Part shown: one piece after another, positions 1 to 64,000 of the stretch | Numbering within the stretch: the first letter of the stretch is position 1 | Layout of the letters: each line of letters begins with the position of its first letter | NCBI GenBank assembly: GCA_030144725.1 | Contig: JASKMD010000031.1 | Location: 5,939,827 to 6,003,826 of the forward strand | Length of the DNA stretch: 64,000 nt | Direction: 5' to 3' | DNA from: Haematococcus lacustris | Lineage: Eukaryota; Chlorophyta; Chlorophyceae; Chlamydomonadales; Haematococcaceae | Program-made: the position numbers and the translations under genes | Notes under the pieces: model-generated | What the model was told of the DNA's origin: nothing | What the model saw: only the letters and a program-made list of their open reading frames with translations | Databases searched by the model: none

Positions 1-1384
<1,384 letters not shown>

Positions 1385-1585
1385 CGTGCCCTAGTAGAGG
1401 ACCGTCTAATCTACTAGTCTGGTGGCAAAGACATGGATGTGGCTTAGCACACGGCGCCCAGTGCCTTGCAACTGCGAAGCAGCAGCACCCAGTTCTGTTG
1501 CTCTAACCGCCAAGCCGTTGCTTTTCATGCTTGGTCATGTCCTTGGCTTCCCTCATAAACACCGACCCTACACCCGACCCTCGGA
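1385..1585. promoter_or_regulatory. Divergent promoter interval between SRP54 and the DUF3054 gene
   Basis: Only 201 bp separate the two predicted start codons, which point away from each other, so the promoters and 5' UTRs of both genes must lie here or overlap the coding regions. I see no clear TATA box. That both genes use this interval is inferred from layout only. Confidence 0.4.
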
Positions 1586-4500
1586 ATGGTGGCACTTAAT
1601 GCACGCTTACCGGGCCAGGCCCGGCCCACTATGCACGGTACCCTGCGACAGAGGACGTGCATATGCGCGGCGCAGCCATCGTCTGATACCTCTCGTCCAG
1701 CTGCTGCAGCGAGCAAGCTGCCCCCAAGACCAGTCAGGCCACCTGTGATGCTGGGCCCAGACGGACAGCCCTTGCAGGTGGGAGGGTGCAGTGCGTGCAC
1801 ACGGAAGGTCTCTCATGGATGCTGTATAGCAATAATTGGGCAAGGCACCCTGTCTCTCTGCAGGTGGTTCCCGTAGAGAAAGCTGGTCCAGAGGCTTGGG
1901 CTGGAGTGGCAGCAATCGACAGGGGTGCCGACAACTTCAACTATAGGTGTGCCCCATCATCCATGCTGCAGGCCAGCCTCAACAGCCTTCACCCAGCATC
2001 ATGGTCAGCATGTTCTCACCATGCATCCATGGTGCCCAGCCCTGTCATGTCTGTGACGCAGCAAGGCCCTGACATTGGCTGGGGGTGATGCCGTGGCGCT
2101 GCTGTTGTTCGCTGCGGCTGGCCGCATCAACCATGGAGGGGTGCTGGATTGGGAGACCGGCTTGACAGCCCTGCCCTTCCTGCTGGGTGCGTTACTTGGC
2201 AGCGAGCACAGCCGGGGGTTCAGGGGCGGCGCAGGATGCATTGAAAGAGCATATGCCCGGCAGCTAGCCATAAGCAGGAAGCAGTAGCAGTAGCGGCGAA
2301 CAGCATGTAAGTGTGAGCATGGCCACCGCCTGTCAGTGCCACAGTGCAAGCAGTGAGGGGCAGCCAAAGGCGACATGGAAGTAGCGGGCAGGTGCATGCG
2401 CTGCTGGCAGCATCTAGTGATCCCCTAACCATACCAGCCCTGTCTAGGGCTGACTACCTCACTGTCTCCTGGCAACCAGCTCTGTCAGCCTCCCAGCCCA
2501 GCCTGTTGCCAACCACCTACATCCCTCCCCAGCCAGCAAATGTCAGCTGTCACCCTGAGGTGTGCTGTGGGCCTGCGCCCTGAACCTGTGGCCAGGGTGC
2601 CAGCCGCACCTGCTATTGTTTGGGCTGATGCCTGGTGCTGTTTGCAGGCTGGTTTGCCACGGCACCCTTCCTTGGCGGCTTTGGCCCTGAAGCGCAGGGC
2701 AGCAAGGTGCCCGCTGCCACCCTGGTGGCCGCGAAATGCTGGGCTGTGGCCACCCCCCTGGGCCTGGCTCTGAGGGGGCTGTCGGTGAGTAGGCCCCCAG
2801 CTCAGCCCCCCCTCTGTCTGAGCCCGTGTCGGTGCATGAAGCAGAGGGCACCGCACGTACCTACCCCTGGCTGCTAATGCAGCAGACGCTGCGCTCACTT
2901 GGTGCTCCCAGTTGCGTCATGAGATACTCCAAATGTCCACATGCCCAGCCATGTAGAGCAACATCCTCATGCTCAGATCTTCACACCTCCTGCCTGCACC
3001 ACCATTGCACCTCGTTTGCGCCAGAAGAGGCATGGCATGAGAGGTGGTTGGCTGGACTGCTGTAGGCCTCCTTGAGTGCTGTGTGCTGGGGCAGCGTGCT
3101 GTCCACCCGCCCTGCCTGCTGATGCCTCACTTCACCCACATGGCAGTGTAAAGTGGTGGTGAAGGGGTAGATTTGCTTAGTGGTGTACAAGGTGGTGTAC
3201 CAGCAGTCAGCCTGGTATAGTTGTATGCTAGCTCAGTGCTCTAAACCAACAAGGACAGCATGTAGCTGCTGTGTGAAATTGCATGTCGGGGTGGTGCAGA
3301 AAGGCTATGTGCCGCCTACTCCCTTCATCATCGTCAGCTTTGTGGCCACAGCGGTGCTGCTGCTGGGCTGGCGAGCAGCTGCGGCTGCCACCACCAAAGA
3401 GGTGAGCACCTGGTGGCGGTGTGGCGGTGCTCAGGGTGTCATGATTGTTAATTGGGAAAGAGGAATGTTGGCGTGTGAGGGGTGTTGGCTGTGAGTGGCA
3501 TTGACAGCGACGGCACTGACAGTGGCAGCATGCTCAGTGTGCAGAAACAGCAGCAGGAGCAGGGGTGGCCTGCTTGAGGTATCACAGGGGGAGGGATGGG
3601 GCCGAGGCAGGAGGGGTGGGGCAGGAGGGCAGGAGGGGAAGAGTGGGTCGGGGTGCTCTTGGACATGCAGCCTGGCAGGCGCTGCTGCTCTGATCCTCTG
3701 GGCTGCTGCCCTCCTGCTTATTGTGCTGCTGGCTCTGCTGCCGCTGCTGCTGCTGGTCTGGCTCCAGGCGCTTGTTGCACCTATGATGTTGCAGCAGCAG
3801 GCACCTAGCATAGAGGGTGGAAAGCAGTGGAGTATGTTGCAGGGCTGCAATGTCAGGCTGTCAGGGGGCCGCAGCAGCTATACTACCTTCAAGCACATCT
3901 GTGTTGCAGTTGTCACCGGTGCAGCTAGTGATGTTGACACTGGCGCAGCAGCCCCACAAGAGCAACAGCTCATGGCTAGTACGGGCCAGGGGGGAGACTG
4001 ACATCATCATGCCACAAACACTCAGTACAATCATGATGATGCAAGTCTCCACTGTGGGTTGCATTAGCCATGATCTGTTGCTCTTGCAACTCTGGCTACA
4101 GTGTTGAGTCGCTGCAGGGCTCTTTGAGCCCTTCTTGTAGTTAGGCTCACTCTCATGCATCCACAAACTAGGCGGCATCTAGAGACTCTCACATCCTTAC
4201 AGTGACCAGGGACTCTCAGGCCAACAAAACTTATTCAACAAGGAACAACATGTTTGCCTGTGGGTGATCTCACTCAGCTACTACAAACAAGTTGTAGCAT
4301 CCTCGGTCGCACCCTTAATGATTACAACCCCCACATCGATGGCACGTCCGTGGGCAAACCCCACACCACTGGGCACCTCATCAAATGCGACAGCTTGAAG
4401 CGTGACCAGCCCGTTGCACTAGTAAACACTAGTGAACCAGCTAGGCGCCATTGCTCTAGGGCTCGGGTAGTGATGGAGCTCCACGAGGAAGCTCCACTAT

Positions 4501-5270
4501 GGCTACGAGGTTGTTTTCGCTGATGCGCGGCGATACCTGCAAGCACATAGGGCCACGACACATGCTTAATGTGCGGTGGGTGCGGAGGGCGGATGTGGGC
4601 TATGTGCGGGGCAACAATGCGCACGGTGTGTTGGGCAAGGGCAAAGTGAGGGGCTATGTGCGGGGCAACAAGGGCAAAATGCGGGGCTATGTGCAGGGCA
4701 ACAAGGGCGGGGCGTACCTTAAAGAGGCAAAGGGGCCTGGCCAAGGGCCCTGGCAAGAGATGCAGTATTACTGAATGCTCATGCTTCACAGCCATGCTCT
4801 CTCATGCTCTCTCATACTTCACAGCTAGCTGGGGGGGGAAAGGGAAGGGTCAGGGGGGGGGGGTCATGAGGGGTCAGGGCGAGTGTGGGGGGGCCAGGGG
4901 TTCAGCCCTTGGCCACAGACCTTTGGTGTCGGCAGCTGGGGTCAACAGGGGGGAGGGCAGCACCACCATGTCCACCAGCCGCTGCCCGGGCTTTGGCTTC
5001 ACACCAGGGACTCCCAGCCCAGCTGGGTAGCTGCCGTGAATGGCACACGAGGGGCTTATGAGTGACAGTGATGTAGTAGTGCAGAGGTTTGCATCCTGGT
5101 GCGCGTTGGCTGCCCTAGCATCTGAGCAAAACAGTGTCATCATGCTGCACCCATGCACCATGCAGGACCCGTCACAGTCCCCCGTGGTTAGTGCGGCCTC
5201 CCGGAAGAACAAGCAAGGCAACCCCCTGGAGTTCCTGTCGCTACTGAAGAGCTTGACGACACGATGGTAG
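1586..5270 (+). CDS. DUF3054 family membrane protein, probably plastid
   Basis: Function unknown. The family is found in cyanobacteria, other bacteria and plant plastids. Six exons keep phase: 1586-1777, 1864-1946, 2062-2186, 2648-2784, 3300-3401 and 5166-5270, giving about 247 residues. Exon 1 encodes a basic, Ser/Ala-rich leader consistent with plastid import. Four hydrophobic segments follow in family order: around GGDAVALLLFAAAGR, PFLLGWFATAPFLGG (spliced across exons 3 and 4), CWAVATPLGLALRG and FIIVSFVATAVLLLGWR. The last exon supplies a short tail ending SLLKSLTTRW, which resembles my recollection of plant homologues. The last intron is about 1.76 kb and carries a dispersed repeat and a short tandem repeat. 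The start codon is the first ATG of an open exon and could lie upstream. Confidence 0.85.
4211..4372 (+). repeat. Dispersed repeat family A, copy 1
   Basis: This intronic stretch runs from an AACAAAACTTATTCAAC motif through a CATCCTCGGTCGCACCCTT motif. It recurs at 18690-18815 (+) and 56050-56205 (-) with scattered substitutions. It has no coding potential I recognise and is probably a non-autonomous mobile sequence. Confidence 0.6.
4590..4725 (+). repeat. Imperfect tandem repeat in the DUF3054 last intron
   Basis: Units of roughly 27-30 bases are built on GGCTATGTGCGGGGCAACAA, repeated about four times with drift. It lies between exons 5 and 6 of the DUF3054 gene. Confidence 0.6.
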
Positions 5271-6012
5271 CTGAGACATTTTGAGCGCCCTGCGTTTGTC
5301 GGCTCGTACATGGGCTTGAAAATGCTCCGCGACTATTCGCGAAAAGGCGCGACGCGTGGGGTTGGTAGCGAGGAGCATCGATGGCCATGCTAGCCTAGCA
5401 TACAAGGACACACAGACCACATATGCCTACGATTGTCATCCCGCACCAGATCATACCCACCATTGAACAATTGACCCGGGCATGACTGGACGGTGTACTG
5501 CCAGATGATGATGTGGCTTACACCGCTTAAGCCGTCAGCCGTTAGCCGTCAGCCGTGTACTGCCAGAGACACACAACTTACCTTTGTCATCATACAGCGA
5601 TTCTGCAATGAGCGGCTTGTGCTGCCCGCTACCCTGTTCCTGGCTACCGGCAGCTTGACTTGCCGTGCAAGGGTGCAGGGCATGCAGTTAACAGCGACAC
5701 CACAGCCGCAAGTCTAGCGCGGCTGATGACAAACCGGCGGATGCGGCTAGTATCAGCAATCGCTGCAACGATAGCCATGCGACACAATCTTCGAGCGTTG
5801 GTGTTGGGCGAAATGGTCGGAGGTGTGATGAGGTTCCTAGGCCTGAGCGCTCTTGCCACCGCGAGCTGCAGGTAATGCAAGCAAGTGACGCACTCACCAG
5901 TTGCTGTCCAAAGCAAATTGCTGTCCAATGCACTGGACGTGCCGGGTATAGTTCTCACACACCAAAACACTGGACTGAGCCCTGCCCTGTGAGGCACGAT
6001 GCCGCTCCCGCC
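5271..6012. other. Convergent intergenic region, no gene seen
   Basis: This lies between the stop of the DUF3054 gene (+) and the stop of the next gene (-), so it should hold both 3' UTRs. There are short open frames on both strands, but none has recognisable motifs or consistent splice signals. Confidence 0.5.
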
Positions 6013-9000
6013 CTACTCGCGCTTTGGCGGCGCTTTGCGGTCGCCCAATAGTGCGCGGATCGACTCTTTACTGCTGCCCGCCGTACTGCTGCCGCCCGCC
6101 TCCACTTCCCTCCGAATCTCTTCCTCGAACTCCTCCAAGTCGAAATCATCGGGGAGGTACGGCAGACCAGAGTCGGGGTCGGTGAACAAGACCTACCAGC
6201 AGCAGGGCATAGCCAGCATCGCAGCTGCCAAACAGTTCTGTGCTAATATCCCTCCACCACGGCGTCTGAACCAGCTTTCCTCTCACTCCTACTTACTCAC
6301 CCCCCACACTCATCTCACGACTGTCTCATCCAGCCTATTTGCCCCCCCATAGCCTGAACCTCTCCTCCTCCTCCTCCTCCTCCCCTCCTCCGTTTTACAG
6401 CTCCTCCCCTGCTGCCCTCCCACCGCCTCTCCTTCTAGTCGTCTGTGCCCACCTGGTCGAACATCTGGCGCTGGAGGGGCGTGGGGTCCTCCAGGTCGAC
6501 CTCGAATCGGTCCAGCTTGGGATCAGGCCGCCTGGCAGCATACACCAGTGAGCAAGCAACTCATAACATTGTCTGGAAGCAAGGACATGATGGATGGTGG
6601 GTTTCCCGGTGATGAAGCCTTGGACCGGCTCAGAGACATCTTACAGACGTACCCAGTGTTGCTCAGAACCTCATTGTGAACTGCCATTGGTTGCAGTTAC
6701 CATAAGCCAGAGCAGGGTGGGGGGACAGGTCACAGCCAGGTAGCACCCGTGAACAACTCGTAAGATTGAGGGCAAGCAACTCATCAAGACAGGGGGGTGG
6801 GGGGGCTAGGTCACCACCCAGGGGGGTGGGGGGCAAGGTCATAGCCAGGCAGGGCTGGGCTAGCCTGGCAGTCATGCCATGCTTGGGAAGGTGGGCAGGG
6901 GGTGCTGGTGTTGAGGTGAGGGGGTCACCTCTTGCGCGATTGGAACAGGTCCATGAACACGTTGCTGGACTCCTCCCCCTTCACGGTGTAACCCTCCACC
7001 AGCTCCCCTGGGGGGATGAACTGCAGGCAGCAGGGGGCAGGCAGAGGACAGGGAAGGCTGGAGCCACATAGAGCCACAGGGTACAGCCTAGGGGGCAGGC
7101 AGAGTGCAGGTGGAGGTGGACGCGCAGCTCCATCGCCAGATGCCGGCCAGTGGCCTCCTGGAGGGCTGCATGCAGTGGCCAGGCTGCAGGGGGCTGCAGG
7201 GGGCTGCAGGGGGCTGCAGGGGGCTGCAGGGGGCTGCAGGGGGCTGCAGGGGGCTGCAGGGGGCTGCAGGGGGCTGGAGGTGGAGCTTTACCGCCAGGGG
7301 CTGGGGTGCAAGCAAGTGCAGGCCAGGCAGCACCTCTTGCCGTGTGGGCTCCAAGGGCTGACCCCTGACTGCCACAGCCTGGGGCGTGTCCTCACTGCAG
7401 CACCCCACCCCCTCTCACCCCTCCCCACCCCACCCCCTCTCACCCCTCCCCACCCCACCCCCTCTCACCCCTCCCCACCCCACCCCCTCTCACCCCTCCC
7501 CACCCCACCCTCGCGCAGGGTCCTACCTGACCTGCCCACCAGAGCATGTCCAGCTCCGCCCTCTGCCGGCCCCCATGCACTGTCTCCCCCCAGCCCTCAC
7601 CTTGCCGTTCTCATCAATGTACCCGGTGCCCGGGGGCAGTGGCACCTGGCGGCCGTCAGTGAAGGCCACCACGTTGACCTCCCTGTCCAGCTTTACTCCG
7701 GCCAGCTCGCTGATCTTGAACGACTGCAGGTCCGACACATTGCCCACCTGCAGCGAGCCAACAGCCACCGCTGGCGCCTCAATGCTCGCATGGCGTGGAT
7801 GCAAATGCGGCTCTGCTTCTGCACACCCTAACCCCCCACACACAATCCTGCACACCCTAACCCTAACCATAACCATAACTCCTAACCTGCGGAGTTGCTC
7901 GTGCACAGCGTCCTGCCCAGCCTGCTCAAGGTCATCTTGCCCTGTCGCTGTTCGTGCCTCCTTGATGCTAAGTTGCTCTTGGGCCAGATCGATGGGCTGC
8001 TGGCCCCCCCCCCCCCCTTCACAGCTGACTGACCCCACCCCACCTTAGGGGTTAGGGCTGGCACCCAGGAAGCTCAGGGAGCGGCCACACAGCCAAGCAC
8101 CCGCCTGCCCCTGGCCTGCCTAGTGCCCTGCCGCTGTGGTGAGGTGATGCAGGGCTGATACAAGCCATGTGCAAACACTTCCCACAGCAGGACTAGAACC
8201 CTGGAGCATGGAGGACATGTGCAGGGCACGCCAGTTACGTTAGACAGGGCCTGGATTTGAACCCAGGGGCAGGTAAGCAGGCTGACCAGGCAGTGGCCTT
8301 GGCCCTTACAGGTACACCCCTCACCCCCACTACCCACTTTGACCCCCTGCCCCCTCCCCAACCTCAGCCACCCCTCTCTCAACCAACCCCTGGACCCCAC
8401 CCCTCACATTCACGCCCCAACCGCCACCCCCCTCAAACACCTAACCAACCCTCCCCTAACCCACTGGGGTGATCTTGCGCTGCCGGTCCTCATCCGTGTA
8501 GAAGTTGAACAGGTTGCCCTGCGTGTCCATCTGCACCATGCGGCCAGGCAGACCAGGCAGGCTGCTGGGCTGCTGCTGTCGCCCCTCACCATCACCACCA
8601 CCACCACCAGGGGCTCAGCTGGGCTTGTCCCAGGTGCATGGCAGGGTTTGGGAAGAGGTTGGCTCTGTCTGTGCATGGCCTCAGGCCTAGGTACACACCC
8701 ACATACACCCACATACACCCTCACCCACCCACCCACCCACCCACCCACCCACAGGGCTGGGCAAGCCAAGCAGTCAGGGCCAGCGCAGTGCACATGAGCC
8801 TGACTGGCCTCAGGGGAGTTGTGCAGCAGGAGACAGCGCCCCGGCCCAGTGGCAGAGCCAGAGCAGCAGGGGGAGGCATGAGGTGTTGGTTCACACTGCT
8901 GCACCTTAGCCTGGCATGGCAGTGGGCAGCAAGGGAGGCAGCAGGGGGGGGCAGCAGGAGGTGTCGGGGATGGGGCCGGGCTGGGGCTCACCGTGTACAG

Positions 9001-11052
9001 GCCCACGTCACGGTCCCCGCTGTCGTAGTATAGGTCGCCAATCTGCAGCCAGGGGCAGAGGGGCCCAGCTGGGTTCCTTTCAGGCGGCTGGGCCCACTGC
9101 TAGCACCATACATGGCCCCTCCCCCTCCCCCTCCCCCTCCCCCTCCCCCTCCCCCTCCCCCTCCCCCTCCCCCTCCCCCTCCCCCTCCCCCTCCCCCTCC
9201 CCCTCCCCCCTCCCCCTCCCCCTCCCCCTCCCCCTCCCCCCACCACACAGGGCTGCTGCTCACCTCATCCACCATGAACAGCCTGCCCTGCTGGTCCTCC
9301 GCTGCCGCCACCCAGTTGCCCCCGGGCGTCCTGAAGTACACAAACTGGTCCTCTGACAGGTCCGTGAAGCCCAGCAGCTTGAAGGGCACGTTCGGCTTGT
9401 CCGCGAACTGGATGGGGCCAGTCTCTGCGGCGTGTGCAAGCCGGCGGGTGGCCCAGTGGATGTGCAGGCAGGCAGGCAGCAGGGCTGAATGGCAGCGACA
9501 AGCAGGGAGGCAGGTAGGGAGGGAGGGAGAGGGAGGACCTGGCACAGTCAGAGGGGGGTCGGGTTGAAGTCAGCAGGCAGTGGGGAGGCAGGCCCAAGCC
9601 CAGGCTCAGGCTGTGACTGCTGCAGTCCCAAGTTCAGCAAAAACCCCAGGAGCAAACACGTAGGGGCTTGAAGGGCCTGGAGGGCACGCAAATCTGCCAC
9701 GGTGGTGCACACTGACAGCTGCAGCCTCAACCCTAGGCACTGCCAAAGCACGACAGGCATACACCCTGGCCCAGGCTGGGTGGCCCTGATGAAGGTGCCA
9801 TGGAGCTTGCTTGCCCATGCCGTGAAGGGACCCAGGCTATGGCCCAGGCTCACTGTAGCGGGTCACCTGCCCTGGCAAAGATGTTTGCTCATGAGGGCCC
9901 TAGTTCAAGCAGGTTGTGCGGCCAGTGCATGACTGTTGTCAGTCTCAACCACTCAGCCGGCACATCTGTCAGGGTGCAGAGGAGGCACGGCCTGGTCCCC
10001 CTTGCTGGTTGCTGTGCCACCCCTGCTGCTGCCAGGTGCGACTCCTCACGCCGGACACAGCCCATCCCTGCTCTGCTGCCCTCGCCAGCTGCTAGGGGTG
10101 GTGTGCTGGAAAGGGGCTGCTGGTGTTTTACGAGGAGCCCTGGGGGTGTGTTTGGCAGCTCCAGCAAAATGCCTTCATACAGCAGCCCTGGACTGTTGCT
10201 GCTGTTGCCAGTGCTGACAACAGTGCTGCCGCTGGTACTGTTGCTGCCAGTGCCACTGCTTGGCAGCATAGCAGGGGGCACTGGGGCAGGGTAAGTTGTG
10301 TATCCCCCCGTAAAGCCCCCATGGTCATCGCCATGCGCCCTCACTGTTGTTGAGCAGCCAGAGTCCAGCGCTGCCAGCAAGCATGGTCAGGGCAATGTTG
10401 CGGCGGGAGCTGAAGGGTGCCTCCCACAATGCCTGCAGACAGGCAGGCAGGGACAGGAAGGCACATGGTGACCAGATCTAGCGACACCTTGCTGCATTGC
10501 GATGCATGCGGCTATGAGCAGCAGGCGTAGATTGTTTGTTTACTGTGCTGAGCAGTGCAGCGTGTGTCGCATCAGGCCACACACCACTGGCTTCTTTGGG
10601 GGCACTCGGGGAGGTGGAAGCCCGCCCCTGTTGTCGGAAGGGGCCACCAGGGGGCCGGCTGCTCTATACTTTGGCTCCCAGTCCAAGTCTTGGTTGGAAG
10701 CTTTGCTGCATGGGGAGGAGCAGGGTGAAGCATACCGAAGCTGAGGCACAGCAGCTGAGCGAAACATCAGAGGAACATGGCAGGCAAACCTAGAAGCTCT
10801 TTCGTGTACCTTCGTGTACAGCGCGCGACACGCTCGAGGGTGCCACGATGAGAGCAGCTTGCGGGGCCCGGTGGGGTCCACCGGGGTAGTACATGCTCCA
10901 TCGCTGCAAGTGAGTGCGCCATTTTGACAGTCGTCCAAGCCTGTGGTAGGCGCCTGCAGACGTTCAAGCATGTGCCGCCGGTCAACCTCCACAACCGACA
11001 ATGTTTCCTGATTTTCAGGTTCTTGCTTCTGACGATCGTAAAAGCACGACAT
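6013..11052 (-). CDS. Unrecognised protein with a twin-arginine thylakoid-type segment
   Basis: I do not recognise the family. Nine exons join in phase: 10810-11052, 10345-10432, 9264-9424, 8992-9042, 8465-8530, 7601-7747, 6929-7020, 6453-6531 and 6013-6192 (about 368 residues). Exon 2 encodes SSRRNIALTMLAGSAGLWLL, an Arg-Arg followed by a hydrophobic core, as in Tat or thylakoid-lumen targeting or a single membrane anchor. The mature part has aromatic, beta-rich stretches (FKLLGFTDLS, YFRTPGGNW, IGDLYYDSGDRD, VPLPPGTGYIDENGK) and then an acidic tail (LPDDFDLEEFEEE) ending in PPKRE. The split codon between exons 2 and 3 reads LLNN-K-TGPIQFADKP, which strongly supports that junction. Exon 1 and the start are the weakest part, because the donor there is GTACAC. 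The introns hold several minisatellites. A soluble or anchored plastid protein is likely. Confidence 0.72.
7189..7276 (+). repeat. GGGCTGCAGG minisatellite
   Basis: About eight to nine near-perfect copies of a 10-base unit, GGGCTGCAGG. They lie in an intron of the twin-arginine protein gene, between exons 6 and 7. Confidence 0.9.
7403..7510 (+). repeat. C-rich tandem repeat
   Basis: About four copies of a roughly 25-base, almost pure pyrimidine unit containing CACCCCACCCCCTCTCACCC, in the same intron as the GGGCTGCAGG array. Confidence 0.9.
7846..7890 (+). repeat. Short interstitial telomere-like tract
   Basis: CACCCTAACCCTAACC is followed by degenerate CATAACC units. It resembles CCCTAAA-type telomere repeats but has only two to five imperfect copies. 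It is intronic. Confidence 0.4.
9116..9240 (+). repeat. (CCCCTC)n homopyrimidine tract
   Basis: About 20 copies of a CCCCTC hexamer with one phase slip. On the transcribed gene's sense strand (minus) this reads GAGGGG repeats, ending about 24 bases downstream of the exon 3 donor of the twin-arginine protein gene. It could form G-quadruplexes or triplex DNA. Confidence 0.9.
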
Positions 11053-11099
11053 ATCCGCTGCTACTTGCGATGCACATGACTCTTGTGACTCTTATGGCT

Positions 11100-11300
11100 G
11101 AGGTTTGGGCTGGATCGGTTGGGCTGGATCGGTTTGGGCTGGATCGGCTGGATTTTTCCGGCCCATGCGCTGGGCGTCGGCGCGTAGTGGAGCCTGCGGC
11201 AAGGCTGGGCAAGGTACTGGGTGTACCGTGGTGAGGTCTGGAGGGCGCTCCGAGCTGGTCGGGAGGTTTGGGCTGGGTCGGTTGGGAGGTGGATGGGGCA
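11100..11300 (+). repeat. Degenerate repeat of TGGGCTGGATCGGTT units
   Basis: Two or three close copies of a GGGCTGGATCGGTTTGGG-like unit at 11106-11150, with related words GGTTTGGGCTGGGTCGGTTG near 11265. No coding signal. Confidence 0.5.
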
Positions 11301-11581
11301 CAGGCAAAGATGCGATGGTCCTTTTCAGTGCAGGTCCAATAATCCTAATATGTTTGTAGCCAGAAGTGCCCGAAGTGAATGAAGCCCGAAGTGCGTGAAG
11401 CCCGAAGTGCGTGAAAACTCAACAACGTCAACTATGTCGGATCTACGTCTTGCCGCTGACACAGGTCGGCGAAGACACCGTCAGCGTCAGTGCATGAGCA
11501 CAAGCACCAGCGTCAGTGCATGAGCAGGTGCTGCGTCAGTGCACCAGCAACAGGTTGCAGCAGGCTGAGTGTGCAGGAGAT

Positions 11582-11583
<2 letters not shown>

Positions 11584-11639
<56 letters not shown>

Positions 11640-12130
11640 CTGCAGGTGTGCTCCAGTGGATGAGCAGCAGCAGCAGCAGCAGCAGCAGCAGGCTGCAAGA
11701 GTGCTCCAGTGGATGAGCAGCAGCAGCAGCAGCAGCAGGCTGCAGGTGTGGTGCAGTGGATGAGCAGCAGCAGCAGCAGCAGCAGCAGCAGGCTGCAGGT
11801 GTGGTCAAGTGGATGAGCAGCAGCAGCAGCAGCAGCAGGCTGCAGGTGTGCTCCAATGGATGAGCAGCAGCAGCAGCAGCAGGCTGCAGGTGTGCTCCAG
11901 TGGATGAGCAGAAGCAGCAGCAGCAGCAGGCTGCAGGTGTGGTCAAGTGGATGAGCAGCAGCAGCAGGAGCAGGCTGCAGGTGTGGTGCAGTGGATGAGC
12001 AGCAGCAGCAGCAGGCTGCAGGTGTGGTGCAGTGGATGAGCAGCAGCAGCAGCAGGCTGCAGGTGTGCTGCTGTGGATCAGCAGGAGCAGCAGCAGGCTG
12101 CCGGTGTGGTGCAGGGGATGAGCAGCAACA
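11584..12130 (+). repeat. Compound CAG minisatellite
   Basis: Higher-order array of about a dozen units. Each unit is a variable CAG run (about 4 to 19 triplets) plus a spacer GGCTGCAGGTGTGCTCCAGTG followed by GATGAG; spacer variants use GTGGTCAAGTG or GTGGTGCAGTG. All six frames are open to some degree, but I see no gene. CAG length differs from unit to unit while the spacer is conserved. Confidence 0.9.
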
Positions 12131-12139
12131 GCAGCAGTA

Positions 12140-12400
12140 GGTCAGCGGGCGATGATTCGTAGTCCTTCCGCATTTGATTTAGAATGCCTGTAGCATCAAG
12201 TGCGTCGAGGTTCTCCAGGTCCCACATACCCTCCGGGTACTTGGCGCACAGGGCCCTAATCTTCTTGTATTGGGTGGCGTAGCACGCCAGTGTGGATGCT
12301 GAGAGTTGACCGCCGGATGCGGCGATGACATCGCGGCGCACGCCATCAGCCAGGCTGTCATCTCCAGCCTCGGCAGGCCTCGTTGGCATCCAACTGTGCG
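12140..12400 (-). pseudogene. Unrecognised open-frame fragment beside TnpB-like relic
   Basis: A minus-strand frame encodes an ordinary-looking helical stretch (STLACYATQYKKIRALC, then MWDLENLDALDATGILNQM) before running into the CAG array. The segment could be an N-terminal SAM-like domain of a mobile-element recombinase, but no catalytic residues are present. Treat the family as unknown. It is probably a relic because no start, splice sites or continuation are evident. Confidence 0.3.
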
Positions 12401-12539
12401 GCAGTCAACTGTACATCTACAGTACAGCCCAAGCAACAACAAGCGCGCGAGAACTGGGGCTTTGCCGTCGCTTTAACGTTCGCGAAAATAGGTTTGGCTG
12501 CCCTGCACTCATGTGCGCAACTCATGTGCGCCCAACCGT

Positions 12540-13490
12540 CCGCCCAAACCACCTGAATAATTCTCTGTTCATAGCTGGCTATCCACAGCCACCACCTTGC
12601 CTGGCACCCTGTCTGTTGGCCTGCCTCTGTTGGGCCTCTCCACCACCTGCGGCAGGCCTGCAACACAGCCTTGGCCCCCCACCCACCCCGGGTGCCAATG
12701 CCTGCGTTGCCAAAGAACACCACTAGCTGCTTGCGGGCCCCCCAGTGTTGCTGGGACACTGCCTCCTCCGCCGAGTGCATGGCACACAAGGCACACAAAG
12801 CATATGACATCCCTGAAAGGATTGAGGTCACATGTGGGGAGGTCATCAGCCTCTGGCCCTGGCCCTCCCCCCCCTACCCTTGGCACTCCCACCTTCTTGA
12901 AGAAGCACTGCAGGACCTTCTCATGCGCTCCATACAGCCTCATCTTCTGCTCTGCCCACTTGGGATGCATGTACTCCCCCCACACTGCATCTCAAGTGGC
13001 CAGGATGACGGCCACATGCCGTTGGATGGCCACCAGGGAGGTGCATGCTGGGGTGGCTGCTGCCAGGTGCTGCAGCTCGAGCTTGACGTTGTCAATCTAC
13101 CGCTGAGGGTTGCGGCAAGCCTGGATCAGACCGATGTCATGCTGCACCTGGCTCCTAGTCAGCTTGCTCCCGATGAACCTTTGCAGGCAGCCATCCTCAT
13201 CCCACACGCCTGAAGTTGCGCTGACTGCCTGGATGGCTCCATATTCCAACCCCATGTCCATTTGGGTGGCTGGGTCAAAGCGGAACGCCCGCTTGTCAGT
13301 CAGGCCGCTGCCTATGTCGACTGGTAGTAGCTTGTTGCTGCTGCTGCTGTCAAAGGGGTCTTCTGCCAGACGGTTGTCAGAGGGGTCTTTTGCTGGGCTG
13401 CTGCCAGAGGGGCCTGCTGCTGGGCTGCTGCTAGAGGGACTAGGGGGGGGCGAGCGAGCTTGCCTCCCTTGAAAACACTATCCCAATGAC
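12540..13490 (-). pseudogene. TnpB/Fanzor-like relic, N-terminal and middle part
   Basis: A decayed frame, read from 13490 downward, contains LLPVDIGSGLTDKRAFRF (a possible RuvC-I region), WDEDGCLQRFIGSKLTRSQV, then EYMHPKWAEQKMRLYG, and in a shifted frame KQLVVFFGNAGIGTRGGWG. It ends near RVPGKVVAVD, just where the VDE-R-T-T motif seen in related elements would follow. At least two in-frame stops and one or two frameshifts make it non-functional. It matches the part of the family missing from the plus-strand half beside it. The family call rests on the neighbouring DRDCNAALN-type motif in sister copies and on memory of related algal proteins. Confidence 0.5.
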
Positions 13491-13526
13491 TGTAGGCAAC
13501 ATGCTGAAACGCTCACTGCAAAAAGC

Positions 13527-13745
13527 TCACTGCACACCCCATGCATAACCTTGGTATCTATCGCGATTCTGGTGTAGCATGGGGGCCTGTTTTATATGCC
13601 GTGTATACTGCTCTTGACACCTCTGCTCCACCTCTGCAGCCTCGTACTCTAGCCTCAGCGTGGCAGTGCGCTGGTGGCGAAAGATGAAATGGAAAGCTAA
13701 CAGCCCCCAACCCTGTGAGAGGAAGCTGGACCGCAGCGAGCCCAC
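13527..13745 (-). pseudogene. Possible further N-terminal piece of a TnpB-like relic
   Basis: A short minus-strand frame with LRLEYEAAEVEQRCQEQYT and IKQAPMLHQNRD, which looks like coding helix rather than noise. A weak echo, ALMLHQDK, sits on the minus strand near 18410. The lower-coordinate part abuts the N-terminal half described above; the higher-coordinate end overlaps the plus-strand half. Assignment to the same element is inferred. Confidence 0.3.
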
Positions 13746-14264
13746 CAGGCCTTAGGGCTGGAAGCCCAAACCAGATCAGGTGCAAAATTGCTTGTTGCTG
13801 TCAGCCTGGAGAAAGCGGTTTGAGGCGCCAGTGCGGGGGCTCATGTGGTGCCCTTGGTTGCACCAGGCCACCCCTGGTGACCTTGACAAGTGGGTGGACA
13901 TGGACTGCAACGCAGCCCTCAACCTCTAGCGGGAAAAGGAGAGCAAGTGGCGCCCACTGAGCTGTGCAGGTGGCAACACCGAGCAAGGCTTCCTGCCAAG
14001 GACAAGGAGTACCCAGCATTGGGCTTCAAGAAGCTGCGAGACCGAGCCCCCAAGGTCCTAGCCCAGCAGCCTGTGGCACAGTAGCATGTGTGCACCACGC
14101 AATGCTTAAGCTGTTGCTTACATCAGAGCATGTGTTCCATGCCAACATTGATCGCCCGACCTTCGCAAGTGGGTTAGGGTAGGGAATCAGGTATTGGTAC
14201 CGGCTGTAGGTCGCAGTCACTCAGTTCGGATTACAGGTAACACAGTCCCTACCCGTTAGTAGGG
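13695..14264 (+). pseudogene. TnpB/Fanzor-like relic, C-terminal part and 3' end
   Basis: The plus-strand reading SPQPCERKLDRSEPTRP, PVRGLMWCPW, KWVDMDCNAALNL is followed after a stop by ESKWRPL and, in another frame, KEYPALGFKKLRDRAPK, ending at the TAG at 14082-14084. The D-x-D-C-N-A-A-L-N block corresponds to the RuvC-III motif of TnpB/OrfB and Fanzor nucleases (normally D-R-D-x-N-A-A). Downstream sequence to about 14264 is shared with the copy at 21471-21690 and ends in a CCCTAC-loop-GTAGGG hairpin at 14247-14264. Stops and frameshifts show it is dead. Confidence 0.55.
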
Positions 14265-14764
14265 GCATAATGTGCTGACTACCCTTATAACCCTGTCTGG
14301 CACCTGCTGGCCCTACCTATCCTATACCACAAACTCTACAACGCCCCATGCACAACATAAGCACACACAGCATACATGCACATGCAAGCACGGTCACTGT
14401 GCCCAAACGAACAGTCTTGTCAGGAAGTGCACATGCATCACATAGCAACAGTGTGAAGGAGGAGTGATGACCTGACAGCACCCATGCACACAATGCTTGG
14501 ATGCATCTTGAAGCCAAGAGGACCGCCTCAGCATCTAGTTATTGAAGGCCGTTGGCTGCAGGGATGAGAGTGACCCGAGACCAAGCCCTGCCTGCCAGTC
14601 ACCGTCACAGCTGGGCAGAGGGCATTCCAAGCCGTTCCAGGCTGTCACTGCCAAGCCCTGCCTGCCAGAGACACTGGCAGCTTGGGATAGGGAATGGCTG
14701 CTCATCAGCTGCCGCATGCCGCCAGGCCATTTCAGGCCCCTACTAAGGCTGAAGGTGGGTTGGC

Positions 14765-17700
14765 TCAGCAGCGTGTGGCTGCCAGCTTGCACAGGTCCTC
14801 GTCTGCCAGTGACCCCAGCAGCTCCCCACTCTTTACATACGCCACAAAGTCATCGTCAGGGCACATCATCTGCGGCAGATCACCAGACAGCAAGGAGCCG
14901 CCCATCAGCAACACCAGCTTATTCAGCGGGAAATTAAGGATAGCAATAGGCAAAACACCCCAGTGGCCGTAACATGTGAGGAGGGGTGAGGATGAGGACA
15001 AGCTGGCTGGCTGAATAGGATCGCTGGACATAGTTTATCAAGAGCCAGGAGATGGTTCTGCTTATGTAGGTCAAAGTGTGCTGCCCTGCTGCTGCCCTTG
15101 CACCACCCCATCTCAGCAACAGCCTCCAGCCCTCACCCTCCGTCCTGCTGCCCAGCTGCCCCTCTGCCTCTTCACCCTGCAGCCCCTCTGCCCTGCTGCC
15201 TGACCTGCAGGGCGTACAGCTTGTTGGGCGTGTTGTTGTCCAGGCCATGCAGGGAGCCAGGCCTGAACACCACCAGGTCCCCCGCCCTCACCGGCAGGTG
15301 CTGGCCATCACAGTACGCGTCGCCCTCACCTGCAGGCCAGAAGCCAAGGGCAGCAACACATGCGACAAGGCCTTGCCAATGGCCTGGCCACACCACAGCT
15401 GGCACTGGCCAGGGCAGCTCACTCACCACCCATGCTGGCCAGGGTTTGCTGCAGCAGGATGTTGACCCCTCTGCCCCTTTGCCCCTCCCCCTCCCCATTT
15501 CCTCTTGCCTCCCAGTCAACCTCCCCACTCCCCTCCTTCCCTCCAAGCCCATATGTCAGCCCCTTTGCCCCCTCCCGTCTCCGTCCCCTCTTGCCTCCTA
15601 CACCCGCTTTCCCACTCCCTTCCTTCCCTCCATCAAGCCCCTAGCCCAGCTCACGGCCCCACAACTGGCCATGTTTCCCGCCAATTCCATTCTACCCCAC
15701 CCTCCACAGCCACCCCACCCCCACCCCTGCCAGTCATCCCGGGGTCGGGCAGTGGGAACCTCCACCCCAGCCACAGAAACGCCACCCCACCTAACCCCTT
15801 GCTACGCCCAGAGGTCCCTTTCCCCCTAAACCCCGCACGCGTTCCCCTTGCACTCCCACTCCTGGGCTACACAGCCCATGGCCCAGCTGCACAGACAGTC
15901 AGCCAAGCCATCTCCCCCAGCCCCCCCACCCTGAGCCCCCCCACCCTGGTGTCCGCCCCGCTCCTGGGCACCAGGGGACAGTGAGGGGGAGGGCTCACCA
16001 GAGAGGATGAAGAAGAGCTCGTGCCCGGTGCGGTGCACATGCAGCGGGGTGTGGTGGCCCGGGCTGAAGACCTCCACGCCAAACGACAGTGACAGGCCCA
16101 GCTCTGTGGGGTCGCACACAAAGGCCAGCCTGCAGGACGCACAGGACACAGCCGGGTCGCATGCAGGGGTGGCCTCGCTTGGAAGGCCATGCGGCATGCA
16201 CAGGCCGGGTGGCAGGCCAGGTGTCACGCAGCACAGGGGTGGCCTGCCAGCAGGAGGGCGTGGGTGGTGCGGCACCAGGGTAACGGTCGACTCACTGGTT
16301 CGTCTGCTTGGGAAATTTGAAGGTTTTGAACTGGGCCATTTCCCGGGCTACCAGTACACTGCTGCTGGCGGCTGCTGGGCCAGGTTGCTGCCCTGACCCT
16401 GGGCTATGGCTGGTTGGTCCGACTTTAGGTGCGACTACCCCAGCAGCAGTAAGGCTGGCTGCAGTGCCTGCCTCCCTCCCCTGCAGTGCCCCCATGTGCT
16501 GCCGCTGCCCCCCACTGGCCTGCCCCTGGCCATCACTGCCCTGCACTGAAGGTGGCTGTGGTCCCCCAGCAGGCTTGACCCTCAGGCCCAGCTGGGGCTG
16601 GAGGGCGCTGGGCACGATGTTGTTCAGCACATGCGCCAGCCATCCAGCAGGGCTGTGGGGAGGCCCCTGCCTGGAACCCTGGGCCATGGGGGCAGCAGAG
16701 TCCCCCACCCGCTGTTGCCTTCCCCTCAGTGCATGCTTGCTCCATGCACCCAGTGCTTGGCCAGGTAGCTGGTGCCCCTCGGCCTTATAGGTCCCTTGGG
16801 ATGGAGGGACAGCAGTGGACACTGGTGAGGGTGTGTGTAGCTGCAAGGGGTGAGATGTGTGAGATGTGGGAGTGTGGGACACAGCAAGCTGGGCAGCTGC
16901 GGTCTGCCAGGGCTCCGCCATTGGGTTCGTTGGCGCAGGCTCATGATGGGGCTGTGTGGCTGGCCCTGGGCTGCTCCTGCGGGAGACAATGTTGCCCATC
17001 ACCACGCGTGTGCTGCTGTGCGCGGCCTGCAGAAGGCGCACCGCAGCCTCGTCCGACAACTGCTCTATCCGGGGCCGGCCAGCAGGGCTGCTGCCTGGCT
17101 CCCCATGGGCAGCGGCCTCCCCCGCATGCTTGGCAGCAGCGCGGCTCAGCACCCGCTGCGCCTCTGCGGCACTGCACGGCTGGGAGGTGGCCTGAGCCCT
17201 GGGAGGGGTCCGGCCTGCAAGGTGGGTGGCTGAGTCCTGGGGGAACAGCAGCGCCGTGGGCAGCTGGAACTTCAGCACTGCCAGAGGTGGGCCAGGCTGG
17301 GGCTGGCAGGTGCCTGGTGCGGGCTCGAGTGCAGGGGAGGGGCTGCTTGACCACATGGGGTCGCTGCCAGGAGGAGGAGATCCAGCACTGTACAGCTGGG
17401 TTGAGTGGGCCCATGCGATCAGGCTGACGCCGGGGTGCACTGGCCAAGCTGTGCCGCTTTCTCGCTCAATGCAGGTGCCACTACCACTCAGCACGTAGAT
17501 CTGCAGAAAGAGAAAGCACCCCATACCTCCTCAAACCCTGACATCTTCCACGTCACTGGTGTCTGCACAAGCTGCATCCCAGACTCACCACTTCCACTAC
17601 ATCTGTGTCGACAATGTAGTGCCCGGCACCCCCTTTTGCCCTTTCGCAGGTGTGCACAAACTGCAGGCTCGCTGAAAACGGCAAGCCCTGGCTCCCACCT

Positions 17701-18052
17701 GTGCAAGCATCAAAAGGCAGTGTTCGTTGTTGGCGGTTTATTTGACACTCCTTCGCAGAAATGGCGCCTTACCCTGAAGTAGAGGAACTACGCCATGCTT
17801 CCCTGACGTGTCTCGTAGCAGCGGCACACCGCCGCGCAGGGTTACTACCACGCAGCCGGCACCGCCAGATGCTCTGGAGGGCAAGAGGGCATTTAGCGTT
17901 TGTTGCCGTAGTAGAGGAGTAGTTGGAACGCTTTTTGTTTTCACTACCTGTGCTTGCCAGGTCCTCGGCGTAGTGAGTGCAAGCCAGTGCGGCTCTTTGG
18001 TCCGAGATTTGTGCGAGATACGGTCCCGGCAGCTCCCAACCTCCGCATTCAC
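14765..18052 (-). CDS. Two-cupin protein with long low-complexity linker
   Basis: Six exons keep phase: 17773-18052, 17589-17671, 16296-17500, 15999-16129, 15205-15329 and 14765-14869 (about 642 residues). The first cupin is spread over exons 1-3 (SLQFVHTCERAKGG, HYIVDTDVVEVIYVLSGSG). The second is in exons 4-6: FSPGHHTPLHVHRTGHELFF gives the metal-site pattern H-x-H followed by E, and VRAGDLVVFRPGSLHGLDN gives the second-motif H. The tail is MMCPDDDFVAYVKSGELLG. Exon 3 adds about 330 residues rich in Ser, Pro, Gln and Ala between the cupins. The first cupin has only one clear His, so it may not bind metal. Substrate unknown; cupins serve as enzymes, isomerases or storage folds. The start codon is uncertain because the leader is weakly defined. 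Confidence 0.8.
14931..15012 (+). repeat. Duplicated intronic segment (also at 18876-18935)
   Basis: About 55-60 bases around CACCCCAGTGGCCGTAACAT occur both in the last cupin intron here and downstream of the giant gene at 18876-18935, with few differences. Confidence 0.7.
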
Positions 18053-18689
18053 TGTTCGGCCTGTGGGGACACCGGCTCAACTTGCAATGCGCCCGCAATT
18101 GCTTCCTAGACGAGATGCGTCCACTTCTATCAATTTGAAACCGATGTCGGGGGTCATGGGCCAGCCAGGCCAGGAGTGGGTGGAAATTGCCGACAAGGCC
18201 CTGTTGCGCAAGTGGCGGCGCAAGTTGCAGCGGTAGCTAGCTACAACTCAAGACCAATCCAAGCAAAACAAAACATTAAGCCCCTCATGTGTGTGGCACA
18301 GGCACTGGCACAGGCACACACGCCAGAAGGCTGAGCTGAAGTGGGCATTAGGCACACTGCCAGTAGCCTTTACAATGATGAGCTCGCAGCCTGTCTTTAA
18401 TTGCAACTGATGCTTTATCTTGGTGTAGCATGAGGGCTGTAGGGTTCAGGAACATATGCGTAATCATATGCGTAAACATATGCGTATGAGCATTTGCGTC
18501 ATACAATGCAGGCATTATGCAAGCTGCAAGCACATGCAGGACATGTGCGACAACTTGATTACAGTTGTTCAAAATGAAAATTTCATTATGAAATACATCA
18601 CATGTATCCCAGCCAGTCCCAGATTGAAGTCACATACCATGTTTTGTATTCCAAGCTCAGTCGACAGAGCCCTTTCAACATGGAACTCC

Positions 18690-18815
18690 TTGTTGACTGT
18701 GGGTAATATCGCTCCGCTACAATCAAATTGAAGCATCCTCGGTCGCACCCTTGATGACTGCCAACCCCACATCAGTGGCGCTTTCCCAACAGACCACTGG
18801 GCACCTCACTAGCAA
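18690..18815 (+). repeat. Dispersed repeat family A, copy 2
   Basis: Shares GCATCCTCGGTCGCACCCTT and flanking sequence, including CCACTGGGCACCTCA, with the copies at 4211 and 56050. The left end is more diverged. Confidence 0.6.
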
Positions 18816-19229
18816 ACCAGCCCTAGAGTTCGCCGTGGCTTTAGGCGCCTACTGCCAGGCCACTTCATGCCCCTACTAAAACACCCCAGTGGCCGTAACA
18901 TGTGAGAAGGGGTGAGGACGAGGACAAGCTGGTATTCCAAGCTCAGACTCCAGTTAACCCACAACAACAGACAATAACTACATTTGCATACCCTACACGG
19001 TTCGCACACATAAAGCACCCCAGGCATATAAACCAGCATCAACACATCAAGGAAGTAGCAACTCATCAACATGCTGCTGTATTCGAAAATGGTGCAATGT
19101 ATGGAAACTCTTCACCAAGGCTGACATGCAACACCTGCACACAGGATGTGGCCAAAACTCCACCCACATGCCACATTGACACATGCGAAAACGGTGCTCA
19201 ATATCCTCAACGGGCTCGCTGTAATAGCA

Positions 19230-19435
19230 AACAGTGTCATGGTGGTGCATGCTGGCTCGGACACTGCTGTGCCTATAAAAACAACAACCCATAGCAGCCA
19301 GCAATTGAGGCTGCCAGCTGCAGCTCAGCCTGCATGCTCGTGTCCCTCACTCCATCCCCTCAATGTCCATCGTTGCTTCACAATGCAGCGTGCGTGCCTG
19401 CTTGTACAGCATGCTGCCGGCACCAGGGCCAGCAC
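19230..19435 (+). repeat. Segmental duplicate of 21325-21420
   Basis: The blocks CTCGGACACTGCTGTGCCTAT and TGTCCATCGTTGCTTCACA, together with CTGCCGGCACCAG, occur in the same order here and at 21325-21420, where the middle portion is missing. Confidence 0.65.
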
Positions 19436-19695
19436 CTGGGGCCACTGGGTCCCACAAGAAGAGCGCCTCCATCTCATAGTCACACCTGCAGGGCCGTCAT
19501 AGCCAACCACATGCACCTGGCAGTGCACCCAACTGGCAACCTGCCTGCCCAACGCCCATGATGCACAGCAAGCATTGGGTACGTGGTGTTGATGGCAGCA
19601 AATGGTGGTGATGGCGCTGGTGAGGGTGATGGGGACAGGATGCTCATTACACTGACGGTGAGTGCAATCAGCAGGCTGCAGCAGCAGCACATGCC

Positions 19696-22600
19696 TTACC
19701 AGGTGCAGTGAAGGATGAGCAGGCCACCGCCGGCTTCCTCAGGCACGGTCAGGGCACGCATTGGTCCGGGCTCCCAGACTGCCTCCCCGCTGTTGTTATC
19801 CAGCACCACGAGCTGGGGGGAGAGCAGCAAGCGGAACAGCAGACACGGTATCAGGCATGCAGTTTACTCTCATACCATGCACATAGCCAATACTGCACAT
19901 GGAGTGTGCATGCAAAGCTTAGTGAGACGCCCCCTCCACAAGCAGAGCCCCAGAAGCAGAGCCCCCTCCCTACATGCTGGCAGCCTGCCCCTGTCACACC
20001 TTGAATTGGTAGTAGCCTGGCTGCAGGGCCACGCTGGCTTGCCACATGTCCTGGTCATTGCAGGTTAAGGCCGGGGAGGCGGCCAGGTCCCACGCACCAA
20101 ACTCAGGGCGCCCACCCACAAACTGCACGCCAGGTCAGCAGCACGGCCTTTTTTGCGTGTCACCAAACGGTAGGGTGACCTGGAGGACTGATGAGTGCAG
20201 TGATGCCAGTGAAGAGGGTGAAGGTACAAGGAGCGGGTAGCCATGGCTGCTCCCCCGCTGGGATCACTTACCCTGACCACCTGATGAGGAGGCAGGCTGC
20301 AGGACATGGATAACTGAGCCACCACCTGGCCTGCTCGCACTCCTGCCTGCAGGCACACAAGCACATGGCGCACACGCAGATTAACATGTTGTTATCAAGT
20401 CCTCAATGAAGGTAGGCCAAGGAGCTGAACAAATACAGCAATGGTTCTAGCAGCAACTTTGAGCAAGCTGACTGCACTATTTGCATGTGTCATCCCACCC
20501 TGTAGCGTCCATGGTAGTCAGTCTGTGACCAGACAGCCAGTCCAGGCAAGGTCACCTAAGATCCACACCACTGAACCAAACACAGCTCTCTACAAGTGTG
20601 GCCTTAAACAAACCAGGACCGCATAGACACACATACTAGTGCTGCCCTGGTCAAACTGGAGGCTGGCATCTGCACTTACTGGGCTAGGACTGCTACGGCC
20701 TGGAGACTGGCGAGGTGGGGATAGCTTGCTGGGCGAGGGTGAGGCCTCCTTCGAGCCCCTGCCCCTGTTTCCAGCACTGCAAATGTCAACCATAACTCCT
20801 TCATTGCACGCCTGGCTCATTGCGATGCTGCTGGGCTTTGCAGGACTGCCTACCCAACCGTTGCTGTTGTCGCCGCTGCTGTATAATGCTGCTTCAGAAG
20901 TCTCCGCGCCTGGGCTACTGCGGCACACAGGGCTGACCTGGCCTATGCCGCTGCTGCCTGCTAAGGAGCGAGGATCAGCACTCTCCACAGGCAGCTGATT
21001 GTGGCCATGCCCGACCGATACAACCTCGCTGGCCACAGTGTGTGACACGGAGGGGCTGCGCCTGCTGCGCTCCATGTTTGCGCCCTCCACAAACTCCGCG
21101 ACCGCCTCCAGAGCTTGCTCATAGCCTGGAGAGGGAGAGCGCTGGCCTGCCAGCGATGGCTGGGCTGGTGTGGGCCAGTGCATAGGCAGCAGGCTAGGAG
21201 GCAGCTGGAGCACTGCTGGACCAGGGCTGGGAGGCTGGTTGCAGCGGACCAGGTCATGAACCTGCGAATGCATAAGGGGCAGCAGCGGTTACCAACAGCA
21301 CGGGCCAGGCAGCAGACACTGCTCTGGCTCGGACACTGCTGTGCCTATTAACAACATGTCCATCGTTGCTTCACATGCAGTGTGCGTGCCTGCTTGTACA
21401 GCAAGCTGCCGGCACCAGAGGACAGCAGCGGTTACCAACAGCAGGGGCCAACATGACAGCACATTAATTTCCCTACTATGGGTAGGGGCTGTGTTATCTG
21501 TAATCCGACCTGTGTGTCTGCGACCTACAGCCGGTACCAATATCTAATTTACCTACCTCTACCCCCTTGCAAGAGTCGGGCGATCGATGTTGGCATGAAA
21601 CACATGCTCTGATGTAAGCGACAGCTTAAACTTTGCCTGGTGCACACATACTACTGTGCCACAGGCTGCTGGGCCTGGGCCTCGGGTGGGACATGACAGT
21701 ATGAGGCTCAGGTAGGCCCGCTGATGGCAGTATCAGGCCGCATGCGAGTAGGATAATAACGGTGTTGGGTTTAGAGTGGAGAAGAGGTACGGCAAGGTGT
21801 GGGGAGCGTAAACCTGTTTCGTTTGCCCTGTGTGTCGCTTGCATCTACAACCCCGTCCGCGCTGCTGTGCCCACCCTGCTTTGCCTGATGAGCTTGTGTG
21901 GTGCGGTGGGGCTGCCAGCACTTAGCCCACACTGGACGCACCTGCTCCTCATGCCGCCTCGGGTCAGTCACCAGGGCAGCGGGCAGTGCCACGGGCCTCT
22001 CCCTCAGCACTTGGACCAGGTCGCAGACCACTTGCTGTACCTCCTGTGCCTCACTGCTACTGTGCACAAGGCTGTGCTGTTGCGCCTGCTGCTGCGCCTG
22101 CTGCTGCGCCTGCTGCTGCGCCTGCTGCTGCGCCTGCTGCTGCGCCTGCTGCTGCGCCTGCTGCTGCGCCTGCTGCTGCGCCTGCTGCTGCGCCTGCTGC
22201 TGCGCCTGCTGCTGCGCCTGCTGCTGTGCCTGCTGCCACATCAGGTCACCAACTTGCGCTATGTCTTGTACATGGATCTCTACGCACTGCTGACCCGACC
22301 CAACATGGGCACCCAGGTCGACCCACTGGCCAGCCAGCTGCTTCTGCTCCACCTGCACCTGCGCTTCCCCCGCCTTGGCTGTAGTGTCTGTAGCCAGCGA
22401 CACCAATGCTGGTTCACCAGCACCCAGCACAGCCAGCTGGGAGCTTGCCCTTGGAGCCTGCTCCTGGTCAGCGAGCAGATGTGCACACACCTCCTCACAC
22501 CCCATGAGCTGGCTCTGGTTGTCGAGCTGCTCTGCCTGCTGTCCCCAATGGTGCAGCCCACCCAGCTGCTTGGCATCTGGATCCTCTGCCTCCCTCACCA

Positions 22601-25600
22601 TCTCCGGCTTGCTGGTGTGTCGCGCACTGTCAGTCAATGCCACTGTTTGCAGCTGGTGACAAGCAAGGACAAGAGGCAGAGGAGCCTCCGGCAGAGAGTC
22701 CTCCAGTTTGTGATCCAGTGTTGTGGGAGGAGAGGTGGCAGCAAGGGTGGAGCTGGAATGGAAGGGGTTGGAGCCAGGCATGGGGGGTGGGCTTGAGGCT
22801 GCCAGATTGCCCCACACCCTGGTCACTTCCTGGTGCTGGCTATGGGTAGCGGCTTCATCACAAGGTGGCAGAGGCTTATCACAAGCTGGCAGCAGGTACT
22901 GCACCCTCGTCTGGGCCAGGCCTGGCTGGGCATTTGGCTGGCTCAGCCGGGCCTCTGGTGCCAAGTTGCTCCACACCTTTGCAGGAGTGGCGCGGCTGTC
23001 CCAGCGCTCAGAAGGAGGGGGCAGGGCCAGGAGCTGCTGATACAACCCAGGGACGCTGTTGAGCACCAGCTGAGTTGAAGGAGGCGGCGGTAGGAATGAA
23101 GTTATGCGGCCAACCTCCTCCCTGAGCCTCATTTCTGGTGCTCTCCCGTGACCCCTGTGATGCTCGTCTCCATGACAGCAGTCTTCAGCACTTTTCTCAG
23201 GCTCAACCAGGAAGGGGCTAGGCAATGAATGAGAGCACTCACTGGTCCCAGCGCCGGCTGTGTCCCTTGCATGTGAGCAGGGAGCAGCGGGCTCTGCAGC
23301 TGGGCTGGGCTGGGGCCTGGCGTCCTGAGGGGGCAGCTTGTCTAGAGTCGTGCTGGGTGGAATAGGTAGGTGTGTGACTACCTGGCTGGTGTAATGTGAA
23401 GCAGAAGGCATCATCTCTAGGGGGCGCTCTGTCTGCTGAGGAGGTGGGGAGGACACCCTGGAAGGCACCCTCTCAATCTCCCCCTCCTGCTCATCCTTGC
23501 GGTCCCCGCTCCAGGCACCCTCTTCCCTAATCACCCTCCAGCTGGGTGCCTGTCCCCTCTCCCCTGCCGCACTCTGCACTGCCTGGCCAGCTGCCTCCAC
23601 CCAATCTTCCTGCAGCCCCAGACCAGGCTCCCCAGCTGCAGCCTGCACTGCCTGCCTGCCGGCCTGCACCCAGTCCAACCACATCTGTCTTGCTGGGCTA
23701 GCTGCTGTGTCATCAGCCACCTGTGAGGAGGAAGGGGGAGAGCAGCAGCTGTGCTCAACCCTGCCAGGGGCTGCCTGGAGACTCTGGCCCGCTGCCTGCA
23801 CTGCTGCCTGCAGCACCGCCGCCTGGAAGATGCAGCCTAGCCCTAAAGCCTCGGGCGTAAATGATACAGGGAGCCTTGGGCAAGGTTTGCCACTGTTGCC
23901 AGTGCTGACAACATTGCTACTGCTGGTACTGTTGCTGCTGGTCTCACTGCTGGGGCTGCAAGGCTGTGGAGCAGGCAAGCTGCTGCCTTCAGCGCCTGGC
24001 CCTGGTGTGCCAGCTGTGGCTCCATGAATGGCTGTAGCTGCAAGCACCAGTGGGGCACCCCAGGGGGCTGCTGAGAGCATGGGCATGTCGTCATAGCCAT
24101 AGCTGTTGCCCTGCCCTTGCACTCCCCATCCTTGTTGCCCTGGTTGACCTGATGGGGGGGCTGGCTGGCTTGCTGGCTGGGGGGGCTGGCTGGCTTCCTG
24201 GCTGGCTGGCTTGCTGCCTGCCACGTCTGATGTAGGCTCAGACGTCAGCTGGAAGGGCCCAACACCCCCCGCCACCATGCTCCCATCCTCAGGTCTTGCT
24301 GCTTGCAAGCATGGGCTTCCTTGCACTGTTGCCTCACTTGGCAGCGTAGCAGCAGCTAGGTCAGCAGGAACAGGAGGCTGCTGGCTGGGGACGACCGTGG
24401 CATGCTGCAAGCCCAGGGCCGTGTGCTGCACTGTTGTGAAGCGAGAGGCATGGAGTGTGGTGAGCTCACCCTGCAGCACATGTGCTATGTGCATGGCTGG
24501 CTCAAGCTTGGTGGCAGCAGCAGCTGTGAGCAAGCGCACTGGTGTTGGGGTAAAGGAGGGAGCGGGCAGCGAGGAGGCGGGTAGAGGGACGGTGAGAGGC
24601 ACGGGAGTTGTGGAGGTGCTGGGTGTGAGCAGCAAGGGGGGCTGCAAGCTTGTCCCACAGCCAATCAGGGCGGGCTGACCAGGACCAGACAGAGCAGGCA
24701 TCACCTGCGAGGACACACAGGGCCGTTGCTGATGTGCAGGCAGGGAGGGCCACATGAGAAACATCCAAATGGTGATAGGGAGTAACTCAGGAGCACGTGT
24801 GGGTCAAGCTCTGCCGGCCCACTCTGATCTGCACCAACCCTGCTGCACTCTTTACCACAGTGCTGTTGACAGCGCTCACCTTCTGGTGTGGTGTGGCAGG
24901 CTGGGTGATGGCCCTGCTTTGCCTGCTATTGTGGTGGACCCATGCCTGCGCACCAACAAAACAACACGTTTGTCCACCTGAACCTGAGAACCTCACCTCA
25001 CCCCACCCCACCAAGTCCAAGTTACTCCACACACCTCACACACACACTTTGCTACCTCACACATTTTTGTCGGACACACTGAAATATGCACCTGTGCAAT
25101 TTGCCCACCCCCCTTACCCCCGTGTCCATTCTTATTCTCAATGCCGTGTGAAAAGCAGGAGGGCCATTGCAGCGCTGGGCCCACATGTGAGCATGCGCAG
25201 CTGGGGCATCATGCGCTGGCATGCAAGAGGCAGGGTGAAGGCAGGTGATGGAAAGCATCACACCTTGGGTGAGTGGGTGTTCGGCAGCAGCAGCAACTGG
25301 TGCGGTAGCCGGGCTCTGTCACCCTGCTTGCCCTCCATTGCCTTGAATCTGTCTTGGCTGTTGGGAAGGTGCCGCCTTGGATCCAGCAGCTGCATGCACA
25401 GTAGGGTACAGCTACTCAGTGCACCACGCATAGATGAACATACAAACACCCTTCCACCTTCAGCTGAGCTGCATCTCCCACCCTATCCCGGGCAACTTCA
25501 ACACAGGGCCGCCAGAGTGCAGGTAGCTTTGCGATTACAGCCCTGTGACACAGGTTCAGTCCCAGCCACTGGTCTGCTGCAGGCCCAGCCAGCCCTGAGC

Positions 25601-28600
25601 ATGTGCATGACTTTCCCACCCCAGCTACCCTCCACACCCCTACACACCCACACCCCTGTGAGCTGGCAGCTGGGGCTCCTCAGCCCCTAGGAATCTTGTC
25701 ACCCACCTTGCCCAGCCCAACAGGAACCAGGGAAGAACTGGAGCTCTGCCCCTTGCCCGCCGCATGCCGTGCCCCCAATCTGCCTTCCCAACACTCTGGC
25801 AGCCACAGGCCACTGCGCCCCGCCCTTCCTGGACTTACAGCCCTACCAACACTCGCACCCAAACCCCCACCCTGGCCCAGTGCAGGTGGGCCAAGCAGCA
25901 CCCCCTGCTGCTGCTTGTATGCCACTGCATCTTGCACCAGGAGGAGGCGAGCGGGGGTCAGGAGCAAGCTGCGGGACAAGGAGGCGGGTGCCACGGTGCG
26001 AGCGCCGCGCAGCCCCGTGCTGGCCAACACATTGTTTGAAGTCAGGCCTGATGCCCGGCCCGTTGCTTGACCCATCTCCCTGGGCGGCAGCGTGGCCTGC
26101 AACCCGTGCGCCCTGCTCCAGCCTCTGCCTCCAGCCTCTGCCTCCAGCCTTCTATGATGGGCCTGTTCCAGCATCTGCGCAGCCATGCCACCTACCCTGC
26201 TTGCTTGGATGACGCTGCCCCTGTGGTTGGTGATGATGATGCTGTTCGCCTGGCCAGGTGCTGGGGGGCGACGCCCCACAACAGCATCACCCTGACCAGG
26301 CCGACCTTTTGGGTACCCCCAGGCAGCCACCCCAGCGCCCCCCCCTCCCCCTCCCCCTCCCCCCCCTTCTCCGCCTCCCCATCCACGTCGGTTGCCACTG
26401 CGCCCTTCTCCCCCTCCTTGTTGCCCCGGCTGACTCGGTGGGGGCGCTGGCTGACTGCCTGGCGTGGGCTCAAACGACTGCTGGAAGGGGCCTTCTGACC
26501 AGGGCCAGCTGGCCTGCAGGACGCCTGGCTCAGCAGGGACTTGCAGCTGGTGGTTGGGGCCCTCCTCCCAGCGCACCAGGTCCCGCATGGTGCTGTGTCG
26601 CACCAGCGCCTGGGACCACACCAAGGGCGCAGGCCAGCCAGGGATTACATGTAGGCGGGTGGTGTGAAAGGATGGCAGTGTGCCACACCCTTTGCAAACA
26701 GTTCATGACGCAGCAGCTTTGTTGGTAATGATACACACCATTGTTCATGAAACACACCAGCCTGGTTTGACTGCTGGGCATTGTTTAATCACAAAAGCCC
26801 TGTTTGCAGGCACCCCTCCTGCACTGCCTGGCTTCACAACAATGTTGCTGATGCATCACGGGAGGTGGGGGGTCGTGCTTGTCATACAAGCCAGTGTGCA
26901 GCTTAGCGGGCCTGCTTACCTTGATCTCATATGTTCCTGGCGCCAGCCTGAGCTCAGCCACCCACACGTTGCCAGGGGTCCAGTGCATCTGCACGGCGTG
27001 CTCAATGTCCCACGACCCAAACTCAGGGGTGTTGCCAGACACCTGCATGATTTACGCAATGCATGGGGCAAGGAGGTCGCATCAGAGGCATGCAGCCATC
27101 AAGGTGCAACGCCCAGACCCTCCCTCTTTTGAGCCATGCGCCATGCACGGGTTTAGGATTAGCGTTAGGGCTAGGGTTAGTGCCATGCACAGATAACTGG
27201 AAGGTAACTGCACTACACAGAATTTACCATTTACCCATCGTTAGGTATTTAAGAACAAACAGTGTCGCCATTACGGGACCCTGCCTTGGTGTGAGCAAAC
27301 GCAGGCCGCAGGGCAGTACAGTGCCCACCCACCTTGATGACCTCTCCAAAGTCGACCTTATAGGGCAATGCCAACTGGACCAGCACCACGCGTTCCTGCT
27401 CGGTGGCAGGCTGGCCCGGGCCCTGCAGCAGGCCAGGTTATTGGCATGGTTGTTAACACCTTGTCCAGGTTTGGTTGGGCCCATGTTTGTGACCAAGTTT
27501 ACATTTGTGTGACAAAAGAAGGCTAAAGAGCCCGCCATTTTGACCATGAGCTAGGTGCAGGGCAAGGCCGACAAAGCAGGGCATTTGCTCGGGTTGACAT
27601 GCGTGGCAGCGTAAAGACGGCATGCGAGGCGACCTACCTGGGCCATAGCTGCATGTGTCTCTGGCGGGGGGGTGATGGACCAGCTAATGATGGCCATCTG
27701 GGGGTCTTCCCCGCCAGGCTGCGTGTCAGCGTCATCGGCTGAGGAGGACACCACAAAGCCAGGGTGGCTGCTTTGCGCCGTGCGGGCCAGTGAGGGGCTG
27801 CGGGTGTGTTGCCTGACCGGGCTCCTGCTCATGCGGTCGGTGCTGTCACTGCCCGCAGCTGCACCAGACTGCCCCTTGCGTGAGGGGGTCGGGGTACGCA
27901 CACGAGGCTGGAGGCCTGAGGTGGGGGGTGGCAGATTCATGATGCTGCAGTCGCCTGCCGCAGCGTCAAGGTCTTCCCCAGCATCCCCCAGCACGCCAAG
28001 ACCCACACCACCATAGCCAAAGTCCTGCGCAGCTTCATCAGCCCCCTCATCACCACCATCCTTGTGGGACGCCTCCTCCACCGACTCCCCCCGTGACATC
28101 GTAGTGTTGGCAGGTGCTGCTGCAAGCTGAGCTGCTGGCTCTGATCTTGGCTCCTGCTGCAGCTCCCTCTGCTGTTGTGGCTCAACCGCTTGCAACATCT
28201 GCAACTGTAACGCCTGCTGCAGCTCCTCCTGCTGCTGGCGCTGCTGTTGTTGGTACAGCTGCTGCTGGTGTTGCTGCTGCTGCCGGCCCTCCCCATCCCA
28301 GCCTTGTGGCACCTGCTGCTGGCTGTGTGGGTCAGTGCCCTGTCCCTGCTGCGCTGCATACATGGCCTGCAGCTGGCTGTGGGCCTGCTGCAGCTCTTCA
28401 CCCTGCTGCAGCTCCATCATCAGCAAGCCCTCCAGGTCAGCCATGGTGTCAGTGTCTGATGGGTCAGGCAGCAGACCAGACATGCTGCCCAGGCGCCCCA
28501 TCATCCGGCCGGCTCCAGCTCCAGAACCCGCACTTGAGAAACCACCCACCCCTTTCCCCACAACCCCACTACTAGCCTGTTCTTGCTGCGCCAGCAGCTG

Positions 28601-31600
28601 CTGCTGCTGCTCCTGCTGCCTGAGCTGCAGCTGCTCCTGCTGCCCGAGCTGCAGCTGCTCCTGCTGCTGTCCTTGTGCTTGCTGATCCTCCTCTTGCCAG
28701 CCTGCGTGCTCCTGGTCGGTGGGAGGAGGTGCAGACGTGGACGGGGACAAGCCTGGACCCTGTGTGGTCAGGTCAGGGCGGTGGTTGCCGTTCAGGCCCG
28801 GCGCAGTTGTAGCTCCAGCTCCCAACAGAGGGGCGCCCAAGTCTACCTGTCCGACAAAGGGAGCTGCTGCAGCCTGACCAGCCTGGTCAGCTGGCTTAGC
28901 AGCAGGGTGCAGGGGGTGAGAGGGGGTTGGTGGCGCCTGTGGGGAGGGTGGGGGGGGCCTGGGGCTTGTCAGGCTGCTGGCGGCCAGCCGCTGGCTCGTG
29001 GGGAGAGGGGGAGGGGGGGCGGGGGGAGGGGCTGGTGAGGGGCTGTGGGATTCTGGCTCAGGGATCTCCTCCCCGCAAGACTGCCGCGTGGCCTGTACCT
29101 GCGCCATAGGGAGGGGAGAGCAGATAGGAGAAGCAGGTGGCAGGGGAGGTCGGCATGGCAGGGCAGCTGCATTCGCTGGAGCTCAGGAGCGCTTGGGGAA
29201 CATCCCAAACAACGGCTGCAAGGCGTGAAGTGAAGATGAAGTGTACAGTCACAAAGTACCAGCATTGCAGGTGTGGTATTGCAGGCAACGAGAGAGGGGA
29301 AAGCTACCACAGGCCACTTTTTCCCATATCTATCCATCACCATCTATTACGTCAGCCATAACTACAGCAACGGCACCAGCAACTGCCATTCCAACAGCAG
29401 CAGCAGCAGCAATGGCCAGTGAGCAGATGTGCTTTCACCTGGGCCAGCACCCCTCTTGCCCTCTGCAGTTTCCTGGATATCTCTTCCTGCTCTGCCTGCG
29501 GCAGGGCAGCGCACAGGTGCTGGCTGGCCTCCAGCTTCGCCACCAGGGCCTGTACCTCCACTTCAGAGGCCCTCAGCTGCTGCAGCTTGCGCTTCATGCC
29601 CACCGCATCAGAATGCAGGTCAGCATGTACACCAGCCAGCCCTGCCATCAGGCTGGCTGTGGGCGAGGGTGGGCGGACCTCGGCTACCTCCCCCCCTGCC
29701 CCTGTCCCCGCCCCTGCCACGTCACCACCCTCTGCCAGCTGCGGCCCAGCTGCGGCCCTCTCGCTGCCTGCTGCCACTCTGCCCCTGCCCTCAGCCAGCT
29801 GCTCAACTATGGGCCTGGGGTCCAACGGGGAGGGTGCTGCTGACTGCTCTGCCGCCTGGCTCCCTGGGGGTGGTGAGGGGGTCCGCGGTCCGTTGCCGCT
29901 GTCTTGCTTAGGGCCAGAGTTGCCATAGACCAGGCCCGGGCTGCGGTTGCCCACACCCCCCGAGGACAGCGCTTGCAGCCGTGCGGCAACAGACATTGAC
30001 CCAGGGCCCATGGCGACAGCTGCTCCTGAGGCGCCTCGAGATCCTCGACGCAGGTCGGGGCGAGAGGGCTGTGGGGAATCCCCTGAGCCCATGCGTTGGA
30101 AAAGTGGTGTGCGGGCTGGGGCAGTCTCTGGGGGGCTGCGAGGGGCAGGGGAAGCTGGCCGAGCTGCCGCGGGGGGGGAGGGGCTGTTGCTTGCGGCTGG
30201 AGAGGCAATAGTGGTGGATGCTGGGGCAGAGGCTGCAGGGGGTGAGCTGCGCTGGAAGGGTTGCTGCCCCGAGTGTGAGTTCAGCCCGCCTGTGCCTGGG
30301 GAGGGGGGGCTGGGGGAACGATTGCCTGGCTGCAGACTACCTGCACTCTGCTGGGTCGCAGAGCTGGCATGAGCCAAAGGGCTAGCAGGGCGGGGGGGCC
30401 TCTTACTGCCAGGAACACTTAGGAGCATGGGGGGAGCTGACAGGTCAGGGGATCTATTCCTGATGGCTGCGCTGGGTTCTGCCAGGGAAGGGGGGGAGGG
30501 ATGAGTGCTGGGTGCCTTCAGGGGAGAGGCCTGAGCTCGGCTGGATGATGGACTGCCATGGGTGGAGGAACGGCTGGGAGGCTTGGTGGCTGCTGGGCGG
30601 GGGGGTGCCCCTAGCAGGGCAGCGTACTGCAGCAGGCAGGCAGGAGCATACAATGAGCATGCAATCAGCATCCAATGAGCAGGCCCAGAGCCACCTGACC
30701 TGATAGACACAGATGAGTCCCTAGTCAGGGCAAGTGCAGGTGCACAGGCTAGTCAGGTGTCAGAGCTCATTAGTTAGGCCCTTGCCCGCCTCCAAAGATC
30801 AGTGACATACAGTAAAGCATCAACTCAGTTGCGCCTCTTCCCCACCCCCCCTCTGGCCGTAAGGGCTGGTAAGGGAGAATCCTATGTGCCGCCTGTTGAT
30901 GCTAGAGCCCCATCCCCCAACCCACTGCCTGACCCACTCGCCTGTGCTTCAATCGCCGCAGCACTGGCAGCGAACTCCTCAGCCTGCATGTTGCCGGCGT
31001 CAAACTCCTTTCGCAGTCGCCTGAGAGCGTAGGTGCGCTTGCCCACCAGGCTGGCTCGCTCCTTCTTGGTGAGGCCGGGAGCAGCTGCCCCCGCCAGGCC
31101 CCCCTCGGGCCCTGTGGCAGACCCACTGCGCCTGCGCCCAGTCTTGGCAGCTGCTGCACTGCCACCATCTACAGCTGGGCCGGCAGCAACCAAGGGAGTG
31201 GCAGAGAGTGGGTTAGGGTGAGCTGTGGCGGTGTCAGCCTGTGCCACCGGCTCAACTGGAAGCATGGGGCTGTCAATGTGGCTACCTGCCTCATCCACAC
31301 CAGCATCACCCTCAGCCTGGTTAGCCGGCAGGACTTCAGCAAGGAGTTCAGCAGGCTGTGGGCTAGAACGGAGTGCCTCAGCAGGGCTTCCCTCCAGCAA
31401 GCCTGGCCCTGGCCCAGCCTCCGCCCCTGTGGGCAGCGCTTGGCTTGGAAACCAGCTCTCCACCTCCTCCTCTGCAGCCTCCTCGTTTTCATGCTCAAGC
31501 AACGCATCCTGCTCCACTGCTGAAGCCGCCACTCCCTCACCCCACTGCTGCCCAAGTGTTGCTGCTCCCAGAAACCCTTCGCCACCCCACTGCTGCTCTG

Positions 31601-34600
31601 CTGCTGTACTCTCCACCGCCTCCTCGTCACCCCACTGCTGCCCAAACGCTGCTGCTTCCGTGAACCCTTCCTCGCCCCACTGCTGCTCCACTGCTCCCCC
31701 CTGCTCTGCCTCCTCCGCTGCACCCTCCCGCTCCCCCTCAAACTCGCTGGGAAGCAAGGGGCTCCACTGCTCTTCATGACTTGGCTCCTGGTCAGGCAAC
31801 GCAGCTGGGTCGGTGCGGGGCGGATGCAGCGGATGCAGGGCTGGAAGCGGGGCAGCAGAAGTGGTATGCAGTGGTGGAGGGTCCCGGGAGGGTGATGGGT
31901 ATGTGGCCAAGGAGTAGACCTCGTTGGTGCAGGTGACAAGGCCTGCTTCATGGAGGCGGCACAGGGCGGCGTCCACCTGCCACAGCGCCAGGTGGGCCCT
32001 GCGCACCATGATGCGTGCAAGACTGTGTCACCATCATCACCACCATCATCATCCGGGCTACTGGTGTCAATAGCTGAAGGACCCTGCAGAGGGGGGTGAC
32101 AGTTGTGTCAATCCCTCCTGAGCTGATTGAAAAGGACCCCTAGGCCATACCTTAGTCCAGATTGAGCCCTCAGCTGCCTTGCAGCCTACCAAGTACCATC
32201 AGAGGATGCATGCAGCTGCCAGCAGTGTGAGGTGGGCCCCCCTCACCAGGAGCAGTGGAGGGCACAGCTACAAGTGGTAGCTGCTACAGCTGTTAGCACC
32301 AGGCTGTCAGACAATCAACCCCTGGCCATTGCCGTCCCTTATCCCAAGTACCCCGATCAGGTGCAGCGGTTCACAAGGCTGTGGGACAGCTTGCCACTCA
32401 CTGGCCACTGCCCTCCCTCATCCCAAGTACCACAACCAGGGGCGCACCCAGCTGTCAATGCTGTGGGATGGTTAGCCACTCACTGGCCATTGTCGTCCCT
32501 CATCAGGGCGTGCACCTGCTCCACCCCCAGGCAGTGGTTGCGCTGCAGGAGGTCCAAGGCCTGCTGAGCAACACCCTGGATATCGAAGAAGGCCTCAGGG
32601 AACGTGGCTGCCAGGTCCCATGCGCTGCTCTGCACTGCTGGATCAGGGCTGGTGCGCCCCCCAAACAGAGGGGACGCAGAGGGGACCTCCTCCCCCTCCC
32701 CCACTTTCTCTGCCTCGTCCACCTCCGTCTGTGACCCTTCTGACATACTGGCCTCGTCCGCACCGTCTGCCCCCTTATCATAAACCCACCACCGCACGCC
32801 CAGCTGCTCTGCGGACGCCCTGCCTGCCTGCACAGCGCTGCCCTCTACCTCAACAGGTGAGTCAGGCTCAAAGTCTGAGTCAGTGCTTTGGTCCGACCAG
32901 GAGTAGAGCTGGTGACCTGCTGGGTCAGCAGCTGCAGGCAGGGCTGGCGCGGGGGGCTGCTGCAGGTGGTGCTGGTTGTCGGGTGGCAGGGCTGGATGGG
33001 GGCCCTTGCGCCTGACCAGCCTCAAGTTACCACGGGGGTCCCTCACCAGCTGCCCCTCTGCTGCCAACACGTCCAGCACCCGGCTCAGCTCAGAGGCAGT
33101 CGCTTTGGGGGCCCTGCAGGAGCATCCCATTCGCTGCTTGCCGCTTCTGCCCTGCTGCTTTGAGCAAAGGCATGGGTGCAGCAATGTGGAAGCTGGAAGA
33201 CTTTGAGCTATAGCAAGGTGACATGAGATGCCTGGCTTGTGCTAGCATGACAATTGCAGCCTCGGTGGGTAGCAGCAGCACCAAACCGCTAGTGCGCGGC
33301 AGACATGGCAGGCTGATGCACACCCTTGTCAGCCCACACCACACCTGCCTTGACAGGTGATGTGAATGGTGAGCATGCAACGAAAACCCTTAGCGGCCAA
33401 GTGTGCGGCAGCACCCTCCTCTCAAATTCCCCCTTCCCCCACCCCCACCTCTTGGTTCTGGAAGAGAGCTTGGCCAGCAGGGCATTGAAGGTGATGCCTG
33501 CTTCACCTTCAAGCACCCCCAACACCTCCTTCTCCAGGCTCACACCCAGCACCCCCCCTGCCTCCTGCTCCGTCGCTGGTTTGGGACCTGTTGCTGCCGC
33601 CGCAGCATGCTGTCGTGGGCTGCCTGCAGCTTCCTGGACCCAGCTGCTTGGTGAAGGGTCCAGGTGGGCAGTGGCAGCAGCGGTGGAGGAGGAGGCAGGC
33701 GTGAGGGGTGGGGTCTTAGCCAGCTTGATGTTGCCGCGAGTGTCGCGCACCACCCGGCCTGCCTCACTCATGCGGTCCAACAGCTCACCCAGCTCCTGAG
33801 AACTCCATGGTGGGTCACTGCAATAGAAGCCGAGGTCAAAACCGTCAACGGCATGCGGCTGCTTCAGTAGCTTCATGGGGAGCAGTTGCATGATGCGGAT
33901 GGTGGTGCTAAGCATGATGACAGGTTGGCAGTGAGGCCACAGTCAACATCAGGCCGGCTGGCGGGGGCGGCAACAAGGGGATAAGGAGCATACTGGTTGA
34001 CTGGGCCCAAGCTGGGCAGCCTGTACTGTGGCGTGGTCGAGTTGACTGGGCAGCGTTACCAGACAGACACCTTTACAACCAACCATGCATATGACGCTTG
34101 CTGTGCTTGCCTGGACTGTTTCTTGAGCCCTGCCAGCAGCCAGTTTGTAGAGATCCCAGCCACCCCCTGCAGCAGCTTCACCACTTGCTGCTCACGCTGC
34201 ATGCTGCCCTCTGCACCATTCGTCTCCAAACAAATCGTTGACTGGGAGGGTTGGGGAGGAGCAGGGACAGGGCTTGCACGCCGCTCAGTGTGGGAGATAG
34301 GGTGAGGCAGGGCAGGGGGAGGGACAGGGGGGGGGCCATTGCCCACAGAACTGGGTGCGAGCCTGATGTTGCCACGTTTGTCCTGGATCACCATCCCTGC
34401 TATGCTTAGAGCTTCCAGCAGGCTCATGAACTCGTCTCTGTGCAGGCTGATGCCCCTGCACATTCCAACGCCTCGAGCAATGTAAACTAGGGTCAGTGGG
34501 CAACAACAAAATCTTCAGTGCATGCACTTAGATGGACATCGCCACACCGTGCTGCTGGACACTGCAAGCTGTGAGCTTTACAGTGATGCTGGACACTGCA

Positions 34601-35337
34601 AGCTGTGAGTTCTACATCAGCATTGGAGGGCATGCCGGCTCTACTCACTGACCGCATGGCCTTGGTTAGCTGCGCATGCAAGGAGCTGGCCGTCATCCCC
34701 GGAGCCCCTTCTAGGATGTTGAGTATCTCCTGCTGTAGCTCTTCTGCTGTGGCTGCCTCGTCACATGTCTCTGGTGGGATGGCTTGTCTGGCCACCGCAT
34801 CTTCAGCTTCTGTGTTTGGAGCTGGTGGACTGATTGGGGAAAAGGTCAGTGCTGATTTGGACAGCTTGACGTTCCCCCTATTATCCTTGATAACAAACCC
34901 TCTGCGGCTCAGGTTGTCCAGCGCTTGACTCAGCTCTGCATGGCTGATTTTGTGGCCGCTGCAGGATCAGGCAAGTGTTGGGATAAGACTTTGGGTAAGT
35001 CAGCCCTTGGGGGCCACAGATTTCCTCAGTCAGTAGTTCATTACCTGGAGGACTTGGCGAGCGTTGCCAACAGCGTGTTGAAGGTCGTTCCTGGGAGGTC
35101 TTGCAACACGGCGACCACCTCCCGCTCGACCAGGTCAGCAGGGGCCGTAGAGTTTGACACAGCGCAGGCTGCCTCCACGCGCCTGCTGCGAATGCCGCTG
35201 TACGCAGTGCGGAGCAAAGCGCCGTGCCGTTGACCACCGGTCTCGATTGCGCGCTTGCTGTGCTTGATGCCCGCAGCTTGCTTCTTTAACAAAGACCCTG
35301 CGGCAATCCGTGAAGGAGCGGCTATACCGCAGTCCAT
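19696..35337 (-). CDS. Giant protein with winged-helix-like repeats and two CBM20 starch-binding domains
   Basis: Seventeen exons join in phase: 35045-35337, 34653-34958, 34111-34455, 33449-33817, 32484-33113, 30942-32022, 29439-30626, 27638-29098, 27333-27422, 26920-27042, 25707-26609, 25264-25389, 21942-24704, 20680-21261, 20272-20346, 20000-20122 and 19696-19812 (about 3,524 residues). The N-terminus is basic with a VEAACAV site typical of algal plastid leaders. Five modules follow (about residues 70-690). Each has a helical half (EREVVAVLQDLPGTTFNTLL) and a half like ELSQALDNLSRRGFVIKDNR-GN-hydrophobic, as in winged helices. Next are a SHOCT-like stretch (about 965-1005), a coiled coil (about 1340-1404) and Gln/Pro/Ser-rich regions. 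CBM20 domains lie at about 1892-2000 and at the C-terminus (3421-3524). A starch-bound plastid scaffold is inferred. It could be two genes; the join across exons 11-13 is least certain. Two introns use GC-AG. Confidence 0.7.
21471..21690 (-). mobile_element. 3' end of a TnpB/Fanzor-like element
   Basis: Lies in intron 13 of the giant CBM20 gene. On the minus strand it begins within the last codons of the family protein (AQQPVAQ then stop at 21651-21653) and continues through the same 3' flank as 14085-14264, including the words CATCAGAGCATGTGTT and CCAATA/CCGGCTGTAGGTCGCAG. It ends at a CCCTAC-(5)-GTAGGG hairpin at 21471-21487. No transposase body is present, so this is a 5'-truncated or non-autonomous insertion. 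Confidence 0.6.
22077..22235 (-). repeat. Coding (CAGCAGCAGGCG)n repeat
   Basis: About 12 copies of a 12-base unit encode Gln-Gln-Gln-Ala in exon 13 of the giant CBM20 gene. The reading frame is maintained because the unit is a multiple of three. Length polymorphism is expected. Confidence 0.9.
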
Positions 35338-35639
35338 CTCGGTCTTTATGCGCTATTGACCCCGCAATTGTTGTGTTAACAGCGATGGCTTACGGGGGGG
35401 GTTAATGTGGATTGTGTTATCAATGCATTTTTATGGTTCACCCCCAATCATGCACGGGGGGTCACAAGCTGCTATTCCGTTTGTGTTGCTTCCGCCGTTG
35501 CAACTCACCCACCAGCAGCTTTGTCAGTGCTGTTCACAACGGCTCACAAGTCAGCAAGAAGCCAGCATGGAGCCAGACCCATTGATGCGGCTAGGTCGGA
35601 GTAAGGCTGAGCAGGCAGCTGAGCCCACCCAGCACCACC
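35338..35639. other. Upstream region of the giant gene, no gene seen
   Basis: This contains the promoter and 5' UTR side of the giant CBM20 gene and the left edge of a TnpB-like relic. No clear core promoter motif. A short open frame near 35405-35677 includes KAEQAAEPTQ, which is likely part of the relic. Confidence 0.4.
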
Positions 35640-36197
35640 CGGGTCAGCTCAGCAGTGAATGGCCAGCAGCCCTGTAAGGAGCAGCTGCACAGCTTCAGTG
35701 CCACCAGGCCTGCAACTTGAAAGCCCCCAGCAGGGCAGGTGGAACACCGCCTGTTGCGTCCAGCCTGGAGCCAGCAGCGTGACCTGCCAGTGCAGGGCAT
35801 GATGTGATGCCCAGTAGTGGCACCACGCAAGCCCCCACAGGACCCATGCAGCAGCCAGGAAGCCTCACAGCCAGCAGCCTCAGAGCCTGGGCCCAGCACT
35901 CCCCTGCCAGCCGAGCGCAGCAAGCGCACCAAGGCTGAGCCGGCAGCTGAGCCCACAAAGGCCAAGGCAAAGGCTGCCAAGGCAAAGCCAGCACCACAGC
36001 CAGGCAGGTGGCTGGACAGGGACTGCAATGCGGCACTGAACATGCAGCGCATTGGGGAGAGCAAGTGGCGCCCGCTGGAGCTGTGCTGGTGGCCAGAGCA
36101 GGGGAAGCTGCCTGCCTAAGGCAAGGAGTACCCTGGCCTGGGGTACAAGCGGCTGCGAGACAAGCCACCCAAGGCCCAGCCTGCTATGGCACAGTAG
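35640..36197 (+). pseudogene. TnpB/Fanzor-like relic, C-terminal part
   Basis: Reads VSSAVNGQQPCKEQLHSF, KPPAGQVEHRLLRPAWSQQR, CPVVAPRKPPQDP, a Lys/Ala-rich linker, then GRWLDRDCNAALNMQRIGES and WRPLELCWWPEQ, and after a stop KEYPGLGYKRLRDKPPKAQ to a TAG at 36195-36197. DRDCNAALNM is a good match to the RuvC-III catalytic block of TnpB/OrfB and Fanzor proteins. In-frame stops (after RPAT, after GMM and after KLPA) inactivate it. The N-terminal two-thirds is absent. It has the best-preserved catalytic motif in the window apart from the next copy. Confidence 0.6.
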
Positions 36198-36214
36198 TGT
36201 GCCCCCCCTCTTGA

Positions 36215-36390
36215 GCTGTCATCAGCTTTCAATTAGTGCATGTTCTGTCATGCCAACTCTATGCATAGCCCTGTCACAGGGGTCAGGCAATGCTGTAGGT
36301 GGTAGGCGACCATGACAAGGTGTATGCCATGTATAGGCCATGAGCATGCCATGCGATGGGAACACCACACAGATAAAAACACCGTTTTGT
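36215..36390 (+). repeat. 3' flank of TnpB-like subfamily, copy 1
   Basis: Begins TTGAGCTGTCATCAGCT and includes TGTAGGTGGTAGGCG. The same sequence occurs at 37355-37515, indicating a shared element 3' end that differs from the hairpin-bearing subfamily. Confidence 0.6.
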
Positions 36391-36529
36391 AGTGGTCCAC
36401 AATCAATGTGTTCGACTGCAATGAAGGCTCAAGGTTGAGGGCCAAGGTGCTGTTAGTGGGGGTTGGAGGTACTTTAGAGGGATAGTTTGGAGGTCAGCAG
36501 CAAGAGCACCCATGACAGGGCTGACCAGC

Positions 36530-36791
36530 CCAGCCCACTAAGGGCAAAGGCAAGGCTGCTAAGGCAAAGCCAGCACCACAGACAGGCGGGTGGCTGGACA
36601 GGGACTGCAATGCAACGCTGAACATGCAGCGCACTGGGGAGAGCAGGTGGCGCCCCCTGGAGCTGTGCTGGTGGCCAGACCTGCCAGCTCTGCCAGCCAA
36701 GGGCAAGGAATACCCTGACCTGGGCTGCAAACGGCTACGAGACAAGCCTCCCAAGGCGCAGCAGCAGCAGCAGCCTGCTGAGGTACAGTAG
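36530..36791 (+). pseudogene. TnpB/Fanzor-like relic, C-terminal fragment
   Basis: An uninterrupted frame runs KGKAAKAKPAPQTGGWLDRD, CNATLNMQRTGESRW, RPLELCWWPDLPALPAKGK, EYPDLGCKRLRDKPPKAQ, a Gln run and a stop at 36789-36791. The Asp of the RuvC-III-like block (DRDCNATLN) is intact. Only about 85 residues remain, so it cannot encode a nuclease. The fragment is closely related to the copy just upstream and may be a tandem remnant. Confidence 0.6.
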
Positions 36792-36794
36792 TGT

Positions 36795-37345
36795 CACACA
36801 CGCAAAGTAGTGCACAATTAGCGATTTTGAGGGGGTGTTTTTTGTATATCATTCGCCTCGGAATGAGACTGTCGTTCCATGGCCACCAACATCGTGAAAC
36901 ATGTCGTAGTAACCAGCGATATTCGTGAACTAAATAAATAATATTTAGTTCCCCCTTTTTCAAGCAACTCCTTGTAGTGCAGTACTGCACCATACCTTAT
37001 GCTGCAGCAATGCACCAAAATCTCAGCGTAAAAAACTGCACCATATCCAGTCTAGTAGTATTATGATGTAATAAAGTAGTTATGTTGGTAACTCATTGGT
37101 ATTTTAATGGTTTGGACTTTGTTGTTCTTTAAAAGTTTATTTGCTTCTCATGGTGTAGTACTGCACCTGTCACGACTGCACTTCTTCATTACACCCCATT
37201 GTGCAGTACTGCACCACACCGAGTGGTACAATACATCACCTCAGCAATATCTCACTAACCACGCATATCTGTGAATATTCTTCAAACCCTATCCTTACAA
37301 TCACATCACCGGGCTTTGTACTAAATCTCAGGGTTACTAATACGC
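36795..37345. repeat. AT-rich stretch with repeated AGTACTGCACC motif
   Basis: Base composition drops sharply relative to neighbours. The word GTACTGCACC and near matches recur at about 36978, 37030, 37155 and 37203. No coding frame. It is probably part of a mobile element. Confidence 0.45.
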
Positions 37346-37354
37346 CTGAGTGGT

Positions 37355-37515
37355 ATGCCCCCACATTGGAGCTGTCATCAGCTCACATTTAGTTCATGCA
37401 TATCATGCCAACTCTAGCCCTCGCGGTTTAGGCAATAATGTAGGTGGTAGGCGCCCATGCCATGTGCATGTGCCATGTGCACGGGAACACTCCGCACAGC
37501 CCCTTAACACCATCT
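37355..37515 (+). repeat. 3' flank of TnpB-like subfamily, copy 2
   Basis: Shares GAGCTGTCATCAGCT, CATGCCAACTCTA and TGTAGGTGGTAGGCG with 36215-36390. No adjacent coding remnant. Confidence 0.6.
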
Positions 37516-37528
37516 TCAGTAGTCCCGC

Positions 37529-38835
37529 TAAGGCGCGCCCGAAATAATCTTTAAGATATGACCCCATATGACCCCATATGACGAAAATTGATTAAGCCAA
37601 AACTCGCAAAACTCCGTAACCTCATTGCCGTGGTCTCAATCTGGTTTCAACCATCGTCTCAATCGTGATCTAGTTTGAAGGAGAGTGTTACTAACTACAA
37701 CTGAGAGTGATACTTGTTTCGGAGGGCGTCAAACCCTCTATATATATATACACTGAGTAGGCCGTGCACAACAAAGCGTCAAAGTTAGTGATTCAAATTT
37801 GAGCCGTAGCGGAGCATGCAGTCATCGCTGCGACCGCCCGCGTCGCTTAGGCTGCTCTACACGAGCATGCGCATCGGCAGCAGCAGTCGGATCGGAGAAC
37901 GGTTGCGGCAATGTGGCAATGAGCCCACCTCCCCCAATACCTGGAGGGCAATGCCACAGCTCGACCATTTTGACTTACAGCCTGCTACTTACTAGGTTAA
38001 GCTCATCTACGACAGTGTTACAAACGCTCATACTCAGACAAGGCAAAAGCTCACTTTGGTCTGTGACCCCCAAATCCCTTAGCCGATCTCAGGACCAGGG
38101 CCATGCAGTCAGTCGCACAACTCCACACCATGTCCGAGTTTGGACTCGGCTCCTCTGAGAGTTACACTCCCCTGCATGCCATCCACCTGCGTGCAAAGTT
38201 TCATAGCTCAACTGCCACCCCACAGCCCCGTGGCCCTGATTCTGCCTGGAGAACATGATGTCACTTTGAAGATGTCAAACTGATAGAGGCCTGGGCTGTT
38301 TAACGTGCGATTTGTTTTAACAAAAGCGCCAAGGGGTCAAGAACAAACATTTCATAGCCATTTTCTTGTGAGTGCAGCGGGTGCAATACAGTGGATGACA
38401 CAGTAGAGGAGGGGGGGTGTAACCCGGTGATACCTTAGTGTGCGCCGACCCAAATGGTGTATTCGACGGAAGGGAGTATGAACATATGCTTCAATCACCC
38501 CGGCGCCCTGGGCGCCCTGCACGCCCGGCAGGCATCGCGTTGGGTGTTGGCCGGACATTCCATTTGTGCACAACCAGCTCACTACGCTAGGTAGATGGGG
38601 TCACAGCGATGTGGCTCACCGTGCCAAGGAGACCCGTTTCGCCGCTGTGAATTGTTCGCGGGCACATGTGGCAGTACGCGAGCAAAGACTCCAATGGCTA
38701 GCGCTGATGGTCAGATTACGCGGACTAAACCGTGGCTGCCAATGTGACAAACGCTATTGAAAACAATGCGGTATTCAGAGAGTAGTTGCATGAACATTAC
38801 TAACCCCATGTTGGGGCGGCCTGACGCCCAGAGCT
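37529..38835 (-). mobile_element. Deleted, 3'-truncated copy of the 49801-52373 hAT element
   Basis: It starts with the terminal sequence TAAGGCGCGCCCGAAATAAT, identical to the inverted right end of the element at 49801-52373. It then follows that element in reverse orientation through the shared blocks ACCTCATTGCCGTGGTCTCAA, CATTTGGACTTACA and ACCCCATGTTGG. The transposase region (about 51320-52290 of the other copy) is missing, so it is an internal-deletion derivative. The far end stops near 38835 without the matching terminus, so no target duplication can be read. Confidence 0.7.
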
Positions 38836-40965
38836 AATGCCTGAATCCTGCAGCAGCTTAGCTGCCCTGGGCACCCTTGTTGCGGTGGTGTAGTAGCCTG
38901 GCGACAAGAGATGGTACTGAGACGTCAACAAGGACCAAGAACAAGCAAACGCCGGAGGGGGTGTCAAGGGATGTTGATGTAACGTACTGATGTCCACAGC
39001 AGGTCAGAGTTATGGATGTTGTGTATTGGGTGCAGAATTACAGGCGTTCGTTATGGGCGCGGAGCTATGGGCGTGACAGGGGCAGAAGCCAGCCAGGGGG
39101 CCGGCTGCAGCCCAAGCTTCCTCGGCCTTTTTTGCTCTGCCGCCGCCCCAGCCTGATGCCGCCTCAGCCTGATGCCGCCGCCTCCGCAGCAATTGAGCCG
39201 ACTCCTGACACCTTTGTGGACTACCGCGTGCTGGGCATGATTCGGCCCCGGCCACCTCCCTTCCACGGGAAGAGCTGCTGGTTGACCCCCTGAACCTGCA
39301 ATCAATAGCAGGAAGGGACCTGTGAAGGTACGAAGCATGTGCCACCGCTGCAAGGGCAGGCCAGCATCTGGTCACCCCCGCCATTGGCTGCACCCCCGTG
39401 GCTCAAGAGATAACTTTCTTACTCATTTCTGCACGGATGAGGCCGCCGATTGGTGCGATGAGCTGCTTATGGCCTGAATAGAGTGCAGCCAGCCACAGCG
39501 ATTTGCCGGCTGGCTGGCCCCAACCCGCGACGGACAATTCAAATTTTTAGGTCAGCACGCGACAGTGCTGCTGCGTCCCAGCACACATCGATACCATCTC
39601 CCAAGCAGGGGGCGTGTACACGACGGCGGATTGCTGCTGAACTTGCAATTTCGGAACTTGCGCGTTACAGCCAATGGCCCGCGACGGACATTTAAATTAT
39701 CAGGTTGCACAGGATGCTTCGATCATTGATGTCTGTGGCTTCCGAGCAACCAGGAGCAGCAAGAATTTGTTAAAAAGATGTAGAAACTGAGCTGATAACT
39801 GTGCCCGCCCACACACATGAAACGGCACACAAATGAAGGCAACGCGTTTCTGCCGTGATTAAACGTTAGAAGCCCACACAACGAGTCGCACAGAACCGGC
39901 AGTACATCATCTGACGTCCTGGTTGGACTGTTAACTGGACAGCAAAAAGGCCAGAATTTAAAAAATCTGACATGGGGTGACGTGAAACGAGTTCTGTCTT
40001 GACGTGACACGAGTTGCACGCTGTTCGGGTACAGGGACAGCCCAAGCCATACCAGCACTTCCAAGCATATCATCAGCACTAGCACTAGCACTAGCACATG
40101 GCAGGGGGGTCCTGCGCCCGACAAGAAATTCAAAATTTTGAAAAGCTGGGCCGCTGAGCGCGATAGCTATGCGCTGATCACAGCCCCACTAATCAGGCCA
40201 TTCCCGGCACAACGCGACAGGAATTCTCAACACCCCCGCCCGCCCCGGCACAGGTGCACATCAGCCCGAGCAGCCCGCTAGCTTCGCTTTGATGAGCTGC
40301 ACCGCCCTGCGCAGAAATCGCTGTAAAACTCTTGAAGACCGGTCGGATAGTTATCAGGGGTACAGCCAATGGCGGGGGTGACCATCTGGGCACAAAGTAA
40401 TCATGAGTGGTTTCATGTGACGCGCACGCCCTGCAATTCAGCACATTGCTGGAAAGACAGCGCAGCGTTAACGCAGGGCAGCGCAAGGCATTTAGGACGC
40501 AAGGATAGTTTGATGCTTCTTGCGCCTCTGGCCGAAACCAAGCTGCGTCACCTGCATTGCGCTGGGCATTTCGGTTCTTACCGCATCGGGCCAGCGTGAC
40601 ATCCATATGGCAACGCAACTCGGATTGGGGGCGCTTGGCCGACAAAAGGCGCTTTGCGCTGCAAGCCCTTTACCAGCACGTCAACGATACCGAGATAGCG
40701 TTGTCGCAGAGGTAGCGGGAAAAAACTTGGCTGGGGATTGCCACACCCGGAACGGAAACCAGAGGTGGATGTGCGTATCGCAGTCCGCCAATGCAAGGGA
40801 ATCATCATCTACTGGATTTAGCGGCTACGCTCCAGTGTTAAATGTAGGTGGAGAAGTTTCTCTTAAGGCCACGGGTGGAGTAGGAGCGTGGTCAGCTTAC
40901 ACGGAATATGCCGCACTGGGCACATTTGACTGCAGAAAAGCAGTTACAGAAACCCAGAGCATTTC
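38836..40965. other. No supported gene; scattered repeats
   Basis: About 2.1 kb upstream of the OPR gene. A motif GCGACGGACAATTCAAA / GCGACGGACATTTAAA occurs twice (39530, 39682), and a related CCCGACAAGAAATTCAAA lies at about 40117. Short open frames on both strands lack recognisable domains. The right part should contain the OPR promoter and possibly an unseen 5' exon. Confidence 0.45.
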
Positions 40966-43900
40966 ATGTCCTGTCCTGTCCTGTCATGCCAATCTCATGA
41001 CATGAATATACTGCAGGTCCTACAATCACAAGACCGCGAGCAGCTAGAATCTGAGCTGTTTGGTCTGGAGCGCAAGTTGCACCCTATGCGGCTTACCAGT
41101 CAAATAAAGGCTGCCCGTAGCTGGCCAGAGGCGCGCACTGCTCTCACTGCTGCTTGCAACCAAGACCTCACTGACACCACCTTCGTCACCGCCGCCTTGA
41201 ACACCCTACCCAAGGTGCATGTGACAGCAAACACGAGCCAGCTACTCCTATCATGCCGGCTACACCAAGTCCAGCGAGGCACAGACACCACAGTCAGCTG
41301 TAGGCTTTCTATGTTTAGCTCCAGGGTCACAGGGCTGGGGGTAACCCAATCCCCTTATCATGACACTGCTACCGCGTGGTACTCTAGCTATGACCTTGGC
41401 GCTGAGCTCAGCAGGGTGTCCTCCTTGCTGCACTGCTGCAGGTGCTGCGGCGCAGCCGTTTTTCAGCCAGTGAGCAGTCGGCTGTGCAGGAGCTGGTTCG
41501 ACGTTTGGTGCAGCAGCAGCTGGAGCCCCGGCTGGCTGAGCTGGACGCTCAGGGCCTGCTGGCCATCACAGTGGGCCTGGCTAAGCTAGAATACCGGGAC
41601 CAAGGTGAAGGGAAAGCAGGCAGGCTGGGTGGGGGCAGGCAAACAGGGAGTGTGCATAGTGTCAGTTTTAAGCAGGGTTAGGAAGGGGCGATGTTGCACC
41701 CCCATGTCGCTCGAGACCTAGACCTGGCCCGCTGCTGTGCAAGCCCTGTTCCAGTATTGTTCGCAGGCCTGTTCCAGCAGCTGGCGTTGTGTAGCATGCC
41801 AGCACTGCGCGCGGGGTGCCTGGGGCCCAGCGCCCTCAGCAGCCTGGCTTGGGCCCTGGCAGCTAGTGGCACACGCCCCACAGGCGCCTGGCTGTCGCTG
41901 TTCTGGGCGCAGCTGGAGCAGCAGGCGGAGCAGCTGCAGGGCCAGGACTGCGCCAACATCTTGTGGTGAGGCTAAGGGGAGGCCAGGGAGAGCCAGTGGG
42001 AAAGGAGGGGGCTGCAGGCTGCAGGGAGGTTGCCAGCTGTAGTAAAAGCTACAAGTGGAAGTTAGTGTTCAGCCAGCACGTCACTTGACCAGAATAGGTG
42101 AGGCACGGCCTGAGAAGGGTGGCATGCAAAGCTAGAGATGTCCAGGGATGCACTTAGGGGCGTAAGTTGCTTGCCTAGGCGCTGCCTGCAGGTGCTGTGA
42201 GGGACAGTTGTGCCAGTCCCTCCCACACTGCCACATGTTGCTGGGTCCTTGTGACCTGTTGCACACTCCACCGCCTGACCACCTCATCGGTCACCCCTTG
42301 GCTCTATGATGCTCATCACGTACTGAAAATACAGAGCGCACAGCTGTGCTGACTGCTTTTGATGCTGAGAGCAGGCGGGGGCACCCCTTGGGAGGTGTCA
42401 GGAAAGCAGTGCCAGCACTGCAAGCATTACACCATCCATTGCTGACATACACTGTCCTGAACTGATCTGAACCAATGTAAACTGACCTGACCTGACCTGA
42501 CCTGACCTGACCTGACCTGACCTGACCTGACCTGACCTGACCTGACCTGACCTGACCTGACCTGACCTGACCTGACCTGACCTGACCTGACCTGACCAGT
42601 GCTGGGCGATTGGGTAATAATGTAATAAGTCGGTAATAATCCAGCGCAAAAAACGGTAATACCGTACTCTCTCTTTCGATTCGCGTCCGCGAATTGTTTT
42701 ATTAGCCTCGCGAAGTCGCGAACGAGTAAACAATGTGATTTGTTAAAAAATCGCGAAGTGGTCAAACAATTATTTGACCTGCGTAAATGATGCTGCGATG
42801 GATCGCTTCGTGGTCCGTGGCATCAGTGCCGATGACGCAGCCGAGAATTTGATACGCCAGGTTGACCAACATGATGAAATGCTCCATCGAAGGGCTCTTG
42901 ATCGTGTATATGCGGCTGTCGCGAAGCGTGGGCCGGGCGGGCCTCGCAAGCTGTTTAGCATTGGGCTCGGGCTAGCCCGCGACCCAGCCGCGTCGCCAAG
43001 CACGCATCCTCCTCCTCCCCCTCCCTCGCAAACGTGGCAGGCCATTGGGCTCCAAGAACAAGCCTAAGCCAGCCCCAACAGGACAAGCCACGCCCACTCC
43101 CACACGCAAGCAGGCACGGTTGGTGTGCAACACTAGCAGCAGCGCCAACAGCAGCAGCGCTAACACAAGCAGCGCCGGCAACAGCAACGGCGACGACGGC
43201 AACAACGATGATGGCAGTGCCAGCAGCGAGGGGTGGGTAGGTAGCAAGTTAGCAGCCGGGGTGGCTGGCTACAAGAAGTCAGCTGTTGGGGTGGTTGGCA
43301 AGGCCAGGGCAGCAGCCGGGGTGGCTGGCCGCACCAGGTCAGCATCTGGGGTGGCTGGCCAAACCGGGGCAGCAGCTCGGGTGGCTGGCCGCACCAAGTC
43401 AGCTATTGGGTCTTTGCCTTGGCCAAAGCTGCGGCATGGGTGACTGCAAGGGCACGCAAGTTTGAGTGTTCAGAGGAAGATGCAAAGATATGCCGGCACT
43501 GCAAGCAGCCACAGGAGCACCATGACTTCATGGGGGAGGTTTAGTGCCCTATCTAGTGCAAAGTCAAGACTTGGTGACTTGGTGCACGGTGACACTACCC
43601 TTGCATAATGGCTTTGACTTGGTGACCGGGAAGCATAACATGGTGACCTGTGCAAGAAGTGTTTAAACCATGGCGGATTGACATGTTATGCAAGGTATGG
43701 CAGCCTAGAATATTTATAAGCACACCCACATCCTCAGAACTGGGTTTTGCAGCATTGTTTGCATCGGGAAAAAGTAAACAATTTTATTTTTGGGTCGGGA
43801 ACGAGTATTTGATTTTATTTTTCGGGGCCTCGCGAATCGAAATAGATAGTACGGTAAGTCGAAAAAATCGTCCTCAAAATGAGTGAACTTTATTACATCG

Positions 43901-45774
43901 GTAATAGCTCCGCCGCCCGTTTGGTACTCCGCTTATTACTTATCCCGGGGGCACTATCGCCCAGCCTGTTGCCTGCCACTATCGCTGCCACTATCGCTGC
44001 CACTATCGCTGCCACTATCGCTGCCACTATCGCCCAGCCTGTTGCCTGCCACTATCGCCTCCCACTATTGCCACTATCGCCCAGCCTGTTGCATACTGAC
44101 CCACTAGGGCTAGGGTCTAGGGCTACAGCCCAACCCTGTTGCATGCTGACCCACTAGGGCTAGGGTGTGGGGCTACAGCCCAGCCCTGTTGCATGCTGAC
44201 CCACAAGGGCTGGGGTGTGGGGCTATGTGGGATATATTGCATCCAGGTCCTACAAGGGAGTATGCTGTAATTGTATAGACTCAAATGGCGATTTTTGCGA
44301 CTTCTTTTGATTTATATTTAATAAACATTTAATTAGTTGATTATTATATATTAGAAGTAATAACAAACTCCTGTTTTGATGTTTATTATTACACTGAGTA
44401 ATACGTCTTTGGCGAATCGCCCAGCACTGGACCTGACCTGACCTGACCTGACCTGACCTGACCTGACCTGACCTGACCTGACCTGACCTGACCTGACCTG
44501 ACCTGACCTGACCTGACCCGCCTTGCCCCCACTATGCCCCATCTTGCCCCGCCCTGGCTGTCCCTGTAGGCTGCATGTCGACAGGGTGCCGTGGACACAC
44601 CTTCCTTGGCCCCTGTGCCGCAGGTCTGTGTGCCGGCTGGAGCTGATGCCCCCCTGGGTAGGCAGCAGCAGCGCCTCCTCCCTCATCCCCCACACGCTGC
44701 GCTGCATGGCTCAGGCGGAGAGCGGTCAGGTGGGACAATGCCTGAGGCCTGCAGCTCCAATAGCATGCACATCAGCAGCAGTGCCAGACAGCAGCTGCAT
44801 GTCGTTAAAGCAGCAGGAGTAGCACCCACAGCATCAGTCACAGCATCAGGTTTGGCCTGTATACAGCAGCAAACACACAGCCACCTTGGCCCTTGCCCCA
44901 CAGGGCCCTTGCTACAGCACCCCTCCACGCTTTCTCTGACATACACCCTGCCAGCTCCCATTCCATCCCCTGCTCCTACCCCTGCCCATTCCCTTGCTGC
45001 CCTACCCCTGTACTCCTCTGCCCCCCCCTTGTACTCCCCTGCCCCTAAGGCCCCTTGCTTCCCTTCCTTTCCCTGCTGCTCTCATGCAGGACCCCGCCAC
45101 GGTGCTGGTGTGCATGGCCATCTGGTACCGCACCTGGGCGTACCGCCCTCCAGAGCCGCTGCTGGCCGACATGCTGGCACACATGGCCCCACGCCTGCCC
45201 GCATACCGCCCAGAAGACCTGGTCAGCGTGGTGCACAGGTAGGCCTTACCCCACCCCCTGCTGCCCCTCACAACCTCTGTTCCCTCCCCCTCCCTCCTCG
45301 ATGGCTGGAGCTGTGCACCAAGACAGTGCCATACAACCGCCCTGGGCAGACCTCCAGGCTCATGTCAAACAGCTTGGTAAACTCTGTGCCAGAATGGGCC
45401 ATAGTGCAGTGGCTGCAATCCCCCCTCACTGTTGTGCCCCTCACCCCCTGACACAGAGTGTGTTGGCCAGGTGTCAGGACTAGTGCCCCCCTTCACCTCC
45501 TGCACTGCCCCTGCTCACCGCTGCTCACCCCTGCTCACCCCGGGTGTAGCCTGGTCGTCATCAACCACCAGCCGGGGCGGGCATGGATGACGGCGTTCTA
45601 TGCGGCGCTGCGTGAGCGACTGACCTGCGAGCCCACGCTGTCCTATGCCGACTTCCAACGCCTGCTGTGGGCGCTGTCACGCATCGACTACGTGCCGTCC
45701 CAGGTGGGTGGGCAGCTGATGGAGCTCAGGTGGGGTGCTGTCCCAGGTGGGTCGGCTGGGCAGCCAGTTGACTT

Positions 45775-45853
<79 letters not shown>

Positions 45854-48478
45854 CACCAGCTAGGCCGGGCAGGCACCAGCTAGGCCGGGCAGGGGGTGGA
45901 GTGTCTGTGATGCTATTGAGGGCACAGGGCAGTGGGGAGCGTATGAATGATCAGGGTGATGGAAAGCTAGTATAGTAACTTTGTGCGGTGAGTGTGTGCG
46001 GATGTTGCTGGTGATGTGGTGTGATGTGGTGTGATGAGGGAGGCGGAGGGCAGTGCTGGGCGCCTGGAGGTGGGGGGAAGGCCACCTGGGGCCACGCTGA
46101 TGTAGGTGCAGAACAGGGATGGGGTGGAGGAGGGGTGCGGGCGGCTGAAGGGGGCTTGAGTGGTGCAGTGGGTGTTTACTGAGTACGAGGGCGAAGTGAA
46201 CAGAAGTGAAGCCTGCCAGAGTAGAGGTTCAGAGCATGACCAAAAACCTGCCCGTGGGGCTGAAGCCTGAGTTGGGGTGTGCTTAGCCAGGGGAGTGACT
46301 GCCACTGTTGTTGCTGGCACCGCAGGGCTGGCTGAAGCAGTTTGTGGAGGTGAGCCGTGGCAAGCTGCACCAGCTGCGCCTGAGGGCGCTGTCTGAGCTG
46401 GCCTGGGCGCTGGCCTGCTGGGGTTACACTCCAACCCCGGAGTGGCTGGCCGAGTACTTCAGGTGCGGCTCACCCCTGGTGGGGAGATCAGGGGAGGCCT
46501 GCAGGTCCCTGACTCACTGCACAGGTCTGGTCTACTCACAACTCCTGTCGCTGGCTCACAGCGACTCAGCTGCCAGTCTACTAGGTCACTGCAGTGGCTT
46601 CCCAGCACAAACCACCTTCCCCCTCACTCAGCAGTAGCCACTGGCCCGCAGCCCCGGCCACCTCACAGCTACCGGCCTGCGTCTAAGCTGACCGCCCTGC
46701 AAGTGGACCGTGTATGTCTGTCCTGGCCTTGGGTGTACAGGGTGACTCAGCCCAAGCTGCAAGAGTACAAGCCACACCACCTGGCCATTTCTGTCACCGC
46801 CCTCAAGAAGATGGGCTGCAAGGTACACCTTCCCTGCCTCTTCCCCTGCTGTCTAGATAAGGCCCCTCGCCCCACTCCACCCACCCCCACCCGCCCCACC
46901 CTGCCACACCCACTGCCTGCTGCCTGCACCACCAACCCTGTCACTCCCAGCCATCTGCACAGCAGGAGGGACAAAGGTGAGGCAGTGCTATACACAGGCT
47001 GTCAATTACATGCTTCACCCAGTGCTCCTTTGCATTGGCGACCCCCTACCCCACCCTAGCCCTTTCCTGCCTCCCCCCTTTGATGCCATCCCCTGTGGCA
47101 CCCTTCCACTGCTATGGTGCCATGACCTATGCCTGTTGTCACCCCGCCCAGGTGCCTGCCTGCTGGCTTGACGGCGCCCTCCACGCCTTCTGTCAGCAGC
47201 TGCCCGATGCCAAGGCACATGACCTGGTTTCCTTCCTGGTGCGTTGAGCACTGCGCCCTCATCCTGAGCAGGCTGTCGGGCCGGGTGTGTTGAGCACCCT
47301 CACAGGGCACTGGAAGGGCAGTGTGGCGCACAGCTGCCTGGAGGTCTGGCCCTTGGCTCAGCAGCACCACCCGGGTCATCATTGCTGCCACCCAAGCCCC
47401 ATCAGCACCGGCCTCAACATCAGCATCACCCCAACATCACATTGCACCCAGCATGAGCAGCTGCAGCCTGCTACCTGCACCGCCTACCGCTGGATGCACA
47501 GTAATGTGGAGAGGGCTGAACACCAGGGCTGGGTGGGGCACACCAGTGGTGTGTGCGTTGTGGCCAGGCACAGGGTCATGTAGGGTAGCCAGGGCAGGGC
47601 TGCTGCCCCTGGCTGGGGCTAGGTGGCAGGGGCAGTGTGTGACTTACACGCTGAAAATGGCAGCGTGTGAGGCAGGCCTGTATGGCTGGCCTGCCTGCGG
47701 GCTGTGCTTGTGTGGCAGCTGTGCACTTGTGGCGGCTGTTGCACCAGGCGGCTGCACCTGGCCCTTGCGGCTGCAGGACGGCATTGTGGAGCTGGCGGAC
47801 AACGCAGCCTGGATGAGTGCGCCCGAGACTGGCCGAGCGCTGCGCTCCCTGGCAGACTTTGCGGCCTCCAAGTTTGACATCTGCGACTGCCTGATGTCAG
47901 TCCCACACCCTCACCCCCACAACTCCCATGGCCAGCCATGCCTAGATCCTACACGCTCACCCCAATAAATCTCCTGTATACTCACCACAACACGCATCAC
48001 ACTCACACGACACTTGTACTCACCACACTCACAAGATGCACCCAGACCCCTACCCTTACCACCACAACTCCTTTTACCACAGCACAAGATAGCCACTGAC
48101 TGTTAGACTGATCACCCTCAGCCCTTGGACCCGGTTGTTACCTCTCACCACCCCCATTAGCCATAATGAGCCTCACACTAAGCACTCTCACCACCTGGTC
48201 CTGTCAGTCCACCGCCCCATCCCTGTCTGTGCCCTGCCCTGGCCCTGACCCGCAGGCATGCCAAGCTGCTGGTGGCCCTGACCACAGCGCAGTGCTGCCC
48301 CGGCCCCGCCTGGCTGCGAGCACAGCAGGCCAGCCTGGCCCGCAGCCTGGGCGCCGCGCAGCCTGGCGCACAGCCGCTGGACAACGCCACGGCCAGCGAG
48401 CTGTGCGCCGCATACGCAGCCTGGGACGTGCCCCTCAGCCCCAGCCTAGCCCAGGAGCTGGGCCTGAAGCCGCAGTGA
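40966..48478 (+). CDS. OPR-type helical-repeat protein, predicted organelle RNA factor
   Basis: Eleven exons keep phase: 40966-41214, 41442-41604, 41767-41965, 44624-44729, 45090-45238, 45550-45703, 46326-46462, 46741-46822, 47152-47238, 47777-47895 and 48256-48478 (about 555 residues). The repeats have the octotricopeptide pattern of a helix ending LxWALA followed by G/Y-x-P-P-x-x-W-L: LSELAWALACWGYTPTPEWL, QRLLWALSRIDYVPS, LSSLAWALAASGTRPTGAWL and ANILWSVCRLELMPPW. OPR proteins are expanded in Chlamydomonadales, where known members act in plastid or mitochondrial RNA stability, processing and translation; that role here is inferred. Intron 3 (2.66 kb) hosts a complete hAT element. The start is uncertain: Met at 40966 or 41002, or an upstream exon carrying the leader. 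A repeat-sized gap between exons 9 and 10 may hide a small exon. Confidence 0.85.
42484..42596 (+). repeat. (CCTGA)n microsatellite, left block
   Basis: About 22 pentamers, essentially perfect. The array is interrupted by the hAT element at 42597-44429 and resumes at 44430. Confidence 0.95.
42774..43544 (+). pseudogene. Reading frames inside the hAT-like element
   Basis: The first frame begins MTCVNDAAMDRFVVRGISAD and continues LIRQVDQHDEMLHRRALDRV. A second, partly overlapping frame (43045-43443) contains about five copies of a ten-residue unit of the form VAGRTRSASG. A third frame ends KICRHCKQPQEHHDFMGEV, stop at 43542-43544. Its C-x-x-C then His-His arrangement recalls a BED-type DNA-binding finger of hAT transposases. 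The frames do not join without frameshift or unseen introns. The transposase core is missing. Confidence 0.4.
43976..44036 (+). repeat. CTATCGCTGCCA 12-base tandem repeat
   Basis: About five perfect units of CTATCGCTGCCA inside the hAT-like element. Confidence 0.85.
44040..44222 (+). repeat. About 55-base tandem repeat
   Basis: Three imperfect copies containing TGTTGCATGCTGACCCACTA and GGGCTAGGGTGTGGGGCTAC, inside the hAT-like element. Confidence 0.8.
44430..44517 (+). repeat. (CCTGA)n microsatellite, right block
   Basis: About 17 pentamers continue the array interrupted by the hAT-like element. The array as a whole lies in intron 3 of the OPR gene. Confidence 0.95.
45776..45855 (+). repeat. 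(GGCA)n microsatellite
   Basis: About 19 tetramers in OPR intron 6, followed by a twice-repeated GGCACCAGCTAGGCCGGGCA unit. Confidence 0.95.
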
Positions 48479-49800
48479 CAGCAGACACCTGCTCGGGCTG
48501 CTGCTGGGGCAGTGTGGCGGGGTGTGTGATCCGGAGGTGTATTAATAGCCACCTGTGTTGGGGCACCTGTGTTGGGGCAGCTGCGGGTGTGCCGGCACAG
48601 CCTGCTTGCTTGCCAATCAGCTCCTGTGGGGTTGCCATGCCTGGCTCCTGCTGCAGCTGGCTGCAGCTGTGTCCCTGCATTTGCCAGCAAGTGATGGCCG
48701 TGACATTGCACATGACAGTGAGTAGGAGCAGGACGAGAGGAGAGATAGGGGAGAGTGGGGTGGGGGGGGCCTGGGGATCAGGGAGACGGGGGTGATGTAC
48801 CTTGGACGGCTCGGGAGTCATGTGACAGGAGCGGCCGTACTGCTAGTGGGGGTGGGGTCAGGAGGTGCGGAGATCATGCATGGCGTATCGTGCATGGCGT
48901 AGGAGGGAAAGCGCGATGAGGGATGACACTTGCTGTCGAGGAGTTTTGTTTTAGCCGAACTAATGATACTAGACCGCTGGAGCTGTGACGATTGACGCAG
49001 CAATTGTAATTGTTTTGACAGCGGACCTGTTCGCCTTGCCAAGTACGTGCTGAGTATGTGCCACATTGAGGAGTGGAAGTGGGCACGTGCAACAAACGAA
49101 CTTGGGGGCCACTTGCAACAAACAAATGAATAGGCCAGCCCGTCGTCGTCAACGTCACCGTGGCAACCGCTGCTGGCGACCATCCCCGCCACCACCCCAG
49201 TTTCCTGGGGAGTCCCTACACTTCTCCACAGTAGGTTGCTAGAGCCCTACCTGGGTGGTTGGATAGTATTGACAAGCCTCCCTCCCCGCCCCCACCCCAC
49301 TCAGCCACATGGGCCATGGGCACATGGGCCATGGGGTGCTGCACATTATCTTACATTCGCCATCATAAACCTGACGCTGCGGCATCGCCAGACGACAACA
49401 CATAGCTGGAGATTGATCAACCTCAATGTGTTTGTTGTTCAGCCAAGTGCGACGCACGTCACTCTGTCAATACTTGACAGTACTTGCAGCCTACCTACAA
49501 GCATCCAGGACGTGAGGTGAAGGCCATCTACTGTATTGTCACACAATCGGCACTCTGCTGGGTTATACACTTATCATGACCTCTCCCTGCCAGTGTGGTA
49601 ACCTCATGTGCAGCATGTCGCTGCAGCTGCTGCACAACAAGACAGGGTACAGTCAACTGTGCAGCGGCAGTCAGTCGCAGCAACCGACCACCACCCCTAG
49701 TAGCATAGTATTACTGTACACCCCTAGTGGGCGGCAATCACAACTATCAGCACAATTGCTGCTTCTTTTTGACCGAATGTTGATGCTCGTGGCTGCTCGG
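48479..49800. other. Downstream of the OPR gene, no gene seen
   Basis: Holds the OPR 3' UTR and a roughly 125-base segment (49186-49312) that is duplicated at 52557-52690 on the other side of the hAT element. Short open frames lack recognisable features. Confidence 0.45.
49186..49312 (+). repeat. Duplicated segment, left copy
   Basis: Shares CCTACACTTCTCCACAGTAG, GTTGCTA, AGAGCCCTACCTGGGTGGTT and CCCGCCCCCACCCCACTCAG with 52557-52690, in the same orientation. The right copy has a short insertion of about 11 bases. Confidence 0.75.
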
Positions 49801-52373
49801 TAGGGCGCGACCGATCATATGACTTGCTGAGGAATTGGTCATATGACTGAATATGATGGCTTAAAGATGTGATATGACCGGGTCTGTAGTCAAGTGGTAT
49901 ATGTGGCAGGTCGCCTCACAAATCCACCTGGGAACCCCGAGTGTAAAAAGGGTTTGACGCTCAGGCCCTCCCAACATGGGGTTGGTAATATGCATGCGAT
50001 TATTCTCTCAATACTGCACCGTTTTCGATAGCGTTTATCACATTGGCTAGCTGTAAATCAATGCCCTCGTCATCTGACCATCAGCGCAAGCCATTGGAGT
50101 TTTTGCTCGCGTACTGCCACATGTGCCCGCGAACAAACCACAGCGGCGATATGGGTCTCCTTGGCACGGTGAGCCACATCGCTGTGACCCCATCTACCTA
50201 GCGCAGTGAGCTGGTTGTGCACACATGGAATGTCCGGCAAACACCCATCGCGATGCCTGCCGGGCGTGCAGGGCGCCTAGACGGGGTGATTGAAACATAT
50301 CTCCATGCTCGCTTCCGCCGTGTACACCAGTTGGGTCGGTGCACACTTAGGTATCACCGGCTTACACCCCCCCTCCTCCACTGTGTCCTCCACTGTGTTG
50401 CACCCGCTGCATCCACAGGAATTTGGCCATGGAATGTTTGTTCTATACCCATTGGCGCATCTATTGAAACAAACCGCACGTTAAACAGCCCAGGCCTCTA
50501 TCAGTTTGACATCTTCAAAGTGACATCATGTTCTCCAAGCAGAATCAGGGCTACGGGCCTGTGGGGTTGCAGTTGAGCTATGAAACTTTGCACGCAGGTG
50601 GATGGCATGTAGGGGAGTGTAACTCTTAGAGGAGCCGAGTCCTGATTCGGTCATGGTGTGGAGTTGTGTGTCTGACTGCATGGCCCCGGTCCTGAGATCG
50701 GCTAAGGGAGTTGGGGGTCACAGACCAAAGTGTGCTTTTGGCTTATCTGAGTATGAGCGTTTGTAACACTATCTTAGAGGAGCTTAACCTAGTAAGTAGC
50801 ACGTTGTAAGTCCAAATGGTCGAGCTGTGGCATTGCCCTCCAGGTATGGGTAGGAGGTGGGCTCAGTGCCACATTCCCGCATCCGCTTTCCGATCCGACT
50901 GCTGCTTCCGGCGCGCATGCTCATGTAGAGCAGCCTAAGCGGCGCGGGCGGTCGAAGCGATGACTGCATGCCTCGCTGTGGCTCAGATTTGAATTAGTAA
51001 CTTTGAAGCTTTGCTGTGCACGGCCTACTGACTGGATAAATATTCTGGATGAGTGAAAGGTAGCTGGCTGGGTTGGCTACATTGTGAGCCAGCTAGCATT
51101 AAATTTGGCGCAGTGAGTGCAGAGTTACAGCCGTCCTACTACCAGGGGTCGGTTTACTGCCATTTTTTTAATGTTGGGGGCGCCTGATTGACGCCCTCCA
51201 AACCTGTATCGCTCTCAATTGTAGCTAGTAACTTCTCTACCCTCCGCCAAATTAAATCACGATTGAAACCAAGTTGAGACCACGGCAATGAGGTTACAGG
51301 GCTAGATTACACCCGTTGCGTGACCAGCACAGTGACTTGTGGGGCCTTCCGGGGCACAGAGCACTAACATGTAGCACACTAGAACAGCTCGATGGCCAAC
51401 TCCTTCTCCAGGTCACGCTGGTTGCAGTTGGTGAGCTCATCATTAGCTTGAATGAACACCAGTTCCTCAGCCTTCTCAATGCTCAGGTTGTTGCGGTGCG
51501 CATCCGCAAAGGTTCGCCCCCATGCAGACCAATTCCTTTCTGCAGCGCATGTGGAGACATGCACGGACAGCAACCGCATGGCTGCCTTGGCCAGGATTGG
51601 GAACTTGGACTGGGCATAAACCTGCCACCAGGTCAGCCGCTGGTGGGCGGGGGCAATGACAGTGACCGTGCGGCCGTTGAGCTCTGTAGCCTTGGTCATG
51701 CGCAAGATGATGTTGGCCCCACGTGTCATGTCCGGCTGCAGCGTCCGGAGCAGCCTGTGTGTGGTGTACAAACCTTGTAGCATGCGATGCTATGGTTGCA
51801 TGGCTGTTGCGGAGTAGCAAGTGGTACTTCATCTCACCTCAGCCAGGCGGGCCACTACGAGCGAAGGGTGTGCCAGAGGTGTAAAGGAAAAGAGAGAATT
51901 CTTGCTTGGCCTCAGCAAGCACCGCAGGGGACTGGGCGGAGCTGGGAGGTGGTGGAGTTGCGCTTGTGCTGGCATGGCGGCCAACACAAGCGGCGCAGGA
52001 GTTGTGCTGGGTCTGCGCCCACGGAATGTTGTTGACAGATAGGCATGCCGAGCAGAGCAAACAGACGACGCTGACTGCGCGAAGCACTTTGCGGTTCGAC
52101 CCGACGCGCTCAGTGATTTGGAGCGCGTAGTTTTCGCTCTTGCGACTAGCTTAGTGTCCTTCAAGTGGTGGTAAAGTGCCATCAGAGTCCATTGCTTGTT
52201 GTTGAACATCTGAGTTTCGTTTTCGGCCCAGGGAGGTATCACGGGTGGAGGGCTTGCCATCGCAGCTAACGCGCAATTAACTTGCTCGGGTTTGGGTTAG
52301 TTAGTTTTCATCATATTCCATCATGCTTGATCATATGGGGTCATATCTTAAAGATTATTTCGGGCGCGCCTTA
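49801..52373 (-). mobile_element. hAT transposon with 8 bp target duplication and decayed transposase
   Basis: 2,573 bp. The left end is TAGGGCGCGACCGATCATAT and the right end, inverted, is TAAGGCGCGCCCGAAATAAT. The flanking octamers are identical, CTGCTCGG at 49793-49800 and 52374-52381, giving exact boundaries and the hAT target-duplication size. Transposase coding remains lie on the minus strand near the right end. A deleted copy of the same family lies at 37529-38835 in opposite orientation. Identity of the TSD and the partial termini supports fairly recent insertion, but the transposase is broken. Confidence 0.85.
51379..52260 (-). pseudogene. hAT transposase remnant with dimerisation domain
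   Basis: The N-terminal part starts MASPPPVIPPWAENETQMFN and, after a frameshift, reads KQEFSLFLYTSGTPFARSG, resembling the hAT segment before the catalytic core. The C-terminal part (51379-51783) reads FPILAKAAMRLLSVHVSTCA, AERNWSAWGRTFADAHRNNL and AEELVFIQAN. That is the characteristic hAT C-terminal dimerisation domain (E-R-x-W-S followed by R-x-x-L and F-I-x-x-N). Only about 290 codons remain, against about 600 or more in intact family members, so the middle, including most catalytic residues, is deleted. Confidence 0.75.
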
Positions 52374-52419
52374 CTGCTCGGGAGCCACAGGTTCCAATGT
52401 ATTCAGTGATGCGGCATTA

Positions 52420-52500
52420 CAGAATTACAAAGTTACTTACTTACTTACGCAGTGTAATCACATGTAAATTACATGTAACTACATGTAATTACACAGGAAT
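52420..52500. repeat. Palindromic ACATGTAA-rich tract
   Basis: CTTACTTACTTACTTACG is followed by several overlapping ACATGTAATTACATGT-like inverted repeats, immediately outside the hAT right end. AT-rich and hairpin-forming. No gene. Confidence 0.6.
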
Positions 52501-52556
52501 TACAGCCCCTTTTTCTCGTCACTGGCTCATTTTCTTCAGCCGACATTGTGAGACTT

Positions 52557-52690
52557 CCACCCCAGTTTTCTGGGGAGCCCCTACACTTCTCCACAGTAGG
52601 TTGCTACTAGCAATGCTAGAGCCCTACCTGGGTGGTTGGGTAGTACTGACAAGCCCCCATCCCCGCCCCCACCCCACTCAGCCACTCAGC
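52557..52690 (+). repeat. Duplicated segment, right copy
   Basis: Second copy of the segment at 49186-49312, in direct orientation. The two copies bracket the hAT element at 49801-52373. Confidence 0.75.
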
Positions 52691-53071
52691 ATAGTATTAC
52701 CAGTCGCTACCTAGTGTGAAAACGTGTAAGGCTCCCAGGGTAGGGCTACAGTGGCTCTGAAAGGACGGCGGCCAACTGCGTAAGCAGGGATACCCGCAGG
52801 AACAAAAAATCCAACAAATTAGAGTGAATACAGTTACGGTTCTTAAATGACAGGACGAAGCTCCGTTGCTCTGCTAGCCGCTTGGTGGTAGTAGTTGTAG
52901 AGGCGCGCAGGCGCCCTTGTTGTCGAACAGCTACCCTGTTTTAGCGAGGCCCTCGGCACCCTCACCAGGCAGGCTGCGTAAATGACAGGTGAATAGCGCA
53001 AGAAACGGGGGCCCAGCGGGCCTGCGCAGTGTGCCCAGTGTGCCCAGCGGGCCTGCGCAAACGACTTCTCA

Positions 53072-53571
53072 NNNNNNNNNNNNNNNNNNNNNNNNNNNNN
53101 NNNNNNNNNNNNNNNNNNNNNNNNNNNNNNNNNNNNNNNNNNNNNNNNNNNNNNNNNNNNNNNNNNNNNNNNNNNNNNNNNNNNNNNNNNNNNNNNNNNN
53201 NNNNNNNNNNNNNNNNNNNNNNNNNNNNNNNNNNNNNNNNNNNNNNNNNNNNNNNNNNNNNNNNNNNNNNNNNNNNNNNNNNNNNNNNNNNNNNNNNNNN
53301 NNNNNNNNNNNNNNNNNNNNNNNNNNNNNNNNNNNNNNNNNNNNNNNNNNNNNNNNNNNNNNNNNNNNNNNNNNNNNNNNNNNNNNNNNNNNNNNNNNNN
53401 NNNNNNNNNNNNNNNNNNNNNNNNNNNNNNNNNNNNNNNNNNNNNNNNNNNNNNNNNNNNNNNNNNNNNNNNNNNNNNNNNNNNNNNNNNNNNNNNNNNN
53501 NNNNNNNNNNNNNNNNNNNNNNNNNNNNNNNNNNNNNNNNNNNNNNNNNNNNNNNNNNNNNNNNNNNNNNN
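53072..53571. other. Assembly gap of 500 N
   Basis: Exactly 500 N, the size of a conventional placeholder, so the true gap length is unknown. Any frame crossing it is meaningless. Confidence 1.
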
Positions 53572-53573
53572 GT

Positions 53574-53969
53574 GAGAGCAGGCTGAGGGGCAGCGGGGAG
53601 CGGCTGGGCAAGGTTGGGGGGGCGGCAGCAGCAGGTGGGGAGGCTGAGGTCAAGCAGAGGGGGGGCCTGGCGGGACTGAAGGAGCAGCAGGGGGGCAGCA
53701 GGGGGGGCCTGAGCCTGAGCCCCCCCTCCCACGACAGCAGCCCCTCACAGGGGCAGCCAGGGGCAGGCAGTGGGGTAGGGACCCCGCCGCCTCAGCCGCT
53801 GTCGAGTTATGTGTCAGCCCCGGGGAAGGGGTGGCGGTGGGAGGAGGAGGCGGGGGAGCCTGAGGGCGTGGGGGGTGCTGGGGGCCTGGAGCAGGTGGCT
53901 GCGTCCCTGAGGTCCATGATAGCGTCGGCCAACACTGCGCTGGAGGCGGGCCGGCAGCCGGCCACCTGA
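53574..53969 (+). CDS. C-terminal part of an unidentified protein after the gap
   Basis: An open plus-strand frame begins at the gap edge and ends at a stop at 53967-53969. It encodes a Gly/Ser/Gln/Pro-rich stretch followed by a better-conserved-looking helical end (LEQVAASLRSMIASANTALE, then AGRQPAT and stop). The 5' part is in or beyond the gap. I do not recognise it. GC-rich composition and the ordered C-terminal helix suggest real coding sequence, but with no splice site or homology to support it this is tentative. Confidence 0.4.
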   Translation, partial: ESRLRGSGERLGKVGGAAAAGGEAEVKQRGGLAGLKEQQGGSRGGLSLSPPSHDSSPSQGQPGAGSGVGTPPPQPLSSYVSAPGKGWRWEEEAGEPEGVGGAGGLEQVAASLRSMIASANTALEAGRQPAT

Positions 53970-55008
53970 GGCGTTGGGAGGGGAGGGGAGGGTCGTGGGG
54001 CCTGGGCTGGGTGGGGTGGGGTGGGGGGAGCGTAGCAGCTCCAACAGGGGGTGAGGGCTGTGGGGGCTGCGGGGGCTGCGGGTCCAGCTGGGGTCCAGTC
54101 AGGCCCTCCTTTCCCGAGCTACCTCCTCCCAACCTCCCACCACCCACTAGCCCAGCCCAGCGTGCCCCCCCCTTGGCTTCCTCCCAGCCCTTGGCCGGAT
54201 CAGCCAATAGCCGAAGAGAGCTCAGCCAAGGCTTCCGCTGCCAGGGCTTCCGCTGAGTAGGTTACATTGGGCGTTACAATTGAGGCGTTGTAGTGCTTTG
54301 TGCTGCTTTGCGCGGAAGTCACTGATGTTTGTTGGCCTGGGCTGGCAATTATCTCACAGTTACCTCATTGGCAGGGGCTGCAATGATTGTTTAAGTTATT
54401 ACTCTATTCAATCATCCCATGCATTCGCCCCTCAACACAACCTTGGGTAGTCCCGCTATTGGTCCCTAGTGGTCCTTACTGGTCCGACTCAACTGGAGGC
54501 CCTAGTAAGGGAAGAGGGGTCCCAAAAACGGCTTCCACGGCGCCCTTTCCAACCCCCACGCACTAGCGAGAACAATCCGTGTGCAGCAAGGCGGCGTTTG
54601 CTTCATCCGTGCCGGACCGAAGATGTGCGGACACGTGCAGCCGGCCAGCGGCGGTGCTGCGCGCCAACCGGGCGTGTCAGTGAACTGAGTTTGTCAGCTT
54701 TGCTGAAGGCTGGTACGGTGGTATTGGTACACCTCTAGCACTCGATCTTCAAACATAAGTAGTGCCTGCTTAAACACCCCCACCCCTCCATGACTGTAAG
54801 TTTACAGGATCTCGACCACCTCTTGGGCACACCCCAAGTGAAGCCCATACTGAAACTTATGAAGTTATGGCTTGAGCCGCACGCTCCCAAAACACCACAA
54901 ACTTCACTGCAAGGACTTCTCATGTGCAAGCTCTGATGGCTGCGCGGTTGGGAGGACCAGTAGCGCATTGGCCACTTGGACACCTACTGAGCCAATTGAG
55001 AGTACAAG
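53970..55008. other. Intergenic, no supported gene
   Basis: Contains TATTGGTCCCTAGTGGTCC-type short repeats near 54455-54485 and a plus-strand open frame at 54469-54738 without recognisable domains. The right part should carry the promoter of the DUF4079 gene. Confidence 0.4.
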
Positions 55009-56778
55009 ATGCTCAAAGCATTCGCCAGCACCGCTCCTTTTGCCCCTAGGTTGAAACCGCGATGCCCGACAGCTCCCCGCATCAACAGCCGCGGTGCTGG
55101 ACGATGCAATGCCGTGCTCCCTGGTAACCGTGCAATGCAGTACTCCTTTTTCCATACGGCCAGGGCGCGCGCACACATACACAAAAGCCAATGCACACCG
55201 TGCCTTCGCGCTGCAGTTGAGGTGGTTCAGAGCGTACGGGAGGCATTGCAGCCGCAGGTGGGCTTGCGCAGGAACCTGCGGCTACGGTTGCTCCCGCGCA
55301 CCCGCCATGAGCAACGCACCGCCTTGCCTCTGCAGGCCGACACTTTTTCTGCCCTAAACCTTCCAGAAGCTTTGGTACACTGGGGTGAGCACTGCCGTCA
55401 CAGCCTCCACCCCCAGCTCTGCGCTGCAGCTGAGCATCCTTGCCTTGCCTTGTGTTGCGAACGATCTGCACTCAAGGTCTGCGCTACCAGACCGCACGTT
55501 CTGCACTCCACTCTGCCCTACCCAGCAGTGTCGCCCTCGCCACGCATTGCCACATGACACACTGCTGCTGCTGCTGCTGGGATGTGCAGGACACCCTGGC
55601 AACATGATGGTGGGCCCCACATCCCCCTGAGTCACAGCAAAGTCCTGGCAAACCCTGCTGCTCCTACAGTAGATGGTGGTTGGTGGCAGCTGACATAAGG
55701 CCAGCCTGACCAGCACTTACAGCAGCACTCAGCAGCCAGCCTAACCTGCCCAGCCACCCTCCCGGGCTGTTGTGCCGTAGACCTCCTCCACCACTGATGC
55801 CAGTGACGGTGATGGTGGGGCTGCGCCCATGCCTGATCGTCTCAAGCCTGAACCGCCTTAATTGTGCAGGTGGTGCTCTTAGCCATGGGGGGCTACGGTG
55901 CAGGTGAGCCACAGCTGGGCCCCAAACGCTACTCAGCATCTGACTTGACAACCAGGCACTGTTGGTGCCATACATTACAAGGGGGAGCGCTTGGTTGCAG
56001 AAGTCACTACTCAGCATCAGGGCAATGCTCTGACGGCGATGATGATGCCCAGTGGTCAGGGGGGTTGCCCCAGGAACGTGCCATCGATGTGGGGTTTGCA
56101 GTCATCAAGGGTGCGACCGAGGATGCTACAACGTGTTTGTAGTAGCTGAGTGAGATTATCCACAGGTCGACATGTTGTTCCTTGTTGAATAAGTTTTGTT
56201 GACCTGACATGTAAAGGGGTGGTAGGGCGTAGCTGCCTGTGCAGTGCTTGACTGCCTGTTGCCTGTTCCGTTTGCCCACGTTCAGGATACTTGGGCTGGC
56301 AGATCCGCAACTCAAGCGGAGGTGCGGCCTTGCAGACCGCTAAAGACATGCACCCGAAGCTGGCAGCCGGCATGACGTTCTTCTTTGCTGCGGTGCGTGT
56401 GCGTCGTGAGAGAACATCTTGACTGCCAGCTTGCATATGCTCACGCCGCAACAACGAGACAAGTCCCGCGCGCCGCGACTCCTCCAATGTGCGGAAGCAA
56501 CCACCTCACACCTGCCAACTGACACGGTGCCTCGTGTGCAGGGCGCAGCGGGCGGCGTGTTGAGCTTGATGATGCAGGGACGGCCCATCTTTGAGTCTGG
56601 ACACGCCGTGTCTGGGCTGCTGGGCTTGGGCCTCTTGGCAGTGCAGGCGTCGCTGCCGACTGTCTTTGCGTCGGGCGGGGCGGCAGCAAGGACGGCGCAC
56701 GCGTACTTAGGGACCGCCATCTTGGCGTTGTTCGCCGTCCACGCAGTTCAGGGAATCCAGCTAGGCTTGTCCATCTGA
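55009..56778 (+). CDS. DUF4079 family membrane protein, plastid
   Basis: Function unknown. The family is conserved in cyanobacteria and plastids. Seven exons keep phase: 55009-55123, 55217-55257, 55336-55384, 55590-55609, 55870-55903, 56286-56392 and 56542-56778 (about 200 residues). Exon 1 gives a basic Ser/Ala/Pro-rich plastid leader. Splicing creates the family core LPEALVHWGHPGNMM, VVLLAMGGYGAGYLGWQIR, then MHPKLAAGMTFFFAAGAAGG and LMMQGRPIFES, and a last membrane pair ending RTAHAYLGTAILALFAVHA and GIQLGLSI. Exon 4 is only 20 bases, but phase and family conservation (the HP motif) support it. Exons 1-3 could alternatively be read through as one exon, since the frame stays open. A TGTAA at about 57275 could be the polyadenylation signal. 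Dispersed repeat family A lies in intron 5. Confidence 0.88.
56050..56205 (-). repeat. Dispersed repeat family A, copy 3
   Basis: The inverted copy of 4211-4372 lies in intron 5 of the DUF4079 gene. It keeps AACAAAACTTATTCAACAAG and GCATCCTCGGTCGCACCCTT on the minus strand. Confidence 0.65.
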
Positions 56779-57395
56779 TCGCCTCCACTGGGCCAGGCAA
56801 CTAGAGGATGCAGAACGAGAAGGTCACCTTTCCTCACTCTGCCCGAGCTGCTCGGTCCGAACGCCCGTTCTACCCTGACCTACGGTTTGGGTGCCGTAGC
56901 CTACCAAAAGACAATCCATCTTCCGTCTGTCCGTCAACAGTCTAGTCTTTTCGTCTCTTCGTAGTCACAGCCCTACATATATGAACTAAAGAGCATATAT
57001 TGTACACCCCTGCAATTGTACAATTCACCAAGGTTGGCTCTAGTGGCTGCACGCAGAGAATGCAATCCTTGAACACAAACGCACACACTACCGGCCAATA
57101 CATAAAATACGAATAGCTCTTTGTCACACATCTCAGCACAGACACACGTCGAGAGTCGAGTCGACCTTCACTCGTAGGAATTAGCAGCCAGGCCCTCAGA
57201 CCGACTTTGGCCGTTTGGGCTAAAACTTTGCCCACGTGGTGCTCTCTGCTAGGATGTCCGTAACGGCTGCAACGGTGTAAACCCACCCATCAGCTGGCTG
57301 CCCCACCACTGGTTTAGCTAGAGGGCAAGGGGCCAAGGGGGGAGGCACATGCAAGCTTGGGGTATGCCGGAAGTGGAATGGGTCAACAACTGCTC
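56779..57395. other. 3' flank of DUF4079 gene, no gene seen
   Basis: Likely the 3' UTR and the intergenic spacer before the minus-strand gene to the right. No coding signal. Confidence 0.5.
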
Positions 57396-58295
57396 TCATG
57401 CGGGTGTCAGTGCCAGTCGCCAGACTTTATGTACACTGGCCAAGCCGTTGGCCGTCAGGCTGCTTGGCAGCCCTCCCCTTGAAGGGGGCTGGGATATTCT
57501 GCAAAGGTACTGTTGAGGGTCTTGGGCCAGCAGCTTGACGGGTGATGATGGGCGACGCAGCAGACGACGACGAAGAAGAAAAGGACTACTCCGGCAGAAC
57601 CGACATGCACGAGGAGCTGCAGCCTGGGTCAGGGCACGGCCTGCTCCCACCCCCTTCCCTAGGTACAAGGGATGCTTGACAGTGGGCTGTGGGCGGCTCT
57701 GGGCTGAGTCAGCTGGTGGTGTGACATCACAGGTCACCACAGGGGGTGTGGGCCTAGGTGTTGGCAACCTCGGCCCTCATGGCGGAGAAGGCTGGACCAA
57801 CGCCTGCATGCAGCCACAGCTGCCAGGCCCGCTCACATCAAAGGGGCAACAGGGGGCGCGAACGACAGGAGTTGGGAAGGGAGCAGGCAAGGGGGAGGGG
57901 GGCACGCTTTCTGACACTCTTGGGCGCCTCAACGAGCAGTGCAGTGGCGGCAGCAGGGGCAGCAGGGGCAGCAGCAGCAGCCTCACCTGAGCCAGACCTA
58001 GCTCCCACCTCCGGGATAGCCCCCATGGCCAGCCCTGCAGCCAGGTGTGGGCGCCCCAGGCCCGTCAGATCCAGCACAGCCAGCCCCTCCTCCTGTCTTT
58101 TCTTTCCCTGGCCATGCACCAATGCCTTGGATCACCCCCTAACGCCTTCCTCATCAGGCAGCCAGGGGGACAGGCAGGCCAGCAGGGCGGTAGAGGTTGG
58201 TGGAGGGTGCACGGCGGGCTGCAGCGCGGGCAGGCGGGAGGCCGGGTGGGCAGTTGGGCTATCTAACAGAACCAACCGCCGCCCCCCCCCCTCAC
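57396..58295 (-). other. Possible C-terminal exons of the BAR-like gene, unresolved
   Basis: A minus-strand frame reading LAVLDLTGLGRPHLAAGLAM, GAIPEVGARSG and an Ala-rich run (about 57950-58095) looks coding and has plausible splice acceptors, but I could not find a phase-compatible join to the exon at 58296-58482. A second frame near 57480-57610 is hydrophobic or Arg-rich depending on frame. The stop codon of the gene therefore remains unplaced. Confidence 0.35.
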
Positions 58296-61200
58296 CTGCG
58301 AAGCTCTCCTGCGGGTGCTTGGGCCCAAACTCGCCTCCTGCGCTCTGAGTGGTCGGCAGCGGGCCAGAGCCGGCGCCCAGGGCCATGGCCAGGCGGTCCG
58401 TGGGGATGGCAGCGGCTGACCTGGCCACTGAGGGCACAGGGGCCATGCGTGCCTCAGGGCCTGACAGGTCGTCAGCCGCCACCTGCAGGGCCAGGGGGGG
58501 AGGGTGAAGAGGGGGCCAGGGGAGTCAAGGGTGGGGGCGGGGGTGGGGGCGGGGGCGGGGGCAGTACATGTGTGGCAGTACATTGGTTCAGAACGGCAAG
58601 CAAGCAGGCATGAGCATGGCCTATCTGAGGCGTGGAGGACAGGGTGGCGGCTGGGCCATGGGCCGGATATCTAAGGCTTGCCTGCAGGGGCTGGGCAGTC
58701 AGGCGGGTGGGGCGGATTTGTGACGAGTTGGTCATGGCTCCAAATGGCCCTAGGCCTGTTGGCTGGGAGCGGCCGCCCTGCTTCACCGTCTGCAGCACCG
58801 CCACAGCAGCAACAGCAGCAGGGGTAGTACCAGCAGCAGCAGGGCCAGCTGCCGAGGAGATGCCCTGCAGGCATTTTGTTAAGGAGGGTGCCAGCAGGGC
58901 AGGGGCCGACCCAGGGGCTACAGAGGCAGGCACCCCTCTTGATCTCATGACCTCATGACCCCATGCCCAGCCCCTCATACTGCCTCACTGCCTCCCTGCA
59001 CCCCCCGGGTCCTGCTCCTCCCCCGCCAACTCCCTGCTATGCCCCCCCCCCCAACACCAGTCTGCCATCACCCCTAGCCTCCCCCCCCCATCGCCCCCCT
59101 TGCAGTGCCCTGACCCCGCCTCCCCCCCCGCCTGCTAACCCCCCCCCCTGCTCCCCCCTGACCCTCGCCCCCTGCTGCCACTACGCCACCCCCCCAGGCC
59201 TCACCGGGGGCAGGTCCTCGATGAGGTCGTTGAGCGCAGCATAGCGGCCGTACGCCCCCTCCTCATCCTCAGCCTCGCGGTCACTGAAGCCAGGCAGGGG
59301 GCGCTTGGCAGGGCCCAGGCCAGCCAGTGTAGCCTGACCAGCAGCAGCAGCAGCAGGGGGGGGAGGAGGGGGGGAGGGGGGGTGGGGGGGGGCAGAGCTC
59401 TGTGGAGGAGGGGCATACGCATGTACCCCCCAGCCATGCACACAGGACCCTCCCCCCCCCACCACCACACACACTGCACACTCCCACCAGCCAGCCCAGC
59501 TACTACCCAGCTTCCTCCCCCCCCCCACACCCCCACCCACACCCTGTGCCACCCACCACCAGGGTGTCCTTCACCACCAGCATGCCCGCCGCCACGTAGG
59601 ACTTGAAGTAGGCCGCGTCGCGCACCAGCCCGCTCAGCTGCTCAAACACCAGCTGCTCCTGCTCCCGGTAGCTTTCAGCCACGGCTGCAGCCATCACAGC
59701 GCACCACTGTCAGGAGGCCATCACAGCACACCACTGTCAGGAGGTGGCCGGCAGCATGCTGGGAAGCTGGTGGGCGGCCAGCACAGCAAGAGGCCGGCAG
59801 CAGCAGCAGGGCAGGGCCAGGAGGTGGGCAGCAGCAGCAGGGCAGCCAGCGTCAGGCACGGCTGCGCACAGCAAGGACCACAGCAGACCACAACCTCCCA
59901 GCACCCAAGGACCCATGTGGCCATGACCCCCATGTGGCCATGACCCCCATGTGGCCATGACCCCATGTGACCATGCATATACCATGCACACTTTTCACAA
60001 TGGATGTGTATCCAGGACCTGCCCACTGCTCTCCCCAGGACCTGCCCCGGAGTGGAAGGCTGGCAGGCCCCCTGCTGCCAGCCTCTGGACCCCTCCCCTG
60101 GCGCCCTGCCCCCGCACCCTCCAGCTGGCGGTGCTGGCGCAGGGCCTCGCGCGCGTAGTCCTCCCGGTTGCGCTGCCGCTCCAGGTCATCCTCCTCGCCT
60201 GGGGCAGGGCGGGGTGGGGCAGGGCGGGACAGGGCAGGGCAAGGACAGCGGCAAGTGCACTGCTAACCTGCACTGCAAGGGCTGACCAGGCAAAGGGTTT
60301 GGGAAGCATGGCAGGGCAGCAGGTGGTAGCAGGGCAGCAGGTGGTGTGTGGCTGAGTCATCATCTGGATAGGGGGAAAGGTTAGGGGTAGGGCAGGTAAG
60401 GGGGGTGGGTGAAAGGATGAGTAGGAGGTGCAGGGAGGGGAGGGTGAGGGGCGGGTTCAGGAGGGCTCCAGAGAGGGGTCCCTTCCTCTCACAGGGTGTT
60501 GAACAGCGGTGAAGAAGCCACTGCTGGACCCCTGCCTGCCTGCCTGCCTGCCTCACTCACTCACTCACACAGAGTGGTGATCTGCCTTGCCCCTGCCCCC
60601 CTGTCCCCCCTGCCTCCCCCCCACCCCTTGCCGCCTCACCCTCGTCCTCGAACATGTCTGACATGTTGGTGGGGAACACGTCCAGGTCCTCTGAAGCCGC
60701 AGCCTCCTCGCGCGCATGCCCATACCTGCAGACAGCCGCCCCCCACACCCCACCCCACCTCAACTACCTTGACTGCCCCGCCCCTCCCCTACCCTACCCT
60801 CACAACCCTCACGACAGGGGGCCACCCCATCCCTCTCGTGCCGCCCCCCAGCCTCCCCAGCTCCCACACAGCCTGGAGCAGCCCAGTGCTGATCCTTCAT
60901 GGCCTGCCCCACCCAGGCCCCTGACCACCGCATACTCCTATGGAAACAGGCCTGATCTGTCCTGCCAGTTCTCCCATCCTTTGCCCTTCAACATGCACGC
61001 CTCCTTCCACGCCTATGGTTATGATAATGGTTATGAGGATAGTGTGACTGGAAAAAAATGTGGCTTCACATATCAGGTGAGATGGTCATGAGATCACATC
61101 TCAGTGAGCTCACATGACCTCCAGGAACTACAGCCACGCCCCTCCCTGCTCAGCCGGGCACAACCAGACTCCCCAAAGCCCAGACAGCCCCTGACAGCCC

Positions 61201-63496
61201 CACCCACCCTCACCTTCCTCATCACCAGGCCCCACCATGGCACCTGCTGGCCTTCTCTCACCACCGTGCCTCACACTTTCCTCGTGCCTGACGACTTTGC
61301 TCCCCCACCCACACCCCAGCCCCCCCTGCCTCCGCTGCCTACCGCCCCTGCCCTCCCGCTGCTCTGCTGCCTCCCCCTGCCCTCCCCCTGCCCTCCCCCT
61401 GCCCTCCCCCTGCCCTCCCCCTGCCCTCCCTCTGCCCTCCCCCTGCCCTCCCTCTGCCCTCCCCCTGCCCTCCCCCTGCCCTCCCCCTGCCCTCCCCCTG
61501 CCCTCCCTCTGCCCTCCCTCTGCCCTCCCCCTGCCCTCCCGCTGCTCTGCTGCCTCCCCCTGCCCTCCCCCTGCCCTCCCTCTGCCCTCCCCCTGCCCTC
61601 CCTCTGCCCTCCCCCTGCCCTCCCCCTGCCCTCCCCCTGCCCTCCCCCTGCCCTCCCCCTGCCCTCCCCCTGCCCTCCCCCTGCCCTCCCCCTGCCCTCC
61701 CCCTGCCCTCCCCCTGCCCTCCCCCTGCCCCCCCCCTGCCCGCCGCCCCTGCCCTCCAAAGGACCTGATGGAGCCAGCGCTGGCCACCTCGGCCCGCATG
61801 GTGGCGGCGTCGCTGGCAGTCATGCCGCGCAGCGCTGCCAGGAAGCGCGCATGCACGCGCCGCCGCCGCGCATCCACTTGCATGCGCAGCCCGTCCAGCT
61901 TCTTCATGCGGGCCTACACCTCACAATGCAGCCACACACACGCGAGGTCACACACGAGCCCACACGCAAGGTCACACGCAAGGTCACACGCAAGCCTTCA
62001 AGTCATGAGCTCAGCCACCTGGTCCATGGACGGCTGGAGCTGCCTGGAGCCAGCCTGCCTTCACGAGCCTATCAGGAGTGTGGGCGGGCCCCCCCTGACC
62101 CCCCCCCCTGGGACCCTCCCTGCCCCCCCCCCCCCTGGGACCCCTGCTGCCCCCCCCCCCCTGGGTAACCCCCCGCCCTCCCGCCCTCCCGCCCCCTGCC
62201 CCCCAGCCCCCTGCCTCTACCCCCCGACACCCCCCCGCCCCCCAGCCCTCACCCCACCTGCACCACCTTCAAGGACTCCAGCCAGCGCTCAATGGGGCGC
62301 ACTATGGCATCCACCCGCCGCCGCATGATCTCAGCAGCGTCCGTCATCAACAGCTCATCAAAGTCGCCCCCCGCCCTGAGGGTCAGGACAGGTCACACTG
62401 GCTGGGTGACCAGGAGGCCTAGCTCAACCGCCCCCTGCACTCTGTTGACCTGCCCCTGTTGACCTGCCCCTGCCCTTCTTTGAGCAGTCAGGGAATGGTA
62501 TGGGTTGTGTGTGACAAGCCCTGTCACACATTTGCTATTTTGAAAGCATGTGGCACTTGAACCCTGGCCCCCTGATTTGCGAGCTCCACTTCTAAACCCT
62601 GTTGGCCCTGCCCTGTCGCCCAGCACCTCGCGTCACACCTGGTGTGTCACAGGTCACATACACCGACATGTCCATGCGTGCACTCCGTGCATGTCATGCC
62701 CATGATGCCGCATGGCTCAAACCCTCCTCATGCTTGCTCGTCCCCCTCCTCCCTCCCTCCCTTCCTCCGCCCCCCTCCTGCCCCCTGGCCCACACAGCCT
62801 CCCACTCCCTCTGCTCCCGCCACCCTCCCAGCTCACCCACCCACCCCCCTCGCCACCACTGGCCCCGCCCCCCTGGTGCCCGGGGCCTTGCCTGTGGGGG
62901 TGCCTGCTGGTGATCTCAGTGGGTGAGGGCTCACACATGTTGGTGCCTTCCACCGCCTCCCACACCCGGGGCAGGTTGCTGCGCCCCACCATTGGCACAC
63001 TGGTCAGGAAGGCTGCAGGCAAGGCAAGGCCAGGGCAGGGCATGAGGCAGGAGGGGTGGCAGGGCCAAGAGACAGCATGCAGCCAGGGGGAGGGGCAGCA
63101 AGCAGACCCCCAGCCCCCTGTTAGCAGGGCAGCTGCAGCTGGGCAGGGCAGGTTGCACCGCTTTTCCCCACACACCCCTGCTTCTGCCCCATCTTTCCCC
63201 TCCTCCCATCCACGCCCTGCCCTCCTGACTGCCCTCCTAACTGCCCTCCTAACTGCCCTCCTAACTGCCCTCCTAACTGCCCTCCTAACTGCCCTCCTTC
63301 TGGCCCCAGCCAGGACCTTGCTGGTGAAGCAGGCATGGCCCCTTTGAGACCTTGGCAGCGGACATACCACTCTGGACAGCAGCTCACACGGCTGCCCTCT
63401 CACTAGTAATGCGGCGCTCAAACTTCTCCAGCAGCTGCTTAAACGCGCTCAGGTGGCGTGCAAACTCCTCAGCTTCCTGGGTGCAGCAGTGGCAGC

Positions 63497-63541
<45 letters not shown>

Positions 63542-63928
63542 CAGTTGCGGGAGGCAGCGGCACGGGGTGCAGCTGAAGCAGGCAACTGAAGCAGGCGGTT
63601 GGTGCAGGCGGTTGGAGCAGGCGGTTGGAGCAGGCAGCGGCAGCAGGAGAATCAAGTGACCAGGACCAGCCAAGGATGGGGGCTGCCAGGCCCAGCACCC
63701 AGTGGGGTGAGGTGGAGGGGGTGATGGCGGCCGGCAGCTAGGGGTATGACCTGGGTAGGGCCAGGCGGGGGAAGGACCTGGGATGCATGGAAGTATGTGT
63801 AGCCAAACATTCTTTTGCAGCACCACCAGACGCAAAAAGGATTCCCCTGGGTTGGCTTTCAAGTCCTGCTGTTCATTGCCTTTTGGAACCACCGAGCTGT
63901 TTGGCCCTTGTGCTGACAGAGAGCCCAC
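58296..63928 (-). CDS. Probable BAR-like coiled-coil protein (5' end outside window)
   Basis: Eleven phase-compatible exons: up to 63928-63809, then 63404-63476, 62937-63012, 62258-62375, 61765-61913, 60640-60725, 60118-60198, 59560-59684, 59205-59333, 58682-58864 and 58296-58482. The first 280 or so residues are helical and charged: HLSAFKQLLEKFERRI, MRRRVDAIVRPIERWLESLK, ARMKKLDGLRMQVDARRRR, DDLERQRNREDYAREALR and YREQEQLVFEQLSGLVRDAA. The order P-x-x-R-W-L, K-x-L-D-x-L-R and D-A-R-R resembles the central helices of BAR membrane-curving domains; that call is by pattern only. A low-complexity Ala/Pro/Ser tail follows. The exon ending at 58682 uses a GC donor. Alternatives are a generic coiled-coil or ciliary protein. 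The N-terminus and start lie beyond the right edge. Confidence 0.5.
61371..61740 (+). repeat. (CCCTCCCCCTGC)n minisatellite
   Basis: About 30 units of CCCTCCCCCTGC with CCCTCCCTCTGC variants and two GCTGCTCTGCTGCCT interruptions. It lies in an intron of the BAR-like gene, about 25 bases downstream of an exon donor. The purine strand is the transcript strand. Confidence 0.9.
63226..63297 (+). repeat. CTGCCCTCCTAA tandem repeat
   Basis: About six units of CTGCCCTCCTAA in an intron of the BAR-like gene. Confidence 0.9.
63497..63541 (+). repeat. (CAG)n triplet run
   Basis: About 15 CAG triplets, intronic, about 20 bases upstream (in transcript sense) of an exon acceptor of the BAR-like gene. 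Related GGTTGGAGCAGGC repeats follow. Confidence 0.9.
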
Positions 63929-64000
63929 ACCAGACCCCTGCCCTAGCCCGCCCCCCTCTGCACTCCCTCACTCTGACACGTCCCCAGCGTCTGCCCTGTG

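Follow-up and report, generated by a model that had tools for sequence, protein, structure and literature searches.

The window, a 64,000-nucleotide stretch of the Haematococcus lacustris genome (C182:5939827-6003826), contained a very large gene on the minus strand (Table 1). A splice model running from an ATG at 35337 to a TAA at 19696 comprised 18 exons and 3,538 codons plus the stop, which was the only stop in the frame (internal stops, 0). The original prediction of a single long frame was retained, and its 17 exons and approximately 3,524 codons were replaced by these figures. GC donors were present in introns 3 and 6, the rest of the 17 introns having GT donors. The TGTAA downstream of the stop is a possible polyadenylation signal, a role that this word has in Chlamydomonas genes. 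An Rfam search at the gathering threshold returned nothing within the window. Upstream of the gene start, a short frame at 35808-36119 (+) with the words RDCNAALNMQRIGESKW had no Pfam match; its letters are reminiscent of how TnpB/Fanzor-like transposon proteins end at the C-terminus, and a similar stretch was observed at 36559-36996. The window also held an assembly gap of 500 bases of N (53072-53571), which probably accounts for the low GC at 52-54 kb.

Table 1. Parts of the gene, by position in the window.
Feature	Position	Strand	Basis
Exon 1: start codon, basic leader (residues 1-67), M1 first half	35045..35337	-	splice model
Winged-helix module M1 (residues 68-136), phase-2 intron 1 inside	34844..35136	-	
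Exon 2: M1 second half, linker, M2 first half	34653..34958	-	splice model and copies
Winged-helix module M2 (residues 170-238; by similarity to M1), phase-2 intron 2 inside	34341..34744	-	
Exon 3: M2 second half, linker, M3 first half; GC donor	34111..34455	-	splice model and copies
Winged-helix module M3 (residues 285-353; by similarity to M1), phase-2 intron 3 inside	33703..34202	-	
Exon 4: M3 second half, linker, M4 first half	33449..33817	-	splice model and copies
Winged-helix module M4 (residues 408-475; by similarity to M1), phase-2 intron 4 inside	33002..33540	-	
Exon 5: M4 second half, acidic linker, M5 first half	32484..33113	-	splice model and copies
Module M5 (residues 616-683), probable winged helix, phase-2 intron 5 inside	31893..32581	-	
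Exon 6: M5 second half, acidic region, start of LTKKER box; GC donor	30942..31998	-	splice model and copies
LTKKER box (residues 951-1010), spans intron 6	30597..31091	-	paralogue conservation
Exon 7: Ser/Pro-rich linker, then conserved, probably helical stretch	29439..30626	-	splice model and copies
Exon 8: Gln/Pro-rich linker	27638..29098	-	splice model and copies; fused with exon 9 in paralogue
Exon 9: first strand region of CBM20-1	27333..27422	-	Pfam, splice model and copies
CBM20-1 (approximately residues 1884-1995), exons 9 to early 11	26487..27422	-	Pfam CBM_20, 1.7e-14
Exon 10: CBM20-1 core	26920..27042	-	splice model and copies
Exon 11: CBM20-1 end, Gly-rich linker	25707..26609	-	splice model and copies
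Exon 12 (tentative)	25264..25389	-	open frame only; no Pfam match
Exon 13 (tentative)	24880..24945	-	open frame only; no Pfam match
Exon 14: extended low-complexity linker containing a 12-base repeat (Gln/Ala; 22075-22236)	21942..24704	-	splice model and copies
Exon 15: Ser/Pro-rich linker ahead of CBM20-2; no Pfam match	20680..21261	-	splice model and copies
CBM20-2 (residues 3435-3538 and stop)	19696..20346	-	Pfam CBM_20, 2e-10
Exons 16-18 (CBM20-2)	20346-20272, 20122-20000, 19812-19696	-	
TGTAA, possible polyadenylation signal, 45 bases past stop	19647..19651	-	weak: word also in introns and once in exon 11

The genome (308 Mb, 597 contigs) was searched with V8C86DRAFT_1009117, an H. lacustris database protein that matches the beginning of the gene at 96% identity. 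The 39 matches represented three near-identical copies on scaffold C182 and three copies of a paralogue on scaffold C22, the latter showing 45-57% identity in this search. The copies lay at 1.470, 2.191, and 5.975 Mb on C182 and at 5.662, 8.129, and 11.453 Mb on C22; each locus was threefold on one scaffold, in mixed orientation, with exons approximately 95-100% identical. Most CBM20 matches in the genome likewise occurred in twos or threes. The triplicate loci look like either haplotype copies joined in one scaffold or large duplications.

The frame was open in all three C182 copies, with 3,538 (window), 3,521, and 3,578 codons. When the other two copies were aligned to the window, AG was retained at 17/17 acceptors and GT or GC at 17/17 donors, and exon 1 was 98-99% identical. 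Coding indels were multiples of three in every case (7/7, 8/8, and 11/11 in the three C182 comparisons), compared with 8/32, 4/14, and 7/28 for intron indels (Fisher 4e-4, 1.5e-3, and 2e-5, the three comparisons being mutually dependent). Intron 5 carried an 82-base tandem repeat at 32322-32504, and one C182 copy was 82 bases shorter in this intron. Between the first C22 copy and the other two, 19/19 and 10/10 coding indels were multiples of three, against 15/49 and 6/23 in introns, so that the frame was kept by every coding indel across the five comparisons. One C22 copy, P2 (L030/L031), had an in-frame stop at codon 1490, and the other two were open.

Modelled by the same rules, the C22 paralogue had 17 exons and 3,642 codons with its parts in the same order, and the GC donor of intron 3 recurred. 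Identity to the window protein was 53-67% in M1-M5, 67% in the LTKKER box, 59% in the probably helical stretch (residues 1311-1420), 51% in the leader, 29% in CBM20-1, 80% in CBM20-2, and 27-47% in the linkers. Judged by the frame open in three copies, the retained splice sites, the indels in threes, and the shared exon order, chance is excluded as the source of the open frame. These comparisons confirm a real, intact, and duplicated gene with a product of approximately 3,500 residues, and by the same evidence its architecture is shared by two genes that form a real family in Haematococcus. Exons 12 and 13 are tentative, because skipping both retains the frame (3,474 codons), because in two of the three copy comparisons all 4 changes found in the pair were nonsynonymous and 0 synonymous (neither kind in the third), and because they have no separate counterparts in the paralogue model.

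We considered whether neighbouring genes, one encoding the winged helices and one or two others encoding the CBM20s, had been read as one. The deposited V8C86DRAFT_1009117 could be taken that way, since it has the same protein start, matches residues 1-777, and ends at a stop within exon 6 after 840 residues; however, it does so by departing from the frame that is open in three copies. A second deposited model, HaLaN_14825, still held the frame where exon 6 ends and continued into parts of exons 7-8, although it is patchy: parts of exons 4-6 are skipped, and one segment of exon 7 is read out of frame. BLAST of this model gave mainly repeat matches, and its course through exons 6-8 was therefore traced by eye. 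In the paralogue, which repeats the whole order, exons 8 and 9 of the window form one exon (L028 7094-8203) holding the linker and the first CBM20-1 strand, while the CBM20-1 end and the next linker lie within one exon of 3,894 bases. Because the paralogue exons run across both edges of CBM20-1, no gene boundary is expected around it. The split-gene reading is very improbable, and it was rejected on frame conservation and the colinear paralogue.

The original prediction had placed repeated winged-helix-like modules in the N-terminal part of the protein, and this was borne out for M1 by structure prediction and structure comparison, M5 giving a weak indication. The predicted M1 fold was H-H-H-E-E, three helices followed by a two-stranded wing, which is a winged helix. 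By similarity to M1, modules M2, M3, and M4 would be winged helices as well, and M5 is a probable one. The closest PDB structures (VIA-align) included the MarR and PadR DNA-binding regulators and the protein-binding WHB domains of cullins; identity to the modules was only 6-21%, and the other domains of cullins and of these regulators were not found here. Matches to the SelB winged helix were weak (E 0.013). TALE matches, obtained with the five-module profile against the PDB, were rejected because they added up numerous very weak matches to repeat arrays. Introns split M1-M5 in phase 2 at module positions 31, 31, 31, 31, and 33. The four or five modules, which make up the N-terminal fifth of the protein, probably arose through successive duplications of a single exon unit.

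In Pfam, the C-terminal winged-helix domain of MCM4 (MCM4_WHD, PF21128) was matched above the cut-off by M4 (25.3 bits) and below it by M1 (18.0 bits); M2, M3, and M5 were absent from the matches at E 1. The 406-residue M1-M4 stretch matched the family at E 2.7e-12, and another winged-helix family, ANAPC2, was above the cut-off on the spliced M1-M4 stretch. M1-M4 of the paralogue gave no MCM4_WHD match at E 0.5. A genome-wide MCM4_WHD search returned 0 matches, the window's own modules included, and is uninformative on other genes because introns split each module. The MCM ATPase domain was not found in Pfam scans of exon pieces and spliced parts, and CBM20 is joined to the modules.

Winged helices that bind plastid DNA or RNA could dock nucleoids or transcripts on the starch or pyrenoid surface. 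The wings of M1-M4 were basic, and some of the nearest structures bind DNA; however, others bind protein, the fold being common to protein binders such as cullin WHB. The modules had net charges of -4 to +5, and residues 68-700 with their acidic linkers had a net charge of -25. The nucleic-acid binding suggested originally was not borne out, and a nucleic-acid tether seems unlikely. The overall charge of residues 68-700 weakly favours a protein as the client.

Two CBM20 domains had also been predicted, and both scored above the Pfam CBM_20 cut-off of 23.3 bits (CBM20-1, 53.9; CBM20-2, 40.8). CBM20-1 aligned with starch-binding domains of known structure from starch-degrading enzymes, and CBM20-2 matched that of glucoamylase 1ac0. 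The site-1 tryptophans (SWD/AWD and RWE/VWE) aligned with those of solved CBM20 domains, both being kept in each domain; their roles are presumably those of glucoamylase. All four CBM20s of the two genes had two phase-0 introns at matching places, as compared by eye. In the paralogue, the first CBM20 had lost both site-1 tryptophans and gave no Pfam CBM_20 match at E 0.5, and two working CBM20s would therefore not be required in every family member. Residues approximately 3040-3330 of the paralogue (L028/L029), before its last CBM20, were rich in Ala, Glu, Gln, and Arg and probably form a coiled coil; no counterpart was noticed in the window gene. Pfam scans of exon pieces and spliced parts revealed no domain above the cut-off other than CBM_20 and the winged-helix families, and no enzyme domain.

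We compared substitution rates among the C182 copies. Whole-gene dN/dS was 0.47-0.51, with exon 14 at 0.58-0.84. On few changes, M1, M2, M3, and M5 showed 0-0.33, M4 0.25-0.75, the LTKKER box 0.36-1.09, and exon 15 0.16-1.30, suggesting that constraint is uneven. The box matched no Pfam family above the cut-off. CBM20-1 had a dN/dS of 0-0.06 where defined, also on few changes, and CBM20-2 had 0 amino-acid differences among the three copies with at most one synonymous change. These values point to strong constraint on the CBM20s, which would hold starch in the cell. The gene's single long frame, with its winged-helix and CBM20 parts, is under selection.

The leader had a net charge of +8, contained VEAAC, and had two acidic residues in its first 50. 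The paralogue leader, however, was without the VEAA (VxA-A) pattern, and the plastid role proposed earlier for the leader is putative. A cytosolic or other non-plastid polysaccharide scaffold, in which the leader is not a transit peptide, would fit this missing pattern and the unusual conservation of the leader (51% between paralogues; dN/dS 0-0.17 among the C182 copies, on few changes). However, the leader is basic with few acidic residues, and green-algal starch is located in the plastid. We regard a non-plastid scaffold as rather improbable; the leader may be a plastid targeting signal, and the protein would be located in the plastid.

With modules of an interaction fold joined to starch-binding modules, the protein probably acts as a scaffold, fastening other molecules to starch. 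In the reading that we prefer, at roughly even odds (about 0.5), this nuclear gene encodes a giant flexible scaffold whose CBM20s sit on starch and whose winged-helix array captures a client. Most of the protein is low-complexity linker, with one CBM20 in the middle, one at the extreme C-terminus, and long, probably flexible linkers between. The CBM20s would anchor the protein to starch, the Ser-, Pro-, Gln-, and Gly-rich linkers would supply reach, and the winged-helix array would dock the client, likelier a protein than nucleic acid. A broader proposal is more speculative, and we hold it only tentatively: the array, built by exon duplication, may be the client-docking platform of a new class of giant starch tethers that link a protein assembly, plastid nucleoids, or transcripts to starch, with Haematococcus keeping two diverging genes, of which one has both CBM20s intact and the other a single one.

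Protein database searches gave no relatives beyond the genus: with exons 1-6 as the query, two Haematococcus proteins were the sole matches among 8,000 scored candidates, a 2,255-residue query gave none over region 60-720 among 8,000 candidates, and CBM20-2 in a 2,538-residue query gave none at E <=0.01 among 217 candidates, negatives that are weak owing to length limits and low-complexity words and that missed even the C22 paralogue. In the literature, by titles and abstract beginnings, no protein joining winged helices to a starch-binding domain was found, in agreement with the earlier statement that no described protein was known to have this combination. One review mentions CBM20 and winged helix once each (PMC11122601).

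A stricter alternative is a pyrenoid starch-sheath tether of the SAGA type, which would bind Rubisco directly and line the interface between matrix and starch. The CBM20s and very long linkers of the window protein fit this reading. However, the pattern [DN]W[RK]xx[LIVA], which we take to be the Chlamydomonas-type Rubisco-binding pattern, had 0 matches in the 3,538 residues, and the paralogue had one relaxed match. As far as the accessible text goes, SAGA2 natively has two consecutive CBM20s, and its authors expect that functional counterparts elsewhere among algae carry other Rubisco-binding motifs (PMC13167743). A tether of the strict SAGA type nonetheless appears unlikely here, and the scaffold with a winged-helix docking array is preferred.

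Active research addresses how algal plastids position and shape their starch. The answers known from Chlamydomonas are CBM20 proteins with Rubisco-binding motifs, reported only in close relatives according to the accessible text (PMC13167743). A conserved gene pair with CBM20s and a different docking part offers a direct handle on starch fixation, and knowing the winged-helix partner would reveal what Haematococcus attaches to its starch.

Functionally, the scaffold proposed here would be a flexible starch tether, in general terms like SAGA1, SAGA2, and BSG1 of Chlamydomonas. In the accessible descriptions, SAGA1 and SAGA2 are CBM20 proteins that hold starch in place, SAGA2 with two CBM20s, and their CBM20s bind starch in vitro; they differ in their Rubisco-binding motifs, not found here, and winged helices are not mentioned for them (PMC13167743). 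BSG1 (Cre02.g091750) is likewise described as an algal-specific CBM20 protein affecting starch granules, but it has 792 residues and a coiled coil, again with no winged helix mentioned (PMC6374437). Its CBM20 is N-terminal (72-150), unlike those at approximately 1884-1995 and 3435-3538 here, and BSG1 was accordingly ruled out as an ortholog (PMC6374437). PTST2 of Arabidopsis works in a like way, binding carbohydrate without being catalytic and taking part in the initiation of starch granules (PMC13167743, PMC6374437), although the accessible text gives it a CBM48 and a coiled coil rather than CBM20 with winged helices (PMC6374437). On the features compared, the protein is not a SAGA, BSG1, or MCM member; we place it with the CBM20 starch-tether proteins, among which it would exert its tethering function through a winged-helix array.
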